From a virus, in the IMG/VR virus record IMGVR_UViG_3300028840_002119, positions 1 to 56,778 of that record: a stretch of DNA of 56,778 bases; one strand, written 5' to 3'. Below, in pieces: positions 1 to 56,778 of this stretch. The position numbers were made by a program, and so were the translations under genes. The notes under the pieces were generated by a model. That model was not told the origin of the DNA and searched no databases. It saw only the letters and a program-made list of their open reading frames with translations. Each line of letters starts with the position of its first letter. Position 1 is the first letter of the stretch.

Positions 1-144
1 ATCCTCGTTTAAGATCGCCATCAACCTGCGCCATAAGTACATCTCGAATTTTGGTATCATCTCCATGCACCAGTACATCGCGTTTTCTTCGTTCCCGCGA
101 CGGATGTCCTTTTGCAATGCGGAGATTACATCGAACATTTGATA
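1..144. repeat. Terminal direct repeat, left copy
   Basis: The first 144 bases are identical to 56635-56778. The repeat lies inside a coding sequence that reads continuously across the joint, so the molecule is circular or circularly permuted and the unique length is 56634 bp. The repeat may be an assembler overlap and need not be a physical terminal repeat. Confidence 0.95.
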
Positions 145-174
145 CCCGTGGGCCTCAGTCCATAATCTTGCCAT
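1..174 (-). CDS. RarA/MgsA C-terminal-domain-like protein, 5' part of gene crossing the contig joint
   Basis: This is the beginning of the gene whose remainder is at 56191-56634. The start ATG (174-172) follows a GGAGGTG ribosome site and gives N-terminal residues MARLWTEAHGYQ, which join in frame to MFDVISALQ. The whole product is about 205 residues. See the entry at 56191 for the domain assignment. The ribosome site lies directly downstream of a hammerhead ribozyme. Confidence 0.8.
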   Translation of the reverse strand, partial: MARLWTEAHGYQMFDVISALQKDIRRGNEENAMYWCMEMIPKFEMYLWRRLMAILNED

Positions 175-197
175 CTCTATTTTCACCTCCTGTTAAA

Positions 198-278
198 GTC
201 TGACTGCCATCGTCAGTGAGTAGGCATCACCCTACCCAGACTAGGGGATGAAGATCATCCCCTAGTTTCGGCTTAGAC
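198..278 (-). ncRNA. Type II hammerhead ribozyme, copy 1
   Basis: Read on the minus strand, the order is GCC-GAAA, then an 11-bp stem III with a UCU loop (CUAGGGGAUGA pairing UCAUCCCCUAG), then the cleavage triplet GUC (241-239). Stem I follows (UGGGUAGG pairing CCUACUCA), then CUGACGA and GGC. All catalytic-core boxes are present: CUGANGA, GAAA with A15.1-U16.1, and a UH cleavage site. Stem II is the open helix (GCC/GGC, possibly extended by GUCU/AGAC). One extra U sits between CUGACGA and stem II. It overlaps the stop codon of the upstream gene (273) and precedes the ribosome site of the RarA-like gene, so cleavage would separate the two cistrons. Confidence 0.82.
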
Positions 279-653
279 TCTCATTGCGCCATACTGTTCT
301 TCGAGCGCCGCAATTTCCTTGAAAAGATCGAGCGCCCCCTGGAAGACCGTTTCCCGTTGCAGATCGGATTCCAGGGTAGGATAGATCGAAAAGCGCACCA
401 CCTTAGTTTTCGTACCTCTGCGCGTTCCAGCGAAAATGAATTGATGCGCGCCGTTTTTCCAGCGGTATTCAATTTCTTTCTTCCCGACCATCGCCCGCAC
501 CCGCGCCCTGGCTAGGAATTTATCGCGTTGATCGGCCCACACTGCGACCACCTTCACCTGGCGGCGTGTGAATCGAATCGCCATCTCGCTCGCGCCGCAA
601 TCCCTCAAGAATTCTTCTGGCGTCATTTTGCCCGTCAACTTCGGTTCTGACAT
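273..653 (-). CDS. Hypothetical protein (126 aa)
   Basis: Starts with ATG after a GGAGG ribosome site, 40-odd bases downstream of a TATAAT promoter copy. The product is basic in the middle (residues 30-85) with no recognised family, membrane segment or motif. Its stop codon lies inside hammerhead ribozyme copy 1. It is the first gene after the promoter at 696-724 and heads the group that continues through the RarA-like gene. Confidence 0.7.
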   Translation of the reverse strand: MSEPKLTGKMTPEEFLRDCGASEMAIRFTRRQVKVVAVWADQRDKFLARARVRAMVGKKEIEYRWKNGAHQFIFAGTRRGTKTKVVRFSIYPTLESDLQRETVFQGALDLFKEIAALEEQYGAMRV

Positions 654-686
654 CTCGTATCCTCCGTGTATTTTGATAGATCGGTC

Positions 687-757
687 TCTACTTTAATTAT
701 AGCAGATGCAACCTATTTTGTACATAGTAGAATCGTACTACACATTTAGAATACATT
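687..757. repeat. 71-bp repeated promoter module, copy A
   Basis: Matches 5263-5333 at 68 of 71 positions. It includes the last codons of the gene at 738 (encoding CILNV and the TAG stop) and a leftward promoter. Copy B carries the same coding tail without the gene, so the repeat probably arose by duplication of a gene-end plus promoter segment. Confidence 0.85.
696..724 (-). promoter_or_regulatory. Leftward sigma-70-like promoter (copy A)
   Basis: Minus-strand TATAAT at 701-696 with TGTACA at 724-719, spacing 17. The -10 is perfect and the -35 matches 4 of 6. Duplicated around 5272-5300. A repeated TAGTAC/TACTA pattern just upstream could be an activator or repressor site. Confidence 0.6.
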
Positions 758-1349
758 GCTCGGCGTTATAGTTGGCCATTCCGAAGCCTTCGCCGTAGTC
801 TTCGGCCTGCGCCTCGATGTACTCGTCATCTTCTTCGCTGTCAGCCAGCTTGCCGAACACACGTTCTACTAGTGAGCGTTCCGGCTCTGGAATGTACGCA
901 CCCTCAACCAACAAATCATAGAGTTTGTCTATGTCCTGCGGATTGCCGTCGAACCATCCTTCTAGCCCGACGTCTGACAAGTCTTTTAGCGCAGCTCGAA
1001 AGTCAGCCTCAGACACAACGTACTGCGAAAAGCCCCATTGCGTGATCTTTCTCTGAAAAACCTCCAGCGCCTTCGATGCCAGCCATATCTGCGCGCGCCA
1101 CTGCTGTACCTCGCCCTCCAATTCCTTCAGCCGTTGCTGCTCGACCATGTTGCGTTCCAGATACGTCCAGTTGATAAGCCCCTCGAATTGCCACGCTACC
1201 CTTACGGCCATCGGAGTTTGAAGAAGCAGCCGACGCGCTTGCGCGTCGGCCTCCTGCTCGCTTGCTACATCAAACCTTCCTGCGATCTCCAATTTCTCCC
1301 AATCGACAAATTCGCCGGCGTGCCTGATCTTGCAGATTATGATAGTCAT
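738..1349 (-). CDS. Hypothetical protein (203 aa), paralogous N-terminus with the next gene
   Basis: Start ATG at 1349 chosen because it lies one base past the stop of the upstream gene (TAAG-ATG) and follows AGGTGG; a longer reading would overlap the upstream gene. The first 60 residues resemble those of the 1351 gene (both have RH-x-G-x(3)-WEK and a later W-x-F-[ED]), suggesting divergent paralogues. Residues 70-110 look coiled and the C-terminus is acidic. Function unknown. Confidence 0.7.
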   Translation of the reverse strand: MTIIICKIRHAGEFVDWEKLEIAGRFDVASEQEADAQARRLLLQTPMAVRVAWQFEGLINWTYLERNMVEQQRLKELEGEVQQWRAQIWLASKALEVFQRKITQWGFSQYVVSEADFRAALKDLSDVGLEGWFDGNPQDIDKLYDLLVEGAYIPEPERSLVERVFGKLADSEEDDEYIEAQAEDYGEGFGMANYNAEQCILNV

Positions 1350-1350
1350 C

Positions 1351-1845
1351 TTAGACCACCTGCTCGTAAAACTCAGGGTAGAATCCCTCAGCACTGCACC
1401 AGACCACATCACTCGTGCTGATGTCCTGCGCCCATCCTACTCGCAACTCAGATTCCGTGAACCATACGGACCGGACTTCATCTTCCTCGTATTGGAGAGC
1501 GACGAAGGTCACAGTCGCCTTCGTGTGCGCCGCGATCGTGGCGCGTGTGACGTCCTGCATCACGCGATCTTTTATCGTGTCGCTGGCGTAGAATCCAGCG
1601 GCCTGCATCAGTGCGGTATGGATGGCATCTTTCGCGCCCTCGCGCGTGAGATAGTTGCCAGATCCACCCTTGTCAAAATCCCACCGAATTTCGTCAACCG
1701 TAGGATTCTCCATGAAGATCGTAATGGCGATCGTGCGAGCACTATACCGCTCGTAGACTTCCAACTGTTGATGTACGCCAATCTTCTCCCAAAGTGTATA
1801 GTCGCCCTTATGCCGCAGCCTGAACTGTAGTACCTTCGCTTCCAT
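1351..1845 (-). CDS. Hypothetical protein (164 aa)
   Basis: Leftward gene with ATG start, 3 bp from the stop of the lipoprotein gene and overlapping-edge coupling with the 738 gene. The N-terminal 55 residues resemble the neighbouring 738 product (LRHKGDYTLWEK compared with IRHAGEFVDWEK). The middle and C-terminal parts are mixed alpha/beta in appearance, with no catalytic motif recognised. Confidence 0.7.
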   Translation of the reverse strand: MEAKVLQFRLRHKGDYTLWEKIGVHQQLEVYERYSARTIAITIFMENPTVDEIRWDFDKGGSGNYLTREGAKDAIHTALMQAAGFYASDTIKDRVMQDVTRATIAAHTKATVTFVALQYEEDEVRSVWFTESELRVGWAQDISTSDVVWCSAEGFYPEFYEQVV

Positions 1846-1847
1846 CC

Positions 1848-2021
1848 CTATTTGCCTCCGTAGTTTTCTTGACAGTATTCCAGGGAGTACGTTTCACGGC
1901 ACTTCCCGAACTTCGTCGGAATCCCGACGCCCTTGCTATCGCTGTCGCCGCCTCCACAAGCGACAAGCCATATAGCCATGATCACGAACAGCCCCAACTC
2001 TCGAACTCTTACCCGTTTCAT
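1848..2021 (-). CDS. Small lipoprotein (57 aa)
   Basis: Start ATG at 2021 after GGAGGT (about 9 bp spacing). Residues 1-7 are basic, 8-20 are hydrophobic, and the segment ends in WLVAC-GGGDSDS, a lipobox-like signal followed by a Gly/Ser/Asp linker. The mature part is short with two further Cys. Probably exported and lipid-anchored; a role in superinfection exclusion is known for some phage lipoproteins but is only inference here. It lies directly downstream of hammerhead ribozyme copy 2. Confidence 0.7.
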   Translation of the reverse strand: MKRVRVRELGLFVIMAIWLVACGGGDSDSKGVGIPTKFGKCRETYSLEYCQENYGGK

Positions 2022-2049
2022 TTGACAAATACCTCCGTGTTTTTGGTTT

Positions 2050-2122
2050 CTGACTGCCATCGTCAGTGAGCAGGCATCACCCTACCCAGACGAGCGCGAT
2101 TACTCGCGACTCGTTTCGGCCT
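2050..2122 (-). ncRNA. Type II hammerhead ribozyme, copy 2
   Basis: Minus strand: GCC-GAAA, stem III (CGAG/CUCG with a bulged U then CGCGA/UCGCG), GUC at 2091-2089, stem I UGGGUAGG/CCUGCUCA, CUGACGA, GGC. Stem III differs in sequence from the other copies but keeps pairing. The 5' strand encodes the last residues and TAA of the 2100 gene, and the 3' end precedes the lipoprotein ribosome site. Confidence 0.8.
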
Positions 2123-2459
2123 GTACTTCCGTGAGTATGAATCCAGTTTCACGCGCCATGCCTCGTTCGATCAAAAGCGCCTCTGGCTCGGTGCTGTCAA
2201 AGTAATAGTCTCCACCCTTGCCATACGAACCAAACTTCCACCATTGCGCTCCGTACCTGATGACTGGCTGAGAAACAACCAGCCGCCGCATCTTCCCTGG
2301 ACGTACCGCGTAGAGCGTGAGCGATCGCCCTGTCTCTGGGGCCGTCAAGATCACCTTGACGGCCCTGCCATAAGGTACTGTGCCAGCGGCTTCACTAAGT
2401 ACCTGGCCAAAATTCGTAGTGCGTGTCACATCCTTGCAAATCTCAGTTACGTTTCCCAT
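2100..2459 (-). CDS. Hypothetical protein (119 aa)
   Basis: Leftward gene 1 bp from the RadC stop codon. Contains an aromatic stretch (QWWKFGSYGKGGDYYFD) and no recognised domain. The last eight codons are also the 5' half of hammerhead ribozyme copy 2, so the coding and RNA constraints overlap. Confidence 0.7.
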   Translation of the reverse strand: MGNVTEICKDVTRTTNFGQVLSEAAGTVPYGRAVKVILTAPETGRSLTLYAVRPGKMRRLVVSQPVIRYGAQWWKFGSYGKGGDYYFDSTEPEALLIERGMARETGFILTEVQAETSRE

Positions 2460-2460
2460 C

Positions 2461-3135
2461 TTACAAATCCTCGAACCCTAGCGCCCGTTCGCGTAGACTC
2501 ACGAAGGTCGCGTGTCCAACTATGACATGATCGAGCACGTCAATTTCCATAGTAATCCCTGCCTGCACTAAGCGCCTGGTCAGTGCGACGTCTTCGGGTG
2601 ATGGATTCGCATCGCCTGAAGGATGGTTATGTCCAACGATGATACTCTTCACGTTTCTGCGCACCGCGCCCCTGAATACCTCTGCGATGCGGACAATCGA
2701 AGTATTGAGCGTGCCCCTATACAAAATCTCACGTTCGACAATTCGATTGCGCGTGTCCAGGTAGAGCACTACAAAACACTCTTGCTCCTCGCGCCCAATG
2801 TATCCCATAAGAAGGTTTGCCGCGTCACCTGGTGAGCGAATATGATACTTCTCGCCCATCTGCGACTCAAGCACCCTGCGCCCCAATTCAAGTGCGGCCT
2901 TAATTCTAGCGGCCTGCGCCTTTCCAACCCCATGCACCGCTGTCAGTTGAGCGACCTCTGCCGTCGCGATCTGCGCCAGCCCGCCGAATTCCTTCATCAA
3001 CGTGATTGCCGTGTCCATCGCGTTACCCGTTCCCAAAATGCTCGCGAGAAGTTCGGTGCCTGATACCGCCATCGCCCCTGCCTCGCATACCCGATTCACT
3101 GGTCTTTCTTCCTTTGGATATTCTCGTACCAACAT
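2461..3135 (-). CDS. radC: RadC-like JAB/MPN-domain protein
   Basis: 224 residues, typical RadC length. A helix-hairpin-helix segment lies around residues 62-82 (VHGVGKAQAARIKAA). The C-terminal MPN domain carries the RadC signature HNHPSGDANPSPED at 169-182: H169, H171, S179 and D182 fit the H-x-H-x7-S-x2-D metal site. RadC proteins are common on mobile elements; their biochemical role is unsettled, although a DNA-repair or recombination role is often proposed. It is a second JAMM-type protein besides the PRTRC one at 8617. It lies in the same leftward group as the ParB at 3560. Confidence 0.93.
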   Translation of the reverse strand: MLVREYPKEERPVNRVCEAGAMAVSGTELLASILGTGNAMDTAITLMKEFGGLAQIATAEVAQLTAVHGVGKAQAARIKAALELGRRVLESQMGEKYHIRSPGDAANLLMGYIGREEQECFVVLYLDTRNRIVEREILYRGTLNTSIVRIAEVFRGAVRRNVKSIIVGHNHPSGDANPSPEDVALTRRLVQAGITMEIDVLDHVIVGHATFVSLRERALGFEDL

Positions 3136-3147
3136 TTTAGCAGCCCT

Positions 3148-3468
3148 CTAAAATTTAACGCCTGTGAGATTCAAGAGAAAATCTAGTCCCATTTTTTGCA
3201 CGATCACGGCCAGCGCCGCGTCTGCTGTCTCTGCAACCTTATTCGTGTGGACGACCTGGAATACCGCTTCGCCTATATGCGGGATGGCCCCCTCATACGT
3301 ACCGATCGTGGCAGTGCCATCCTTGCGGACCTCGATATAGTTACCATCCTCGCCACCCTTGTAAAAGAAGTACGTCCCTCGATTGTGCAACTGAATTTCA
3401 TCCAACACCCAATTTGCAATACTGCTTAATGTGACCTGACGCCATGCTTCGTATTCGTTCGCGTTCAT
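3148..3468 (-). CDS. Hypothetical protein (106 aa)
   Basis: Start ATG at 3468 chosen over an upstream in-frame codon because it has a strong GGAGGT site 7 bases away. The product begins MNANEYEAWRQV and has no recognised domain. Just upstream is an inverted repeat able to mask the ribosome site (see 3476-3519), so translation may be controlled. Confidence 0.7.
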   Translation of the reverse strand: MNANEYEAWRQVTLSSIANWVLDEIQLHNRGTYFFYKGGEDGNYIEVRKDGTATIGTYEGAIPHIGEAVFQVVHTNKVAETADAALAVIVQKMGLDFLLNLTGVKF

Positions 3469-3475
3469 TGTAACT

Positions 3476-3519
3476 ACCTCCGATTTGTGATATACTGGAG
3501 GTGTCTCTGTAGCACCTCC
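3476..3519 (-). promoter_or_regulatory. Leader hairpin with alternative pairing to the ribosome site
   Basis: On the minus strand GGAGGTG (3519-3513) can pair with CACCTCC (3503-3497). The same CACCTCC arm can instead pair with the GGAGGT ribosome site at 3481-3476 of the 3148 gene. Two exclusive structures would leave the site open or closed. Confidence 0.4.
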
Positions 3520-3559
3520 GTGTTGCAGACCGAAGCGCGAGGACAGCCCGCCTCGCGCT

Positions 3560-4456
3560 TCACTTTGTTTCCCCATAGATCAAAGGACTCGGACCTTTGG
3601 GGAAGTGAATAATGTGATGTTGTAACAGCCCGCGATATACACTCCCGACTACCCGCGCCTCATCTTGCAGTCCAGCGTCAACCAGGTCGCGGATGTACCG
3701 CTCTAACGCCAATGCTACGTTGTTGGCCTTCCTCATTCCTGGGAGATCATCGTTAGTGGGGATGATACGTTCTGGCCGCGCCTCTTCCTCGGCTTTCCTC
3801 GTATCGACCACCGTCGTCATAAATGCGGCCATATCGAACATAGCCTCTTGTGCCTGCTCTTCGAGGAGCTTGCTGCACAGTTGTCGGAATTCCTTGATAC
3901 GCGGCTTCGCCGTGGTCGCGATGTACCGCAGCGCGATTCTCTGACGATTGCTATCCAAGTCCTTGAGCGCGTATGCGTACTTGATGCCCATCTGTCCATC
4001 GCGTACTAGCTTCTGCGCTTCTGGCACCGTTTCGAGAAGGGCGAGGCGCAATCGAATCCGTTGAATTGGCACACTCGCCTCAATCGCCAGCCTGCTGACG
4101 TCCCAACCAAATCGGTCAATCCGTTTCTGGTACGCCTGCGCCTCTTCGATCGGATTCAATTCGGCCCGTTGGATGTTTTCGAGCAACATCACCCCACTTG
4201 CCCGTTCATCGTCCATATCGCGCACCAGCGCCGGAATGGTTTCGGCCTTCAGCAGCTTGTGTGCGCGCCAGCGCCGTTCACCGGCTACGATCTGGAATCC
4301 AGCACCAAAAGGGCGCACCGTGATCGGCTGGGCAAGTCCATGCTTGCGAATACTCTCAGCCAATTCCGCGATGCTGTTTTTGTCGAATCTCTCGCGATCA
4401 TTGTCGCCAGGGATGATCTGCGAGACTGGAACTTCCTGCACCGTTTCTAATGTCAT
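3560..4456 (-). CDS. ParB-family DNA-binding protein 1 (298 aa)
   Basis: Classical ParB/Srx N-terminal fold: VSQIIPGDNDRERF at 11-24, the CTP-binding box GERRWRA at 59-65, and ENIQRAELNPIEEA at 93-106. A helix-turn-helix region follows near 118-140, then a helical C-terminal part. In known ParB proteins this fold binds a centromere palindrome and slides as a CTP-dependent clamp. No ParA-type ATPase was seen, so the partner is unclear; transcription or genome-organisation roles are possible. The start ATG follows GGAGG immediately downstream of hammerhead copy 3. Confidence 0.9.
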   Translation of the reverse strand: MTLETVQEVPVSQIIPGDNDRERFDKNSIAELAESIRKHGLAQPITVRPFGAGFQIVAGERRWRAHKLLKAETIPALVRDMDDERASGVMLLENIQRAELNPIEEAQAYQKRIDRFGWDVSRLAIEASVPIQRIRLRLALLETVPEAQKLVRDGQMGIKYAYALKDLDSNRQRIALRYIATTAKPRIKEFRQLCSKLLEEQAQEAMFDMAAFMTTVVDTRKAEEEARPERIIPTNDDLPGMRKANNVALALERYIRDLVDAGLQDEARVVGSVYRGLLQHHIIHFPKGPSPLIYGETK

Positions 4457-4484
4457 CGTGTTTTTACCTCCGTGTTTAGATTTA

Positions 4485-4555
4485 CTGACTTGCCATCGTC
4501 AGAGAATAGGTTGTCATCCTATCCTGACTGCGGACTCGCGTCCGCAGTTTCGGCT
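4485..4555 (-). ncRNA. Type II hammerhead ribozyme, copy 3
   Basis: Minus strand: GCC-GAAA, 8-bp stem III CUGCGGAC/GUCCGCAG closed by a GCGA tetraloop, GUC (4528-4526), stem I AGGAUAGG/CCUAUUCU, CUGACGA, GGC. Located between the 4569 gene and the ParB gene, whose ribosome site follows about 25 bases downstream. Confidence 0.84.
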
Positions 4556-4568
4556 CTTTGAATTCGCA

Positions 4569-4862
4569 CTAATTCCACCCGAATCGTTCGAGCAATTCTT
4601 GGGCGTCTCGGATATACCCTTCGTCACCGGCCTCGATCGCGTGCATCCAATTATCGAAGGTCGCGTCTGCCATCGTGAGCGCAGATTTTGAATCGTGCCC
4701 AAAATCCTCGATGTCTGATAGCAGCCACTCCCAAGCGACCAGCGGCGTCAAAACCTCGTCGCCAATCCCTTCCGAATCCATCTCCCGCAAAGTCAGCGCC
4801 AGCGCCATCTTCGCGTTCTCAGTGCTAAACATCTCAAAAGCAGTCAAAGTATCTGTCGTCAT
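4569..4862 (-). CDS. Hypothetical acidic protein (97 aa)
   Basis: ATG start after GGAGG, flanked upstream by hammerhead copy 4 and downstream by copy 3, so its message would be released as a monocistronic piece. The product is acidic and mostly helical by residue pattern, with no recognised family. Confidence 0.7.
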   Translation of the reverse strand: MTTDTLTAFEMFSTENAKMALALTLREMDSEGIGDEVLTPLVAWEWLLSDIEDFGHDSKSALTMADATFDNWMHAIEAGDEGYIRDAQELLERFGWN

Positions 4863-4891
4863 CGTGATAACCTCCGTGTTTTGGTTTTTTT

Positions 4892-4976
4892 GGATTACTG
4901 ACTAGCCCTCGTCAGAGGATAGGTTGTCATCCTATCCTGACTGCGGGCCTGCGCCCGCAGTTTCGGCTTATAATCC
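4892..4976 (-). ncRNA. Type II hammerhead ribozyme, copy 4
   Basis: Minus strand: GCC-GAAA, stem III CUGCGGGC/GCCCGCAG with a short AG loop, GUC (4941-4939), stem I AGGAUAGG/CCUAUCCU, CUGACGA, GGC. The outer stem II extends by GGAUUA/UAAUCC. Compared with copy 3, one stem I position changes from G-U to a G-C pair. Overlaps the stop codon of the 4968 gene and precedes the 4569 ribosome site. Confidence 0.85.
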
Positions 4977-5228
4977 GCGACCAGCGAAAATATCCATCAG
5001 TTTTTTGAATCCAATTTCGCTGCCCCTCATCCACTGGTCAAGTCCCGAGCGTTTTAGCTGCTCTCGAAGAAATTCAATCCGTTCTTCCGTGAGCGGGCCG
5101 TGTGTCGCCTCTACCTTTTCAATGTCATGTCGAAGTAGTTGCAGGATATGAATCGCGCCAGCGATCTCGACTTCCCAATCGCCAAGAACGTCCGATGCCC
5201 GAAAATTGTCTGCGCCTGTGTTTTTCAT
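4968..5228 (-). CDS. Hypothetical protein (86 aa)
   Basis: First gene after the promoter copy at 5272-5300. Predicted helical (ILQLLRHDIEKVEATHG, ERIEFLREQLKRSG). Its TAA stop is inside hammerhead copy 4. No recognised family. Confidence 0.68.
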   Translation of the reverse strand: MKNTGADNFRASDVLGDWEVEIAGAIHILQLLRHDIEKVEATHGPLTEERIEFLREQLKRSGLDQWMRGSEIGFKKLMDIFAGRGL

Positions 5229-5262
5229 CTCTGTATCTCCCCTTAAATTTAGTATATGAATG

Positions 5263-5333
5263 TCTACTTTAATTATAGCAGATGCAACTTATTTTGTACA
5301 TAGTAGATTGGTACTACACATTTAGAATACATT
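5263..5333. repeat. 71-bp repeated promoter module, copy B
   Basis: 68 of 71 bases match 687-757. Carries leftward TATAAT (5277-5272) and TGTACA (5300-5295), spacing 17, driving the 4968-2100 group. Includes a vestige of the 738-type coding tail. The stretch 5229-5432 otherwise holds only this promoter and the terminator at 5383-5421. Confidence 0.85.
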
Positions 5334-5382
5334 TTTTGCCCATAATTCAGGCGTCAATGCGCTCGTGTGTGTATATAAAGGA

Positions 5383-5421
5383 AAAACCGGAAAGATAGAT
5401 CATGTCTACCTTTCCGGTTTT
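5383..5421 (-). terminator. Strong (probably bidirectional) intrinsic terminator
   Basis: AAAACCGGAAAG pairs with CTTTCCGGTTTT across a 15-base loop region that can pair further. On the minus strand the arm ends in a T-run, terminating the lysis block; on the plus strand the T-run is shorter. Confidence 0.8.
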
Positions 5422-5432
5422 ACGATATCCAA

Positions 5433-5618
5433 TTACATCGGGCATCCGGCCCGAATCCAGGCGACCAGCACCCACAACCAAAACAACCAGCTAAACAACC
5501 CTGCCAGGACGAGGACGGTCCAGCCTATGGCAATCCAGCACCGCTTTCCGATAGCGCCCAGATCAGTGCGCCGGCCAGCGCGACGACGAGGGCAGCGCCT
5601 ATTATTCTGACAGTCCAC
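5433..5618 (-). CDS. Candidate small membrane protein overlapping the XhlA-like gene (61 aa)
   Basis: Overlaps the 3' end of the 5525 gene in another frame. A GTG start at 5618 is suggested by AAAGGA 5 bases upstream. The N-terminal 27 residues are very Arg-rich, followed by a strongly hydrophobic segment with repeated Trp (WTVLVLAGLFSWLFWLWVL) and a short tail. The reading frame ends 12 bp before the terminator and fills the otherwise empty 5433-5524 gap, which supports a real gene. A small holin or pinholin partner is possible but unproved. Confidence 0.42.
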   Translation of the reverse strand: MDCQNNRRCPRRRAGRRTDLGAIGKRCWIAIGWTVLVLAGLFSWLFWLWVLVAWIRAGCPM

Positions 5619-5962
5619 CGTAATCCTTTCAGCCACGGTTCCCACTCGGAGAGGATTGCGGTCCGACCTTCCTTAAACGTGGAAAAATCAGCCCGCAAGT
5701 CCTTGACGTCGCGTGTCGCGTCATGAACATCGGTGCTCAAGATCGACACGGACGCTCCGAACTCTGAGCACTTGAAGCGCAGATCGTCAATAAGCTGCTG
5801 CTGCTCGTCGTCGCGTTTCTGTAGGCGTGACTGTTCTTCGGCCAGCGAATCCAGCCGCGCCAGGATTTGCGGTATCAGTTTGGCCTCTGCGCTTATCTGC
5901 CGCAAGTGGTCAAGGATCACCGTCATAGGGTCAAATGAAGGTGGGACTGGAGCTTGCGTCAC
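5525..5962 (-). CDS. XhlA-like membrane-anchored coiled-coil protein (145 aa), lysis block
   Basis: Residues 13-105 are heptad-rich (ILDHLRQISAEAKLI through a Gln/Glu/Asp-rich coil). Residues 117-138 form one transmembrane helix after a WTVRIIG stretch. This layout, long coil then C-terminal helix with a W-x-V-R-I-I-G entry, is that of the haemolysin XhlA-type proteins that assist holins. The gene abuts the holin-like gene at 5964 and is followed by a terminator. No endolysin was recognised nearby. Confidence 0.6.
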   Translation of the reverse strand: MTQAPVPPSFDPMTVILDHLRQISAEAKLIPQILARLDSLAEEQSRLQKRDDEQQQLIDDLRFKCSEFGASVSILSTDVHDATRDVKDLRADFSTFKEGRTAILSEWEPWLKGLRWTVRIIGAALVVALAGALIWALSESGAGLP

Positions 5963-5963
5963 G

Positions 5964-6422
5964 TTACTCGCCTATGGTGCGTTCCTCGATGACTGGCTCA
6001 GGCAATGCCTCAAGCTCACCCCACTTACGCGGTTTGATGATACCCTTGTAAGCCGCCTGCGATGCAGCCCAGGTGAGGAAGCCTTTGGCCAATGCCTGCC
6101 AGTAGGGTTCAATCCGTAGCCACACATCGGGCGGGACGAGCTGAAGCGCGATCTCTGCCAGCAACGGCAGCCCGATACTACAGCCGAACACGATCCAGGC
6201 CTTCTTTTTCTTCGGCAACTCCGTGAACTTTGGAAATTTCTCAAAGAGGAAGGCGAGGACAAAACCAGTACCCGCGCCACCCGCAAACATCCCCAACACT
6301 TCAACCAGAGAGGGCGTGTCTATTGGAATCGGAGGGATGTCACCGGACTGCGCCAACAACACAGCAGGAAAGATGAACAGCGCGAGGATGACGATCACAC
6401 TTACGAACAAACGGCGAATCAT
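5964..6422 (-). CDS. Holin-like membrane protein with signal sequence (152 aa)
   Basis: Start ATG at 6422 follows GGAG with 7-base spacing. Residues 1-24 are a signal-like hydrophobic segment ending in LLAQSG. Two further hydrophobic helices lie near 45-60 and 77-95, separated by a KKKK loop. An acidic tail follows (PEPVIEERTIGE). Size and topology fit a holin, although no named family is recognised. An intrinsic terminator lies just upstream (6444-6474), so expression needs read-through. Confidence 0.55.
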   Translation of the reverse strand: MIRRLFVSVIVILALFIFPAVLLAQSGDIPPIPIDTPSLVEVLGMFAGGAGTGFVLAFLFEKFPKFTELPKKKKAWIVFGCSIGLPLLAEIALQLVPPDVWLRIEPYWQALAKGFLTWAASQAAYKGIIKPRKWGELEALPEPVIEERTIGE

Positions 6423-6443
6423 AGTCAAACTCCTTTCTATGGC

Positions 6444-6474
6444 AAAAAAAAATAGCTGGTCACAGTTGACCAGC
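6444..6474 (-). terminator. Intrinsic terminator upstream of the lysis genes
   Basis: GCTGGTCA (6474-6467 on the minus strand) pairs with TGACCAGC, followed by TA and a run of nine T. It lies between the leaderless gene at 6513 and the 5964 gene and probably gates late expression. Confidence 0.85.
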
Positions 6475-6486
6475 CTCGGAAACTAA

Positions 6487-6499
6487 GTCTCAGTCAGGC
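6487..6499. repeat. 13-mer GTCTCAGTCAGGC shared with the 46.8-kb leader
   Basis: An identical 13-mer occurs at 46826-46838. Both copies lie just upstream (leftward sense) of an intrinsic terminator that precedes lysis or head genes. Candidate antitermination or processing element. Confidence 0.6.
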
Positions 6500-6512
6500 G
6501 TTTCATGTTATG

Positions 6513-6692
6513 TCAAGTCTCGCCTGTGGACGGTGGGGGGCTTCTGTAGCGTGTGTCAGTTGTCACGGTCAATTCCTGAAGGTCGCCACCCTTGAGTGAA
6601 ACCCTGAAGGTGACTTCTCCCCAGTGGCCGGACTCGCTCAACTCCGTGAGCTTCTTCAACACAATCTTCACCGCGTCACGTATCGAGATCAT
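6513..6692 (-). CDS. Small protein from an apparently leaderless transcript (59 aa)
   Basis: Reads MISIRDAVKIVLKKLTELSE at the start and ends in SPPPSTGET. The ATG begins 7 bases after a perfect TATAAT box (6704-6699), so the message would start at or next to the A of ATG with no ribosome site. A helical N-terminus then a beta-like segment (GEVTFRVSLKGG). No recognised family. A terminator follows. It could be a small regulator of late transcription, but only its position suggests this. Confidence 0.6.
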   Translation of the reverse strand: MISIRDAVKIVLKKLTELSESGHWGEVTFRVSLKGGDLQELTVTTDTRYRSPPPSTGET

Positions 6693-6698
6693 ACTTCA

Positions 6699-6727
6699 AT
6701 TATAGTGAAAACTCTAACCATTCGCAA
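6699..6727 (-). promoter_or_regulatory. Leftward sigma-70-like promoter of the leaderless gene
   Basis: TATAAT at 6704-6699 and TTGCGA at 6727-6722 on the minus strand, spacing 17. The palindrome at 6750-6765 lies 23 bp upstream of the -35. Confidence 0.65.
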
Positions 6728-6741
6728 GGGCCAAAAGCACC

Positions 6742-6773
6742 GCGCCAAGTATTTCCTGGGAAATACCTGGCGC
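6742..6773. promoter_or_regulatory. Dispersed palindrome site 1 within a longer hairpin
   Basis: TATTTCCTGGGAAATA at 6750-6765, flanked by a second inverted repeat GCGCCA (6742-6747) and TGGCGC (6768-6773). Located between the end of the PRTRC operon and the promoter at 6699. The outer arms make it the only copy that would form a long RNA hairpin; there is no T-run, so it is a weak terminator at best. Confidence 0.8.
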
Positions 6774-6791
6774 GCGCGGGATCTGCCCCGT

Positions 6792-7271
6792 TTAGCTGTC
6801 ATCTCGTAGATAGACCTCGATTGTACCATCCGCCATCATAACGTAGACGCCTGGGTCCGAAAACGGGCAGTGCATACTCTCGACCTCTGCATCATTGCGG
6901 ACGACCATCAGAGGGACAAGGTGCGGATCGTACCTTTGGTAAGGCGTAGGCAAAGACTCCAGCCAGTCGACGACGTTGGGCATTTTGACCACCCACATCA
7001 TTGTGGGGGCCGGTCCGAACTCCGCGATCTTCGCCTTCGCTGCTTTGATGGCCGCGAGGATGTCATCGCCATCGGTGGCCACGTCAGTCGTTCCAGTAGA
7101 CGGCCGTACCGTCATTACATCCTCAAAAGTCTCAAGCTGAAACCCGATGTCAATCTTCGGCCAGTGCCAAGTCATGCACTTATGCACCTCACAGAAGCGA
7201 TACTGACACCATTCCGGCCTGAGTACCACAAACTTCGACGGCTCGCACCATTCACACGTCCACTTAATCAC
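6792..7271 (-). CDS. Hypothetical Cys-rich N-terminal protein (159 aa)
   Basis: The N-terminal 35 residues contain C6, C9, C22, C27 and C32 with interspersed Trp (WTCEWCEPSKF, WCQYRFCEVHKCMTWHW), suggesting a zinc-binding module. The rest includes a helical DDILAAIKAAKAKIAEFG stretch. Its start overlaps the ThiF gene end by 8 bp, so it is translationally coupled to the PRTRC cassette and is the last gene of that operon. Confidence 0.7.
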   Translation of the reverse strand: MIKWTCEWCEPSKFVVLRPEWCQYRFCEVHKCMTWHWPKIDIGFQLETFEDVMTVRPSTGTTDVATDGDDILAAIKAAKAKIAEFGPAPTMMWVVKMPNVVDWLESLPTPYQRYDPHLVPLMVVRNDAEVESMHCPFSDPGVYVMMADGTIEVYLRDDS

Positions 7272-8064
7272 GATTTTCCTCCTGTTCTTCGGTCAAGATC
7301 GGCAAACTACGCGCCGAACCACTAACCAGATCGAAGTACGTTGCATAGATGTCCAAGTCCTGACTCAAAATCAGGCGATACAGGTATTGCGAAGCGAAGG
7401 TAGCCACGGCCTGGTTGACCATTAGGCTCTGGGCATCGCGTAGGGTCAACTCCGCGCAACTTTCGGCCATCTTCTCTACAGGGTCATCGACCAGCAACTC
7501 AGGATGTTGGATGGAAGGCAGTGGTAAACCCGAGCAAAAATCCAGCGTGAGTTCTGGTTTTTCGAGATCATACCGATTGCCAAGCAGCACTTGGCCAGCG
7601 TGTTCCGCGTTTCCGCAATCCAGCCACCAGAACTGATATGCTGGCGCGCGACTCGCGATGCTCCTGCGTGCGGCGGCATTGTCCACGCACCCAACGACGA
7701 TGCACAAATCCTTCCCGTTATTGCGATACATCTGCGTGTAGTTTTCAACGCCATCGACGATAGCCTTGATCTGCAAACCGAATGCGGCGTTGTATCTCCG
7801 CATCAGGGTCCACGCCTTTGCCGCACCTATCTCGACGGGTGAGAAATTCTGACGACCGATGTTCTTGTGCTCTACGATGTCAGGGTCAATAAAGGTCAGG
7901 CTTACAGGCAACTGCCGTTGCTCGTGGGCGTGATATGCGAGACGCGCCAGGTGCAGCGCGACGAATGAACCCGTACCCCCACAGCCGACCAGCACGATCT
8001 TGACCTGCTCGATCTCGCCCACCATAATCCTGCGTAGTCTCTGAGTTGTTAGCTTAATCTCCAC
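7264..8064 (-). CDS. PRTRC-type ThiF/E1-like adenylyltransferase (266 aa)
   Basis: Nucleotide-binding loop VGCGGTGS (26-33), DPDIVEHKNIGRQNF (60-74) and GCVDN (125-129) are standard E1/ThiF/MoeB motifs for adenylating the C-terminus of a ubiquitin-like protein. WLDCGN (147-152) and the region SCAELTLRDAQSLMVNQ through YFDLVSG near the end match the PRTRC ThiF family layout, where other E1s differ. C150 and C203 are candidate thioester cysteines. It is 3' of the JAMM, E2-like and Ubl genes in one operon. Known: the PRTRC family is named for ParB plus ThiF. Inferred: it activates the 10997 product. Confidence 0.88.
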   Translation of the reverse strand: MEIKLTTQRLRRIMVGEIEQVKIVLVGCGGTGSFVALHLARLAYHAHEQRQLPVSLTFIDPDIVEHKNIGRQNFSPVEIGAAKAWTLMRRYNAAFGLQIKAIVDGVENYTQMYRNNGKDLCIVVGCVDNAAARRSIASRAPAYQFWWLDCGNAEHAGQVLLGNRYDLEKPELTLDFCSGLPLPSIQHPELLVDDPVEKMAESCAELTLRDAQSLMVNQAVATFASQYLYRLILSQDLDIYATYFDLVSGSARSLPILTEEQEENRD

Positions 8065-8620
8065 GAATTGCCTCCCCTGAAAGTTCGAGACGTCCGGCCT
8101 CTCCGACCATCATCGCCTTTCCTGCCTCTGCATACATCTTGACCAGTTGCAGGCTCGCCCGTTGCACCGTGGGCATCCGGTCTTGTGGCGGCGTTGCCAG
8201 CATCACCACGGCCAAACGGCCAATTTCATCCAGCGCCCGATAGACATCCTCAGCGATAGACGTAGGCAGCGTCTTAGGCTTGTCTCCATCACCCTCGACG
8301 AAGAACCAGTCGTCAAGTAGATCGTGAGACTTAACACTGAATCCATAGATGTACTTCCCGTTGCGATACCTGACGACTTCCGCGAAGACGTCGGCCAGCG
8401 TGAACATCCCTGCCCGCAACTGCTTGTACGTCCCTGCCCTCTTCGTTTTCAGGTAGCCATCGCCGTCAATCCGACACAGTGACCGGAGCACTGCTTTCAC
8501 GGCCATGCTGAACGGCCCAACCTTTTCGCCCGCGATGTCTCTGCGCGTGTCGATGTTGTCCAAGTGTATCGCGTCCACCTGGCGCCAGCCTTCCCCAAAG
8601 TATTCTTGCACACCCTTCAT
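8054..8620 (-). CDS. Unrecognised protein inside the PRTRC cassette (188 aa)
   Basis: Overlaps both neighbours by a few bases (JAMM gene upstream, ThiF gene downstream), so it belongs to the cassette. Begins MKGVQEYFGEGW. Contains a basic stretch (YLKTKRAGTYKQL) and a helical C-terminal half. No family recognised; it could be a substrate or accessory factor of the conjugation set. Confidence 0.75.
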   Translation of the reverse strand: MKGVQEYFGEGWRQVDAIHLDNIDTRRDIAGEKVGPFSMAVKAVLRSLCRIDGDGYLKTKRAGTYKQLRAGMFTLADVFAEVVRYRNGKYIYGFSVKSHDLLDDWFFVEGDGDKPKTLPTSIAEDVYRALDEIGRLAVVMLATPPQDRMPTVQRASLQLVKMYAEAGKAMMVGEAGRLELSGEAIRGD

Positions 8621-9222
8621 CGCCTCTTTACCTCCGCGAGTTTTGTCTTACCGAAAAACAACATTTCAAGGGGTACGGTCCAGAAGTCACCATAAACGCC
8701 TACGCGCAACTGTATCTGTGGTCGGGTGAAGATGGTGCCAATCACTCCATACAAGCGGAACCCTACCTCGTCACGATCGTCTATAGGACTGAAATTCGCC
8801 GCGCCGTCGCAGTGGCTATGGATGTCCATGATCACATCCGCGCCACCATCACCGACGCACACAGCATGGGTTTCTCCAACATTCTGACGCGGCCTTACTA
8901 TTCTCGCGTTCAACCCATCCATGCGGATATGGTAAAGCGCCTCTTTCGGAGATGCTGTCGCCACCGATCGAGCATCGTGCAAGATCGAATCGAGCAAGTA
9001 TGCCGGCAATTCCCCTTTCCTCAGTTGGACCTTTGGCCTCAAGAGCGGCAGTCCCACGATCTTACACGTCGCCAGGGGGACGATCGCCAGCAGATAGGCG
9101 TTACGAGCGACCTTGAAAACCCCGTTACCGGCCATCACGTAGTGGTAAGTATGGCCGTCGCCAAAATCCGGCTCATGTCCAGAATGGATGATGTACCCTG
9201 CCGGATTCCTTATCTTCAACAT
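8617..9222 (-). CDS. PRTRC protein A-like JAMM/MPN isopeptidase (201 aa)
   Basis: HSHCDGAANFSPID at 135-148 fits H-x-H-x7-S-x2-D exactly (H135, H137, S145, D148), the zinc site of JAB1/MPN deubiquitinase-type enzymes; a Glu in the preceding 45 residues (E94 or E117) would complete it. Family PRTRC A has this domain at the C-terminal half, as here. Probable role: trim the Ubl precursor or remove it from targets. Overlaps the B gene by 7 bp and the next gene by 4 bp. Confidence 0.87.
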   Translation of the reverse strand: MLKIRNPAGYIIHSGHEPDFGDGHTYHYVMAGNGVFKVARNAYLLAIVPLATCKIVGLPLLRPKVQLRKGELPAYLLDSILHDARSVATASPKEALYHIRMDGLNARIVRPRQNVGETHAVCVGDGGADVIMDIHSHCDGAANFSPIDDRDEVGFRLYGVIGTIFTRPQIQLRVGVYGDFWTVPLEMLFFGKTKLAEVKRR

Positions 9223-9935
9223 ACCTCACCTACCTTCGCCTTCATCAGAAGATCGTCAACCGGATAGGCTTCAGCTCCAGACAAGGCTTGCCATTGCCGG
9301 AGCACGTTGTCAGGATGCGCTCGTGATTTACCATTTGCAAAATCCAGATTGAAGACGCTCTCGAAGAACAGCGCCAGCGCCGCGTGAATCGTCGTGCGAC
9401 TGCACAAAGGCTGGTCAGTGTTTCCCCAACAGATGCGCCCTGTCTCTGCGACGTTGGGCAAGGGCGCGTGAAACAGATCGTCACCCTCAGTCGTCGGGCG
9501 CTTTGCGACGGCCCACAGCCAATAGTCGTACCCCTTACCTGCAAACACCAAACCAGGAAGGACGATATCAAAAACATCAGGGAATCCCTCTGACTTGACA
9601 TTCATTTTGCGTCTCTGCGGGGGCACGTAGATACCGATGGACTCCTCGCCATCCTCGCGCCTGTAGAACAGGCAATCGGCGGGAAGTAGGCCGCTGGTCA
9701 ACGGCAGACCAGAGAACGCCACGGCCAGCGCTTCGGGACTGATCTCGTAAGCACTCACGGCCTCGCCGCGCTCGAACTTCGTCAGGATGATCGTTTCTTC
9801 GTACAAATCAACGCGGCCCTGGATTTTCTGATAGCTCGCGTCTGATAATGCCGCATCGCCATTCAGCGCAATCTCAAGCGCACTATAGGCATCATAAACG
9901 TTTACGTGTTCTGTGTTCGTGTTTTCGTCTGTCAT
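9216..9935 (-). CDS. PRTRC protein B-like, E2-related fold (239 aa)
   Basis: The segment LPADCLFYRRED, the aromatic YDYWLWAVAKRPT and the motif FHAPLPNVAETGRICWGN (155-172) followed by ALALFFESVFNLDF match the PRTRC B pattern (a P-x-F/L-x-N-V...G-x-[IV]-C-x-G box, then FF-x-S-x-F). Published domain analyses place this family near E2 conjugating enzymes, in which C169 would be the active-site candidate. It sits between the F-position gene and the JAMM gene, as in plasmid cassettes. Enzymatic activity is unproved for the family. Confidence 0.82.
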   Translation of the reverse strand: MTDENTNTEHVNVYDAYSALEIALNGDAALSDASYQKIQGRVDLYEETIILTKFERGEAVSAYEISPEALAVAFSGLPLTSGLLPADCLFYRREDGEESIGIYVPPQRRKMNVKSEGFPDVFDIVLPGLVFAGKGYDYWLWAVAKRPTTEGDDLFHAPLPNVAETGRICWGNTDQPLCSRTTIHAALALFFESVFNLDFANGKSRAHPDNVLRQWQALSGAEAYPVDDLLMKAKVGEVC

Positions 9936-10819
9936 GTCTCTGCACTCTCCAACTTCACTATGTGGTCAGCCATTGGAGCGAGATGGAAGATCGGCCCGAT
10001 CAGCTCCAAGACCTTCATTGTTGCCTGTACTGCATCCTTGCCCTTGAACCAGTCGATGTATGCCTGCAACTGGGCAAGTTTTGGTTTCGCGGCCCGATAG
10101 TCGAGCGCATACATCTCGACGGCCCAAGCGGTCCAGCCATTGCGTGTTTCCCAATCCTCGTATTCGCCATCCCACATCGCGGGAACGTTGTCGATGAAGG
10201 AATTGCCAGAGGCCCGCGTGAAGCACTGATAAGCAACTGCCATCCCATTGAAAGGGACCGGCAGCGCGTTCAACTGCTCGAAGATGCGGCTCTGGTCAGT
10301 CACTACCTTGTACTGCGTGAATCCCTTACGCGCCAGCCACCCCAGGGCATCGTTGTAGCGTTCGTCTGCGTATGCCTGCATGTGCTCGTATTCAGGCTGT
10401 AGCCCAGAGATCGCCGCTGCACCGATCGGTGCGTAGTGGTCTTCGACATGATGCACCGGACACACTTCCCACGGTATACCATAAGACTCAGGCCAGATCG
10501 GAAGCCACAATGCAAACGTCTCGCCTCCCCACACAACTTCGTCATACGCTTCGAGATCAACCGGAAAAAGCTCGTTATGAATCCGGCCTAACAGTTGCAC
10601 CTCTACGTCATACGGCCCACCTGTTGGCTTGCGACTTTCAGGGAAGATTTGACCATACAACCTGCGCGCGTTTCGATATGCGGATAGATACCCATCATCG
10701 ACCGCACCGATCATCGTACTATAGCTCAACAAGCGGTATCTATCGAGCAGCCGCTTGAAGGTGCGTAGTTTCAGAACCCTGGCGGCAGGCGGCTGGGTTT
10801 GGCTGATAATGCCAAGCAT
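9932..10819 (-). CDS. Unrecognised protein at the PRTRC F position (295 aa)
   Basis: ATG start after GGGGAGG. No motif is recognised with certainty; there are Trp-rich parts (WGGETFALWLPIWPES, WDGEYEDWETRNGWTAW) and an ICP-free helical C-terminus. Known plasmid cassettes run E, ParB, C, F, B, A, ThiF. This gene lies exactly between C and B, so it is the positional counterpart of F, though sequence similarity cannot be confirmed by eye. Overlaps the 10771 gene by 49 bp and the B gene by 4 bp. Confidence 0.72.
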   Translation of the reverse strand: MLGIISQTQPPAARVLKLRTFKRLLDRYRLLSYSTMIGAVDDGYLSAYRNARRLYGQIFPESRKPTGGPYDVEVQLLGRIHNELFPVDLEAYDEVVWGGETFALWLPIWPESYGIPWEVCPVHHVEDHYAPIGAAAISGLQPEYEHMQAYADERYNDALGWLARKGFTQYKVVTDQSRIFEQLNALPVPFNGMAVAYQCFTRASGNSFIDNVPAMWDGEYEDWETRNGWTAWAVEMYALDYRAAKPKLAQLQAYIDWFKGKDAVQATMKVLELIGPIFHLAPMADHIVKLESAET

Positions 10820-11010
10820 CGCTCTACGACCTCCCCTGATTTGATGACGTGTGTCGTCAGTTCATTGCTATGCTGTTCGAGTTGTTGTATCACGGCGGCT
10901 AGTTGTGTAGCGTCGTGCTTGAACTTGACCAGCGCCATAAGTTGACTTACAGCCTCCATGTGTAGAGGCTGTAAGTCTTCAAGACGAGCAACTATATCAG
11001 TGCTGTTCAT
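10771..11010 (-). CDS. Small helical protein in the PRTRC cassette (79 aa)
   Basis: Overlaps the Ubl gene end by 14 bp and the next gene by 49 bp. The sequence is almost entirely helical by pattern (DLQPLHMEAVSQLMALVKF, AAVIQQLEQHSNELTTHVIK). No family recognised. Confidence 0.65.
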   Translation of the reverse strand: MNSTDIVARLEDLQPLHMEAVSQLMALVKFKHDATQLAAVIQQLEQHSNELTTHVIKSGEVVERCLALSAKPSRLPPGF

Positions 11011-11197
11011 CGCTCCCCTTCGTAGTCGCTTTCTTAACGAAGGTCACAACATTCAAATCTCCGTCCTTCGACTTCTTCACCGTGGCCGCAGCAACTTCCG
11101 CGAAGTGTGGCGTCAACTGCCGCCGAACCTCTTCTACGGTCAACTCGTCGTTTTCGTCAACGTACTCATAATCCTGATACTTATACTTCGTCGCCAT
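10997..11197 (-). CDS. PRTRC protein C-like ubiquitin-like (beta-grasp) protein (66 aa)
   Basis: The length and the pattern LTVEEVRRQLTPHFAEVAAA followed by a strand pair DLNVVTFVKKATTKG match the PRTRC C family, small beta-grasp proteins regarded as ubiquitin-like. The family usually ends near TKG; here G61 is followed by SDEQH, so five residues might be removed by the JAMM enzyme before E1 adenylation. That maturation step is inference. It overlaps both neighbours and is three genes upstream of the E2-like gene. Confidence 0.82.
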   Translation of the reverse strand: MATKYKYQDYEYVDENDELTVEEVRRQLTPHFAEVAAATVKKSKDGDLNVVTFVKKATTKGSDEQH

Positions 11198-11381
11198 CTG
11201 TCTGCACCTCCACTAGTAGTAGAACGTTCACGGACAAGCGTTGCATCTTGCCGTTATCGACGGGCTTTACAAAAGCCGTCTGATAGTCGGTAGAGAAGAA
11301 GCGCACCTGCCCTACCATTTCACCATACCGCACATAGTCACCCACATCGAAGGGAATCCCCAACTCACTCGGCTTCGTCAT
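11181..11381 (-). CDS. Small beta-rich protein in the PRTRC cassette (66 aa)
   Basis: Lies between ParB and the Ubl gene with 17-bp overlaps on both sides. FDVGDYVRYGEMVGQVRFF is the kind of sequence seen in SH3-like barrels of nucleic-acid or protein binding modules. No family can be named. Confidence 0.65.
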   Translation of the reverse strand: MTKPSELGIPFDVGDYVRYGEMVGQVRFFSTDYQTAFVKPVDNGKMQRLSVNVLLLVEVQTDGDEV

Positions 11382-12852
11382 CGTCTGCCGCCTTCGTTCC
11401 CTGCACCAGTTCAGGGAAGTACCCTTCGAGCAATTCTGTCAGCAGCCACTCGATACGATCGAACTTGCCACTCTTGAACGCTGTGGGGCCAGTCTCGCCA
11501 ATCGAACCCTGGACGTCGCGCTCGCGGAGATCAGTACCAGGCATAATCAGCAAGGTTACGCGCACCGGACCAGGGACGTGAGGCTTTGGTGTCGGCGGCG
11601 GGAGTACGATAGTTGGCTTTGCCCGCGTGTGAGCAGACACCTGGACGGTAGCGGCTGGCGGCGTCGTGTCGCCCGTTTGAGCTAGAACCGTGGGTGCGCC
11701 CGCGATCTCTGCTTCCTCGACGGTCTCTTCGGTCTGGAATTCTGTCGGCTCAAGTCCGCCAGCACGCTCGCGGCAGTCAGGGCAGATCGCCTTCATCATC
11801 CGCTCGCTCTGTAACCAGCCCGTTGCCTCGCTCGACGTTGATACCATGTCACGATAGGCCCGATTGCATCCTGAACATTGCGCCCACGCCTGCGGCTTAT
11901 CGACCAGCAGCCAAGTATCGTTCAGCTTGTCGCGTAGCAGCTCATAAGTCTGCTTCGCCTTCTGCGGACCTTGTATCACGATCTTGTGCTTGCGGATTTT
12001 GGCTTGCCGGCAGCGCAGGTCAGTACAACGCCACTCGCGCCCAATCTTGACGTGATCTTTGCAACCTTCACATATCCGCGTGTCCTTCTCACAGGCGTCC
12101 CACTTCGCATCGAAGCCCACGTCGTCAGGGGTCAGGCTATACGTGTTTTCACGGACGTGCCTTGCGACGGCGGCGCTCAATTCCTTCACCGTTCGATACT
12201 GACCAGGGACGCCAGTGCCCAGGATGCTGAGGAAGACTTGCCACTTCTCGTCCATATCGACCAGGGGCAGCAGCGCCCGACCGTGGCGGCCTGTAATATC
12301 GCCATCGCGGATCAGCCCTTGCACCTTCACCGGAAGACGAAGCAAGCGGATAAGATTTGCGACCGCACTCTGCGACAACCCCCACCGTTCACCGATCTTC
12401 GTTTGACTCAACTTAAAGTCGGTGATTGCGCGATCCAGGGCGACGGCCCGTTCGATGTCACTGATACCGTCGCGCTTCTCGTTTTCGGCCCATGCGATGT
12501 CTGCCATATCGCTATCACTCAACATCCGCAGCTCAACCGGAAAAGTCTCGTAATGCGCGTTGCTCTGCGCTATCTCCATGAAGGCCCGCAGACGACGATG
12601 GCCGACACTGATCTGCACCATTGCCTTTTCGTGCGCCCGCAAAAACTCATTCCAGTCTTCGTCTACCCCTGACACGATGATCACTTCGCCGTCAAGGACG
12701 ATTCGAGCGGGAGGCACCTGGATCAGCCCGCTTGTCTCTGGTAAGACTTCGCGCAATTCGAGTATCGCGTCCCTCAACTCGGTTAGGTCGCCATACACCA
12801 TGCGCGTCTGGTAAGGATTGTCTTCAATCCTTTTCAACGGAATTCTAAACAT
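11365..12852 (-). CDS. PRTRC-type ParB protein with helix-turn-helix and zinc-finger-like tail (495 aa)
   Basis: ATG at 12852 chosen because AGGTGA precedes it and the ParB fold begins at once (MFRIPLKRIEDNPYQTR). Residues 84-90 are GHRRLRA (canonical GERR with Glu to His), 123-136 ENEKRDGISDIERA, a helix-turn-helix at 148-170 (SQTKIGERWGLSQSAVANL), and GRHGRALL at 188-195, all as in chromosomal ParB/Spo0J. The C-terminal half has Cys clusters (CEGC, CTDLRC, CSGC, CPDC), probably two zinc ribbons, instead of the usual dimerisation domain. A palindrome resembling parS starts 19 bp upstream of the ATG. Likely a DNA clamp or regulator that may be coupled to the Ubl system. Confidence 0.9.
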   Translation of the reverse strand: MFRIPLKRIEDNPYQTRMVYGDLTELRDAILELREVLPETSGLIQVPPARIVLDGEVIIVSGVDEDWNEFLRAHEKAMVQISVGHRRLRAFMEIAQSNAHYETFPVELRMLSDSDMADIAWAENEKRDGISDIERAVALDRAITDFKLSQTKIGERWGLSQSAVANLIRLLRLPVKVQGLIRDGDITGRHGRALLPLVDMDEKWQVFLSILGTGVPGQYRTVKELSAAVARHVRENTYSLTPDDVGFDAKWDACEKDTRICEGCKDHVKIGREWRCTDLRCRQAKIRKHKIVIQGPQKAKQTYELLRDKLNDTWLLVDKPQAWAQCSGCNRAYRDMVSTSSEATGWLQSERMMKAICPDCRERAGGLEPTEFQTEETVEEAEIAGAPTVLAQTGDTTPPAATVQVSAHTRAKPTIVLPPPTPKPHVPGPVRVTLLIMPGTDLRERDVQGSIGETGPTAFKSGKFDRIEWLLTELLEGYFPELVQGTKAADDDEAE

Positions 12853-12870
12853 AGCCCTTTCACCTCGTGT

Positions 12871-12886
12871 TATTTCCTGGGAAATA
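12871..12886. promoter_or_regulatory. Dispersed palindrome site 2, at the parB start
   Basis: TATTTCCTGGGAAATA; 7-bp arms with a TG centre. Lies 19 bp upstream of the PRTRC ParB ATG, touching its ribosome-site region, so autoregulation is plausible. Confidence 0.88.
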
Positions 12887-12956
12887 TTGAAATGCGGGAA
12901 GGTGGCAAAGCTGCCACCCTCCCCATGAAACCGACCTCGGTAGTCGGCCAACACCT

Positions 12957-14150
12957 CTATCCTCGTATCTGTGTAGACAACGCGGCCAGCGCCTTGCTCC
13001 AATCGCCGGACGCCTTTGCCGCCGTTATCTCTGTAGAGACTGGCGGGTGCTTTTCTACATCTGGCGACACCCGTCCGGCCCCCTTCAACTGCCGTACCCG
13101 CGTCCAAAATTCCGTTGGACCTGGCACCGGCTCTTGAACTTCATCGGCCTGCGGAGTGACGCCTTCCGCATCCTCTCGCGGGAAGTAGTTATCCAGATCA
13201 GAGACGTCTTCGATCACCTCGCTTTCTTCATCTGGCGGCGGGTCGATGATGTCAGGCCGCGCCAGCACATTGTCAATCCAGAGCGCGTGTAACTCTACGC
13301 CCTTCATTCCGCTTTCACGGGCAACTTCCTCGTATGCGTTGCGTGCGTGCTGAATCGCCTTGAACTTACCGCGATCAAAGCCCCACTCGATGGCCTCGGC
13401 GTCGTCATTGAACGAAGTCGGGATAGCCTCTTGAAGTGCATCGCGTTCTTCTTCGGTCAGGCCGTCATAAACGGCGTGCTCGATCTTCTCAGGCATATCC
13501 AGCCACGTACCAGAATCGTCCCACAGGATGGGCACTTCCGGAAACGTGCGCCCACGTCGCGCCCATACGACCTTGATACCGCGCACGTCATCGGCACGCT
13601 TGACGATTTGCAGCTTCAAGTTCAAGCAGCGGAGCAAGCGCACCAACTCAGTCTTACTCACCGTCGCGCGCGTTTCCTTCTCGCCCTGACCATCGCGCCC
13701 ATCGTTGAGATGGTAAATCCAGAGTACATCCGTACCCCACCGCGTAACCACATCCTGCAACTGCGCCATCGCGATAGCCTTTGGTGCAAATGCAGCGGCG
13801 AGATTCTTTTCGCGCCCAGTTTTGTGCGCCTGCATCCCTTCGACTACCAGCGGTTTGATGATGGCCGTCAGGCTGTCCGTGACGATTGTCCGCACCCCAC
13901 TCCCTGGCATATTGGCCATGAGCAGTTGGGCGATGCGATCTGTGTCAACGTGGTCGGCGGGATTGTCGCTCAATTCATAGACAAGCGCATCGGTCACATC
14001 GAGCACTTCACGGAAGCGATGATCTGCATCGATCGGCAGAATCGGACTCCGCATCCGCATCGCAAAGGTGGTTTTCCCTCCACCTGGATACCCGACTAAC
14101 CCCCACAAGCGCGGGGGATAGTCGGTCTTCACCATTTTATTGAACGGCAT
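12957..14150 (-). CDS. RecA-fold P-loop ATPase, phage recombination/repair type (397 aa)
   Basis: Walker A GYPGGGKT at 20-27, DADHRF at 41-46, Walker B-like RTIVTDS at 87-93 and a KTELVRLLRCLN stretch. The layout is that of phage Sak4-like or AAA_24-type single-domain RecA paralogues that assist strand annealing. The C-terminal 130 residues are acidic and low-complexity. It is not a ParA (no KGG-x-x-KT motif), although it directly precedes a ParB gene. ATG start with AGGAG. Confidence 0.78.
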   Translation of the reverse strand: MPFNKMVKTDYPPRLWGLVGYPGGGKTTFAMRMRSPILPIDADHRFREVLDVTDALVYELSDNPADHVDTDRIAQLLMANMPGSGVRTIVTDSLTAIIKPLVVEGMQAHKTGREKNLAAAFAPKAIAMAQLQDVVTRWGTDVLWIYHLNDGRDGQGEKETRATVSKTELVRLLRCLNLKLQIVKRADDVRGIKVVWARRGRTFPEVPILWDDSGTWLDMPEKIEHAVYDGLTEEERDALQEAIPTSFNDDAEAIEWGFDRGKFKAIQHARNAYEEVARESGMKGVELHALWIDNVLARPDIIDPPPDEESEVIEDVSDLDNYFPREDAEGVTPQADEVQEPVPGPTEFWTRVRQLKGAGRVSPDVEKHPPVSTEITAAKASGDWSKALAALSTQIRG

Positions 14151-14168
14151 AACTTTCTCCTTCCTCTC

Positions 14169-14579
14169 CTAGAACGGAATGTCACCCAATGGCTCAGGAC
14201 GATCTTCCAGCGCCATCTCCCACGGCGTAAGCGGCCATTCGCCCGCACGCCCAATCTTGACGACATACTTGCCCTGCCAAGCTCCAGGGCCGTAATACTT
14301 CTTCGCCTTGATGTCCACGATCTTGAGATCGTTTTCCAGCATCCACTCACTGATAGATTCTGGATTTGCTGACGGCAAACTACCAGACCAGCCAGTAGGC
14401 TGTTTGGCCTCAAGTAACGACAACTCTTCTTTCCCTAATCCTGCCCACGGCCTCGCAACAAAATCCTCGAATAGCTTCCAGGGCATATAAGTACGCGCCA
14501 CCAGTTGAAATACCGCAACCGGATACTGGCGTTCCTTGCGCCTCCACATCTTTTCTTCTTCAGTCAGTTTTCTTCCCAT
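14169..14579 (-). CDS. Protein with SSB-like C-terminal tip (136 aa)
   Basis: ATG at 14579 follows a GGGGG site. The N-terminus is strongly basic (MGRKLTEEEKMWRRKERQY). The protein ends in EPLGDIPF, resembling the acidic DDDIPF tip through which single-strand-binding proteins recruit partners. A beta-like segment (WQGKYVVKIGRAGEW) precedes it. Next to the recombination ATPase gene, an ssDNA-binding role is possible but no OB-fold signature was recognised. Confidence 0.6.
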   Translation of the reverse strand: MGRKLTEEEKMWRRKERQYPVAVFQLVARTYMPWKLFEDFVARPWAGLGKEELSLLEAKQPTGWSGSLPSANPESISEWMLENDLKIVDIKAKKYYGPGAWQGKYVVKIGRAGEWPLTPWEMALEDRPEPLGDIPF

Positions 14580-14970
14580 CGGCAGCCCCCGATACATCAA
14601 TATGACCTACAACGATTCCAACGGGCGACCACTCACCACGAGCAGCCGCCACGTCTCCCAACTCCGCTAAAGTGGTCGGCACCGGAGCGCCGTACCGGAT
14701 AGGAACATAGCACGTCCCGCGATCGGCAGTCAGCCTCACGCACCGGACTGTGTTCCGTTGAAACGATGCAACGATTGTCCAGTTTGAGGGACATCGGGCA
14801 TCCGTGTTCACTGCGCCATCGACGGCCTGTGCCTGCTCCCAAGTTTCGGGAACAGGCTTACCAGGGGCTAGATACACCCAATAGCAACGATCGCCATCGC
14901 AGAACTCAACGCACCGCTTACCGATGATGACTGGTGGCGTGCAGTCAGTATCAGCGACCTGGATGTTCAT
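14560..14970 (-). CDS. Hypothetical Cys-rich protein (136 aa)
   Basis: Seven cysteines spread through the protein (CVEFCDGDRCYWV near the start) and a beta-rich pattern. ATG start; the 3' end overlaps the 14169 gene by 20 bp. No recognised family. Confidence 0.68.
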   Translation of the reverse strand: MNIQVADTDCTPPVIIGKRCVEFCDGDRCYWVYLAPGKPVPETWEQAQAVDGAVNTDARCPSNWTIVASFQRNTVRCVRLTADRGTCYVPIRYGAPVPTTLAELGDVAAARGEWSPVGIVVGHIDVSGAADGKKTD

Positions 14971-15768
14971 CTAATCACGTTCCATCGGCTGAGAGTAAAG
15001 GAAGCGACCATCGTCGAAGGGGGAGACACACAAGTTACCAGCTAGCCGCCAGCCCTTTTCCATCAGCACCGAGACGACCTCGACCACAACGCCAGGAGAA
15101 GAAGACTCCACAATCTGATAGAACGGCTCTTCCTCTGCATCGGACTCTGTAGCCTCAACTTCAACCGTCTCGGGCATAGCCGCTTCATTAACCGCGTCGG
15201 ATTCCATAACTGCGGCCAGTCCTTCAAGCTCTCCGTAGAGGTCAATGCGCTCATAGGCCAGTGCCACCATCGAAGCCCACTCCTCGCTGTTCGACTTTCG
15301 AGACGTATACAAGTGGGTGACGCCATCATCCTGAACGTGATACCATCCATCTTCGAGATGTCCTTCCGGCTCGTAGATGTCCACCCGATACTTACCCTCG
15401 AAGTCCGTCGCCAGCGCGATAGCCGCAAGTAGGAGAGACTCGAATCTTACGGCAGTATCTTGACCATCTTTCCAGAATCGGAAGCTGGCCCAAAGCAGGG
15501 GCAAGTCCTCGATCTTGAACTGCACCCAGATCTGCCCTCTCTCATGGTCAATGAGCGGAGTTCGATCATAGGCCAACAAGGGCAACAAAGGGTCAGGAAC
15601 GATCGCCTTCAAAGCATCTTGGAACGCTCGAACGCGATCGGCAGCTTCGTCCACTCGCGCCTGTTCTACTGCGGCCTGACGCGCTTCCTCTTGCTGGCGT
15701 GCGTGAGACAACTGCGCCTCTCCCTTCGCCTGCATATCCTCAAGGCTCGTGTAGACCTTCTTCGTCAT
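14971..15768 (-). CDS. Hypothetical protein with DUF1737-like C-terminus (265 aa)
   Basis: Residues 10-55 form a charged coiled coil. The middle part is beta/alpha and a long acidic linker follows (VEVEATESDAEEE). The last 48 residues (YQIVESSSPGVVVEVVSVL, then GWRLAGNLCVSP) have the Y-x-V-V...GW-x-x-x-G pattern of the small DUF1737 domain. Overlaps the upstream gene by 4 bp. Confidence 0.68.
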   Translation of the reverse strand: MTKKVYTSLEDMQAKGEAQLSHARQQEEARQAAVEQARVDEAADRVRAFQDALKAIVPDPLLPLLAYDRTPLIDHERGQIWVQFKIEDLPLLWASFRFWKDGQDTAVRFESLLLAAIALATDFEGKYRVDIYEPEGHLEDGWYHVQDDGVTHLYTSRKSNSEEWASMVALAYERIDLYGELEGLAAVMESDAVNEAAMPETVEVEATESDAEEEPFYQIVESSSPGVVVEVVSVLMEKGWRLAGNLCVSPFDDGRFLYSQPMERD

Positions 15769-16049
15769 GCCGCCACCGCCAACCGAATCGGGTCATGCAC
15801 CGCGTCCATTCTGCGGGCAATCGCTGAGGCTCGCCCCAATACTTCGGGCGGACCAAAGCGATAGATAAGCTCGCTGAACAACCAGCAGTTGACATTGAGC
15901 GGGAAGACCGTCGGCGGATTGTCCCGATAGAACAACCGTAACCGATCTTCATACTGAGGCAGTAATGCCTCCACCGTCGCGGCGATCTGCTCTTCCGGCC
16001 CGTGAGCAGTAAGCGCCTCTTGCAACAAGGGAACTTCGTCTCTGAACAT
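15765..16049 (-). CDS. Hypothetical protein (94 aa), first gene of the leftward operon
   Basis: ATG follows GGAGGT. Helical residue pattern, no recognised family. Preceded by a 180-base leader with an intrinsic terminator. Confidence 0.68.
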   Translation of the reverse strand: MFRDEVPLLQEALTAHGPEEQIAATVEALLPQYEDRLRLFYRDNPPTVFPLNVNCWLFSELIYRFGPPEVLGRASAIARRMDAVHDPIRLAVAA

Positions 16050-16074
16050 ACCTTTACCTCCGTTTTGAATTATG

Positions 16075-16104
16075 AAAAAACCCCCGCCGATGATTTTGCG
16101 AGGG
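16075..16104 (-). terminator. Leader terminator of the leftward (PRTRC) operon
   Basis: On the minus strand CCCTCGC pairs GCGGGGG and is followed by six T, ending 26 bases before the first ATG. Transcripts from the promoter at 16235 must pass it. Confidence 0.82.
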
Positions 16105-16123
16105 TTGAATAAGATGTTACAAT
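16096..16123 (+). promoter_or_regulatory. Candidate promoter of the small antisense RNA
   Basis: TTGCGA (16096-16101), 16-bp spacer, TACAAT (16118-16123). The -10 matches 5 of 6 and the -35 matches 4 of 6. Confidence 0.45.
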
Positions 16124-16129
16124 GATCTT

Positions 16130-16201
16130 ACCTACACCCGCCTATCTCGGTTGTGGGGAAAGTCACGATTAGGTTGCCGGACCTGATCGTGACTGTTTTT
16201 T
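16130..16201 (+). ncRNA. Candidate countertranscript small RNA with kissing loop
   Basis: A roughly 72-nt plus-strand RNA. The 5' hairpin at 16132-16156 (CUACACCCG / CGGUUGUGG, one mismatch, one G-U) presents the loop CCUAUCU. A 14-bp hairpin (16161-16194) followed by G and six U is an intrinsic terminator on the plus strand. This order matches plasmid countertranscript RNAs. It is fully antisense to the leftward leader, and its loop is the exact complement of AGAUAGG, the loop of a hairpin in the rightward replication leader (16423-16437). No protein is encoded here. Confidence 0.58.
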
Positions 16202-16234
16202 CTGTTAAAGTTATTACGTAAGGGTACTACCTAT

Positions 16235-16263
16235 ATTATAGCATGGGTCACATTTCGTGTCAA
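16235..16263 (-). promoter_or_regulatory. Consensus leftward promoter of the PRTRC operon
   Basis: TTGACA at 16263-16258 and TATAAT at 16240-16235 on the minus strand, spacing 17: both boxes are perfect. The transcript would carry a leader with the hairpin loop AGAUAGG and the terminator at 16075. Confidence 0.9.
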
Positions 16264-16280
16264 TAGAATGTATGTTCTAT
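16263..16280. promoter_or_regulatory. Operator-like inverted repeat, LexA-like
   Basis: ATAGAATGTATGTTCTAT. On the minus strand it contains GAACATACATTC, one base from the Gram-positive LexA pattern GAAC-N4-GTTC. It abuts the -35 of the leftward promoter. Confidence 0.4.
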
Positions 16281-16331
16281 AAAAAGCGCGATCCAGGCAT
16301 GGCCTTTTCGAGATGACTTTTCGCGAAATGC

Positions 16332-16360
16332 TTGACAACGCTTCTGTTTTCCTGTAGAAT
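16332..16360 (+). promoter_or_regulatory. Rightward promoter of the replication operon
   Basis: TTGACA (16332-16337), 17-bp spacer, TAGAAT (16355-16360). Confidence 0.85.
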
Positions 16361-16366
16361 GAGTAC

Positions 16367-16482
16367 ATACCGAATCGTAATACCTCGATGCAGCCGGACA
16401 CTCATCGAAGGTCACAGACTTAGCCGAGATAGGCGGCGTTACCTGAGCACTTTACACCCTGCCTATTGGAGCAGGGTTTTTT
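16367..16482 (+). promoter_or_regulatory. Attenuator leader of the replication operon
   Basis: Contains a target hairpin GCCG-AGAUAGG-CGGC (16423-16437) and an intrinsic terminator CCCTGC/GCAGGG plus six T (16457-16482). AUAGGC of the target (16429-16434) can pair with GCCUAU (16461-16466) in the terminator's 5' arm and loop, giving an antiterminator. The 13-mer CCGAGATAGGCGG (16424-16436) is repeated in the leftward leader (16150-16138, minus strand). The whole 16050-16504 gap is control DNA with no coding sequence. Confidence 0.65.
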
Positions 16483-16504
16483 CATTCTTATGAAAGGGGT
16501 GCTT

Positions 16505-17275
16505 ATGACCATAGGAGCAATGTCCATGAATCCAGACTCAATTACCGTAAAACTCGCGGCAGAGCTTGCAGGCTACACCACGCACAATATCAGACGCCTA
16601 GCTAGAACGGGCGTTCTAAAAGCGGATAGGTTTGGTACAGCCTGGGCCATCGACCGGACAAGCCTACTCGATCATATCGCTGAAAACAAGCGCTTAGGGC
16701 AAGGCAAGCACGCAGCAAACCGCTACACGAAGGACTTGGGAATGATACAGAAGCTAGACCTCACCGAAGCACTGGTCCTCGACACCGAGACGACCGGACT
16801 AGGCAATATGGACCAGATCGTAGAGATCGCCATCATCGACATGACCGGCAATCTGATCTTACAATCCCTGCTGAACCCCACCATCGCAATGACTCAGCGC
16901 GCCTATGAAGTCCATCGCATCGGCCCATCGGAGCTAGATGCTGCCCCACTCTTCCCCACCATCTGGCCTGAGCTTATCCGCGTCCTGAATGGTAAGAAGG
17001 TCATTGCTTACAACGCCAACTTCGATATGCGGATGATCGCCCAAACCGCGCACGCCTTCGACCTGGACCTCACGCTCTTGGATTGCGACTTCCATTGTGC
17101 GATGCGCGCCTACGCGATGTATCGCGGCGGCAGGCGCAACTACAAGCTGACCACGGCCTGTGCCGCGATGTCTGTCACTGGGCTTCCCGAAGGGATGCAG
17201 CCCCACCGCGCCCAAGCGGACGCTGAACTGACGCGCCAACTCGTGCTGAAGATGTTGGAGACGCCAGCAGACTAG
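16505..17275 (+). CDS. HTH domain fused to DnaQ-like 3'-5' exonuclease (256 aa)
   Basis: ATG at 16505 is preceded by AAAGGGG; an alternative ATG at 16526 with AGGAG is also good. Residues 12-58 are an excisionase/MerR-type helix-turn-helix (TVKLAAELAGYTTHNIRRL). Residues 88-250 are a DEDDh exonuclease: DTETTGLG with D93 and E95, YNANFD with D174, and H234/D239 in HRAQADAE. Such exonucleases proofread or process DNA ends. Fusion to a DNA-binding domain is unusual and would target it to specific sites, perhaps the origin in the next gene. First gene after the attenuated leader. Confidence 0.85.
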   Translation: MTIGAMSMNPDSITVKLAAELAGYTTHNIRRLARTGVLKADRFGTAWAIDRTSLLDHIAENKRLGQGKHAANRYTKDLGMIQKLDLTEALVLDTETTGLGNMDQIVEIAIIDMTGNLILQSLLNPTIAMTQRAYEVHRIGPSELDAAPLFPTIWPELIRVLNGKKVIAYNANFDMRMIAQTAHAFDLDLTLLDCDFHCAMRAYAMYRGGRRNYKLTTACAAMSVTGLPEGMQPHRAQADAELTRQLVLKMLETPAD

Positions 17276-17284
17276 GAACCCGCT

Positions 17285-18259
17285 ATGAATAACGAGATCG
17301 TTTTAGAGGAAAGTCCGCGCACGCACTTCCAGATGCTTCCGCACCTCATTGATGATATGGGCCTGGATGTCTACGAGCATCGCCTGTACTGCCATCTGCG
17401 GCGTGTCGCCGGAGAACACGGCAAGTGCTGGCAGACTACGCGCACCCTCGCCGCAGCCTGTAACATGAGCGTGGGTAAAGTATCTCAGGCAAAGCAAAGC
17501 CTCGAACAGCGCGGGCTGATCGTCATCGCGGAGCAAGCTGCCCCTGGCGGTATCTCGCACCATATCACGATCGCGGACATCTGGCGCGAGAATCACGAAC
17601 GCTATAGCGTTCACCAGGTGAACGCAAGTGATAGCGTTCAGGACGTGAACGCAAAAAATGGCAGGGTTCAGGACGTGAACGCAATGCGTTCACCAGGTGA
17701 ACCAAAGAATATCCCTTCTAAGAATACCACTGAACATGAAGAAGATGGAGAGGGAGAAGGCGCACAAGTGCGCCCCCCTGACTGCCTACCGAATCAATTC
17801 GATCTTTCTGTAAAGGCTATCAAAAAAATGAAGTTCAGGCGGGCAGAGTATTTCGCCATCCTCGAAGCGGAGCAGGGACGCGAGAAGCCGCGCAGCACCC
17901 TAATTGACCATATCGAGAGTAAGCTGTCAGTGAATCAGCATCCGGCCGTAGCGATCTTTCGTGAGCAGACGCATTACTATCCTCGCGGAGAATGGCGTCA
18001 GAAAGTCGCTGATACGGTCGGAGAGCAGCCAGTAGCCCTCGACCTATGGGAAAGGGTCTGCGAAGGTTGGGTCGGCATAGGCTGGAATGTACTCAACACG
18101 AAGGGGATGCTTGACTACTGGGCACGCGGAGAAATACCAGGGGAAGATCGACCGGAGAAACAGCCAACGGGCGATAATGCGTTCGAGGAGTTCGAGCGAC
18201 TGACCGGACTTAGGCAAGTCCAAAGGGTAGAGGAAAATGTCACCTACGTTGACGCATGA
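17285..18259 (+). CDS. Replication initiator-like protein with winged HTH (324 aa)
   Basis: Residues 15-95 look like a winged helix used in phage and plasmid initiators (EHRLYCHLRRVAGEHG, TTRTLAAACNMSVGKVSQAK, LEQRGLIVI). The middle is encoded by an array of palindromic repeats (17598-17704), giving the peptide repeats VHQVNA, VQDVNA, VQDVNA. The C-terminal half is helical and Trp-rich. An origin inside the initiator gene, as in lambda O, is the natural reading. The 3' end overlaps the helicase-loader-like gene by 23 bp. Confidence 0.75.
   Translation: MNNEIVLEESPRTHFQMLPHLIDDMGLDVYEHRLYCHLRRVAGEHGKCWQTTRTLAAACNMSVGKVSQAKQSLEQRGLIVIAEQAAPGGISHHITIADIWRENHERYSVHQVNASDSVQDVNAKNGRVQDVNAMRSPGEPKNIPSKNTTEHEEDGEGEGAQVRPPDCLPNQFDLSVKAIKKMKFRRAEYFAILEAEQGREKPRSTLIDHIESKLSVNQHPAVAIFREQTHYYPRGEWRQKVADTVGEQPVALDLWERVCEGWVGIGWNVLNTKGMLDYWARGEIPGEDRPEKQPTGDNAFEEFERLTGLRQVQRVEENVTYVDA
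17598..17704. repeat. Iteron array, probable replication origin
   Basis: Four 19-bp repeats, GCGTTCACCAGGTGAACGC type, at 17607, 17634, 17664 and 17686, each an inverted repeat with TTCA/TGAAC arms. A half-site GAACGC at 17598 forms the palindrome GAACGCTATAGCGTTC with repeat 1. Spacing is 27, 30 and 22 bp. A-rich DNA follows (17640-17760). The location inside the initiator gene and the spacing close to helical turns support initiator binding sites. Confidence 0.8.
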
Positions 18260-18773
18260 CGAACTACAACGTTATATGGCCATAAAGATGCTGGCCGCAG
18301 GCTTCCCATCGAACGCGCACAAGGTCACAGTTGCCACCATCGCGATGTACATGGCCTTGCTCTCCGATATTCCGATTGAAAGTCTGGAAGCGGCTGTGCT
18401 ATGGTGCGGAGCGCACTACAAGTTCTTCCCTGCCGTCGAAGAAATACGCGAGGCCGCACTAATCAAGGTCAACCCGCCACCGTTGGACATCGAAGCCTGG
18501 GCAGAAGTTCAGGACACGGAACTCATCGGAGGATGGCAGCTTCCAGAGTTTTCGCACCCGCTTATCACGCGCACCGTCGAACTTCTCGAATGGTATCGAA
18601 TTGTCCGCAATAGGCACCAGGACGCGATGCGCGTCGAGTTCATCAAAGCGTACAACCGCGTTGTAGCTCGTGAAGCCGAGCGCGCGATTGCCATCACCGA
18701 CACGGAAGGGGCATGGGAATCGCTATCCACCCTCGTCTCGAAGATGAAGGCTTTACCTGGGGTGGCTGAGTGA
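18237..18773 (+). CDS. Helicase-loader-like protein (178 aa)
   Basis: Helical protein whose segment IESLEAAVLWCGAHYKFFPAVEEIREAA resembles the N-terminal domain of phage replicative helicase loaders/inhibitors of the G39P type. It directly follows the initiator gene, the usual place for a loader. No AAA+ motif is present, as in G39P. No helicase or DNA polymerase was recognised in the window, so host enzymes are probably recruited. Confidence 0.6.
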   Translation: MSPTLTHDELQRYMAIKMLAAGFPSNAHKVTVATIAMYMALLSDIPIESLEAAVLWCGAHYKFFPAVEEIREAALIKVNPPPLDIEAWAEVQDTELIGGWQLPEFSHPLITRTVELLEWYRIVRNRHQDAMRVEFIKAYNRVVAREAERAIAITDTEGAWESLSTLVSKMKALPGVAE

Positions 18774-18937
18774 TGGACAAGTTCATCATCTTGGGCTCGA
18801 TCTGCATCGCAGCGGCAATACTCGCCTACGTCGCGCAATATATCGACCGCAACGCGCCATACCAATGCCCAGAGTGCGGAGAGATCATCGACGAATGGCA
18901 CACCTGCCCATCCTGCGGGTGGGAATTCAAATTGTAA
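18773..18937 (+). CDS. Membrane-anchored zinc-ribbon protein (54 aa)
   Basis: ATGA overlap with the preceding stop. Residues 4-22 are one transmembrane segment, and the C-terminal part is a zinc ribbon (CPECGEIID...CPSCGWEF). The partner is unknown. Confidence 0.72.
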   Translation: MDKFIILGSICIAAAILAYVAQYIDRNAPYQCPECGEIIDEWHTCPSCGWEFKL

Positions 18938-18974
18938 GACTGTTATTTTGTAATTAGAAGGGGAGGGATCGACT

Positions 18975-19337
18975 ATGAAGAACGGATTACCTTATATGAT
19001 TTGGTGGTTGTCTCGAAACGCTTGCCAGCAAGTTAACTTTTTGCTCGGTCAAGGGAATGAAGTCGTCGCCAATCTACCACCTTACATCCTGTGTGAAGTT
19101 TGGAAGCGATTCGGGCATCCTGGCCGTGGTCAGCTATCGGTCGCCCCTCACATTCCAGTAAAGGAAGTCACGGAATGGAAAACGGGTGACGGCGTAGACG
19201 TCGAAGCCCTCGACTGCGGCGGCATTGTGATCGAGCAGGAACACGTCAACCAGATAGTGGGGCTACCAGGGTTCATAACTGACCTAAGCCTCAACATCTT
19301 CACCTTAGACGAGGGGGACGGCGATGGAGCTGGCTAG
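18975..19337 (+). CDS. Hypothetical protein (120 aa)
   Basis: ATG after AAGGGGAGGG. N-terminal aromatic helix (YMIWWLSRNACQQVNFLL) and an acidic C-terminus (TLDEGDGDGAG). Overlaps the PolX-like gene by 14 bp. No recognised family. Confidence 0.68.
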   Translation: MKNGLPYMIWWLSRNACQQVNFLLGQGNEVVANLPPYILCEVWKRFGHPGRGQLSVAPHIPVKEVTEWKTGDGVDVEALDCGGIVIEQEHVNQIVGLPGFITDLSLNIFTLDEGDGDGAG

Positions 19338-19911
19338 GGTCATGAGAATCGCCCAACTGTTGACCGATGCGCTTCGGCCCGCGTGTGAACGTATCGAGAT
19401 CGCCGGCAGCATCCGGAGACTGGAACCCGACGTCGGAGACATCGAGATTGTCTTCCAGTCGAAGATTGGACCTATCGAAAGCGCGGGCACGCTTTTCCCG
19501 TTGGATGGCGCGATGATCGAAGGGGCAGTCAACGATCTGCTTGAAAGTCGCGTCTTGAAGTGGGACACAAAGATCAAAGCTAACGGCCCGCGCCACAAGC
19601 GCTTGATACATCGCGTCAGTGGTATGGCCGTGGACCTCTTCGGAGCGACGAGCAAGAACTGGGGCTACATCATGGCTATCCGCACTGGTCCAGCGGAGTT
19701 TTCGCGCGCGCTCGTGAGTGCGCCGTGGGCTGGCGGCGTCCGGCCTATCGAGATCGGCTTCTCTGAAGGCGTTGTCTACCGGAATGGTGAATCCCTGACA
19801 CTACCAAACGAGACAGACTTCTTTCAAGTTTTGGGCGTGCCCTGGATTCCACCTGAGAAACGGAGCTTGCCGGAACTATTCAGAGATCGTATGCGCGGAA
19901 CCCGCGCCTAA
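19324..19911 (+). CDS. PolX/pol-beta-type nucleotidyltransferase (195 aa)
   Basis: IAGSIRRLEPDVGDIEIV (26-43) is the GS-x-RR...GD-[ID]-[DE] signature of the pol-beta superfamily; D39 and E41 are the metal ligands, with a third acidic residue in MAVDLFGA. The fingers and HhH domains of full PolX enzymes are missing, so this is a palm-only form. Such phage proteins may fill gaps or add nucleotides; substrate unknown. Confidence 0.82.
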   Translation: MELARVMRIAQLLTDALRPACERIEIAGSIRRLEPDVGDIEIVFQSKIGPIESAGTLFPLDGAMIEGAVNDLLESRVLKWDTKIKANGPRHKRLIHRVSGMAVDLFGATSKNWGYIMAIRTGPAEFSRALVSAPWAGGVRPIEIGFSEGVVYRNGESLTLPNETDFFQVLGVPWIPPEKRSLPELFRDRMRGTRA

Positions 19912-19912
19912 C

Positions 19913-19928
19913 TATTTCCTGGGAAATA
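19913..19928. promoter_or_regulatory. Dispersed palindrome site 3
   Basis: TATTTCCTGGGAAATA between the PolX stop and the 19947 start codon, 19 bp upstream of that GTG. Confidence 0.85.
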
Positions 19929-19946
19929 CACAACACGGAGGATACT

Positions 19947-20834
19947 GTGTCAAAACACGAAGCTGCACAGCAGCTAATTGACTTTATCGAGGAAAAGCTG
20001 AGAGACTGGGTGCCGCCTGAATACTGGAAGCCAGAACCGCGCACCCCATTCCGCGATCCCATGATGTGGGCCTTATTCTCACCTGCCTTTGTCTGGATTA
20101 TTGGCGCGGCCATCTATGGCGGCGAGGCTATCAGGGCCAGGGACATCCAGGCCGCTACGGATGGGCTTGGCTCATGGATGATGGTCATCGGCGGCGAGGT
20201 CGGGACGATCTTCGTGGTTATCGAGGTGTTTCGTAAGCTGCTGAACGAGGATCACGGATGGATAGAACGCCTGTTCGACATCGGCGGCCTGGCCATCTCG
20301 ATGATTGCGACGTTGGGCGTTGTTGCTGTGCCCTTCGCCCGCCAAACGTCGATTGTCCATGAATGGGTGAATCTGGTACGGACATACGGCCCGCTGGTCC
20401 TGCTCGTCTGCTCCGTCTTCGACTTCTATGCCAACGGCATGGAAGCCGGATTCTACCTGATGACGTTCGCACAGCGTTGGGAGAAGTGGAACCAGGACAA
20501 GCGCACCTTCCAAGAGAGGGAAAGGAACAAGTATATTGCGTTACTGACGCAGCCAGTCAACTACGTCGCCGCGACACCTGACGCGCCACCCGCAGCAGAT
20601 GAAGCGCCAGTGACGCAGGATGACGCGCCACCCGCAGCAGATGAAGCGCCAGTGCAGTTGAACAAGCCGATGTTCGACAAATGGCTTGCGTCACTCAACG
20701 GACGACGCGACACGCTGACGCGGGATGAAGTCTTGCAGTGGGCAATCGGGCTAGGTGCCGACGTCAGTAGCGCGACGGGACGCGCCACCAGAGACAAGGT
20801 GATGCGTTGGTGCAGACGAGCGGAGATCAACTGA
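19947..20834 (+). CDS. Multi-pass membrane protein with Pro/Asp/Glu repeat (295 aa)
   Basis: GTG start with CGGAGG. Four or so hydrophobic helices between residues 38 and 175. A cytosolic tail carries a duplicated DAPPAADEAPV unit (33-bp direct repeat in DNA), then a basic C-terminal module (LNGRRDTLTRDEVLQWAIG). The tail resembles a linker to a small DNA-binding domain. It lies two genes before FtsK and may anchor DNA to the membrane; this is inference. Confidence 0.7.
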   Translation: MSKHEAAQQLIDFIEEKLRDWVPPEYWKPEPRTPFRDPMMWALFSPAFVWIIGAAIYGGEAIRARDIQAATDGLGSWMMVIGGEVGTIFVVIEVFRKLLNEDHGWIERLFDIGGLAISMIATLGVVAVPFARQTSIVHEWVNLVRTYGPLVLLVCSVFDFYANGMEAGFYLMTFAQRWEKWNQDKRTFQERERNKYIALLTQPVNYVAATPDAPPAADEAPVTQDDAPPAADEAPVQLNKPMFDKWLASLNGRRDTLTRDEVLQWAIGLGADVSSATGRATRDKVMRWCRRAEIN

Positions 20835-20838
20835 CGCG

Positions 20839-21108
20839 ATGGGCTTCATCGAATTTCTCGCAAAGCTCGACTGGGTTGAACCACTGACCGTCCTGCTGCA
20901 CACCCTCGAAGGCACGCGGCAGCGCAAGATCACCATAGATCGCTTCTGCGGCTTCAGTGGTCAAGAAGTCGAAGATATGCTCAACTCATACGGCGTTACT
21001 CTGTGGGGTCGCGGCTTCACGGAGGACACGCTTACCTTTCACGTCAAAGAAGCGCAAGCAGATTGGGCTATGTACCTGCTTACGCGCAACGGAATCCAAG
21101 CTCGCTAA
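20839..21108 (+). CDS. Hypothetical protein (89 aa)
   Basis: Starts 4 bp after the previous stop. Small alpha/beta sequence (LTVLLHTLEGTRQRKITID, VTLWGRGFTEDTLTFHV). No recognised family; fits the context of the FtsK operon only by position. Confidence 0.65.
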   Translation: MGFIEFLAKLDWVEPLTVLLHTLEGTRQRKITIDRFCGFSGQEVEDMLNSYGVTLWGRGFTEDTLTFHVKEAQADWAMYLLTRNGIQAR

Positions 21109-21128
21109 GTTTCTATACGGAGGGAATA

Positions 21129-22571
21129 ATGCCACGATCAATGCGCCCATATCTCGAATATCAAGCGGATCGCGTCGAAGCGGTCCTCGCCGCGCACCGC
21201 GCACCTGGCCGCATCACTGGCGGCACTGTCGGCCCGCGCCTTATTCGTTTCTTCTTGAATCCAGCGCCACACATCCGCTATGCCGCGATAAAGCGCCTCT
21301 CGGACGATCTGGCCCTGGCGATGCAAGTACCCACGCTGACCATAGACAAAGGCAAGGAAGGGGTCATCTTGGAGTTTGCACATCCGAACCCGCAAAGCGT
21401 CAGCCTTATGAACCTGTTGGGTGAAGCAGGCCCATTGCCCTTCGCTACGGCCCTCTTGGGCCTAACCGACGATGGCGCTCCGTTGCTGTCACGATTCTCT
21501 GCGCCAGAGGTCGCACACGTCCTTGTCTCGGGCACAACCGGAAGCGGGAAGTCGGCCCTACTGCGGACGATCGCCGCGTCACTCGTGCTGTCATTTCGAC
21601 CGGATTTGACGCAGCTTGTTTGCATCGACATGAAAAACAGGACGTTCAAGCCGCTTGCCTCAGCGCCGCACCTGGTGCGTCCTGCCATCGACGATGCGGG
21701 GGAAGCTATCGAGGCTTTGCACTCATTATTCCGTATGATCGAATGGCGCGACCGAAAGGGAATCCTGCCAGCAAGTACATCGGGAGACGGGGTGCTTGGA
21801 AACTCCTGCCCGCGCACTATCGTCTTCATTGACGAGCTGGCCGATTTGGTCATGGCTGGCGGGAAGGATGCTACAGAAACGATTACCCGTATCGCCCAGC
21901 GAGGTCGCGAGGCCGGCGTACATCTGATTGCGGCGACACAGCACCCTTCCTCTGCGATCTTAGGGAGCGTGATGCGGGCCAACTTCCCATTACGCCTCGT
22001 CGGTCAGGTTGTCTCCGCTGACGATGCCCGCGTAGCCAGCGGAAGGGCAGGGACAAACGCGCACCTACTGAACGGACGCGGCGACTTCCTCGCCGTCGCT
22101 GGCGGAGATCGGCCTATCCGGTTTCAGGTCGCCTACATCGAACCCAAAGATTTGCTTTCCCATGTTAAACGCATCGAATTCGCTGGGAGCGTTTCTAACG
22201 ACCTTCCCGTGTACTCGCTGGATGACCAGGGGGGCATGGTCGAAATAGAGAGAAATGCGGCAACGGAGAGCGGCCAGGGGATCAACCTGCTCGACGTTAA
22301 GCCCGTAAAAATAGAACCTGAACCAAAGGAAGAAGCGCACACGGCCAGTGCCATCACTGCGGCGGCGAAGATGGCAAAGCATTGGCCGAGCGTCCGCGAG
22401 GCATACTTCGATGGAAAGGTGAACAAATCCAAGTTGTGCCGCAGCCTTTGGCCCAGCGCAAAGAGATACGAAGGTCGCTTCGCCACATGGCTCGACGAAG
22501 CAGTTGGTATCCTCGAAGCGGACATCAACAGTGCTACCTCTACCGCTACCGCAGCGCCAGGGGGTGATTAG
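21129..22571 (+). CDS. FtsK/SpoIIIE-type DNA translocase (480 aa)
   Basis: ATG at 21129 with GGAGGG. Walker A GTTGSGKS (135-142), CIDMKNRTFKPL after the second strand, Walker B IVFIDELAD (231-239), AQRGREAGVHLIAATQHPS as in FtsK family motors. No transmembrane domain is fused, but the next gene encodes a small membrane protein. The last 80 residues could be a winged helix. Similar proteins drive plasmid transfer in actinobacteria (TraB) or chromosome segregation. Here it may pump phage or plasmid DNA or support segregation with the ParB proteins. Confidence 0.9.
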   Translation: MPRSMRPYLEYQADRVEAVLAAHRAPGRITGGTVGPRLIRFFLNPAPHIRYAAIKRLSDDLALAMQVPTLTIDKGKEGVILEFAHPNPQSVSLMNLLGEAGPLPFATALLGLTDDGAPLLSRFSAPEVAHVLVSGTTGSGKSALLRTIAASLVLSFRPDLTQLVCIDMKNRTFKPLASAPHLVRPAIDDAGEAIEALHSLFRMIEWRDRKGILPASTSGDGVLGNSCPRTIVFIDELADLVMAGGKDATETITRIAQRGREAGVHLIAATQHPSSAILGSVMRANFPLRLVGQVVSADDARVASGRAGTNAHLLNGRGDFLAVAGGDRPIRFQVAYIEPKDLLSHVKRIEFAGSVSNDLPVYSLDDQGGMVEIERNAATESGQGINLLDVKPVKIEPEPKEEAHTASAITAAAKMAKHWPSVREAYFDGKVNKSKLCRSLWPSAKRYEGRFATWLDEAVGILEADINSATSTATAAPGGD

Positions 22572-23042
22572 ATGTTCGGACGCAGACGAAAACAGGACGC
22601 ATGGGGCGGTAGAGGTAGCGGTAGCGGTAGCGTCACTCATGGAGGGCCAATGAACTACAGAGAACCGATCGGCAAGCGCATAGGGCGTTTTCTTCTTCTG
22701 ATGACGACGATCGCCGTCATAGTCGGCGTCGTGGTCATCACGCAACGCTTCTCGACCGAAACGCTCGCCTTCGTAGTCGGCGGGCTTTTCGCCATCGCCA
22801 TCATTGCGGTAATCCTGTTACCGATCTGCTTATTGGGCTACGCGCTTCTCCGCGCCAGGATGGAGCGCCCACAACAGCAGACGCAGCAAACCGTTCCTAT
22901 GGTCTTCCAGGTGCAGCCGCAACAGCCGATGCTGGGGCAACAAAATGGATACGGGCCAGGGTACGGAACACCGCCAATGATGGAGAGCATGGGACGAGGG
23001 GCTATCAGGGAATGGGAAGTGCTAGGGGGTGAGGCAGAATGA
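22572..23042 (+). CDS. Small membrane protein next to FtsK (156 aa)
   Basis: Basic Gly/Ser-rich N-terminus, two transmembrane helices (residues 40-57 and 66-92), then a Gln/Pro/Gly-rich tail (QQQTQQTVPMVFQVQPQQP). Starts immediately after the FtsK stop. A membrane anchor for the soluble translocase is a fair guess. Confidence 0.7.
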   Translation: MFGRRRKQDAWGGRGSGSGSVTHGGPMNYREPIGKRIGRFLLLMTTIAVIVGVVVITQRFSTETLAFVVGGLFAIAIIAVILLPICLLGYALLRARMERPQQQTQQTVPMVFQVQPQQPMLGQQNGYGPGYGTPPMMESMGRGAIREWEVLGGEAE

Positions 23043-23275
23043 TAAAGATCGGATTGCTTTGGCACGATTCGAGCAAGCGCAGTATCGAGGAAAAACTTGG
23101 GCCAGCGATCGAGCGTTACGAGGCACGCTTCGGCGTCCGGCCAAACGTCTGCTATCTGCATCCAGAAACCCGTCTTGATGTTGAAGAAGTCGCGGGCCTT
23201 GCCCTGTTTTCTTCCTGCCGCTTACTACTCAATCACTTCTGGCTGGCGTTCGATTCTGAAGCTGAAGCTGCTTAA
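23039..23275 (+). CDS. Hypothetical protein (78 aa), last gene of the rightward operon
   Basis: ATGA overlap with the previous stop. Sequence MIKIGLLWHDSSKRSIEEKL; looks like a small alpha/beta domain, unrecognised. Confidence 0.65.
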   Translation: MIKIGLLWHDSSKRSIEEKLGPAIERYEARFGVRPNVCYLHPETRLDVEEVAGLALFSSCRLLLNHFWLAFDSEAEAA

Positions 23276-23369
23276 CGGGAGAACCAGATATGGTTAGGCG
23301 TAGAGACTGAGTTCGAGGGTGATAAGGAATTCACGCCCAACACACAACCTTAAAGGAGGAAGAAGAGAG

Positions 23370-23420
23370 ATGGAGCTACGCGAAAGGATTCCAATGCCGG
23401 AACCACGCGACCGCACCTAA
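23370..23420 (+). CDS. Possible 16-residue peptide
   Basis: MELRERIPMPEPRDRT with a strong AAAGGAGGAAG site upstream, ending 2 bp before a palindrome. Too short for certainty. The 23276-23369 stretch shows nothing else. Confidence 0.25.
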   Translation: MELRERIPMPEPRDRT

Positions 23421-23422
23421 CC

Positions 23423-23438
23423 TATTTCCCAGGAAATA
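23423..23438. promoter_or_regulatory. Dispersed palindrome site 4
   Basis: TATTTCCCAGGAAATA (CA centre) between the end of the rightward operon and its terminator. Confidence 0.85.
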
Positions 23439-23442
23439 CAAA

Positions 23443-23473
23443 ACGCGCCAGCGGGATCCACCGGCGCGTTTTT
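23443..23473 (+). terminator. Convergent terminator of replication and late operons
   Basis: ACGCGCC pairs GGCGCGT, followed by TTTTT on the plus strand; a run AAAA on the other side makes it usable leftward too. Confidence 0.8.
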
Positions 23474-23490
23474 CATTTTGGGATAAATGA

Positions 23491-23958
23491 TTAGAGCTGC
23501 ACCCGCGACCACCAACTTATAGCCAGCCCAACCCGTAGCGCGATCTGTATCACGTCCCCTGGTTGTGCATCGATCGTGGTCAGGGCTAAATAGCGATTGT
23601 CGCTCAAGTCGCGTTCTTCCTCGTGGCGCAATTCTCCGTTCACGTACCACCGGACGTCATACAGGCCCGTATCTGGAGCATCGAACCAGACGCCAGAAGT
23701 ATCAGCCGCAATCCCCTCGACCGATGCGGGACGAGCGGACGCGGGCTTTAGTGTGCCTCCTGTGACGGTCAGGCCAAGACCTCCACGCTCCGCGATGTAG
23801 TGTGCGAGATCGGCGGGGGTCAGATTGAGAGATGCCGAAACATTCACGGCGTCTACGAGATCAACCAGGTCAATCGAATGACTGAAGGACGTCAAGATCG
23901 TGTCATCCAGTCCTGCATCGTGCAGCATAGGAACAAAATCAGGTTTCAGGTATTTCAT
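23491..23958 (-). CDS. Tail-associated protein (155 aa), last late gene
   Basis: ATGA overlap with the large tail protein, with GGAGGT upstream. The N-terminal half is helical. The C-terminal half is a beta-sandwich-like segment (SGVWFDAPDTGLYDVRWYVNG). Probably a distal tail or host-contact protein by position. Confidence 0.65.
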   Translation of the reverse strand: MKYLKPDFVPMLHDAGLDDTILTSFSHSIDLVDLVDAVNVSASLNLTPADLAHYIAERGGLGLTVTGGTLKPASARPASVEGIAADTSGVWFDAPDTGLYDVRWYVNGELRHEEERDLSDNRYLALTTIDAQPGDVIQIALRVGLAISWWSRVQL

Positions 23959-26900
23959 AGCTCTGCTAGACCTCCTGGGGTACAAATGAGGGCCGCACGA
24001 TAGCAATAGACCATGCTGCCCGTGTCGCTCATAAGCGAAAGGCGATACATTCGTTCGTCAGGTGGCAGCGAAAATACTGCCGACCTCGCGAGGGATTCAG
24101 TTGTGCCAGTGACGGAAATCTCACTCTGACTGACCTCGCGCCATGTTCCGCTGTCGTCCCATTCCAGAATTGCATAGGCTGTGGTCGATGGCGTCGTGCC
24201 CTTCATGAGAGCTTCGAGCTGAAGCTTCCCCGATACGGGGCCACCCCATCCAAATTCCGTGTGATCGACGGCTGTGTAGGAGATAGCTGTCTCCGAAGCA
24301 CTCCCGTAAAAGATATGCCACGATCCGTGATTGGGGCCGATGTTTTCGGCGGGTGGTAATGCCGGATGGAGATCAACCAGCGGTAGCCCAAACTCATACA
24401 ACTGGCGCACTTTCTCGTAGGATAGCACGCCCTCGATGATTGCAAATTCGGCAAACGCGCCACCGAAGCGCGATCCCCCGCTATAACCAACACCGAGGTT
24501 AAATTGATCTAGGTTTGTGGGTGCGGAGTACGAAGCAGTGCTGCGCACATGCAACTCCCCATTCACATACACACGGAAGTCGTTAGCTGTATAGTCAAAA
24601 GTGGTCACAACGTGCAGCCAGTCACCAGCACGCCACGAGATAGGCCATGCATCGACAGAAAGACCGACGCCGTCGAAGTACAGATAAAATCTGTCAACTA
24701 GCCCGTTATAGTAGACCGCTCTCCGCTCGCTGGCTGAGTAATATGCTTCAAAAAGCCTGCCGTAATCGTTTTCTAGCGTAGCGTCGTGATCGTATGGTGT
24801 TTGCACCCACATGGCTATAGATACTTGCTCTTTGTCATTGAGTAGATGGGCATGGTCGTCAAGATTGACATCTGTTGCAGTGCGAACGGTATTACTGGCG
24901 TGAGGCGTGCTGGACCACGCATAACCCTCACCGGCATCGCCCCAAGCTACAGAAGTCGGCGCGGATGTCTTTTCGATCTGTATCCAATCGACGTCGATTA
25001 TTTGACCGTTAGAGACTGCATCGGGATTTATGATGAGACGCAGCACGTATGAACCTGTAGCGTTCACCGTTCCAGACAATGAGAAGGTCTGCCATTCAGG
25101 AGTAAGCACTACGCTTAGTGTGCCGCCGATGTTCTGTGCCCATTCACGATAAAAGGCGATGTCTGTTGTTAGCTCCTGGTCGGCGCGCACGCGCACCGAT
25201 GCAGACCACGCATCGCCGGACGTAAGTGAGATTGATGCTGTTGTGTAGTACAAAAACGAATCGTTACCACTTGTGTCCGCAGTAGAGCGCACAACGGTTT
25301 GATTTAGGGCCTCCTCTACGGCCCGTACCGTGACTGTGCCATACGGATCGGCCCATCCAGTGGTAGCGTTCCCGACCGGATTTGTGGCATAGTTAGTCGT
25401 GGTGCTCTCAATCAGGAGTGCCAGCGTCTTAGGCCATCGGCCCTGTACTTGATGGAAAGCCCCCGTTATGGTGGCCTTTTGCCCACGCTGCGATACCCAT
25501 CCAGAAGGATATTGACGTGACCCAGGTCCAAGCAGCAGCAGACCGTCATCCCCGAAGAACTCCACCGGCTCCTCGAATACCGCGTCCACCTCGTCCACTG
25601 GCAGTATAAAAGCTCCGGTATCTACCATCGGCAATCCGCTGTTGTATAGATAGGCGACTTCTTCAGCGTCCAGCTCCGCACCTATAACCGCATATTCAGC
25701 AATCGGGCCACCCCATGACCAAAAGTTGGGACTAGACCCAATAAACCAGCTACCAGTCGATGACGAAGGCGCAGAAACCGACCACGTCTCTTCGAGAAGC
25801 AGCTCGCCGTTCAAATACAGCCGGTAGACATTCGCTGAGAAGTCGTAAGTAGTGACGACGTGCAGCCAATCTCCGGCTGAAAATTCCACCGATGCGCCTG
25901 TGGAATTGCCGCCAACGTAAAGCACCAAAGTACCAGGACTACCCCTTGTGAAATACACGATACATCTAGTCGATGCTACGTTATAGTCCCATATTCGCGG
26001 ATTGTTGTTGTCAGGCCAATCAGAATCATTGTCATAGGGTGCTTGTATCCACATCGAAACCGAGAAGGCATCTTGCCCATACAGCAGCGGAACATAGTCG
26101 TTGATGTCTATGTAAGTGGCTACGCGAGAACTCGTACTATCGTGTGGCTCGCCGTTCCACGCGCACCACGCGAGATCACCATAACACAGGGTGGTGTGCG
26201 CGTCGTTGTCTTCTACTTGCACCCCGTCGAGGTGGGCATAAGCACTGCCAGTGATAGAAAGATTGTTAAAGTATAGCGTCGGGCGAATCAGCGTGTTTGT
26301 TCCAGAGTTGAATGGAACCACGATGCGCGCCCATTTATCGAAGGTCGTGATGGTGGTCTGCCCCAGGTTTGCCCAACTATCTCCAAACACCACAGCCAGT
26401 ATCGCAGTGCCGCCAGTCACGAACTCCGAAGGGATACGCACCCACATACTCGCGATATAATCGGTGCTGGCAGCGAAGCCGGTCAGATCGTAATAAACAC
26501 CGCCGCCAGATACCCCGTCCCACGTCCATTTGATCGACTGTTCCCCAAAACGCTTCTCAGCAGTGTCCAGCGAAATCGTGTCACCCCACGCGCTGGCATA
26601 GCCAGTCGTGCCGTTACCAGCTACAGGATTTTTCACTAAGTTTGTTGTAGCCGCCTCTGGATGTATAGCTAGGGTGTCGGGCCATTTACCTTGCACTTGT
26701 TGGAAGGCTCCCGTAATAGTCGCCACCTGATTGCGCTGCGATACCCAACGGTCTAGGGACTGCCTGCACCCTGGTCCAAACAAGAGCATCCCGTCTTCTG
26801 TTGTGAACGGCATGAAGTTGGCTTGTTCGAGTAGCGCATAGCGCAAGCCGGAAGGTACAATCGCCCTCTCAGTATCCGCACCCAGAGCGGTTTCTTCATT

Positions 26901-29276
26901 TGTGGCCAGTTCAATCACGCCTTGCGTTTCCGTGGTCGCCTGGCCATAGATCACGCCCCCACTGACAACCTGCGAGGCGCGTGAACCTGTGATGTAAGAA
27001 ATAGCCTCGATGCGACAACGGCCAGTTGCGCCAGTGTACGAGGAATTCGTTCGATAGGTGATTTTCACATAAGCGACATACTCAGGCGCGATCGCGGCGA
27101 AGTCGCCCAAATAGTACCCACGGAAGTCTTCAAGCTGCGCCCCTACCAATGTCGAGTGAACATCCTGCGGCTGAAGCATCAACACGCGGTATTTCTGGGA
27201 TTCCGTATCACTAGCCGCAGGAGCAAGGATCTGCCAAACGTTGAAGTAGTCGTTATTCGATGCCTCGACCTCTGAAAAAGCACCGCCTGTGTAAACGTTG
27301 ATCAACGGGAAGGTTGTACCTACACGATAGGGTACTGTGGCGGCTGTGTCGAAGGACGTGGCGCCAGAACCAGTGAAGTGCAGTGTCGTGTACGTGCCTT
27401 GAAGCCATGCCGGAATGACTGTGTGTAAATCCTCGTCATCGACCGTGGCCGCGTCGAACCCTGGCGTGTTGTCGGCTGTGGTCGGTGAGGATGGCTGTAT
27501 AGCATAAGTGCCACCAGTAGGAGCGCCACCGGATTCGCGATAAGTACCAATGACCTCGTGAAGCTCGTAATGAGACTGCCATTGCATCAGCCCGTGGCAC
27601 TCACGGAAACAGAAGTAGACACTATTCGCAGAATCATACTCGACATAGGCAAACTGCGCGTGCGAGAACGCCCATATCGTAGTGCTCCAAGTCGGGCCTG
27701 AACCTGAATCGGCCAAAAACCATTCATCGTCGGTGGCCGTGTGCGGGTCCGACGTCCAGGGCGATGCAAGTTCGTATTTGACGCCATCCACGTAATAGAC
27801 AATCGTGCCCGAGACGTGGGTCAAAGTCACTTCGCGTGTGGTGTAGTCGTAGCTAACAACGATATTGTCAGGGTCAGCAAAGCCACCAGGCTCTTGAGTG
27901 ATCGCGCCGATAGCTTCTGGTATCGTCGTCATCTCAAAGCGAGAATTGGCCGCAACCCAGGCAGGCACATCGCCATCTATCACAGTTGGCGCATAGACAT
28001 CGTGTAAGCAAGTCAGTCTAGACCGATACTGTATGTAAATGTAGATGATGCCTTCAGTAGCGTGCGAGTAGACCACAAACCCAAGTGGAACCCTGAAGTT
28101 AGGAGCATCTGGCTCCACGTTTGTCATCGCGCCCGCAGTCGTCGCGGAGAGGAACAAGGTATCGCCATCACTCCACGCGCTCGTATCGACGTCGCGCAAC
28201 ATCCCCAAAAGATTTACGTAGCCACTTTGATTGTTTGCCACATCCTCAGTAAGAACGCCAAGACGGAACGCAGTCGTTTCGCTATCTGCCTGCGCCAGCT
28301 TAAATTCAGGACGTTGACCTGACGCCCCTGAGTTGTAGACTACCTGCCCGTTGTAGCAGTCTGCGCCTTGATCGTTCTTCGCTCTGACGAGAATCTCCTG
28401 GCCGATTTGCAAGGCAACGTTGCCACCAGGCATACCCACTTCCAACGTGCCATCATCCGCGTTCCACTGCACGCGGCCTTCTTCAATAGCTCCAGTGTAG
28501 GATAGCGAAAATTGGATGAAGTCATAGATGTACCCAGGGTTTTGCAACATAAACCGTAAGTCTACGATGTCTTCCATCCACGAGATTCCGGCCCCAAAAG
28601 TCAGCTTCGCCGCGCCGATCGCGTATGTGCCAGATGGCGGCTCGTTCAAAGCTGTGAACGTGGTCGCGCCGTCATCGACGACGCCAGCGGCCCCATCACC
28701 ATCCAGATAGATCAGCACCCACTTATGGCCACTGGTGGGGTAGTAAGTGGAAAGATCGAGGTCAATCGACGATACTAGCCAACGATATGCACCTTCAGCG
28801 TAGTACGCGCCAGCCTGGATGATGACGTGCTGCGCCGTCTCGCTGGGTTGCATCCGCAAGGGGAAGATTTGAAAGGTATGCAGCCATTGAAGCTGATCGT
28901 CGGCTTGCTCAGACCATGAGTGCGTCAAGGCGTGTGTTTCGAGTGCGCCAGAAGTCGGCGGCGGCGTGTTGCCTGCGGCGTTCCCGTAGTCCAGCGCCAT
29001 CGCGTCCACATCGACGACAAAGCGTTCGCGGGTGAGCGGGTCTTCCTCTATGATGACCGGAAGGTTGTAGTAAAGCCGCAAGCCACCCTTGACCGGAAAA
29101 GAACCCACGGCGTAGCTGCCACTGCCGGCTTGCCGCATCCGCACGTAGACTTCTCCATCACGCACGCTCTCGATGTTGCCGCTATGGTCGCCTAACAGTC
29201 CATCCCAACGGTTTCCCTTTGGTCGCAACTCACCGATGATCGAACTCAGCAGCCTCGCGTTCTTTTGGTTTGTCAT
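23955..29276 (-). CDS. Large tail-fibre/receptor-binding protein with two LamG-type modules (1773 aa)
   Basis: The N-terminal part is a virion-attachment region. Starting near residues 825 and 1244 are two copies of a module: GPG-x-RQ...WVSQR, ITGAF-x-QVQG-x-WP, a carbohydrate-binding-like beta-sandwich, then a concanavalin/LamG domain with D-WLHVVTT and LY-x-GLP. The duplication suggests increased avidity for a surface glycan. Lies next to the PKD/propeller protein at the tail tip; likely the main adhesin. Confidence 0.8.
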   Translation of the reverse strand: MTNQKNARLLSSIIGELRPKGNRWDGLLGDHSGNIESVRDGEVYVRMRQAGSGSYAVGSFPVKGGLRLYYNLPVIIEEDPLTRERFVVDVDAMALDYGNAAGNTPPPTSGALETHALTHSWSEQADDQLQWLHTFQIFPLRMQPSETAQHVIIQAGAYYAEGAYRWLVSSIDLDLSTYYPTSGHKWVLIYLDGDGAAGVVDDGATTFTALNEPPSGTYAIGAAKLTFGAGISWMEDIVDLRFMLQNPGYIYDFIQFSLSYTGAIEEGRVQWNADDGTLEVGMPGGNVALQIGQEILVRAKNDQGADCYNGQVVYNSGASGQRPEFKLAQADSETTAFRLGVLTEDVANNQSGYVNLLGMLRDVDTSAWSDGDTLFLSATTAGAMTNVEPDAPNFRVPLGFVVYSHATEGIIYIYIQYRSRLTCLHDVYAPTVIDGDVPAWVAANSRFEMTTIPEAIGAITQEPGGFADPDNIVVSYDYTTREVTLTHVSGTIVYYVDGVKYELASPWTSDPHTATDDEWFLADSGSGPTWSTTIWAFSHAQFAYVEYDSANSVYFCFRECHGLMQWQSHYELHEVIGTYRESGGAPTGGTYAIQPSSPTTADNTPGFDAATVDDEDLHTVIPAWLQGTYTTLHFTGSGATSFDTAATVPYRVGTTFPLINVYTGGAFSEVEASNNDYFNVWQILAPAASDTESQKYRVLMLQPQDVHSTLVGAQLEDFRGYYLGDFAAIAPEYVAYVKITYRTNSSYTGATGRCRIEAISYITGSRASQVVSGGVIYGQATTETQGVIELATNEETALGADTERAIVPSGLRYALLEQANFMPFTTEDGMLLFGPGCRQSLDRWVSQRNQVATITGAFQQVQGKWPDTLAIHPEAATTNLVKNPVAGNGTTGYASAWGDTISLDTAEKRFGEQSIKWTWDGVSGGGVYYDLTGFAASTDYIASMWVRIPSEFVTGGTAILAVVFGDSWANLGQTTITTFDKWARIVVPFNSGTNTLIRPTLYFNNLSITGSAYAHLDGVQVEDNDAHTTLCYGDLAWCAWNGEPHDSTSSRVATYIDINDYVPLLYGQDAFSVSMWIQAPYDNDSDWPDNNNPRIWDYNVASTRCIVYFTRGSPGTLVLYVGGNSTGASVEFSAGDWLHVVTTYDFSANVYRLYLNGELLLEETWSVSAPSSSTGSWFIGSSPNFWSWGGPIAEYAVIGAELDAEEVAYLYNSGLPMVDTGAFILPVDEVDAVFEEPVEFFGDDGLLLLGPGSRQYPSGWVSQRGQKATITGAFHQVQGRWPKTLALLIESTTTNYATNPVGNATTGWADPYGTVTVRAVEEALNQTVVRSTADTSGNDSFLYYTTASISLTSGDAWSASVRVRADQELTTDIAFYREWAQNIGGTLSVVLTPEWQTFSLSGTVNATGSYVLRLIINPDAVSNGQIIDVDWIQIEKTSAPTSVAWGDAGEGYAWSSTPHASNTVRTATDVNLDDHAHLLNDKEQVSIAMWVQTPYDHDATLENDYGRLFEAYYSASERRAVYYNGLVDRFYLYFDGVGLSVDAWPISWRAGDWLHVVTTFDYTANDFRVYVNGELHVRSTASYSAPTNLDQFNLGVGYSGGSRFGGAFAEFAIIEGVLSYEKVRQLYEFGLPLVDLHPALPPAENIGPNHGSWHIFYGSASETAISYTAVDHTEFGWGGPVSGKLQLEALMKGTTPSTTAYAILEWDDSGTWREVSQSEISVTGTTESLARSAVFSLPPDERMYRLSLMSDTGSMVYCYRAALICTPGGLAEL

Positions 29277-32101
29277 TAGAACCTCACAGCCAACCCGCGC
29301 ATTTCTCCGCAGGTGTTAGGGATGCTGTCAGTGTACGGCGATGTGCCAGGGTTTGGCCCTGCGCGTGGGTACATCGTTCCATACTCGCCATCCATGATGT
29401 ACACGACGTGTGGGTATGTAGTGTTAGGATTGTACTGGCCGAGGAAGATCATATCGAACTGACCAGCTACGGGCGTGTGAATCTTCCGTATCGTTGGAGC
29501 AATCGTCGCGGGACTTGAGTTTACCAGGGTCGCCCACTCGTCTTCGGTGCTGTAGATTTTGGAGTTATCGAGCAGCCTTTGACGTTGTGGGTCTACGGTA
29601 TCCTCAACGAAGATATGAAAGTTCCCAATCCCCAAGTTCAGCGAATCGAACAAGATTGTCCAGCTCAAGTCGGCCTTGCTGATCTGGGCGAGGTCTGGTC
29701 CGCCGATACCACCAGGCATAGTTGAACCACCAGAGTACAGATAGTTTGTTCTGATATGCACGTAAGGCATCCAAGATGAACCACCCATGCTATCAGTGCG
29801 GTCAAACGACGCCCATCCATCCGTAGAGTAGTAGACACGGCCAGCAGCACCATAAGCCTTACCGAAGGCGACTTCGTTGCCGCGCTGACGTCCTGACCAT
29901 ACAAGCCCGTAGGTCCAGGCTAGTGTGTCAATCGTCGCCGCAACGTTCCACGTCGCGCCTTGATCGTCAGTGTAGCAAGGATAGACGTTATCGCCCAGCG
30001 TCAAGGTAGGCGAAACCAGCGCCCACAGCCTGCCGTTTGACACGTCATAGGTGATGTCCCAGATACGACAGGCTACTCCCTCACCGACCAACGTCGCGGC
30101 AGTCAGGTTTGTGAGTACCAGATTCCACTCGTTGTCCGCAACAGCGTCGGCTCGCGTGTAGACGTCATACGTATCAGGGTTAGGCACTGTGTCCACAATC
30201 AAGATTGCCTGCCGCACCGATGACGCGGGATCTGCCTCGAAGCGTTTGACTGTAGTGCCAGATGTTGGGAAAGTCGGCAATCCAACATTGTCCGCGATCC
30301 AAGTCGGCTGAGTGACCTGCAACGGGTCTGTGAAGTCATCGGACCGATAGACGCCTAAATCCTCAGTCGCTACCCATACGCCTGTAGGCCATCCGAGATC
30401 GGGCAACGGCGGCCACGGCGGGACGATCGGCGGAGTAACTGGCGGCGGGATGACGATCTCAGGTGGCGGCGGCTCGTCAACAGTCGTTACATCTACCCCG
30501 TATCTGCGTCCGGACACATCCACGGTCCAGCGCAGGGCTTCAGCATCGTGAGACAACCGTACTGATTCTGGCGCAATGTCGTAGGAGTTGGGGAGAACAA
30601 TGCGCCGCACCGTCCACGGATCGACATCGACGAAGGTCTTTACATCGTAAGTCCGCACTTGCGACAAAGCCAGATGCCGCGCTGCCCAACCGCGTAGTTC
30701 TGTAGAGTTCAACGGTGCCAGTCCGCTGACTTCACCAGGTCGGCCCAAGTCTTCGGGATGACTTGGCGCACGCACGATCAGCGGCTCATAGCCCCCACCT
30801 GCTGGATAAAGGCCCATCACCCGCGCCTCACTTATCCAGTTCATGGGGTCTGACCATGAGATTTTCCCGCGCACATCCGTAGCGGCAAGGGTCAGGGTAG
30901 TCATAGAACCAAACAACCCGCTATACAGCGGTTGCGTGATGATATTGACGCCACCGGAGCGTGAAGGACGTGGCTCCCAGAAAGCATCGTCACACGCGGT
31001 TTTCAACTGCTGCGCCAGTGTACCAGCAGTGAATTCGATATTTTGGATAGTCCGCGCCGTAGGCTCAAGCAGCACGTTCGCCAATTCGTGAATATTGCTA
31101 TGCCACCTCATTAGATGCCACACGGCCCGCTGCAAGGTGAGATCATAGACCTCTTGCCATTCGTCGGCCACACCTACGCCCACACTGTTCAGCAGGAAGG
31201 CATACGAATAGACGTTCGCGATGTAGGAGAGTAGGGAAAGTGCGGTCATACTGACGCGCTCGCCGTCGATGTCGTATTCTACGCTGAGAGGGTGCAGCCA
31301 TCCGTAGAAATACACCTCGTCGGTTTCGAGATCGACCAGCGCCAGCGGCGTCCTGGCGATGAAGTTTATGTCAGCAGCCGCGCCACCCATCGAAAGGGAG
31401 ATGTTAGCCGTCCACCCATCTCCGGCCCGCCAGGATAGACTTGCCTCCGCAACCGGCTCTGCCGTCGCCCCTATCCAGCATGGGACGTAGCGCGTACTAC
31501 TGCCGCCATAGTTGTCGGTCACAGTGATGGATAGATACCGGAAACCAGAAGTCGAGTAGGATACCGAGACGCTTGCGCCACTTCCGGTGATGACGCCTCC
31601 TGTGCCTGCGTCCCAAGTGTATGTTGAGAGTGAAGCGCCTACCGCCATTTCCTCAGAAGACACCGCCGAGATCGGAACGCTCTCGCCAACAGCCGCGATA
31701 ATGATGTCAGGATAGACGACTGCGCGCGGGGGCATTGATAGGTACTGCCCTGGCCATGCTATGTCGTAATCCATGTAAACCACGCCCGTCGTGGTCGCTC
31801 TCTGGTAGTAGGGGAAAGGAAGACGCGCCGCGAAGACTTGAACAGGGTCGCCTATTGAAATTTCCTGCGGATTCTCAGATAGCTGAAACGTGCTTGTACC
31901 CACCGTGATCGTCTTGATGCGGATGTACTTGTCTGAGTCCACCATGTTGACGGCGTGCCCTGGCTCAAGATCGTTCAACGTGCCAGTGACAGTTGACACA
32001 ACCATCTCGAAGGTTGTGTCATTGTAGCTCGATACCGTTCCCGTCCAGATAGCCGTTGTCGGTGCCAGCAGTAGCCCGATGCGTGATTGCAGGATGGCCA
32101 T
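29276..32101 (-). CDS. Minor tail / baseplate protein with PKD-like and BNR propeller-like regions (941 aa)
   Basis: Residues about 125-210 resemble a PKD domain (TYTWDAGTGGVITGSG, YSTSGFRYLSITVTDNYGG). A central part resembles siphovirus tail-hub proteins. The C-terminal 350 residues contain BNR/Asp-box type repeats (YTDDQGATW, YYSTDGWASF) typical of sialidase-like propellers. TGA/ATG coupling with the adhesin gene. Probably connects the tail tip with the receptor-binding protein. Confidence 0.72.
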   Translation of the reverse strand: MAILQSRIGLLLAPTTAIWTGTVSSYNDTTFEMVVSTVTGTLNDLEPGHAVNMVDSDKYIRIKTITVGTSTFQLSENPQEISIGDPVQVFAARLPFPYYQRATTTGVVYMDYDIAWPGQYLSMPPRAVVYPDIIIAAVGESVPISAVSSEEMAVGASLSTYTWDAGTGGVITGSGASVSVSYSTSGFRYLSITVTDNYGGSSTRYVPCWIGATAEPVAEASLSWRAGDGWTANISLSMGGAAADINFIARTPLALVDLETDEVYFYGWLHPLSVEYDIDGERVSMTALSLLSYIANVYSYAFLLNSVGVGVADEWQEVYDLTLQRAVWHLMRWHSNIHELANVLLEPTARTIQNIEFTAGTLAQQLKTACDDAFWEPRPSRSGGVNIITQPLYSGLFGSMTTLTLAATDVRGKISWSDPMNWISEARVMGLYPAGGGYEPLIVRAPSHPEDLGRPGEVSGLAPLNSTELRGWAARHLALSQVRTYDVKTFVDVDPWTVRRIVLPNSYDIAPESVRLSHDAEALRWTVDVSGRRYGVDVTTVDEPPPPEIVIPPPVTPPIVPPWPPLPDLGWPTGVWVATEDLGVYRSDDFTDPLQVTQPTWIADNVGLPTFPTSGTTVKRFEADPASSVRQAILIVDTVPNPDTYDVYTRADAVADNEWNLVLTNLTAATLVGEGVACRIWDITYDVSNGRLWALVSPTLTLGDNVYPCYTDDQGATWNVAATIDTLAWTYGLVWSGRQRGNEVAFGKAYGAAGRVYYSTDGWASFDRTDSMGGSSWMPYVHIRTNYLYSGGSTMPGGIGGPDLAQISKADLSWTILFDSLNLGIGNFHIFVEDTVDPQRQRLLDNSKIYSTEDEWATLVNSSPATIAPTIRKIHTPVAGQFDMIFLGQYNPNTTYPHVVYIMDGEYGTMYPRAGPNPGTSPYTDSIPNTCGEMRGLAVRF

Positions 32102-32104
32102 GCC

Positions 32105-32419
32105 TTACCCTTTACCGGAGCTCGTGTCGATGGTCGGCGTTACGGTCGGCGTTGTCGATGGCGTCAACGTGGGCGTATCCGTTGGGTGCGGCGTTGGCGT
32201 TGTCGATGGCGTCACGGTTAGGGTACTGGTCGGCGTTGGGCTACTGGTCGGCGTTGGGCTACTGGTCGCGGTCGGCGTCAGTGTGAACGTGGGAGTTGGC
32301 GGCGATACTGTCACCGTGGGATCTGCATCGCCGGACCTGGTACATAGGCCGATTGCTGTCAGCATTGCCAGCAACAGAATGACAAGTATTACCCTGGAAA
32401 TAATTTTAGATCGTAGCAT
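32105..32419 (-). CDS. Secreted or anchored Thr/Pro-rich stalk protein (104 aa)
   Basis: Residues 1-26 are a signal anchor ending in IGLC. The rest is a Thr/Pro/Ser repeat region (TPTPTS units), encoded by tandem copies of an 18-bp unit around 32230-32270. Such sequences form extended, often glycosylated stalks. Odd within a tail operon; possibly a host-surface or virion decoration protein. Confidence 0.6.
   Translation of the reverse strand: MLRSKIISRVILVILLLAMLTAIGLCTRSGDADPTVTVSPPTPTFTLTPTATSSPTPTSSPTPTSTLTVTPSTTPTPHPTDTPTLTPSTTPTVTPTIDTSSGKG
32387..32402. promoter_or_regulatory. Possible weak palindrome site
   Basis: TATTACCCTGGAAATA within the signal-sequence codons of the 32105 gene; one arm base differs, as in the 39561 site, and the centre is CT. 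May be coincidence. Confidence 0.4.
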
Positions 32420-33174
32420 TAAACACCGCCTATGGTTCGCATCGCCGCAGACACAGCCTGGATTTGCGCATTAGTGATGTTGTTGTTTCCCCAAAAGAAC
32501 GAGTGCATCTTGCTACCAGAAGGAAGATGCACACTGGCGACACCGCTATTGATAGCCATCAACATCATGGTTTGAGATGGACTGTCAGAACCATTCGTGA
32601 TGGATGTTTGCAGGATTGCATTGAACCAAAAGTCTCCGTAGGCCCATCCAATCACGCCCTCAGCACCATAGACCACCTCATCTGACGGCGGCAAAAAGTC
32701 ACTATTGCAAATTGCATTTAGAGAGAAGTCTGAATCTAACTCACAAACACTAATGCCACCGACCGTACCAGCACCGAAGACCGTACCCGCGCCTGTTGCT
32801 GAGTAAGAAGCCAACAACACATCTCGCGGGTCAGTGTGTCGCAAGCCTGTATCAACGTATGCTGATCCATTCGTCACCCAACCCTCAGCATCTACGGTCA
32901 GACCAGCGCCAGCCGTTCCATCATTCGTGCCTGGGTCATTGAGATTGACCAGAGACGCAGACAGATCGGCAATAGCGCGTTCCCAATCCGTACCTTCTGC
33001 AGAACCAGGCTGATAAGCAATCCGCACATCTGCTGGGTCAATAGGATCGACAGAATCATAGGGCGCAGGCCACGGACCTAGCCACCAGTCAACATCCGCT
33101 GCCAAACCAGCGCGATACTGATACCAACGCCTTACCACCTGCGGCCATAGTCGAATAGGGAGTATCTTCCTCAC
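32419..33174 (-). CDS. Tail protein, probable distal (251 aa)
   Basis: Basic Trp/Arg-rich N-terminus, then an LamG-like beta-rich segment (SAYVDTGLRHTDPRDVLLASY). Ends in a helical NNNITNAQIQAVSAAMRTI stretch. Overlaps neighbours by 1-4 bp. No family can be named. Confidence 0.65.
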   Translation of the reverse strand: MRKILPIRLWPQVVRRWYQYRAGLAADVDWWLGPWPAPYDSVDPIDPADVRIAYQPGSAEGTDWERAIADLSASLVNLNDPGTNDGTAGAGLTVDAEGWVTNGSAYVDTGLRHTDPRDVLLASYSATGAGTVFGAGTVGGISVCELDSDFSLNAICNSDFLPPSDEVVYGAEGVIGWAYGDFWFNAILQTSITNGSDSPSQTMMLMAINSGVASVHLPSGSKMHSFFWGNNNITNAQIQAVSAAMRTIGGV

Positions 33175-33548
33175 GGTATCACCTCCAACAGAGTGAAGTT
33201 AAGCACGACGTCCTTGTACGTCTCGCCCCACCGATCTAGGGTTTCTGGGTCGGGCAAGCGCATCATGGCCCTGTACGTCTGGTAGTTATCCCACTCGTCG
33301 CGTGTTTCGATGTAGACTTCGTGAGAATACTCGCCAGTTGTCAGCGTGAGAAGGGTCTGCACCAGCGCCTTGTACTGATCGAGGGTCAGTGCCGCGAAAA
33401 TCCACGCACTACGCGGATACCCCACCGGACGCCTACCTCCGGCGTGATCGTCTTCAAGCTCCTGTACGTAGGAAGATCGAGGGTAGTACCCGAGACGTTC
33501 TTTCGCGTCTTCCATCGTCCCAGACGTTGGGCCTATTTGATAGGGCAT
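33171..33548 (-). CDS. Hypothetical tail protein (125 aa)
   Basis: ATG at 33548 preceded by GGAGG. Beta-rich with aromatic residues. Position between the tape measure and tail-tip genes suggests a tail-tip component. Confidence 0.65.
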   Translation of the reverse strand: MPYQIGPTSGTMEDAKERLGYYPRSSYVQELEDDHAGGRRPVGYPRSAWIFAALTLDQYKALVQTLLTLTTGEYSHEVYIETRDEWDNYQTYRAMMRLPDPETLDRWGETYKDVVLNFTLLEVIP

Positions 33549-33639
33549 AGGAACCTCCATGTAGAAGACGCGGCTGGCAAGGTCACGCCACCCGCCAGCC
33601 TCGCGCCTTCTACGCTAAGAAGGAAGAGACAAACGGCCA

Positions 33640-33933
33640 TCAACGCGAGAACTGATAGTTGATCGTGCCGCCTGCCGCAACACCGATGATGGACAACTGC
33701 ACGCCTTCAGCGACGTCGATGATCTTCGTTTCGTCAGCCGCAGGGAAAACAAGTCCCTTCGTAGTTGTGGCGGCTGTGCCGTCGAAGGTGATACGAACGT
33801 TCTGGGCAGCTACGGACATAAACAGCCGCTTTGCTTTGGCTGGCACTGTGACGGAGTGTGCTGTATCTACTCCCTGCGGACCTACGTGCGCCCCAACGGG
33901 CGAGATCGGCAAATCTTGGGTTACGTTGAACAT
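33640..33933 (-). CDS. Small beta-rich tail or decoration protein (97 aa)
   Basis: Strands VRITFDGTAATTTKGLVF and VQLSIIGVAAGGTINYQF look like a compact beta-barrel. Preceded by GGAGG. Downstream of the tape measure gene. Confidence 0.65.
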   Translation of the reverse strand: MFNVTQDLPISPVGAHVGPQGVDTAHSVTVPAKAKRLFMSVAAQNVRITFDGTAATTTKGLVFPAADETKIIDVAEGVQLSIIGVAAGGTINYQFSR

Positions 33934-34005
33934 TCTCGAAGCCTCCTAACCTAAGTGAGTAATTCGTGCATCTAAATGATACACCAAAAACGATATCCAA
34001 ATACC

Positions 34006-37000
34006 TCAACCCGCGACTTGGGTCAGGGTATCGTAGAGTTGCGCTGCGACCTGCTCGCCCGCGATTCTCGCGACGGCCCGCGCATCCAACCCCATGCCAT
34101 CGACCTGCACCGCAACGGGAATGTTCACCCCGCCGCCGCGTGATAGCTTTCCTTGATTGAGTGTGCCCATCACCCCCTCGACCTGGCGCGTTGTCTGCGC
34201 CGACATCACGAATTCACCTTTATGCACCAGGGCCATTCCAGTCTTCGGAATGTAGCCACCGGACTGATAGCTACCGGAGTAGTAAGCGTACTGGTCAAAC
34301 CGCTCTGAACCACTGCCGCCATAGCCGCCATAGCCGCCATAGCCTGAAGGTGTAGGCAGCGAGGCAACGTGTTGTTGCCAGATTGACCGATTCTGCTGAA
34401 GGAAGGCTGTCAAGTCGCCCAACATAGCCGCCTGATAGACGGCCTGCGTGTGTTGCGATTGTGTATAGTAGTTAAGCTCCGCGTTCAGCTTATCGAAATA
34501 CTCAGCCCGCAACCTTTCCATTTCGGCCTCGTGGTCGGCCTTCGCCTGTGCGACGGCGGCGGCGTGCTCCGCGATGCGCTGTTCACGTTCGAGCGCGTAT
34601 TGCTGTGCAAGCTCCGCCATCTTCATGGCGTGTTGCTGTTGGCGTTGCGCCTGTTCGATGGCGAAGTCTTGGCTGGCCTGGTTTTGCTGCGTGGCAAAGT
34701 CTTCCTCTGCCCTGCGCTGCTCCACCGCGAAACGCTGATTTTCCTTGTAGATGCCTGCGGCGTCTCTGGACAAGGACAAATCCCACAAGGTCATGTAGTG
34801 ATCTTCCTCAGCGCGTGCCATCCGCGTGAGATGTTCGTCTGTGGCCCGCTGCTGCTGGCGTTGGAAGTCGGCGGTCATCTGCGCGGTTTCCTCATGGAAT
34901 GACCGCTCTGCCGCGATACGATCTTGCTGATAGTCCGTGGCCATCGACGCGAGATCGGCGGCGAGGTCGCGATTCAAATCGCTGATACGAGTATTGAATT
35001 CTGTCAGTGCCTCTTCCTGACGCATGAGCATATCGGCGTAGATATTGACGGCCCGCTCGATTTGTTCGGGTGAGTAGTTGCGGCCCAAGTCCTGCACTGC
35101 CTGATTGTGATTGTAAATTTCGGACGTGGCGCCAGCCGTGGCTTTCTCCAAGTCCTCAAGCTGCTGCGCTTGAGCGGCTTCAGCATAGACGTTCCGTGTC
35201 AACTGTGCGACAAGGCCCGCCTCAATCGTTTCAAGCTCCGCAACTTTATCGGCTAGTGCTGTTCCTGAGAGACTTCTGAAGCGTCCGGTAACGCCACCGC
35301 CGAATAATTCGCTGAGGCGTGAATCATCGGACTCGATGCCGGCAGTCCCATACCCAAAGATTTGCTTCCAGTAATCGCGGTCAAATAGCAGCGCGCCCTC
35401 TTTTCCTCTTTCCGTGGTTGTGAGTGAGCGAAGCATCTGCAAGTCTGACCGTAATTGCGATAGCTCGTCTTGAAGCTCAGGTGCTTCCAGGTCTGCAAGC
35501 TCTAACAGTCGCGTCTCGCCAGCCTGTACGCCTTCCTTCTCCGTGAACCATCCGGCGAGTCCTTGACCAGTCAAAGTCCGGCTTAAAGTCTCGCCAACGG
35601 CCAGCGCCGTCAGTGCAGTGCCCAGGATGCTCGACACGTTCAACGCGCTTTTCTTCTCGATAGCGGCCTCGTCGGTGGCGCTTTGCTTCTCAATGGTCGC
35701 TTCCTGCCCTGCGGCCTCAAGGACGATGCGCTTAAACTGCTCCGCCGACGACACAACCGTACTCTGGAAACGCTGCTCCGCCGTGGCCCGTTTCGTGAAC
35801 GTGGTCTGTATGCCCTGGAAGACGGTCTGAATTGTCAGGGCCGTCTTCGAGAGTGTGCCAACGGCAGTGATGACAGTGCCGATGACGATGCCACCCGTAG
35901 CCACTCCCAGAACAACCTCAGTCAGCCAGGGGTTAGCTTTCACGGTTGAGACAAGCCCCTCGACAAACTTCGACGCCTTCTCCAAGTAGGGGAGTGCGGC
36001 GTCAAGCCCCTGCTGGCCAACGGTCAACCAGAAGGCTTGCCAGCGCATTTGCGCCTGCTGCACCCGATACACGTCAGACTCTTCCCAATCCTCTACCTGC
36101 GTGCGCCATACTTCGAGCGCGTCACCGGCCAGCCCCGCAGATTCACGTTCGAGAAGATTGACACCCTCAACCCGCGCTTCAGTCTGTTTACGGATAAGGA
36201 CTGTCGCGGCCCGCCTCGCGTTCGTGTCGAAGATGGCGGCTAATGCGGCCTCGCGCTCCTGGTCGTTCATCTTCTCCGTAGCGGCCGCAAGCATGTCGAC
36301 GGCCCGCGCCGTACCGATGTATTGACCTTGTGCGTCGAAGAATGGAGACGACGAACCAAACAAGCGTTGGAAGACGTCTTCGGCTTCCTTGCTATTGGGT
36401 ACGAGAAGGTTTTCCAGCATCCGGCCATAGCTTGTACCCGCCTGTGTGCCTCGAATCCCGTTGTCACCCAGGATGGCAAAGGCCGTTGCCGTCTGCTCGA
36501 TGGATTCACCTGCGCGATCGGCAGTTGGACCTACGTACTTGAAGGCTTCCGCTACGTCGCTGACTTCGGCCAGGGTATCATCACTCACCTTGTTGAAGAT
36601 CGCAACTACCTTCGTCGTATCTTCGAGTTCAAGGCCGTACTGATTGAGTGCGCCCGCTGCCGCGTCTGAAAGTGTAGCGATGTCAGTTTGAGAAAGTGCT
36701 GCGGCCTGTTGGATAGGGACGGTCTGCGCGAGAAGGTCATTAAGCTGTTGTTGGTTTTCGATCTGCTGACCAGTTGCCTGCGCCCACACCGTGATACCAC
36801 GCGCCGTTGTCTCTGGGTCAAGGACGGCCAGCGCCGTCGATTGCTCCACAGTCAACTGCCGCAATTCCTGAGTGAGATCAGCGTTCAACGCGAGAGATCG
36901 GGCGGCGACGTCGGACTGCTTTGCAAACTGAAGGTAGTCTCGGCCTGCAACTGTTACCGCGCCGGTGACGATACCAGCGTTCATCCTGATGCTGTTACCG

Positions 37001-39543
37001 ATGTCCTGCATATCGCGCGAAATCTCGAAAAGCCCTTGACGTGCGCGCCGTGAGTTTTCCAGTTCTTCATTGAAAAGCCGCACCGCGCCAGGTAAACCGC
37101 GATATTCTTCTGAGATGCGCCGCGCATCATCCCAGAGTTGTTGCTGTTGGCCTTCGGCTCGTCGTAGCTGCCTAACGACATCGCCCATCTCTGCGCCTGT
37201 GTCGTTCATCGCGTCTTCGACGACGCGCCACGATACGCCTATGGCCTGAGCACTCGCCTTCGCCTGGTCTTCGAGCTTTGCCCTGGCACGCGCCTGACGG
37301 GTGATGTCGGCCTGTTCAGCCTTCAGCCGTTTGAGTTCACCGACAACGACTTCCAGGCTCGTGCCGCTTTCCTCCATCCCTGCCGCAACGTCGGCCCACT
37401 CAACGCCCAATTCTCCGGCCAGCTTCCTCGCGTCAGCGAGTAGCTTGTTCTGGCGGTCAAGCTCTTTGAGTTCGACGCGGCCTTCGGCAACTTCGAGGGT
37501 AGTCTTGCCGCGCTGCCTGACGTTGGCCCGCGTGACTGCACCCTTCTTCTGCGCCAGCCGGATACGGTTCTGAGTAGACGCCTCATTTGTGACACGCTTT
37601 TCGGCTTCGATCTTCGCCTTCGCCTCAGTCTCCGCGAGGTCTATGAGGATGCGCGCCTTTTCTTCGGCGGCCTGGATTTGCTCTCTGTTCTGGACGTCCG
37701 CATCCTGCCCAACCAAATCCAGCCAGTCATTGATTGCATTAACCATATCAGGAATGACAGAGTTTCCGACCAGCTTATCACTGATCCACTCCCAGAGACG
37801 GAGCAACCCCTTCGCCTCTTGCTCCTGCCCTTCCGTGATGTCTTCTGATAAAGACGCGCGCATCATATTGACGAAAATTTCAGTCTGCTGCGCCATCTCT
37901 GTGAGTTGGGCCTTATGTGCTTCGTTGGCGGCACGCAACGGTTCGATTGTAATCGCGGAAAGACCGGCAATCTCGCGTTGTAGACGGCCGTACACTTCCT
38001 TGTCAATTTCTGCGGCCTCTTCCAGTCCAACTCGGGCAGGTGTACGCTTACGAATCTCTCGCTGTGCCGACTTCTCCAACCTCGCTGCCGCGTAGCGTTG
38101 GGCTTCGTCCAGCCCCCGCGCCGCGTAGGTGGCGATGTCGATCTGCTTCACCCACTTTTGCAGTCCCAGACGTTGATCGTCGAAGGCTTTCGTCGCAATG
38201 TCGGCCTGTTCACCCAGCGCCTTCTCTACCGTGACGAAATCGACCAGCGTGCCCTTCGCCCCTTTGGGCAATTCCGTAGTCGTGCCTTCCTGTAGCTTCT
38301 TGACCAGTGTGGCCCTGCGCCGTTCTTCTTCCGCGATGCCATCGTTCACCGCTTGCAGGTCTTTGATGGCCTTCGCTGCGGCTTCCTGCCCATCCTGTTC
38401 AAGTCGAGTGATAAGCTCGTCGCGGTCCATAGTGAACTCGCGATAGAACGTCAACTCTTCGGCTTTTCCTGCCTCTAGTGCGCGGATACGAAGATCGAGT
38501 TGTGCCTTCAGCTCGTCAACGTCTCCCGTTTCCAGATTGCGCTTCGCTTCCCTGAAACGCCTCTCCGTCTCGAAGACTTCGGCCCGCGCCGTTTCGACGC
38601 GCCCAACCCACTCGCGGACGTCCTCAGTCGGCTCGTAAAGTTGCAACTCCGAAATCTCGCCATACACACGCGCCATAGACTGTTCGATCTTTGGCGCAGT
38701 TTCCGCAGTCGCGTCAACCAGTTGCGCCTCTAACTTCTGGTACTCAGCTACCAGCGTGTCGGCGGCTCTGTCCCATTCTCCGATAGCCTGAGAAGTGGAT
38801 GGTACGAGGGACGACATCTGCGGCTGATCTGCAAGCGCCGCGTCCATACGCTCCCTAGCTTGAAGGGCCGCTTGTTCGAGATCGGGCAAAACTGCCGCAG
38901 CTTCCTTCTTCGCAATGGCCTCGCGCCGCTTTATCTCCGCGATAAGATTGACCTGGCGGCCCTCTACCTCTATCTCTGTGGCGCGTATTTCCTGGTCGAT
39001 CTGTTTGCGGACGCGGGTGATGTACCCTTTGTACCCTGACTCCCAACCTTTCGCGAGACGCTGAAGCGGAACACCAATACCGCCAGCCAGTGGCGTGACT
39101 TTCGTTTGAAGGATGCGCGCCCGCGTGTTCTGTAGCTCGTTTAGGGAGGCTGTTACCTTCTCAATTTCGCTGATAGCCTTCAGCGCCTTGCTGCCCTTTG
39201 CTGATAGCAACTTCTCGACGTCTTCGGACAAGGGCATGTCCAGGTCCGTGAGATCATCGGACGCCCTCACGATGCCGCCAATCTCCGAGCGGAGATTCGA
39301 CATCAAATCCGTGGCGCGTTGGAATTGATCGCTCAACCCTTTCGCCATCGCCCTGCCGAGGCTTCCAGCATCGCTGCGTAGCTTCGCCATCATCGCGGAT
39401 GTCTGTTCGAGGCCCGCGATGTCTATCTCACCCCTGATAGTGATGGCAGACAACTGATCTTCGATTGCAACGCGGACTTTACCGGCGTCCTTCTCCGCGT
39501 CTTTACCGTCTACTCTGATTACGATCTTGAATTCATTTGCCAT
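34006..39543 (-). CDS. Tail tape measure protein (1845 aa)
   Basis: Longest coiled-coil protein of the genome. The central region has the TP901-type tape-measure core (LSQTDIATLSDAAAGALNQYG, LGDNGIRGTQAGTSYGRML). A hydrophobic segment (LTEVVLGVATGGIVIGTVI) follows, then long charged coils. Near the C-terminus is a GYGGYGGYGG repeat. At about 1.5 angstrom per residue the tail would be near 0.27 micrometre. No lytic domain was recognised. Ribosome site is weak. Confidence 0.93.
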   Translation of the reverse strand: MANEFKIVIRVDGKDAEKDAGKVRVAIEDQLSAITIRGEIDIAGLEQTSAMMAKLRSDAGSLGRAMAKGLSDQFQRATDLMSNLRSEIGGIVRASDDLTDLDMPLSEDVEKLLSAKGSKALKAISEIEKVTASLNELQNTRARILQTKVTPLAGGIGVPLQRLAKGWESGYKGYITRVRKQIDQEIRATEIEVEGRQVNLIAEIKRREAIAKKEAAAVLPDLEQAALQARERMDAALADQPQMSSLVPSTSQAIGEWDRAADTLVAEYQKLEAQLVDATAETAPKIEQSMARVYGEISELQLYEPTEDVREWVGRVETARAEVFETERRFREAKRNLETGDVDELKAQLDLRIRALEAGKAEELTFYREFTMDRDELITRLEQDGQEAAAKAIKDLQAVNDGIAEEERRRATLVKKLQEGTTTELPKGAKGTLVDFVTVEKALGEQADIATKAFDDQRLGLQKWVKQIDIATYAARGLDEAQRYAAARLEKSAQREIRKRTPARVGLEEAAEIDKEVYGRLQREIAGLSAITIEPLRAANEAHKAQLTEMAQQTEIFVNMMRASLSEDITEGQEQEAKGLLRLWEWISDKLVGNSVIPDMVNAINDWLDLVGQDADVQNREQIQAAEEKARILIDLAETEAKAKIEAEKRVTNEASTQNRIRLAQKKGAVTRANVRQRGKTTLEVAEGRVELKELDRQNKLLADARKLAGELGVEWADVAAGMEESGTSLEVVVGELKRLKAEQADITRQARARAKLEDQAKASAQAIGVSWRVVEDAMNDTGAEMGDVVRQLRRAEGQQQQLWDDARRISEEYRGLPGAVRLFNEELENSRRARQGLFEISRDMQDIGNSIRMNAGIVTGAVTVAGRDYLQFAKQSDVAARSLALNADLTQELRQLTVEQSTALAVLDPETTARGITVWAQATGQQIENQQQLNDLLAQTVPIQQAAALSQTDIATLSDAAAGALNQYGLELEDTTKVVAIFNKVSDDTLAEVSDVAEAFKYVGPTADRAGESIEQTATAFAILGDNGIRGTQAGTSYGRMLENLLVPNSKEAEDVFQRLFGSSSPFFDAQGQYIGTARAVDMLAAATEKMNDQEREAALAAIFDTNARRAATVLIRKQTEARVEGVNLLERESAGLAGDALEVWRTQVEDWEESDVYRVQQAQMRWQAFWLTVGQQGLDAALPYLEKASKFVEGLVSTVKANPWLTEVVLGVATGGIVIGTVITAVGTLSKTALTIQTVFQGIQTTFTKRATAEQRFQSTVVSSAEQFKRIVLEAAGQEATIEKQSATDEAAIEKKSALNVSSILGTALTALAVGETLSRTLTGQGLAGWFTEKEGVQAGETRLLELADLEAPELQDELSQLRSDLQMLRSLTTTERGKEGALLFDRDYWKQIFGYGTAGIESDDSRLSELFGGGVTGRFRSLSGTALADKVAELETIEAGLVAQLTRNVYAEAAQAQQLEDLEKATAGATSEIYNHNQAVQDLGRNYSPEQIERAVNIYADMLMRQEEALTEFNTRISDLNRDLAADLASMATDYQQDRIAAERSFHEETAQMTADFQRQQQRATDEHLTRMARAEEDHYMTLWDLSLSRDAAGIYKENQRFAVEQRRAEEDFATQQNQASQDFAIEQAQRQQQHAMKMAELAQQYALEREQRIAEHAAAVAQAKADHEAEMERLRAEYFDKLNAELNYYTQSQHTQAVYQAAMLGDLTAFLQQNRSIWQQHVASLPTPSGYGGYGGYGGSGSERFDQYAYYSGSYQSGGYIPKTGMALVHKGEFVMSAQTTRQVEGVMGTLNQGKLSRGGGVNIPVAVQVDGMGLDARAVARIAGEQVAAQLYDTLTQVAG

Positions 39544-39560
39544 TTGTGTTAGCCTGTAGT

Positions 39561-39576
39561 TATTACCCAGGAAATA
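39561..39576. promoter_or_regulatory. Dispersed palindrome site 5
   Basis: TATTACCCAGGAAATA (one arm mismatch). It is 18 bp from the tape measure start on one side and 18 bp from the start of the rightward gene at 39594 on the other. Confidence 0.7.
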
Positions 39577-39593
39577 CTTCGAGGGAGAGGACT

Positions 39594-39800
39594 ATGCCAA
39601 AGAAACAACCTTTGAAACCTGTCATCGTTGGGATCTGCATCGGCTTCGCGATCGGCCTGATTGCATCGATCATCCTGGGCGGTCAGTATGACGTCTTCGG
39701 GACAGTCTGTTGGTCAGCCGTCCTTGTGCCACTGTGTTCTTTCGGTGGCGGCTTTGTCGGTGAGTACATCCGCTACAAGAGGCGCGTGAGACGGTCCTAG
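39594..39800 (+). CDS. Rightward small membrane protein inside the late operon (68 aa)
   Basis: ATG with GGGAGAGG upstream. Basic N-terminus (MPKKQPLKP), two hydrophobic helices (11-29, 36-55) and a basic tail (RYKRRVRRS). It is the only likely gene on the plus strand between 23.5 and 56.6 kb, antisense to the leftward late transcript. It may be an independently acquired gene such as a superinfection-exclusion or lysogeny-type factor; function unknown. Confidence 0.65.
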   Translation: MPKKQPLKPVIVGICIGFAIGLIASIILGGQYDVFGTVCWSAVLVPLCSFGGGFVGEYIRYKRRVRRS

Positions 39801-40348
39801 TCTTCAAGCGCCTCTAGCCGCTTCATAAAGATACCCTCAGTTTGTCGCTGAAGCTGCCGCATTGCCGCGCCGCTTAGTCCGATAAATGGCCGCGCCGGAA
39901 TTTCGCGCCCTTCGTCAGTGCGCCCGCCAGCGTGCAGGTTGGCTATCCGGCCTGGAGTTTTGGGGTCATCGACTGCACCAAGCTCAATGACGGTCAGGCT
40001 TTCGTCTGTGGTGATGTCAGTCACGTTGCGCGGGTGCGTGGGGTCAGTGAAGGAATCGCGAAGATCGTCGGTGCGTCTCAAGATAGGATGCTCTGCACCC
40101 ACATTGAAGGGGATACCACGACTGTCGATACCGGACTCGCGTTCGCGTTGGGTCATCGGTGCCAGAGGATGCCAGGGCACACCAGCGGGGCTTTGCTCGC
40201 GTCGAAAGTTGTCGAAGATGCCGGCCCGCGCCGTCTTTGCGAGGCTGGCGATCTGTCTGCCACTGAGATGCGCAATCGCGGCGAGGTCGGCCCATAGCTC
40301 TTTCCAGGCCCGACTTCTCCGCAACCGTCCACGAATCAAAAGCTCCAA
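39797..40348 (-). CDS. Virion morphogenesis (Mu gpG-like) tail protein (183 aa)
   Basis: Pattern WHPLAP-T-x-RER, ILRRTDDLRDSF, HAGGRTDEGREIPARPFIGLS is that of the phage virion morphogenesis family. These proteins act in tail completion or joining. Ends 4 bp across from the rightward small gene. Confidence 0.8.
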   Translation of the reverse strand: MELLIRGRLRRSRAWKELWADLAAIAHLSGRQIASLAKTARAGIFDNFRREQSPAGVPWHPLAPMTQRERESGIDSRGIPFNVGAEHPILRRTDDLRDSFTDPTHPRNVTDITTDESLTVIELGAVDDPKTPGRIANLHAGGRTDEGREIPARPFIGLSGAAMRQLQRQTEGIFMKRLEALED

Positions 40349-40401
40349 AGCGATTTACTCCTATACGAAAACAGCGAAGGGCATATCACGGCCCTTCGCC
40401 G

Positions 40402-40671
40402 TCAATCGAGGTCAAGCGCGTGACGCACCAGCCGATTTTGCCACTCTATGATGCGGAAGTCATGTATTACCCATTCCGGCCAATCCACTAACCCCCCTTC
40501 AAAAAGTGGGACGCGATCACCGAGGGAGCGCCATAGCTTCCAAAGCTCCAGCGATAACTCAGGTTTTATCAGCTCCCATTCGCCATCGTCTTCAAGATTG
40601 CTCGCGTCCTTGCTCTCTTCAAGCGCCTGGTTGTAGGCGATTAGTCGCTGCCTTAGTTGTCGCTGTCTGCT
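40402..40671 (-). CDS. Tail assembly chaperone extension, produced by -1 ribosomal frameshift
   Basis: This open frame of 89 codons has no usable start codon; it begins directly where a slip on A-AAA-AAA (40677-40671) would put the ribosome. A G-T type fusion of about 240 residues would result (151 plus 89). Reads AYNQALEESKDASNLE, and later DWPEWVIHDFRIIEW. Lambda G/GT is the known precedent; the order tail tube, G, GT, then tape measure is the same. Confidence 0.82.
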   Translation of the reverse strand, partial: SRQRQLRQRLIAYNQALEESKDASNLEDDGEWELIKPELSLELWKLWRSLGDRVPLFEGGLVDWPEWVIHDFRIIEWQNRLVRHALDLD

Positions 40672-41123
40672 TTTTTTCCTTTGGCGTCATCCTCCGGCTT
40701 TGGCTCTTCTGGGCGCACGAACGGATACCAGTGCGGATTGAGTTCGTAGACAACGTTCTGCCATACGTCCGTCAACTGCTCAGGCAAGAGCATGAACGTC
40801 TCGACGTCCATCTCTGTATCAATGCCTTCGGCCTCGACTACGACGGCGAGAAGATCGGAGTATAAGAACCGCGCCATCATCCGCGCCGCGACGATGCGGA
40901 CCGAGACGGGCGCTACCTCTGCGGGAGCGTCGTCTGTAGCTTCATCGTCTGCGCCTTCGATGCGTGGAACCCCGTCAAGTGTGGTCAGCGATTGGATGTA
41001 CTCTTCGGCCCGATTTTGCAACAAGGCCCGCACCATACCATCCATCGCCGTGGCAGTCCGTACAACTATCCGCACGTCCAGCCCGTTTTCCTCATCCCTG
41101 TATGTCACCTCGCGTGTTGGCAT
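40653..41123 (-). CDS. Tail assembly chaperone, frame-0 product (156 aa)
   Basis: Follows the major tail protein by 0 bp. Acidic helical protein ending in PEEPKPEDDAKGKKADSDN. Codons GGA-AAA-AAA-GCA form a perfect slippery heptamer six codons before the stop. Chaperones of this type coat the tape measure protein before tail-tube assembly. Confidence 0.85.
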   Translation of the reverse strand: MPTREVTYRDEENGLDVRIVVRTATAMDGMVRALLQNRAEEYIQSLTTLDGVPRIEGADDEATDDAPAEVAPVSVRIVAARMMARFLYSDLLAVVVEAEGIDTEMDVETFMLLPEQLTDVWQNVVYELNPHWYPFVRPEEPKPEDDAKGKKADSDN

Positions 41124-41969
41124 TTAGCACCCCTCAGCCGTTGGGTAGAAGCAGTACACGAGATCGTCAGAAGCAGGAGCAGCCGCAAACGTTACGGTTG
41201 TGGTTGTGATCGTCACCGTCGCCGTGACGTCAGTCACTACGCCAGTTGCATCGACCTTGTGATAGACCTTTACCTTCGTGTCGTCGGTGGCGGCAGGGGA
41301 GAGATTGAAGACAGTCTCCACTCCATCACCGAGATAGCCGGTCAGCATCGGAGCGCCATCGAGGAAACCTTCGAGGGTAGTCGCTTCCTCGAAGCCCTCA
41401 GTGCCAGCCGCAAACGCGATACCCCACGGATACTTGGACACCTTCTGTGGGGTCGCCGTGTAGCGTGCCTCGCCAGCGTTACCTTCTTCCATCGGCCCGG
41501 AATACGGACGTACCTGCGCTACCGGAATGAGGAAGAAGTGCCACACAGTGCCGCCGTAGCTCGCGCTTGTGGGGTCTTTGTCGATGGCTTGCTGATACCC
41601 CATCAGTAGCACATCGGCCAAACAGCCATCCTTGTCAGTCTCGCGGCCCATGATCGTGCCGCCAGCGATGCTTACCACGTTGATGCCCTGTAAGATCGCG
41701 TCGATGTCCATATTGGCAGCGCCGGTGCGAATCTCGACACTTGACAATTCTGTAGGCGGCAAGTTCAACTGCCCTTGCGAGACGTCATCGCCTGTGAACT
41801 GAATCACCTGGCCGTCTGGGAAGTTCGGCGTGAACGCCTTTGCCAACCGCATCCGCGTAAGCGTCGTGGGGTCTTGGCTGGCCGCCGAAACCAGCGGGAA
41901 GTTTTCGTCATCGAGCGGGAAGACACCTACATACCGTAGGCCGCCACCCGCACCCTGTCCTGAAGCCAT
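41124..41969 (-). CDS. Major tail (tube) protein (281 aa)
   Basis: Placed just upstream of the chaperone, the normal position of the tube protein. Glycine-rich N-terminus, beta-rich body (VIQFTGDDVSQGQLNLPP). The last 75 residues look like an added Ig-like or beta-repeat domain (GVVTDVTATVTITTTTVTF), common on tail tubes. Confidence 0.8.
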   Translation of the reverse strand: MASGQGAGGGLRYVGVFPLDDENFPLVSAASQDPTTLTRMRLAKAFTPNFPDGQVIQFTGDDVSQGQLNLPPTELSSVEIRTGAANMDIDAILQGINVVSIAGGTIMGRETDKDGCLADVLLMGYQQAIDKDPTSASYGGTVWHFFLIPVAQVRPYSGPMEEGNAGEARYTATPQKVSKYPWGIAFAAGTEGFEEATTLEGFLDGAPMLTGYLGDGVETVFNLSPAATDDTKVKVYHKVDATGVVTDVTATVTITTTTVTFAAAPASDDLVYCFYPTAEGC

Positions 41970-41980
41970 AATCGAACCTC

Positions 41981-42442
41981 CTAAGAGTAGTAGTCGTTTT
42001 CAGTGACCAGCGGACCGTCGAAGTCCACCCGTTCAAAGTCAACATCAAATTGCGTAGAGACGATGTGACCAGTGCGGCCTCCATAATGCACCGCGATGAT
42101 CTGAGCATCCCTTGCAAGCATCACGGGGCAATTCACCAGCGCCAGGATGACGGCCTCGCGTACCTCGCGGATATTGACATACCCGTAGCGATCATACACG
42201 AACACGCCACACGAAGCCTCAAGCCCTTGCTCTCCAAAGTCCTGCACGATGATAGCCAGCACCTTTTGAGTGTCGCCCGCTTCCCTGCGAGTTTCCTGCG
42301 CCTCAGAGATCAGCGTAGCGATACTAACCGGCTCACGCGCTTCGAGTATCATCGCCGCGCCATCGACGACGAGATCAGTCACCGCCGTCGTGTTGCGCAG
42401 CTTGTCCAGCGCCCATGCGCCAAGATCGGCAAAGACCGCCAT
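41981..42442 (-). CDS. Tail terminator / completion protein (153 aa)
   Basis: Contains helices then beta (VLAIIVQDFGEQGLEASCG, YGYVNIREVREAVILALV) in the style of tail terminator proteins (lambda gpU type). Lies between the connector genes and the tail tube gene. Confidence 0.68.
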   Translation of the reverse strand: MAVFADLGAWALDKLRNTTAVTDLVVDGAAMILEAREPVSIATLISEAQETRREAGDTQKVLAIIVQDFGEQGLEASCGVFVYDRYGYVNIREVREAVILALVNCPVMLARDAQIIAVHYGGRTGHIVSTQFDVDFERVDFDGPLVTENDYYS

Positions 42443-42915
42443 TACGCCTCAGTCGTCCGCAATTTGTAAAGCGCCGCCTTGATCGTCTCCAGACGTTTCA
42501 CCCCAATACCGTCGATGGCTAGGAGATCATCGTCTGACATCGCCTCAACTTCCTCAACCGTCTCTGCCTCAGCCGCTAGAACCTGGAACGCGCTATAGGG
42601 CAAGAAGTCTTCGAGCGCCGTGATCGGCGTTGCGTCCGGAACTTCGACGGCGGCGGTCGCCTCGACGTCCGGTATTTCCTGGGAAATACTGTCGGCTTTT
42701 GGAAGTGGAAGACAGACAATCGCGTAGCGGTTGAAAGGACGTCGCTGCACACACTTGACCGTTCCGATAAGTTCGCCATCTTCGAGGATGTTAGCCCCTA
42801 TCGGTGCAGCCGGTGGACGCGGCATCCTGATAGTCACGAAGGCGTCTAGCTCCACGGAATGAGGCTGAAAACGCATCTGTACGTGACCGTTCTGAACTAT
42901 AGCAATTTCGCCCAT
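42442..42915 (-). CDS. Protein with C-terminal helix-hairpin-helix (157 aa)
   Basis: Start ATG at 42915 chosen because AGGTG precedes it. The beta-rich N-terminal half resembles head-tail joining proteins. The C-terminal 30 residues (LLAIDGIGVKRLETIKAAL) are a helix-hairpin-helix DNA-binding motif, unusual in a virion structural block; it may touch the DNA end in the connector. Contains palindrome site 6 inside the coding sequence. Confidence 0.65.
   Translation of the reverse strand: MGEIAIVQNGHVQMRFQPHSVELDAFVTIRMPRPPAAPIGANILEDGELIGTVKCVQRRPFNRYAIVCLPLPKADSISQEIPDVEATAAVEVPDATPITALEDFLPYSAFQVLAAEAETVEEVEAMSDDDLLAIDGIGVKRLETIKAALYKLRTTEA
42673..42688. promoter_or_regulatory. Dispersed palindrome site 6 (intragenic)
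   Basis: TATTTCCTGGGAAATA inside the 42442 gene, encoding SISQEIP. Exact copy despite lying in coding sequence, so the site and not the protein is probably conserved. Confidence 0.85.
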
Positions 42916-42922
42916 ATTCACC

Positions 42923-43273
42923 TCACACTATTTTCTGAAGGATGGCCTGCGTACCACTTGCTAGATGATCGACGGCAAAGACGCGCCAGCGATCACTATC
43001 GGCCCACACTTCATCCTGGCTGACAACATCAGCGCCGCGAGGGACTTGCATCACGAAGACTTGTGCCGCGCTATCTCCTAGCGCCGTCCGGCGTTCGCGT
43101 CCCAGAGAAGACGCGCTTACCGGAGCAATGCGCGTAGAGAATGACGCGACCGGCGTCTCGCTTCCACGGCGACCACGGAAGACGCGGACATGCATGAACG
43201 TGTCCTCGCGGATCGTGGTTTGTGGCCGCCTGAAGGTACGCGCCGTCAGTCTGCCATTACTGCGATGCGTCAT
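42923..43273 (-). CDS. Head-tail joining (head closure) protein (116 aa)
   Basis: ATGA overlap with the connector gene. Residues MHVRVFRGRRGSETPVASF and VWADSDRWRVFAVDHL follow the beta-barrel pattern of head-closure proteins (SPP1 gp16 / lambda FII-like). Assigned mainly by position and pattern. Confidence 0.65.
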   Translation of the reverse strand: MTHRSNGRLTARTFRRPQTTIREDTFMHVRVFRGRRGSETPVASFSTRIAPVSASSLGRERRTALGDSAAQVFVMQVPRGADVVSQDEVWADSDRWRVFAVDHLASGTQAILQKIV

Positions 43274-43830
43274 GCCACACAATCCTCATCGCGTTCGAGG
43301 AAGGGTGCCATCAACGCTTTGCGGCAATCCGTGTCGGCCTTGACCAGCGAAACCACACCACCGGCGTTGCGCTGCACAAGATCGTCAAGTAGTTTTTGGA
43401 GCGCATCGCGAGATGCGGACCTGTCAACACTCTCCTGACCGAAGGTGTATTTGATGAATCTGTCAGTGTCGGCCAGCAGCCAGCGGATGGCCTGTATCGC
43501 GGCCTGCGTCAAGGTCAAGCCTTGATCTACCAGCAAATCGTTTAGCTCGTCATCGCTGAAGACCGTCCACGAATAGGATGCGCCGATTGGCGCGTCCAGT
43601 GCTGGCGCGGCGTTGAAGGTCAAAAGGCCCGTTGCGTCGTCTAGGGTGTAATCCGTGTTGGGCACAACAACACCCGACACAGTGACTACCTCAGACGATG
43701 CGACGATTGGCACCATCTCCAGCACGAAGACCGTCTGCACCGCGTCACCGACACCGATGCGCTCGTCATAAACGAGCTTCGGCCTGTCGGCAATCAGCAG
43801 GCGCAAACGCTCCAAGTCCGTCAGTGCCAT
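43270..43830 (-). CDS. Head-tail connector protein (186 aa)
   Basis: N-terminal MALTDLERLRLLIAD and helical C-terminal AIRWLLADTDRFIKYTF match gp6/gp15-type adaptors that bind the portal. A beta insertion (VFVLEMVPIVASSEVVTVS) lies in the middle. Confidence 0.72.
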   Translation of the reverse strand: MALTDLERLRLLIADRPKLVYDERIGVGDAVQTVFVLEMVPIVASSEVVTVSGVVVPNTDYTLDDATGLLTFNAAPALDAPIGASYSWTVFSDDELNDLLVDQGLTLTQAAIQAIRWLLADTDRFIKYTFGQESVDRSASRDALQKLLDDLVQRNAGGVVSLVKADTDCRKALMAPFLERDEDCVA

Positions 43831-43835
43831 CGCCT

Positions 43836-44210
43836 CTACCTGGCGGTTGTCGGTGTACCGATGCCCGTGGGCAACCTGCGCCGCATCATAATCCGGCCCG
43901 CGCGCGAGTTGGGATCAACTGGCACTTGCGTTCTCTCCGGCAGACGTTCGGTAAGCGACTCTTCCTCTGTTAGTTCGTGGGATCTGCCGCACCGTTCACG
44001 TTGCCACACCTCGGAGAACCTCGCGCCGCACTCGCCACATCGCGGGAACTTCTTCAGCGCCTCGCTGTCAGGTTGTGGGTCAATCGCCGCAACGATACCA
44101 TGCTTTAGCAGCAAGCCATCGTTCATCAGTCCGCGCAACTGGAAGACCTGACCATCCTTTACCTTCAAGTCCTCGGTGTAGGTGAAGTCTCTTGTAGCCC
44201 TGACGTACAT
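43836..44210 (-). CDS. Hypothetical protein with zinc-ribbon-like Cys (124 aa)
   Basis: KVKDGQVFQLRGLMNDGLLL forms a beta module near the start. CGECGARFSEVWQRERCG holds four Cys, a probable zinc finger. The acidic and basic C-terminal tail looks disordered. Located between capsid and connector genes. Confidence 0.65.
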   Translation of the reverse strand: MYVRATRDFTYTEDLKVKDGQVFQLRGLMNDGLLLKHGIVAAIDPQPDSEALKKFPRCGECGARFSEVWQRERCGRSHELTEEESLTERLPERTQVPVDPNSRAGRIMMRRRLPTGIGTPTTAR

Positions 44211-44212
44211 CG

Positions 44213-45184
44213 CTAATCCACCGCGTCACTGATGAACAGACCTGCGTCTGTCGCCAGCCCTTTGATGTCGTAGTGCGCGAAGCCTTCGATCAACCAGCCC
44301 TTCTCACTCAGCGGCTCGCGGCGTTTGCGAATGTACCGCATCCCGCCATACAGCGTGCGCCAGTAGAAGGTATAGAGGGCCGATGGCATCCGCAGACCTG
44401 GGCGCGGAGCGACGTAAGCGAGGAAGGCGTCATCGTCATAGGCCGCTGTATAGGTCACGCTAGCTTCAGCAGTGCCTTCAGGGTCGGACGTGTAGACCAC
44501 GCTACCGACGATGACCTTATCCAGTTCGAGCAACTGCGCTAGGAGATTTGGCGTCACCTTTGCCGGACGGTCATTCGACGCGCCGTACTGGATGCGTTCG
44601 AGCAGCTTCGGGTGATCTGCTAAAACGTCCCACGTCAAATCACCCAAGACCAGGGTGTTAGGACTGCGGCCCAGGATTGCGCGGCGGATGATGCGCTTCC
44701 ATTCGCGGATGTTGGCAATCGGCTCTGACGTGGCCAGGGTGGACCATTTCGTGAAGTCGGTTGTGCCAACCTTGTCCGTACCCCAGACGCCAGTCTTCCA
44801 ATAGTCGGTGATGAACGACAACTCGTGCTCCAACTGCAACTGGTCAGTAACCCATTCCGTTGAATCGTTCAAGCCATTGAACGGAGTGTCCTCGTTGGCG
44901 ATCTGCGCGTCTGGAACGATGTCGCCAACGCTGCGCTCGTAGCAGAAGTAGTTGTCAGTGCCCACTTCGTACCCACCGATCGGGGCAGGCTGAAGCGGAG
45001 CGGTCCGCTGGGCAACACTGCGCGCCCAGAAGGATTTAGTATAAACGGGAATTAGATCGCTTTGCTTGTTCACCCCAACAGGCGGCGAAATTTGATCTGC
45101 GATATAAATCTCGTTTTTGTAGCGTACAGAGACGTTCGTGAGAATCCGGTCTACATGAACGTCCCCAACTCCTGGTTGTGACAT
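44213..45184 (-). CDS. Major capsid protein (323 aa)
   Basis: The pattern YIADQISPPVGVNKQSD, AQIANEDTPFNGLNDSTEW, RRAILGRSPNTLVLGDLTWD and a C-terminal beta/strand region are those of HK97-fold capsid proteins in Mu-like or related groups. Position after decoration and scaffold genes is correct. Confidence 0.85.
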   Translation of the reverse strand: MSQPGVGDVHVDRILTNVSVRYKNEIYIADQISPPVGVNKQSDLIPVYTKSFWARSVAQRTAPLQPAPIGGYEVGTDNYFCYERSVGDIVPDAQIANEDTPFNGLNDSTEWVTDQLQLEHELSFITDYWKTGVWGTDKVGTTDFTKWSTLATSEPIANIREWKRIIRRAILGRSPNTLVLGDLTWDVLADHPKLLERIQYGASNDRPAKVTPNLLAQLLELDKVIVGSVVYTSDPEGTAEASVTYTAAYDDDAFLAYVAPRPGLRMPSALYTFYWRTLYGGMRYIRKRREPLSEKGWLIEGFAHYDIKGLATDAGLFISDAVD

Positions 45185-45202
45185 TATTCGCCTCCCTTAT
45201 CC

Positions 45203-45601
45203 TTACGTCGCCAACTCAGGCGAGATGCAGTCGATAAACGCGGGAATGATGTCACCCGCAGCCGCAGCCGCAGCCAAAGCGCGACCACAAGCATAGTTCG
45301 TGCCAGCGCCAGCAGGGGTCTTTGCTTCCGTTTGGCCATCTGCACTCGTCCCAATAAAAGCGCCGTCAGTGATGGCGGCGTCAGCGTTGACCTTCGATGG
45401 ACCGAAGCCAACAACCTCACACGGTTCCCCCAGGGCTGGCTTGTTCTGCAAGACACCATCAGGGATGTCGGTCGCGGCATTACATAGCACGTATGTACCG
45501 GACGACTTCTTCACCCAATAGAACTGCTTGTCGCTCAAGTCCGCACCTGCGGGAAGCGTGGAATTGAAGAACTGTGGATAGCTGAGTAAGCTCGGCATCA
45601 T
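45203..45601 (-). CDS. Capsid decoration protein-like (132 aa)
   Basis: Alternating beta pattern with Gly/Ala (FGPSKVNADAAITDGAFIG, ACGRALAAAAAAGDIIPAF), typical of DUF2190-type decoration proteins. Overlaps the protease/scaffold stop by 4 bp (ATGATG). Confidence 0.72.
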   Translation of the reverse strand: MMPSLLSYPQFFNSTLPAGADLSDKQFYWVKKSSGTYVLCNAATDIPDGVLQNKPALGEPCEVVGFGPSKVNADAAITDGAFIGTSADGQTEAKTPAGAGTNYACGRALAAAAAAGDIIPAFIDCISPELAT

Positions 45602-46233
45602 GCACCCCCTCGACTACGTGCTTCCTGTTCGGCGGTATACGCCCGCGCCAATTCCGGTTGAGCAGCCGCGACTGCATCGAGCGCGTCACGATACTCAGTC
45701 TTGGGATGATCTGCCATGTACTGATCGACAGCGCGTTCGAGCTGTGCCGCTGCGCTTCCGGCTGGCGTGCGTTCTGCGCCAAATTCCGTGAAGTAGACTG
45801 AGAACTGCCGATCTGCCTCACGAAGCAAGGTCATAAAGAAGTCGCGATGCGTGCCGTCCACGTCAGCCTCGTGCAGCCAGCGGAGACTCGCGGCCAGCGT
45901 GTTCGTTTGCGCCGGAAGATGCGCGAAGCCTTCGGCCAGCACTGCGTACCGTTCCGTTGCGCGTGCGTCCTGTACTGCCGCCAGTTCCGTTTCGAGCGTA
46001 GTGATCTGGGCAGCGTAGGCGTCACGTTCATCGGTAACGGTCTGCAACGTGGTTGAGAATTGCCCCACCTGCGCCTGCAATGCCTCGAACTGTGCCGCGA
46101 AGTCTTCGGGCAAACCAGCGGGTGGCACTACGGGTGGGGTATCGCCTTGTGGTGCGGAATGAGGGACAATCCGCGCGAACAGATCGCGCCAGAACCTCCG
46201 CTCTTCCTGCACCTGCTCATTTACTTCAGTCAT
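45598..46233 (-). CDS. Nested scaffold protein from an internal start (211 aa)
   Basis: In-frame ATG at 46233 with GGGAGGT 6 bases upstream, giving MTEVNEQVQEERRFWRD then a Pro-rich linker and long coils (QFEALQAQVGQFSTTLQ). Shares the C-terminus with the protease gene. The strong internal ribosome site is a clear signal. Confidence 0.75.
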   Translation of the reverse strand: MTEVNEQVQEERRFWRDLFARIVPHSAPQGDTPPVVPPAGLPEDFAAQFEALQAQVGQFSTTLQTVTDERDAYAAQITTLETELAAVQDARATERYAVLAEGFAHLPAQTNTLAASLRWLHEADVDGTHRDFFMTLLREADRQFSVYFTEFGAERTPAGSAAAQLERAVDQYMADHPKTEYRDALDAVAAAQPELARAYTAEQEARSRGGA

Positions 46234-46764
46234 AGGATTACCTCCCTGTAAACGAAAAGCGGGACGCGACATGAGCGAAGTCGCCTCCCCAAAGAAAGGA
46301 TAGTTTGTGAGTGCCCCGCCGCTGATCTGGTTTTTCACAACAGCGCCGGTCTCACGGTCAACCTGTTCGTCGTAAATCTCCACCGAAAAATAACTGAACT
46401 CACCTCCTTCGAGGGCTTCGCGCCCCTTTCTATTCCAGTTGAATGTTGCGCCCACACCTTCAGGCATCGCCATCACCTGGTCGTACCAGCCCAACGCCCG
46501 ACTACCCCAGTGGTCTTCATTTACCGGAAGACGCGCTTGACGCAAGCCGCGTTCTTCCCTGTGTGCGTAGTTGTCCACCATCTGGGCAACCGTGGCGTCG
46601 TCTACAGTCCATACTCGCGTTTTGCCTGAGAACGGATTGCGGCGATGATGCTTACCTTTTGGGTAGATAAGAACAGGCTCGCCCGCGAGTGCCTTACGTG
46701 CTAAAGCGCCGTCATCTGACTGCGCGAAAAGATCAACCGAAAAGATGTAAGGTACGTCTTTCAT
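45598..46764 (-). CDS. Prohead protease with C-terminal scaffold (388 aa)
   Basis: ATG at 46764 lies just after the leader terminator and an AGGAGAG site. The N-terminal half resembles Mu I-type proteases (LPVNEDHWGSRALGW, GGEFSYFSVEIYD, GGALTNYPFFGEA). The C-terminal half is a coiled-coil scaffold. A nested in-frame start gives the scaffold alone (see 46233). Known for Mu I/Z and lambda C/Nu3. Confidence 0.8.
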   Translation of the reverse strand: MKDVPYIFSVDLFAQSDDGALARKALAGEPVLIYPKGKHHRRNPFSGKTRVWTVDDATVAQMVDNYAHREERGLRQARLPVNEDHWGSRALGWYDQVMAMPEGVGATFNWNRKGREALEGGEFSYFSVEIYDEQVDRETGAVVKNQISGGALTNYPFFGEATSLMSRPAFRLQGGNPMTEVNEQVQEERRFWRDLFARIVPHSAPQGDTPPVVPPAGLPEDFAAQFEALQAQVGQFSTTLQTVTDERDAYAAQITTLETELAAVQDARATERYAVLAEGFAHLPAQTNTLAASLRWLHEADVDGTHRDFFMTLLREADRQFSVYFTEFGAERTPAGSAAAQLERAVDQYMADHPKTEYRDALDAVAAAQPELARAYTAEQEARSRGGA

Positions 46765-46774
46765 ACTCTCTCCT

Positions 46775-46822
46775 AAAAAAACCATGCCGGAGCTTTCCCC
46801 AAATCGGAAAAGCCCCGGCATC
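46775..46822 (-). terminator. Leader terminator before the protease gene
   Basis: ATGCCGGGGC pairs GCTCCGGCAT around a TTTTCC/GGGAAA extension, followed by GG and seven T on the minus strand, ending about 10 bases before the ATG. Confidence 0.85.
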
Positions 46823-46825
46823 TTT

Positions 46826-46838
46826 GTCTCAGTCAGGC
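46826..46838. repeat. 13-mer GTCTCAGTCAGGC, second copy
   Basis: Identical to 6487-6499; immediately upstream of the terminator in the protease leader. Confidence 0.6.
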
Positions 46839-46892
46839 TTTACGCTCTAACACGAGCGTCAACAACTAAACAGCGTCAGCCATCTGCTGTTA

Positions 46893-46921
46893 GTATAGCA
46901 CACTTAATTGAGCACTTCAAG
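46893..46921 (-). promoter_or_regulatory. Leftward promoter of the capsid/tail genes
   Basis: Minus-strand TTGAAG at 46921-46916, spacer 17, TATACT at 46898-46893. Confidence 0.7.
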
Positions 46922-47123
46922 ATTCTCTTGTTTTGCTCCACACAATCAGGTAGCAGGCTTCCTCGCGCCAACCCCCGAGATCGACCTTCCTGAAGGGCGT
47001 CGTGCGGATCAGCGCGTCGATACGCCCGCCATCGAGGATAACGTCTTCTGTTCTCCGCGCCAACTCCGCAGCCGTCAGCCAGCTTGCGTTGATGATGAAT
47101 TGATTTTTCACATCCACCCCCAT
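46917..47123 (-). CDS. Hypothetical protein (68 aa)
   Basis: Overlaps the portal-gene end by 16 bp; a GTG a few codons later is an alternative start. Sequence KNQFIINASWLTAAELARRT; possibly an adaptor or RNA-binding helper. The promoter at 46893 abuts its 3' end. Confidence 0.55.
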   Translation of the reverse strand: MGVDVKNQFIINASWLTAAELARRTEDVILDGGRIDALIRTTPFRKVDLGGWREEACYLIVWSKTRES

Positions 47124-49321
47124 GAACCATCAGGCATCTGCTTTTCCAGGTGACACCTGCAACTACCGTCGCACTCAGTGCCATAGCCTGGAAGCGTGCC
47201 GCGTGTCAGTGATAAGAGCGCGTCCATCGAAGCGTACTGTCGGCCAGGTGGATGATCGCCATAGATCGGACACTCTGTGCAATGCTCTGCCAGGATGTCC
47301 ATCACCCAACGCACCGGACCATCTTCGCCGTCCTGTCGGCGGCGTTGATCTGCGCCTACCCAGATGCTACGCCATACGTGGCCCGCGTACAAAGCGCCGC
47401 GTGAGTAGCCTCGCGTAGCAGCCTTCACCGCATCGGCCACCAGTCCGGCCACGTCGCCGCGCCGTCCTTGCTTCAGCAGCAGCAGAATCGCGGCGATTTG
47501 CCCTTCCAACTCGCCCGCGATGTCTCCGAATAAGGTCGGCTTACCCTGCGGGTTTGTCCGCGCCACCGTCCCACCTGGTCCAAACCCTATCCACTGGTCG
47601 GCCAGTGCAATTTCGTCGGCCAATGCGTTCAGCGCATCCGGCTCAGTCGATTGGCCACCAAACCCCAACCAGAAGGCCGCAACGATGTCCAGCATCGAGC
47701 GTTCGCGGAACAGCAGCAGTCCAGCCAGAATGTAGTCGTCAAGTTTCTGCCCCAACTCCGCGTTGCTGATGTCGCCTTCGAGCTGCGACACTTCCGCGCC
47801 CGTTGAGTTTGTCCACGATTCGAGATTCTCACGCTGCTTCATAGCGTTACGGTCTGCCATCAGCCGATACGTTGTCGGGCGGTTATCTGGAGCTGGCTTC
47901 GTAGCGTAGAAGTGCGCTCGCACATAAGATTCATAATCGCGTTCGGTCAATCCGCGCGCGAAACCCTTGCCAAGATCGAGATCGTGCAGCAGGCGACTGG
48001 CTGACCTTACAGCCTCTTCGTCGGGGACTTCTGGCACGTCGCCTTGATCTTCTTCGTCTTCGACAACCTCTTGACGTTCTGCTACCTCAGTAGGCATACC
48101 TGGCACCAGCGACCGCAAGAATCCTTCCGTTGCGGAATCTGGCGTCAGCAGGTTACGGCCTGTCAAGATACCGAGATACCGCGCTACCGCGCCAAGATCG
48201 AGGGTGCGCGGCGTGGTATGCTCCATCGTGGGCGGCCCGGTCATACCAGGGAAGGAATTCCAACGTAGCAGCGCCGGAATCGCGTAGCGATTGAACTCCT
48301 GGCGGATGTCTGCCAGGTATGCCTCAAGCGCGAGGATAAAGGCATCGAAGAGTGTCCCTGCCAATGATTGCGTTCCCACTCTGCGAAGCCCCTGGAGCAT
48401 GAACTGTGCCAGGATCGCGCGCGCCATTTCGATGTCTTTGCGCATGATCGTGTCACCCATCGTGTTGTCAACGTTCCCTTGCGGTCCGCCAAAGTCCAGC
48501 CCCCAACCATCGGGCAAGGAAGCGCCCATCATACGATCTTCATAGATGGCCTGGATAAGTTGTTCTGCCCGCGCTTCGTCGGAGATCACCCCAGGCTCTA
48601 CATCCTGATTAGACGTTGCGCCAACTGGAAGATGCGCAATAGGGAATCCGGCCCAACGCAGATATAGCCCGCGTCCTTCAATCTGCTCGAACCTGTGCTT
48701 GTACTTGTACGAGCGCACTGCGGCCCGATAGATGCTGACGCCTTCGGGTGCATCGCCTTCGTGCCAGGTACGGAAGTACAAGGAACCTTTCAGCGGGACT
48801 AAAACCTGACGATTGTCCGAAGTGGTCACAAGCGGCCCTTTAATGTCGCCATTCGGCCAATACTCCCAATCGACTAGGGATCGCGGATTGACCATCTCCA
48901 TTTTCTTCCAGCCAACGCGCCCATCGTCGAACTGCGACGTTGCGGCAGTCCTGCGCTTCATCACCATCCAGAACTGTGCCCACCCATAGGGGAACATCAG
49001 GCAAATATCTGAGATGAAGTCGGACAACGAAAGGCTCATATCGTTGAAGCACGACCATACGAAGTCGGCGGCGTCGATGTCCGCCTGCGTCTTTTCTCCA
49101 CCAGGCTCACAGCGCCATTGCACGCTACGAATAGGAAGGGAGAGCACGAGTTGCATCGCCATGCCCGTTGGGTCTGTGCGCCGCATATTGTCATAGGTCT
49201 GGATTGCCATCGGCCCTGAAAGTGTGGCGTCGGTTTCTATGACATGCGCCTCGCCAAACTGTGACCGTCCTGTGACGCCTAACTCCTTGAACGGAGAAGG
49301 TTTTTTCTGATTTTCAGCCAT
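47108..49321 (-). CDS. Portal protein fused to a MuF-like head morphogenesis domain (737 aa)
   Basis: Residues 1-450 resemble Mu gp29/DUF935-type portals (SLPIRSVQWRCEPGG, LMFPYGWAQFWMVMK, AEQLIQAIYEDRMMG). The C-terminal 200 residues carry a Mu gpF-like domain with CTECPIYGDHPPGRQY and CDGSCRCHLEKQ, Cys/His spacing fit for zinc. Portal and MuF are usually separate genes, so this is a natural fusion. ATG follows CAGGAGGT directly after palindrome site 7. Confidence 0.85.
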   Translation of the reverse strand: MAENQKKPSPFKELGVTGRSQFGEAHVIETDATLSGPMAIQTYDNMRRTDPTGMAMQLVLSLPIRSVQWRCEPGGEKTQADIDAADFVWSCFNDMSLSLSDFISDICLMFPYGWAQFWMVMKRRTAATSQFDDGRVGWKKMEMVNPRSLVDWEYWPNGDIKGPLVTTSDNRQVLVPLKGSLYFRTWHEGDAPEGVSIYRAAVRSYKYKHRFEQIEGRGLYLRWAGFPIAHLPVGATSNQDVEPGVISDEARAEQLIQAIYEDRMMGASLPDGWGLDFGGPQGNVDNTMGDTIMRKDIEMARAILAQFMLQGLRRVGTQSLAGTLFDAFILALEAYLADIRQEFNRYAIPALLRWNSFPGMTGPPTMEHTTPRTLDLGAVARYLGILTGRNLLTPDSATEGFLRSLVPGMPTEVAERQEVVEDEEDQGDVPEVPDEEAVRSASRLLHDLDLGKGFARGLTERDYESYVRAHFYATKPAPDNRPTTYRLMADRNAMKQRENLESWTNSTGAEVSQLEGDISNAELGQKLDDYILAGLLLFRERSMLDIVAAFWLGFGGQSTEPDALNALADEIALADQWIGFGPGGTVARTNPQGKPTLFGDIAGELEGQIAAILLLLKQGRRGDVAGLVADAVKAATRGYSRGALYAGHVWRSIWVGADQRRRQDGEDGPVRWVMDILAEHCTECPIYGDHPPGRQYASMDALLSLTRGTLPGYGTECDGSCRCHLEKQMPDGSWGWM

Positions 49322-49334
49322 GCTTACCTCCTGC

Positions 49335-49350
49335 TATTTCCTGGGAAATA
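49335..49350. promoter_or_regulatory. Dispersed palindrome site 7
   Basis: TATTTCCTGGGAAATA between the terminase stop and the portal start, 14 bp upstream of the ATG and adjoining its ribosome site. Confidence 0.85.
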
Positions 49351-49351
49351 C

Positions 49352-51040
49352 TTACGACCATCCAGCACCGAGCTTCTGCAATGCGTCCTGGTTTGGCAGT
49401 GGCGCGGGACGCGGCAATCCATGCGCCGCCATACAGTACAATTCAGCTAGGCTATAGTGGTCTGGACCTAGTTCACGATAGACGGCGACTTGGCCACCGT
49501 CCGGCGTGTCTTCCAATACGCGCACCTGGTTGACCATGTGTGCGTAGTAGTCGCGCACATTGCGAATATGTGCTGGAAGGGTCAGCCCCCCTTCTCCCTC
49601 ACTGGCAGAAATGACGCCTGCCATCAGTGCGTCAAAGCAGCGCGTCCTATCGAGATCGACAACATACTCTTTTTCGTTCAACCTCATTATAGACTCAGTT
49701 TTCAATCCTGCCCTACCGCCAACGAAGTAGGCCAGCCATACGACGCCAGGACGGAATGACGCCTGCAACGATCTGGCCATGCGTGTCTCTGGAAGCGCAT
49801 CGACGACACACGAGCGCACCTTGTACTTCCTCAATAGTTGGGCAACCTCGTCGAAGGTTTCGACTGCACCCGCAAACGCCTGAAGCTGCTCGCCGGTTGT
49901 GCGGTCTACCTGGAGCGATCGGATAACGACGTGCAACATCGCGCCGACGTCTACTCCGGCCACAGTCGCCCCACCAGCAAGAGACGGCCCATGCGCGTAG
50001 TTACGGCGACACCGATCGAGGATAGTTTCGGTCAAGCGCCCGCCGCTGGGTGTGAACGGCTCGCCCAAATCCTGATTGACACACTCGCGGCGTTTCGTCT
50101 CATCAACCGTGTCCAGCGCCCGCACTATTTCGAGTAAGCGCGTCTCATGGCTGAACAGCTTCGTTGGATGATAGCCGACTATCTCACGGCCAGGATGACG
50201 CGCAACCCACTCGCCTTCTCCGAGATGGTTCAATTCGCCGCCGCACTTCACGCACGCGGCCCAAGCTCTACCAGTGCCCTTGCCATGCCACTGAATAGGA
50301 CGACCCAAACCGTCCCAGTCTTCCACGATCATATTTATCTCAAGCGGCTGGCGATGCCCGCAGTGGTCGCAGCGTATGAACCACTCACGCTGATCGGTTT
50401 CCAGCCACTTTGCGTGAATCCCGATACCTGGATAGGTGGGCGTGGAGATCCACCGGACTTCCTTCAAGAATGAGTGCCCCAGACGTTTCACGGCGATGGA
50501 TGGCGCACGCTTGTCCATTTCGTCAACCTCATCCAGTATCAACACGTCTGCATCGATTGACTTCAACTGTGGGGCCATGCCGTCTGTCTTCACGCTTGCG
50601 CCGCGTAGGTACAAATACCTGTCACGCACCCGCTTCAAAGTCACGCGGTCAGTTTTACGGCGACGTTTGCCAGGTTCTAGTTGCGCTTCGCTGATGATGC
50701 GTTCGAGGTAAGGACTCGCGTCGATTGCCGGACCGATGCGCGCCGTAGAGAAGTCGGAGACGTGCGTATCTGTGGGGAAGACATAGAGGACGGTCGCTCT
50801 GCGTTCGTCGGCGGCGTGAATGGCATAGGAGATACCATACTCGCTCGCGCCCCGCTGACTCGCCTTGTAGACCACGACTTCCCGCGCCGTTTCTGCGTAG
50901 ATGTCCAGCAGATAAGGATGATGATCGAGATCGAAGGGCGCGCCTTCTTTCAGGTTTGCCCTTCGCACGATCGTCCACGTCAGCAGGTCGAGCGCGCCGT
51001 TATTCGCCTCCCTCGCTTCGGCCATCATCGCTTGCGCCAT
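49352..51040 (-). CDS. terL: Terminase large subunit, GpA-like (562 aa)
   Basis: ATG at 51040 has AGAGGAA upstream; an upstream ATG at 51124 with GGAGGGG is the alternative. YKASQRGASEYGISYAIHA is the Walker A-like loop, VLILDEVDEMD the Walker B. Zinc-like CDHCGH and CVKCGG follow, then the nuclease domain with GVDVGAMLHVVIRS and CVVDALPETRMARSL. This is the lambda-gpA/Mu-type packaging motor. Confidence 0.9.
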   Translation of the reverse strand: MAQAMMAEAREANNGALDLLTWTIVRRANLKEGAPFDLDHHPYLLDIYAETAREVVVYKASQRGASEYGISYAIHAADERRATVLYVFPTDTHVSDFSTARIGPAIDASPYLERIISEAQLEPGKRRRKTDRVTLKRVRDRYLYLRGASVKTDGMAPQLKSIDADVLILDEVDEMDKRAPSIAVKRLGHSFLKEVRWISTPTYPGIGIHAKWLETDQREWFIRCDHCGHRQPLEINMIVEDWDGLGRPIQWHGKGTGRAWAACVKCGGELNHLGEGEWVARHPGREIVGYHPTKLFSHETRLLEIVRALDTVDETKRRECVNQDLGEPFTPSGGRLTETILDRCRRNYAHGPSLAGGATVAGVDVGAMLHVVIRSLQVDRTTGEQLQAFAGAVETFDEVAQLLRKYKVRSCVVDALPETRMARSLQASFRPGVVWLAYFVGGRAGLKTESIMRLNEKEYVVDLDRTRCFDALMAGVISASEGEGGLTLPAHIRNVRDYYAHMVNQVRVLEDTPDGGQVAVYRELGPDHYSLAELYCMAAHGLPRPAPLPNQDALQKLGAGWS

Positions 51041-51512
51041 CAGCGTTTCCTCTTGCACTGGCGGCAGCGCGTGCGCTTCTGGCACGAATGAGGTTGTCAA
51101 TAAGTCCGCGCCTTGCATCGACATCCAACCCCTCCAACGGATCGGCCTGCGGCCTATCCACACTGCCGGAGTGTTGTACCTTCTCCGGCTGATCTAACCC
51201 GAGCAATTTCGAGCGCCGTTCCTCGATTTTGATCATGGTGGCTATCGCCTTCAAGTCACCATCGAGCACCTTGCCCCAAATTGCGTTCAACGCGATGTCC
51301 AGCCGCCGTACCTGCACCTGGATATGTTGGGCGGCGTCTTGTATTGTGTTTTTGCGTAAACGGCCCAGAACAATCGCTACATCGTTTTTGATCGTTCCGA
51401 TTGACACACCGAGAGCTTCGGCCATCTGCCTGTAGCTCAGTCCAGCGGACAAATTTGCGATGACCTTTGCCCTACGTAGCTCCCGTTTTGCCTCGTCCGT
51501 TTTCCTGGTCAT
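51000..51512 (-). CDS. Probable terminase small subunit (170 aa)
   Basis: Helix-turn-helix LSYRQMAEALGVSIGTIKND at 26-45, then a helical oligomerisation region. Directly upstream of and overlapping the terminase gene. Small terminase proteins recognise packaging sites. Confidence 0.68.
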   Translation of the reverse strand: MTRKTDEAKRELRRAKVIANLSAGLSYRQMAEALGVSIGTIKNDVAIVLGRLRKNTIQDAAQHIQVQVRRLDIALNAIWGKVLDGDLKAIATMIKIEERRSKLLGLDQPEKVQHSGSVDRPQADPLEGLDVDARRGLIDNLIRARSARAAASARGNADGASDDGRSEGGE

Positions 51513-51569
51513 TTACGCCTAAAAATTATGGGCCTGTTCAAGTGCGATATGTTCAGACTACTAACCAAA

Positions 51570-51965
51570 CTATAACAATGGGTCTTTTTCGTCTTTTGCC
51601 ACCTGCTTGAAGCGATCATCCGGCCCTGGAAGATCGTCAGGCAGATGCAGCCCAAGCAGTTCAGTCTCCTGCTTGAGCGCCCGTAGAATGTTGTCTGTGT
51701 CACCCTGTGCCCATGCCTGACGACGCGCGGCCCGCAACTCCGCCAGGACGCGCCCCCGTTGGGCGTCTTTGTCGAAAACTTGCGCCCACTCAGCTTCGAG
51801 CGCGGCGATGTCGGCCTCGATGACATCCAGCGGGTAGGGTTCGCCTGTGGACGGGTTTAACATCGTCCGCGAGAATTGCAGCGTAATCTCCGCTGCTTCC
51901 ATACCACGTAAGTATAAGGACCCCACTCGCTGCCGCCGCACTAGGTCTTGAATGGATTCACTCAT
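51570..51965 (-). CDS. Helical protein of the packaging block (131 aa)
   Basis: Starts in overlap with the sulfotransferase stop. RRQRVGSLYLRGMEAAEITLQ looks like a degenerate HTH; the coil EADIAALEAEWAQVFDKDA follows. Could be a second small terminase subunit. Confidence 0.6.
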   Translation of the reverse strand: MSESIQDLVRRQRVGSLYLRGMEAAEITLQFSRTMLNPSTGEPYPLDVIEADIAALEAEWAQVFDKDAQRGRVLAELRAARRQAWAQGDTDNILRALKQETELLGLHLPDDLPGPDDRFKQVAKDEKDPLL

Positions 51966-52620
51966 CGTCAGGCTCGCGTATCAAGTCAAGTGCTCGCGGA
52001 ATGTTGGCGTGCGGAATATCGAGGAAGGTACACAACAGTTCGAGGGTGCGATGCGGATGCTTGAGCAGGTCAGGGTACGTGATGCCCAAATGTGGAGGAC
52101 ACACTTCGGCAAGGAACTCGTCAACGACAGTGCTATACCGCAGACACAAGTCCCACCATTCGCCCCGCGTGATGTCCGTGTTGCGTTGCTTCACAACTTC
52201 ACGGTGCATCAAGGAAGATATGATGTCACCCCTGGGCCTGCGGACTATGATGTAGGTCGGCTCATGCCCCATTGCGGAGAAGACGGCGTGATACTGCCGG
52301 ACAACCAGGCAAGTCCGTGGGTCTTTGAAGCCCCAATGCGAAAAGCCTGCACGTTTCTGGCAGGCTATTTCGATGGTTTCAATATGGGCCGCGAGTGAGG
52401 TCAGCAGGCGCGGCATAGACGGCGGCCTATACCACGTATGGCCTTCGATCTGCATCAGCGCCTTGTTCACCCGCTTGAAGTCTTCATCCTCGAAATAGCC
52501 TGTCGGATTGAAGGCATCTGGCGGACGCGACTCACCCATATACACGCCCAAACGCGAGAGCAGCCCTGCCGTCAGGCTGGTGCCGCTTCTGTGCATCCCT
52601 AGAATTATGATAGGACTCAT
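51958..52620 (-). CDS. Sulfotransferase-like protein (220 aa)
   Basis: ATGA overlap with the glycosyltransferase gene. MSPIIILGMHRSGTSLTAGL is the PAPS 5'-phosphosulfate loop (G-x-x-x-S-G-T). TYIIVRRPRGDIISSLMHRE is the 3'-phosphate loop (RRP-x-x-x-x-x-S). Substrate unknown; together with the glycosyltransferase and a ParB-like protein this may modify DNA or a virion surface. Confidence 0.85.
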   Translation of the reverse strand: MSPIIILGMHRSGTSLTAGLLSRLGVYMGESRPPDAFNPTGYFEDEDFKRVNKALMQIEGHTWYRPPSMPRLLTSLAAHIETIEIACQKRAGFSHWGFKDPRTCLVVRQYHAVFSAMGHEPTYIIVRRPRGDIISSLMHREVVKQRNTDITRGEWWDLCLRYSTVVDEFLAEVCPPHLGITYPDLLKHPHRTLELLCTFLDIPHANIPRALDLIREPDDE

Positions 52621-53363
52621 AGCTTTATGTTTTGCCTCCGTACTACGCTGCGGATCAGCAGCCTCAAAACTTCCTTGCCCTGGGAGTATTTCAGCCAGTG
52701 CCCCCATTTGCGCTTGAGGTATTCAAGCTCCTGGCGATTACGCTCCCCTGTACGCATGTGCGAGTTTCCCCCTGCGTTGTTGAATCTGGCGTGGACGAAG
52801 GCGAAGCGATTGTCCATGAAGATGACGCGATGCTTCAGTAGTACCTGGAGACAAAAGTCAATATCAGCACGCAGCAGCAGGGTAGTATCATAGCGATACT
52901 CGCGCCCAATAATCCCCATCACGCCACCTACCCACGTAGGAAGCACGAAGGGGTCAAATGGCCTAAACTTGCGGACGTCGCCACCGTTCTGCGAGAAGCC
53001 AAAGATAGGCGTACCCAATCCACGCGCGCAAATCTCAGCGTTTTGGAGTATCTGCATCACGGACTCAGTATCGCGCAACATTGCTGAGTGTGATGTCCGT
53101 CCGGCCAGCAGCCTGACTTCGTGAACATCGTCGGCGGCGATCACAACAACTTCATCCTCGAAGTTATCGAGTATCCACTGCTTGAGCGGTCCAATACCGG
53201 CGACACTGGAAGGGTGCGTGACGATCGGTGCGCCTACCTTCTCACACATTGGCGCGTAGTCGTCTTGTTCGGCCTCGTCGATGCACACCGTGGCGCTAGG
53301 GAAGATGCGAAGCGCGTGCCGGCATGACTTTACGCGCTTACGACTTGGGATTACGATTTGCAT
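52617..53363 (-). CDS. Glycosyltransferase, TET-associated-like (248 aa)
   Basis: MQIVIPSRKRVKSCRHALRI start, VVVIAADDVHEVRLLAGR (a D-D type nucleotide-sugar site), GVMGIIGREYRY and LLRADIDFCLQVLLKH. This pattern fits the phage glycosyltransferases linked with hypermodified DNA bases (TAGT families). No TET/JBP oxygenase was recognised here, so the acceptor might be a base made by host or another enzyme, or a protein. Confidence 0.72.
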   Translation of the reverse strand: MQIVIPSRKRVKSCRHALRIFPSATVCIDEAEQDDYAPMCEKVGAPIVTHPSSVAGIGPLKQWILDNFEDEVVVIAADDVHEVRLLAGRTSHSAMLRDTESVMQILQNAEICARGLGTPIFGFSQNGGDVRKFRPFDPFVLPTWVGGVMGIIGREYRYDTTLLLRADIDFCLQVLLKHRVIFMDNRFAFVHARFNNAGGNSHMRTGERNRQELEYLKRKWGHWLKYSQGKEVLRLLIRSVVRRQNIKL

Positions 53364-54069
53364 TTAGCAGCTCCATCAACTTCGCGCCATCCAGCGCCCG
53401 ACACAAGCCGATCTTCCTGCGGAGCTTCCCCTTACCGCCAGTAATCGAAAACCCTTGTTTTTCCAGTCCAAGCGCGTCGATGACCATCGCCCAATCCCAC
53501 GTATTGCGGAAGAAGAAGACAACATAATCCCAGTGCTCGAATGGCTGTATCGCCATCTCTGGCACTGGGTCAAACGTGAGATCGTCAGCGGGCAAATCTG
53601 CACCATCGTCTTCGAGGTCTTCCATAAGTTGACGGCCAGCAAGCTGCTCTAGCTCGCGATCATAGAAGAAGGCGCTAATATCGACACCTTCATCAACTTG
53701 CGCGATTATCTCGTTGGCGTCATAGGCTAGGTTCAGTTCTGCAACACGATTGTCCGCAATCGCCAACCCCCGCGCCTGCCCGCCATCCGCCTCATGGTCA
53801 AGGTCTTCACGCTGCACGATGACAAGTTCATCCCCTGACGTCTTGACGACACGGATCGGAATCCCCAACTCCTTCTCCGTCCGTATCGTCTTCTCACCGG
53901 CGATGATCTTGCCAGCTCTGTCAATAAGCGCCGAGCGGCCAGGACCAAACCGCACCATACTCTCACGCAGCGCAAACCCACCGCGTTCTGTGCCTTTGTT
54001 TGTGTTGCGTTCATCTTCTGTGATGTCGTCAATCGTTTCGATGTCCACAACTTCAGCGTTTTCTGTCAC
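53338..54069 (-). CDS. ParB-like N-terminal domain protein 3 (243 aa)
   Basis: GTG start with GGAGGTGGAAG. FGPGRSALIDRAGKIIAGEKT and GLAIADNRVAELNLAYD match the ParB/Srx fold as found in phage DNA-modification clusters, not segregation ParBs; GERR is replaced by GEKT and no HTH follows. The C-terminal WDYVVFFFRNTWDWAMV segment is typical of that subgroup. Known members include nuclease-like proteins. First gene after the promoter and terminator at 54.1 kb, overlapping the glycosyltransferase gene by 26 bp. Confidence 0.8.
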   Translation of the reverse strand: MTENAEVVDIETIDDITEDERNTNKGTERGGFALRESMVRFGPGRSALIDRAGKIIAGEKTIRTEKELGIPIRVVKTSGDELVIVQREDLDHEADGGQARGLAIADNRVAELNLAYDANEIIAQVDEGVDISAFFYDRELEQLAGRQLMEDLEDDGADLPADDLTFDPVPEMAIQPFEHWDYVVFFFRNTWDWAMVIDALGLEKQGFSITGGKGKLRRKIGLCRALDGAKLMELLNANRNPKS

Positions 54070-54089
54070 CCTTCCACCTCCGCATTATG

Positions 54090-54120
54090 AAAAAACGCTG
54101 AGGGTTTTAGCCTCAGCGTC
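54090..54120 (-). terminator. Leader terminator before the 53338 gene
   Basis: On the minus strand CGCTGAGG pairs CCTCAGCG around CTAAAAC, followed by six T, about 20 bases before the start codon. Confidence 0.85.
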
Positions 54121-54141
54121 TTGTAGCACTAGGCTACACTT

Positions 54142-54170
54142 ATGGTATCAGGTACGGAGATGCCTGTCAA
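54142..54170 (-). promoter_or_regulatory. Leftward promoter of the 53338 operon
   Basis: TTGACA (54170-54165), spacer 17, TACCAT (54147-54142) on the minus strand. The transcript would meet a terminator after roughly 45 nt. Confidence 0.75.
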
Positions 54171-54175
54171 CCTTT

Positions 54176-54964
54176 TTAGTACACCTCTACCTGCACCTCA
54201 GCCCTGAAAAGTTCTTCGGCCAGTTTGTGGCCATTGCCCTTGAGTGCCTGATTGAAGTCCGCGATCCACCGGACTTCGTACTCGTCAAGATCGGGCAGGC
54301 GATGCTTGCTAGGCTGTTGCCACCGCGCCAGCTTACAGTCTTCCAGTCTCAGCGGCTCTTCATCGAAGCACTTCTTGTAGGCGTCAAGGCCGAAACAGTG
54401 CGCAAATGCCCGTTTGTACTCCTCGTATCCGGCCCGACTCAGCGGACCTTCAAGGGAAGTCTCCATCATCGCCATGCACGTCTCCCAGTTCGTGAGCGTC
54501 AGTGCGGGCTTCTTCCAGTCGTGCCCCAACTCGCGATAGGCGTCCTCGAAGTCCGCATCGCCGCCGCCATCCATCTGTAGAGCGTCAAGTCTGTCACGAT
54601 GCCGATTGCTGATCTTCATCAACCTTAGCAAGCGTTCGAGTATGATGTCCACCTTACGCCCTGCAGGACTATGATGGAGATCGCGACTGAACGGCCCGAA
54701 GATACGCACCGGCTGAGTAAGCGCCGCAACCATCGCGTCTACCCAATGTTCTGTGTACCATTGCTCCCAGCGCCCGCGAGGGTGCTCAACGTTGAAATTC
54801 GCGGACTTCGTTTCGGATTCGCTGACGTCGCCATCGTGACCAAGCGCGAAGAGACTATACTGCGCCTTCGGCGGCTTCGCCTTGCGTTCGCTTCGTACCT
54901 GCGGCTGTTCTTCCTCCGCTTCCTCAAATGTGGCACCAAGATCGAAAAGGCTATCCTGTCCCAT
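54176..54964 (-). CDS. Hypothetical protein (262 aa)
   Basis: ATG at 54964 with GCAGAGGT. Starts MGQDSLFDLG, followed by a basic linker. A Trp/His-rich region (PRGRWEQWYTEHWVDAMVA) is followed by helices. No family recognised. Promoter at 54142 follows its stop codon. Confidence 0.68.
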   Translation of the reverse strand: MGQDSLFDLGATFEEAEEEQPQVRSERKAKPPKAQYSLFALGHDGDVSESETKSANFNVEHPRGRWEQWYTEHWVDAMVAALTQPVRIFGPFSRDLHHSPAGRKVDIILERLLRLMKISNRHRDRLDALQMDGGGDADFEDAYRELGHDWKKPALTLTNWETCMAMMETSLEGPLSRAGYEEYKRAFAHCFGLDAYKKCFDEEPLRLEDCKLARWQQPSKHRLPDLDEYEVRWIADFNQALKGNGHKLAEELFRAEVQVEVY

Positions 54965-55520
54965 CGCGCACCTCTGCCATCTGGAACGCCTGAGCAAATA
55001 GAGATGGAACGGCGTCCGGCTCGGGACGTCCAGCACCGGCTATCTCCGCGACCTCGCGTGTCAACCGGAATGCTCGCCGCAGCCCAGGATGATCGACCTC
55101 GACGGCCTCAACCATTTCTTTCCACAACTCGTGCTTGCGATCGCGTTCAGCAGCTTTACCGATCATCGTCTCGAAATACCCTATGACGTGGGCCGTCGTC
55201 CTGCACTTGCATAGCACATCATAGTCAATCGTTAGAGTAAATCCACCGCGTGGCGCGCGCGTGATCGTGGACTGGCAGAACCCTAGCCGTATCCACACTT
55301 CTTCCTCTGCATCGCCCAGATCTGCATCGTCGATGCCCTTCATCGCCGCGACCATCCGGAACATCCGTGAGGATTCCGTCATGTCGCGCAACTCGACGGC
55401 GATCAGGTGTTGATTGCGATATCCCATCACGCAACCCAACGACGTGCCGCCGTACTTCTTTGAAATTTCGTTGCACGCTTCGAGAAGTTCGAGACGTGTC
55501 AACATTAGCCCGTTTTTCAT
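54951..55520 (-). CDS. Hypothetical protein (189 aa)
   Basis: ATG at 55520 with GGAGGT 9 bases upstream. N-terminal MKNGLMLTRLELLEACNEISK helical, then beta pattern (GCVMGYRNQHLIAVELRDM). No recognised family. Overlaps the next gene by 14 bp. Confidence 0.68.
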   Translation of the reverse strand: MKNGLMLTRLELLEACNEISKKYGGTSLGCVMGYRNQHLIAVELRDMTESSRMFRMVAAMKGIDDADLGDAEEEVWIRLGFCQSTITRAPRGGFTLTIDYDVLCKCRTTAHVIGYFETMIGKAAERDRKHELWKEMVEAVEVDHPGLRRAFRLTREVAEIAGAGRPEPDAVPSLFAQAFQMAEVRDGTG

Positions 55521-55553
55521 CTCTGTATGACCTCCAAGAATGGACGGCGGCAA

Positions 55554-56117
55554 TCAGCCGCCGTCCTTGAACACCTTTGCTATCCCCTTCGCTATGGCCG
55601 GCGTGACGCTGTAGATATGCGCCAGTCGAATATATGGAGCATCGCGTCCTGCGCACACCTCGAAGGTCGCCTGAGAGCAGCCTACCTTGTAGCGATCTTG
55701 TTCCTGCCGGACCTCTGTTCCAAGAATCGCCGCTAGCTCGTCTGCGAAGTCTGCGGCCTGCTGTTGGCGCAGCGCCGCGATGTACTGCTGCTCGACGACC
55801 TTCAGATACCGCTCTACGTATTGACCGATGAAGCGCCGTTCGATGTCCTTCGCCACAGACTGTGCATCGCGATCGCGACTGACCGTGATGGATGGACGAT
55901 TCTCAACGATCATCTTTGGCGGGAACTCGCCGGAGATTTGCATCCGGTCTTTTTTGTTCCAGACGATGCCAAAGTGAATCCCTGCACCATCAAGCTCTGG
56001 GGTTATCAACTGCACCCGCTTCTCACGTTCTGCATAGCTCGCGCTATCGAACTCCCAACCATCCAAATACTGCGCCACCTCTATCGCGAAGGCGGCCGTC
56101 TCTGTTGCCTGACTCAT
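55554..56117 (-). CDS. Hypothetical protein (187 aa)
   Basis: ATG at 56117 with CGGAGG, right after palindrome site 8. Helical in the middle (QYVERYLKVVEQQYIAALR), possible beta-rich N-terminal part. No recognised family. Confidence 0.68.
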   Translation of the reverse strand: MSQATETAAFAIEVAQYLDGWEFDSASYAEREKRVQLITPELDGAGIHFGIVWNKKDRMQISGEFPPKMIVENRPSITVSRDRDAQSVAKDIERRFIGQYVERYLKVVEQQYIAALRQQQAADFADELAAILGTEVRQEQDRYKVGCSQATFEVCAGRDAPYIRLAHIYSVTPAIAKGIAKVFKDGG

Positions 56118-56133
56118 AGCCCGTTTACCTCCG

Positions 56134-56149
56134 TATTTCCTGGGAAATA
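56134..56149. promoter_or_regulatory. Dispersed palindrome site 8
   Basis: TATTTCCTGGGAAATA in the gap between the RarA-like gene and the 55554 gene, 17 bp upstream of the latter's ATG and immediately adjoining its ribosome site. Confidence 0.85.
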
Positions 56150-56190
56150 GAAGATAGTGGGACGTCAGACGTCCCACTATCACCGCCAGA

Positions 56191-56778
56191 TTAGAACAAC
56201 GTCAGTTGTTCATCTTCCGGCCAATCTTTCTGATTTTTCGACCTGCGTTTCGGCCAATCAGGGAAGACCTTTGTATCAGGATTCCACAACTCCGCTGCGT
56301 GTTGCTCGTAAGGGTTGGGAATGTCGGCCTTTGGAATCAGCAGACACCCTTCCTTCAACCAGAATTCGAGGGTGCGCCCCATCCGCTTGCCTTTGCCCGT
56401 GTGATGATCGAACGCATAGTCCGGTATCTCCCACGCTTCTTCGGTCATCCAGCGTTGTGTGATGTAACGCTGGAAGTGATCTGCCAATCTCGTTTTTGGA
56501 GATCGACACATCAGAAGAATGGCGTTTGCCAGCGCGAGACGCGCCGGACCGTCCTTACCGATCTCACGCATCTCGAAGTACATACGGCGTTGTTCTGGAA
56601 TGATGGATAACAACATCGGATTGGCTATGCCAATATCCTCGTTTAAGATCGCCATCAACCTGCGCCATAAGTACATCTCGAATTTTGGTATCATCTCCAT
56701 GCACCAGTACATCGCGTTTTCTTCGTTCCCGCGACGGATGTCCTTTTGCAATGCGGAGATTACATCGAACATTTGATA
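56191..56778 (-). CDS. RarA/MgsA C-terminal-domain-like protein, main part (full length about 205 aa)
   Basis: The sequence DVISALQKDIRRGNEENAMYWCMEM, then WRRLMAILNEDIGIANP and LALANAILLMCRSPKT, matches the C-terminal tetramerisation/lid domains of RarA/MgsA (HKSVRG-x-D-x-x-A-x-YW, SEDIG-x-A-x-P, and L-x-LA-x-SPKS patterns). The AAA+ ATPase domain is missing. It ends in EDEQLTLF, like a clamp- or SSB-binding tail. It might modulate host RarA or replication forks. The gene is cut by the window ends; the start is at 174. Confidence 0.7.
   Translation of the reverse strand, partial: YQMFDVISALQKDIRRGNEENAMYWCMEMIPKFEMYLWRRLMAILNEDIGIANPMLLSIIPEQRRMYFEMREIGKDGPARLALANAILLMCRSPKTRLADHFQRYITQRWMTEEAWEIPDYAFDHHTGKGKRMGRTLEFWLKEGCLLIPKADIPNPYEQHAAELWNPDTKVFPDWPKRRSKNQKDWPEDEQLTLF
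56635..56778. repeat. Terminal direct repeat, right copy
   Basis: Exact copy of 1-144. Confidence 0.95.

What the first reader, a model, noticed from the sequence alone, without database searches (positions are those of the whole stretch)
16075..16482. Divergent leaders controlled by one kissing-loop small RNA, a plasmid-like countertranscript switch
Seen: both leader RNAs contain CCGAGATAGGCGG, which folds with loop AGAUAGG; between them a short plus-strand unit (TTGCGA-N16-TACAAT, 72 nt, strong terminator hairpin) folds with loop CCUAUCU, the exact complement. In the rightward (replication) leader, AUAGGC can pair with GCCUAU of the terminator's 5' arm, so blocking AGAUAGG would favour termination. 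Known: pT181 and pIP501-type plasmids control rep by antisense-induced attenuation. Inferred: one RNA tunes replication and the PRTRC operon together, cis-antisense to one and by kissing loop to the other. I know of no phage system described with this layout.
Basis: partly seen in the sequence, partly recalled or inferred. Interest (0 to 1): 0.9.

Follow-up and report, generated by a model that had tools for sequence, protein, structure and literature searches.

The report
Phage antisense RNA switching two operons
A phage, probably of Chloroflexota bacteria, carries a short antisense RNA gene that looks built to shut off two oppositely directed operons by base-pairing with the start of each messenger, and it belongs to a previously unlisted family of such RNAs in Chloroflexota genomes, often beside mobile-element genes.

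Summary
CCGAGATAGGCGG occurs exactly twice in the window, once in each of two divergent leaders. A plus-strand unit between them (extended -10, 7-nt-loop hairpin, strong terminator) is complementary to both. The match to the right leader beats all of 2000 shuffles.

A covariance model found about 40 homologous units in Chloroflexota (21 of 400 genomes, against 0 of 244 and 0 of 247 in two other phyla). They have strong covariation, opposing promoters that were not part of the model, and usually a terminator downstream. None is in Rfam. Cis-antisense control of the leftward PRTRC leader is therefore well supported. Its terminator is predicted to form only when the antisense RNA covers the leader.

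The two-target design is rarer. It is present in this window and in one colinear relative, where both RNA loops match the divergent leader; the loops changed together within each phage. It was not found within 3 kb of other members.

The right-leader switch rests on weaker folding evidence. No transcript has been measured. Closest known mechanisms: pIP501 RNAIII and phage P4 CI RNA.

Verdict: a real new antisense-RNA family with a plausible dual-target variant.

The parts
16235..16263 (-). promoter of the leftward (PRTRC) operon, TTGACA-17-TATAAT with TG
   Evidence: 12/12 consensus
16050..16228 (-). leftward leader RNA (start inferred from the promoter), ending at the ATG of the first gene
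   Evidence: P(terminator)=0.007 native, 0.96 mean when the sRNA-covered part is shuffled
16138..16150 (-). target motif CCGAGATAGGCGG in the leftward leader
16075..16104 (-). leftward attenuator terminator CCCTCGC-N10-GCGGGGG + T-run
   Evidence: P(terminator) 0.0 free, 1.0 with the sRNA region blocked
16096..16123 (+). promoter of the antisense sRNA: TTGCGA-16-TACAAT, extended -10 (TG at 16115-16116)
   Evidence: extended -10 conserved in the family
16129..16201 (+). antisense sRNA (about 72 nt, ends inferred); member of covariance-model family R1/R2
   Evidence: (window is a training member)
16131..16158 (+). sRNA hairpin I; loop CCUAUCU at 16141-16147
16161..16201 (+). sRNA hairpin II = intrinsic terminator with TTTTTT
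   Evidence: all 12 pairs of the modelled stem covary in the family
16332..16360 (+). promoter of the rightward operon, TTGACA-17-TAGAAT
   Evidence: 11/12 consensus
16367..16504 (+). rightward leader RNA (start inferred)
16424..16436 (+). second target motif CCGAGATAGGCGG in the rightward leader
16456..16482 (+). rightward attenuator terminator CCCTGCCTATTGGAGCAGGG + TTTTTT; 5' arm can pair with the motif
15765..16049 (-). first leftward gene (94 aa, no family match); start of the run that leads to the PRTRC genes
   Evidence: no match; homologue in L010
7264..14150 (-). downstream leftward genes: AAA_24 ATPase, ParB-like protein, PRTRC_B (Prok-E2_D), PRTRC_A (JAB-like), PRTRC ThiF
16505..17275 (+). 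first rightward gene: HTH fused to a DnaQ-like exonuclease
   Evidence: PF00929 and phrog_192
17285..18259 (+). second rightward gene: HTH_36/DnaD-like, phage replication-initiation protein

Best explanation
The plus-strand unit at about 16129-16201 is the gene of a small antisense RNA with two stem-loops. It belongs to a conserved family in Chloroflexota phages and genomes. It is encoded inside the leftward leader, so it pairs with that leader over its whole length. Without it, the leftward leader folds into an antiterminator and the PRTRC operon is transcribed; with it, the terminator before the first gene forms. Its hairpin-I loop is also exactly complementary to the rightward leader, so the same RNA can act there in trans. 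Blocking the motif removes the nascent AUAGGC-GCCUAU antiterminator, favouring termination before the HTH-exonuclease and initiator genes. Because the RNA is made from the element itself, its level would follow copy number, giving negative feedback on replication-related and PRTRC genes together. Shown by sequence and statistics: the RNA family, promoters, terminators, complementarity to both leaders, and coupled loop change in one relative. Predicted by folding: the left switch (strong) and the right switch (weaker). Inferred: expression, kissing first contact, copy-number feedback.
For: (1) Exact 13-nt motif in both leaders and nowhere else; the duplex beats 0/2000 shuffles. (2) Family: model R1 (4 sequences) found independent members. 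On ten members 91% of pair cells are standard against 62.5% shuffled, and covariation is 0.783 against 0.237. Model R2 hits 21/400 Chloroflexota genomes against 0/244 and 0/247 elsewhere. (3) Feature not in the model: 15 of 32 new members have an opposing sigma70-like promoter with at most 2 mismatches, expected 0.4. 29 of 38 have a terminator after the antisense promoter, against 27% of shuffles. (4) Left switch: P(terminator) 0.007 native, 0.96 mean when shuffled, 0.7% of shuffles as low. (5) Relative L013 (colinear phage): its sRNA pairs over 11 bp (one G-U) with its own divergent leader and over only 6 bp with the window's, and vice versa. A second loop, GCCGUUAC, also matches that leader (8 nt; p about 0.012). 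(6) Right-leader nascent antiterminator 0.70-0.76 against about 0.3 shuffled.
Against: No transcript data exist. Only two phages show the second target; no other member examined has a clear one within 3 kb. The complete right leader folds into the terminator anyway, so control there must be kinetic, and its antiterminator test is marginal (p about 0.04-0.06). A crude test for antiterminator pairing across the family is not significant (Fisher p 0.09), and in most members the free leader already forms its terminator at equilibrium. L013 has a Shine-Dalgarno-sequestering fold instead of a terminator in its left leader. The L013 second-target matches are individually modest (p about 0.01 each). 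The stem of hairpin II is a palindrome, so its covariation does not by itself tell the strand.
Confidence: 0.68

Rival explanations
1. The sRNA is a purely cis-acting antisense attenuator of the leftward PRTRC operon, as in most of its family; the second copy of the motif in the rightward leader is a vestige of a duplicated leader and is not regulated by the sRNA.
For: Members other than the window and L013 show no clear second target within 3 kb. Both right leaders, read in antisense, align over the full model in register but at background score and with no antisense -10, as a decayed duplicate would.
Against: A vestige would drift, but in the window the motif is identical over 13 nt and in L013 both loops still fit their own sRNA after the loop sequence changed.
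Confidence: 0.2
2. The motif is a DNA operator (CCG-N7-CGG inverted repeat) bound by a protein such as the HTH domain of the exonuclease, and the hairpins are incidental.
For: The motif is a short imperfect inverted repeat in both leaders, and small HTH genes lie near several family members.
Against: It lies about 57-90 nt downstream of both promoters. Across the family the loop sequence varies widely while stems covary and the antisense promoter is kept. No other copy occurs in the window.
Confidence: 0.06
3. The plus-strand terminator and weak promoter are an insulator or chance promoter: the short transcript is not a regulator and only stops antisense transcription from entering the rightward module.
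For: The terminator is strong and points toward the rightward operon; the -35 of the sRNA promoter is weak.
Against: About 40 homologues conserve promoter, hairpin I and hairpin II together, opposite a leader with its own promoter and usually its own terminator; the loop match to a second leader is not explained.
Confidence: 0.06

Closest known systems
pIP501/pAMbeta1 RNAIII and pT181 antisense RNAs (antisense-induced transcription attenuation of plasmid rep)
   Same: Antisense RNA from a promoter inside the leader of the controlled gene; attenuator terminator before the gene; loop-loop contacts; negative feedback. RNAIII of pIP501 induces premature termination in the repR leader (PMC4981023).
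   Different: About 72 nt and two stem-loops against 136 nt for RNAIII (PMC4981023); controls a PRTRC operon and, in trans, a divergent operon; initiator genes unrelated; no Rfam match; phage, and apparently Chloroflexota.
Satellite phage P4 CI RNA (immunity)
   Same: Small phage RNA that silences replication genes by antisense-dependent premature termination (PMC4825925).
   Different: CI RNA is processed from the transcript it controls and pairs with seqA and seqC flanking it; here the RNA has its own antisense promoter and its second target is a different, divergent operon.
Antisense RNAs that act at the translation start, as pMV158 RNAII on repB (abstract of PMC4485353)
   Same: Small antisense RNA opposite a leader; relatives L024/L027 have the Shine-Dalgarno in the sense loop.
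   Different: In the window the controlled step is predicted to be termination, not translation.

Membership tests
Chloroflexota antisense-attenuator family (model R2, this work) | extended -10 followed by two stem-loops, covarying hairpin II | tested here: met
   window scores 69.7 bits (a training member)
Chloroflexota antisense-attenuator family (model R2, this work) | opposing sigma70-like promoter so that the RNA is antisense to a leader | tested here: met
   12/12 promoter at 16263-16235 (-)
Chloroflexota antisense-attenuator family (model R2, this work) | terminator between the antisense promoter and the first gene | tested here: met
   16075-16104 (-)
pIP501/pT181-type antisense attenuator | antisense RNA encoded within the leader of the controlled gene | tested here: met
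   left leader yes, right leader no (acts in trans)
pIP501/pT181-type antisense attenuator | mutually exclusive antiterminator and terminator | tested here: met
   left leader clear; right leader marginal; folding only
pIP501/pT181-type antisense attenuator | controlled gene is a homologous Rep initiator | tested here: not met
   first genes are an orphan 94-aa protein and an HTH-DnaQ exonuclease
pIP501/pT181-type antisense attenuator | match to Rfam plasmid countertranscript families | tested here: not met
   no relevant match
pIP501/pT181-type antisense attenuator | measured antisense-dependent termination | not testable with these tools
   needs RNA or reporter data
P4 CI RNA | RNA processed from the leader transcript it controls | tested here: not met
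   own antisense promoter and terminator
P4 CI RNA | sequence homology to CI RNA or seqA | not tested
   no P4 sequence was compared directly; the Rfam scan lists no such family

The most novel reading that the evidence does not exclude
One promoter-driven antisense RNA coordinates two divergent phage operons: cis-antisense to the PRTRC operon and, through one or two kissing loops, in trans to the replication-related operon. It belongs to an undescribed RNA family used by Chloroflexota phages and other mobile elements, whose variable loops act like incompatibility specificities.
Probability: 0.55. Interest if true: 0.85.

Novelty: new variant of a known kind. Interest (0 to 1): 0.72.

Why it matters
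If true, antisense-RNA copy control of the plasmid kind is widespread in a phylum where none was found in the papers searched, and a phage has wired it to two operons at once. It gives a first regulatory handle on PRTRC systems, whose function is unknown to me. The sets of differing loops within one genome (seven copies in G014) offer a natural test of RNA-based incompatibility and a source of orthogonal attenuators.

Tried and rejected
DNA similarity against phage and plasmid records and single-protein scans of viral contigs with four genes of the two operons found no relatives. A ThiF alignment did. A three-sequence DNA alignment put the window out of register and was replaced by A8/A9. The DNA pattern TCTAGCCC...GGTTAMC...ATTRTA found only the two phages already known. 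A second leader near L010's HTH gene was looked for and not found. A duplex test for antiterminator pairing across the family was not significant. The right leader was tested for an sRNA of its own: background score. PRTRC-bearing genomes outside the family (cyanobacteria, Acidobacteria, some Chloroflexota) have no match.

Full report
What is there. The window is a 56.8-kb IMG/VR phage record with head, portal and terminase genes, Noc-like and other ParB proteins, PRTRC proteins A, B and ThiF and an FtsK-like protein. Between the leftward genes that lead into the PRTRC set and the rightward HTH-exonuclease/initiator operon lies the region in question. The complementarity between the plus-strand unit and the rightward leader is beyond chance (0 of 2000 dinucleotide shuffles).

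Finding relatives. DNA searches against annotated phages and plasmids found nothing. An alignment of PRTRC ThiF proteins brought in 30 viral contigs. Two of these, L010 and L013, and later the Chloroflexota MAG contig L112, carry the same arrangement at the head of the PRTRC operon: a consensus promoter, then on the opposite strand an extended -10, a small hairpin and a long hairpin. A scan for this architecture over 1.42 Mb of related loci found these and two variant units in L024 (plus two weaker hits in L013 and L028 that look like chance), against one hit in shuffled sequence.

The RNA family. A covariance model from four sequences (R1) found further units in Chloroflexota genomes. Ten members gave strong covariation: 91% standard pairs against 62.5% in shuffles, covariation 0.783 against 0.237, and every pair of the hairpin-II stem changed on both sides. 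The second model (R2) hit 21 of 400 Chloroflexota genomes at E 0.001 or better, seven places in one genome at E 0.003, and none of 244 cyanobacterial or 247 acidobacterial genomes. The control genomes contain no known positive, so this says 'not detected there'. Independent of the model, 15 of 32 new members have an opposing sigma70-like promoter with at most two mismatches, where 0.4 are expected, and 29 of 38 have a terminator after the antisense promoter against 27% of shuffles. Rfam has no match. Neighbouring genes include serine and tyrosine recombinase-like proteins, a ParM-like protein and small HTH proteins, judged by eye from translations.

Left leader. In the window the free leftward leader is predicted not to form its terminator (P = 0.007). 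Shuffling the part covered by the antisense RNA gives a mean of 0.96, and only 0.7% of shuffles are as low as native. Blocking that part gives 1.0. This is the expected behaviour of antisense-induced attenuation. In most other members the free leader already forms its terminator at equilibrium, and a simple family-wide test of antiterminator pairing was not significant, so the switch is well supported for the window, not for the family as a whole.

Right leader. The nascent transcript up to 16466-16470 pairs AUAGGC(GG) with the terminator 5' arm. That pairing is stronger than with shuffled motifs at p about 0.04-0.06. The complete leader favours the terminator (P = 0.99), so any control is kinetic.

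Is the second target real? For each of about 40 members the sRNA hairpin-I core was searched within 3 kb (less where the held locus is shorter). The window and L013 stand out, with matches at +317 and +328 nt, in the divergent leader and before a terminator; the remaining hits (9.5-11.5) are scattered at chance density. L013 is a colinear phage (capsid protein 57%, portal 55%, PRTRC proteins 37-56%). Its sRNA pairs with its own divergent leader over 11 bp with one G-U (p about 0.01), and a second loop, GCCGUUAC, matches the loop of the preceding hairpin in that leader (8 nt, p about 0.012; the 8-mer occurs only in the two leaders of that 20.7-kb locus). Cross-pairing between the phages is only 6 bp. 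In the window only the first loop is shared.

Mechanism and rivals. The most likely reading is a copy-number-sensing antisense RNA acting in cis on the PRTRC operon and in trans on the divergent operon. The main rival is a cis-only regulator with a vestigial second leader; the right leaders do look like decayed duplicates without their own antisense promoter. A duplicate whose loop is kept complementary is, however, what a shared regulator predicts.

Comparison with known systems. It works like pIP501 RNAIII (PMC4981023) and, among phages, like P4 CI RNA, which ends transcription of P4 replication genes prematurely (PMC4825925). It fails defining features of both: different genes for the plasmid type, its own antisense promoter for the P4 type, and no Rfam match. 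Papers found under 'PRTRC' and under Chloroflexi with antisense RNA were listed but not read in full; none of the titles or abstracts shown describes this.

Noticed in passing
window 6751, 12872, 19914, 23424, 42674, 49336, 56135: Seven exact ATTTCCYRGGAAAT palindromes (plus two near matches, 39562 and 32388) spread over the genome, 0.35 expected. From memory this resembles the B. subtilis Noc-binding site ATTTCCCGGGAAAT; the ParB at 3560-4456 matches the nucleoid-occlusion model TIGR04285 below its cut-off. A phage Noc-like partition or occlusion system is likely.
   Followed up: partly
L010 1549, L013 897, L112 1659: The same palindrome lies beside the sRNA-controlled promoter in three relatives, but not in the window.
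   Followed up: partly
L024 1500-1625 (-) and 16005-16125 (+): One phage contig with two related antisense units whose sense hairpin carries the Shine-Dalgarno in its loop (GGGAG); both sRNA loops are anti-Shine-Dalgarno and could cross-react.
   Followed up: partly
G014 contigs C78, C138, C194, C305, C309, C362, C601: Seven members of the RNA family in one Chloroflexota genome with different loop sequences, as expected for mutually compatible elements.
   Followed up: partly
L013 1090-1190: Instead of a terminator the left leader has GGTTACCTCCTATTGT, which can pair either with ACAATAGAGAGGCAACC or with the Shine-Dalgarno ACAATAGGAGGTAGTTAC: a possible translational version of the switch.
   Followed up: partly
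G218 contig C195, 9097-9202 and 10603-10706: Two members of the RNA family 1.5 kb apart on the same strand.
   Followed up: no
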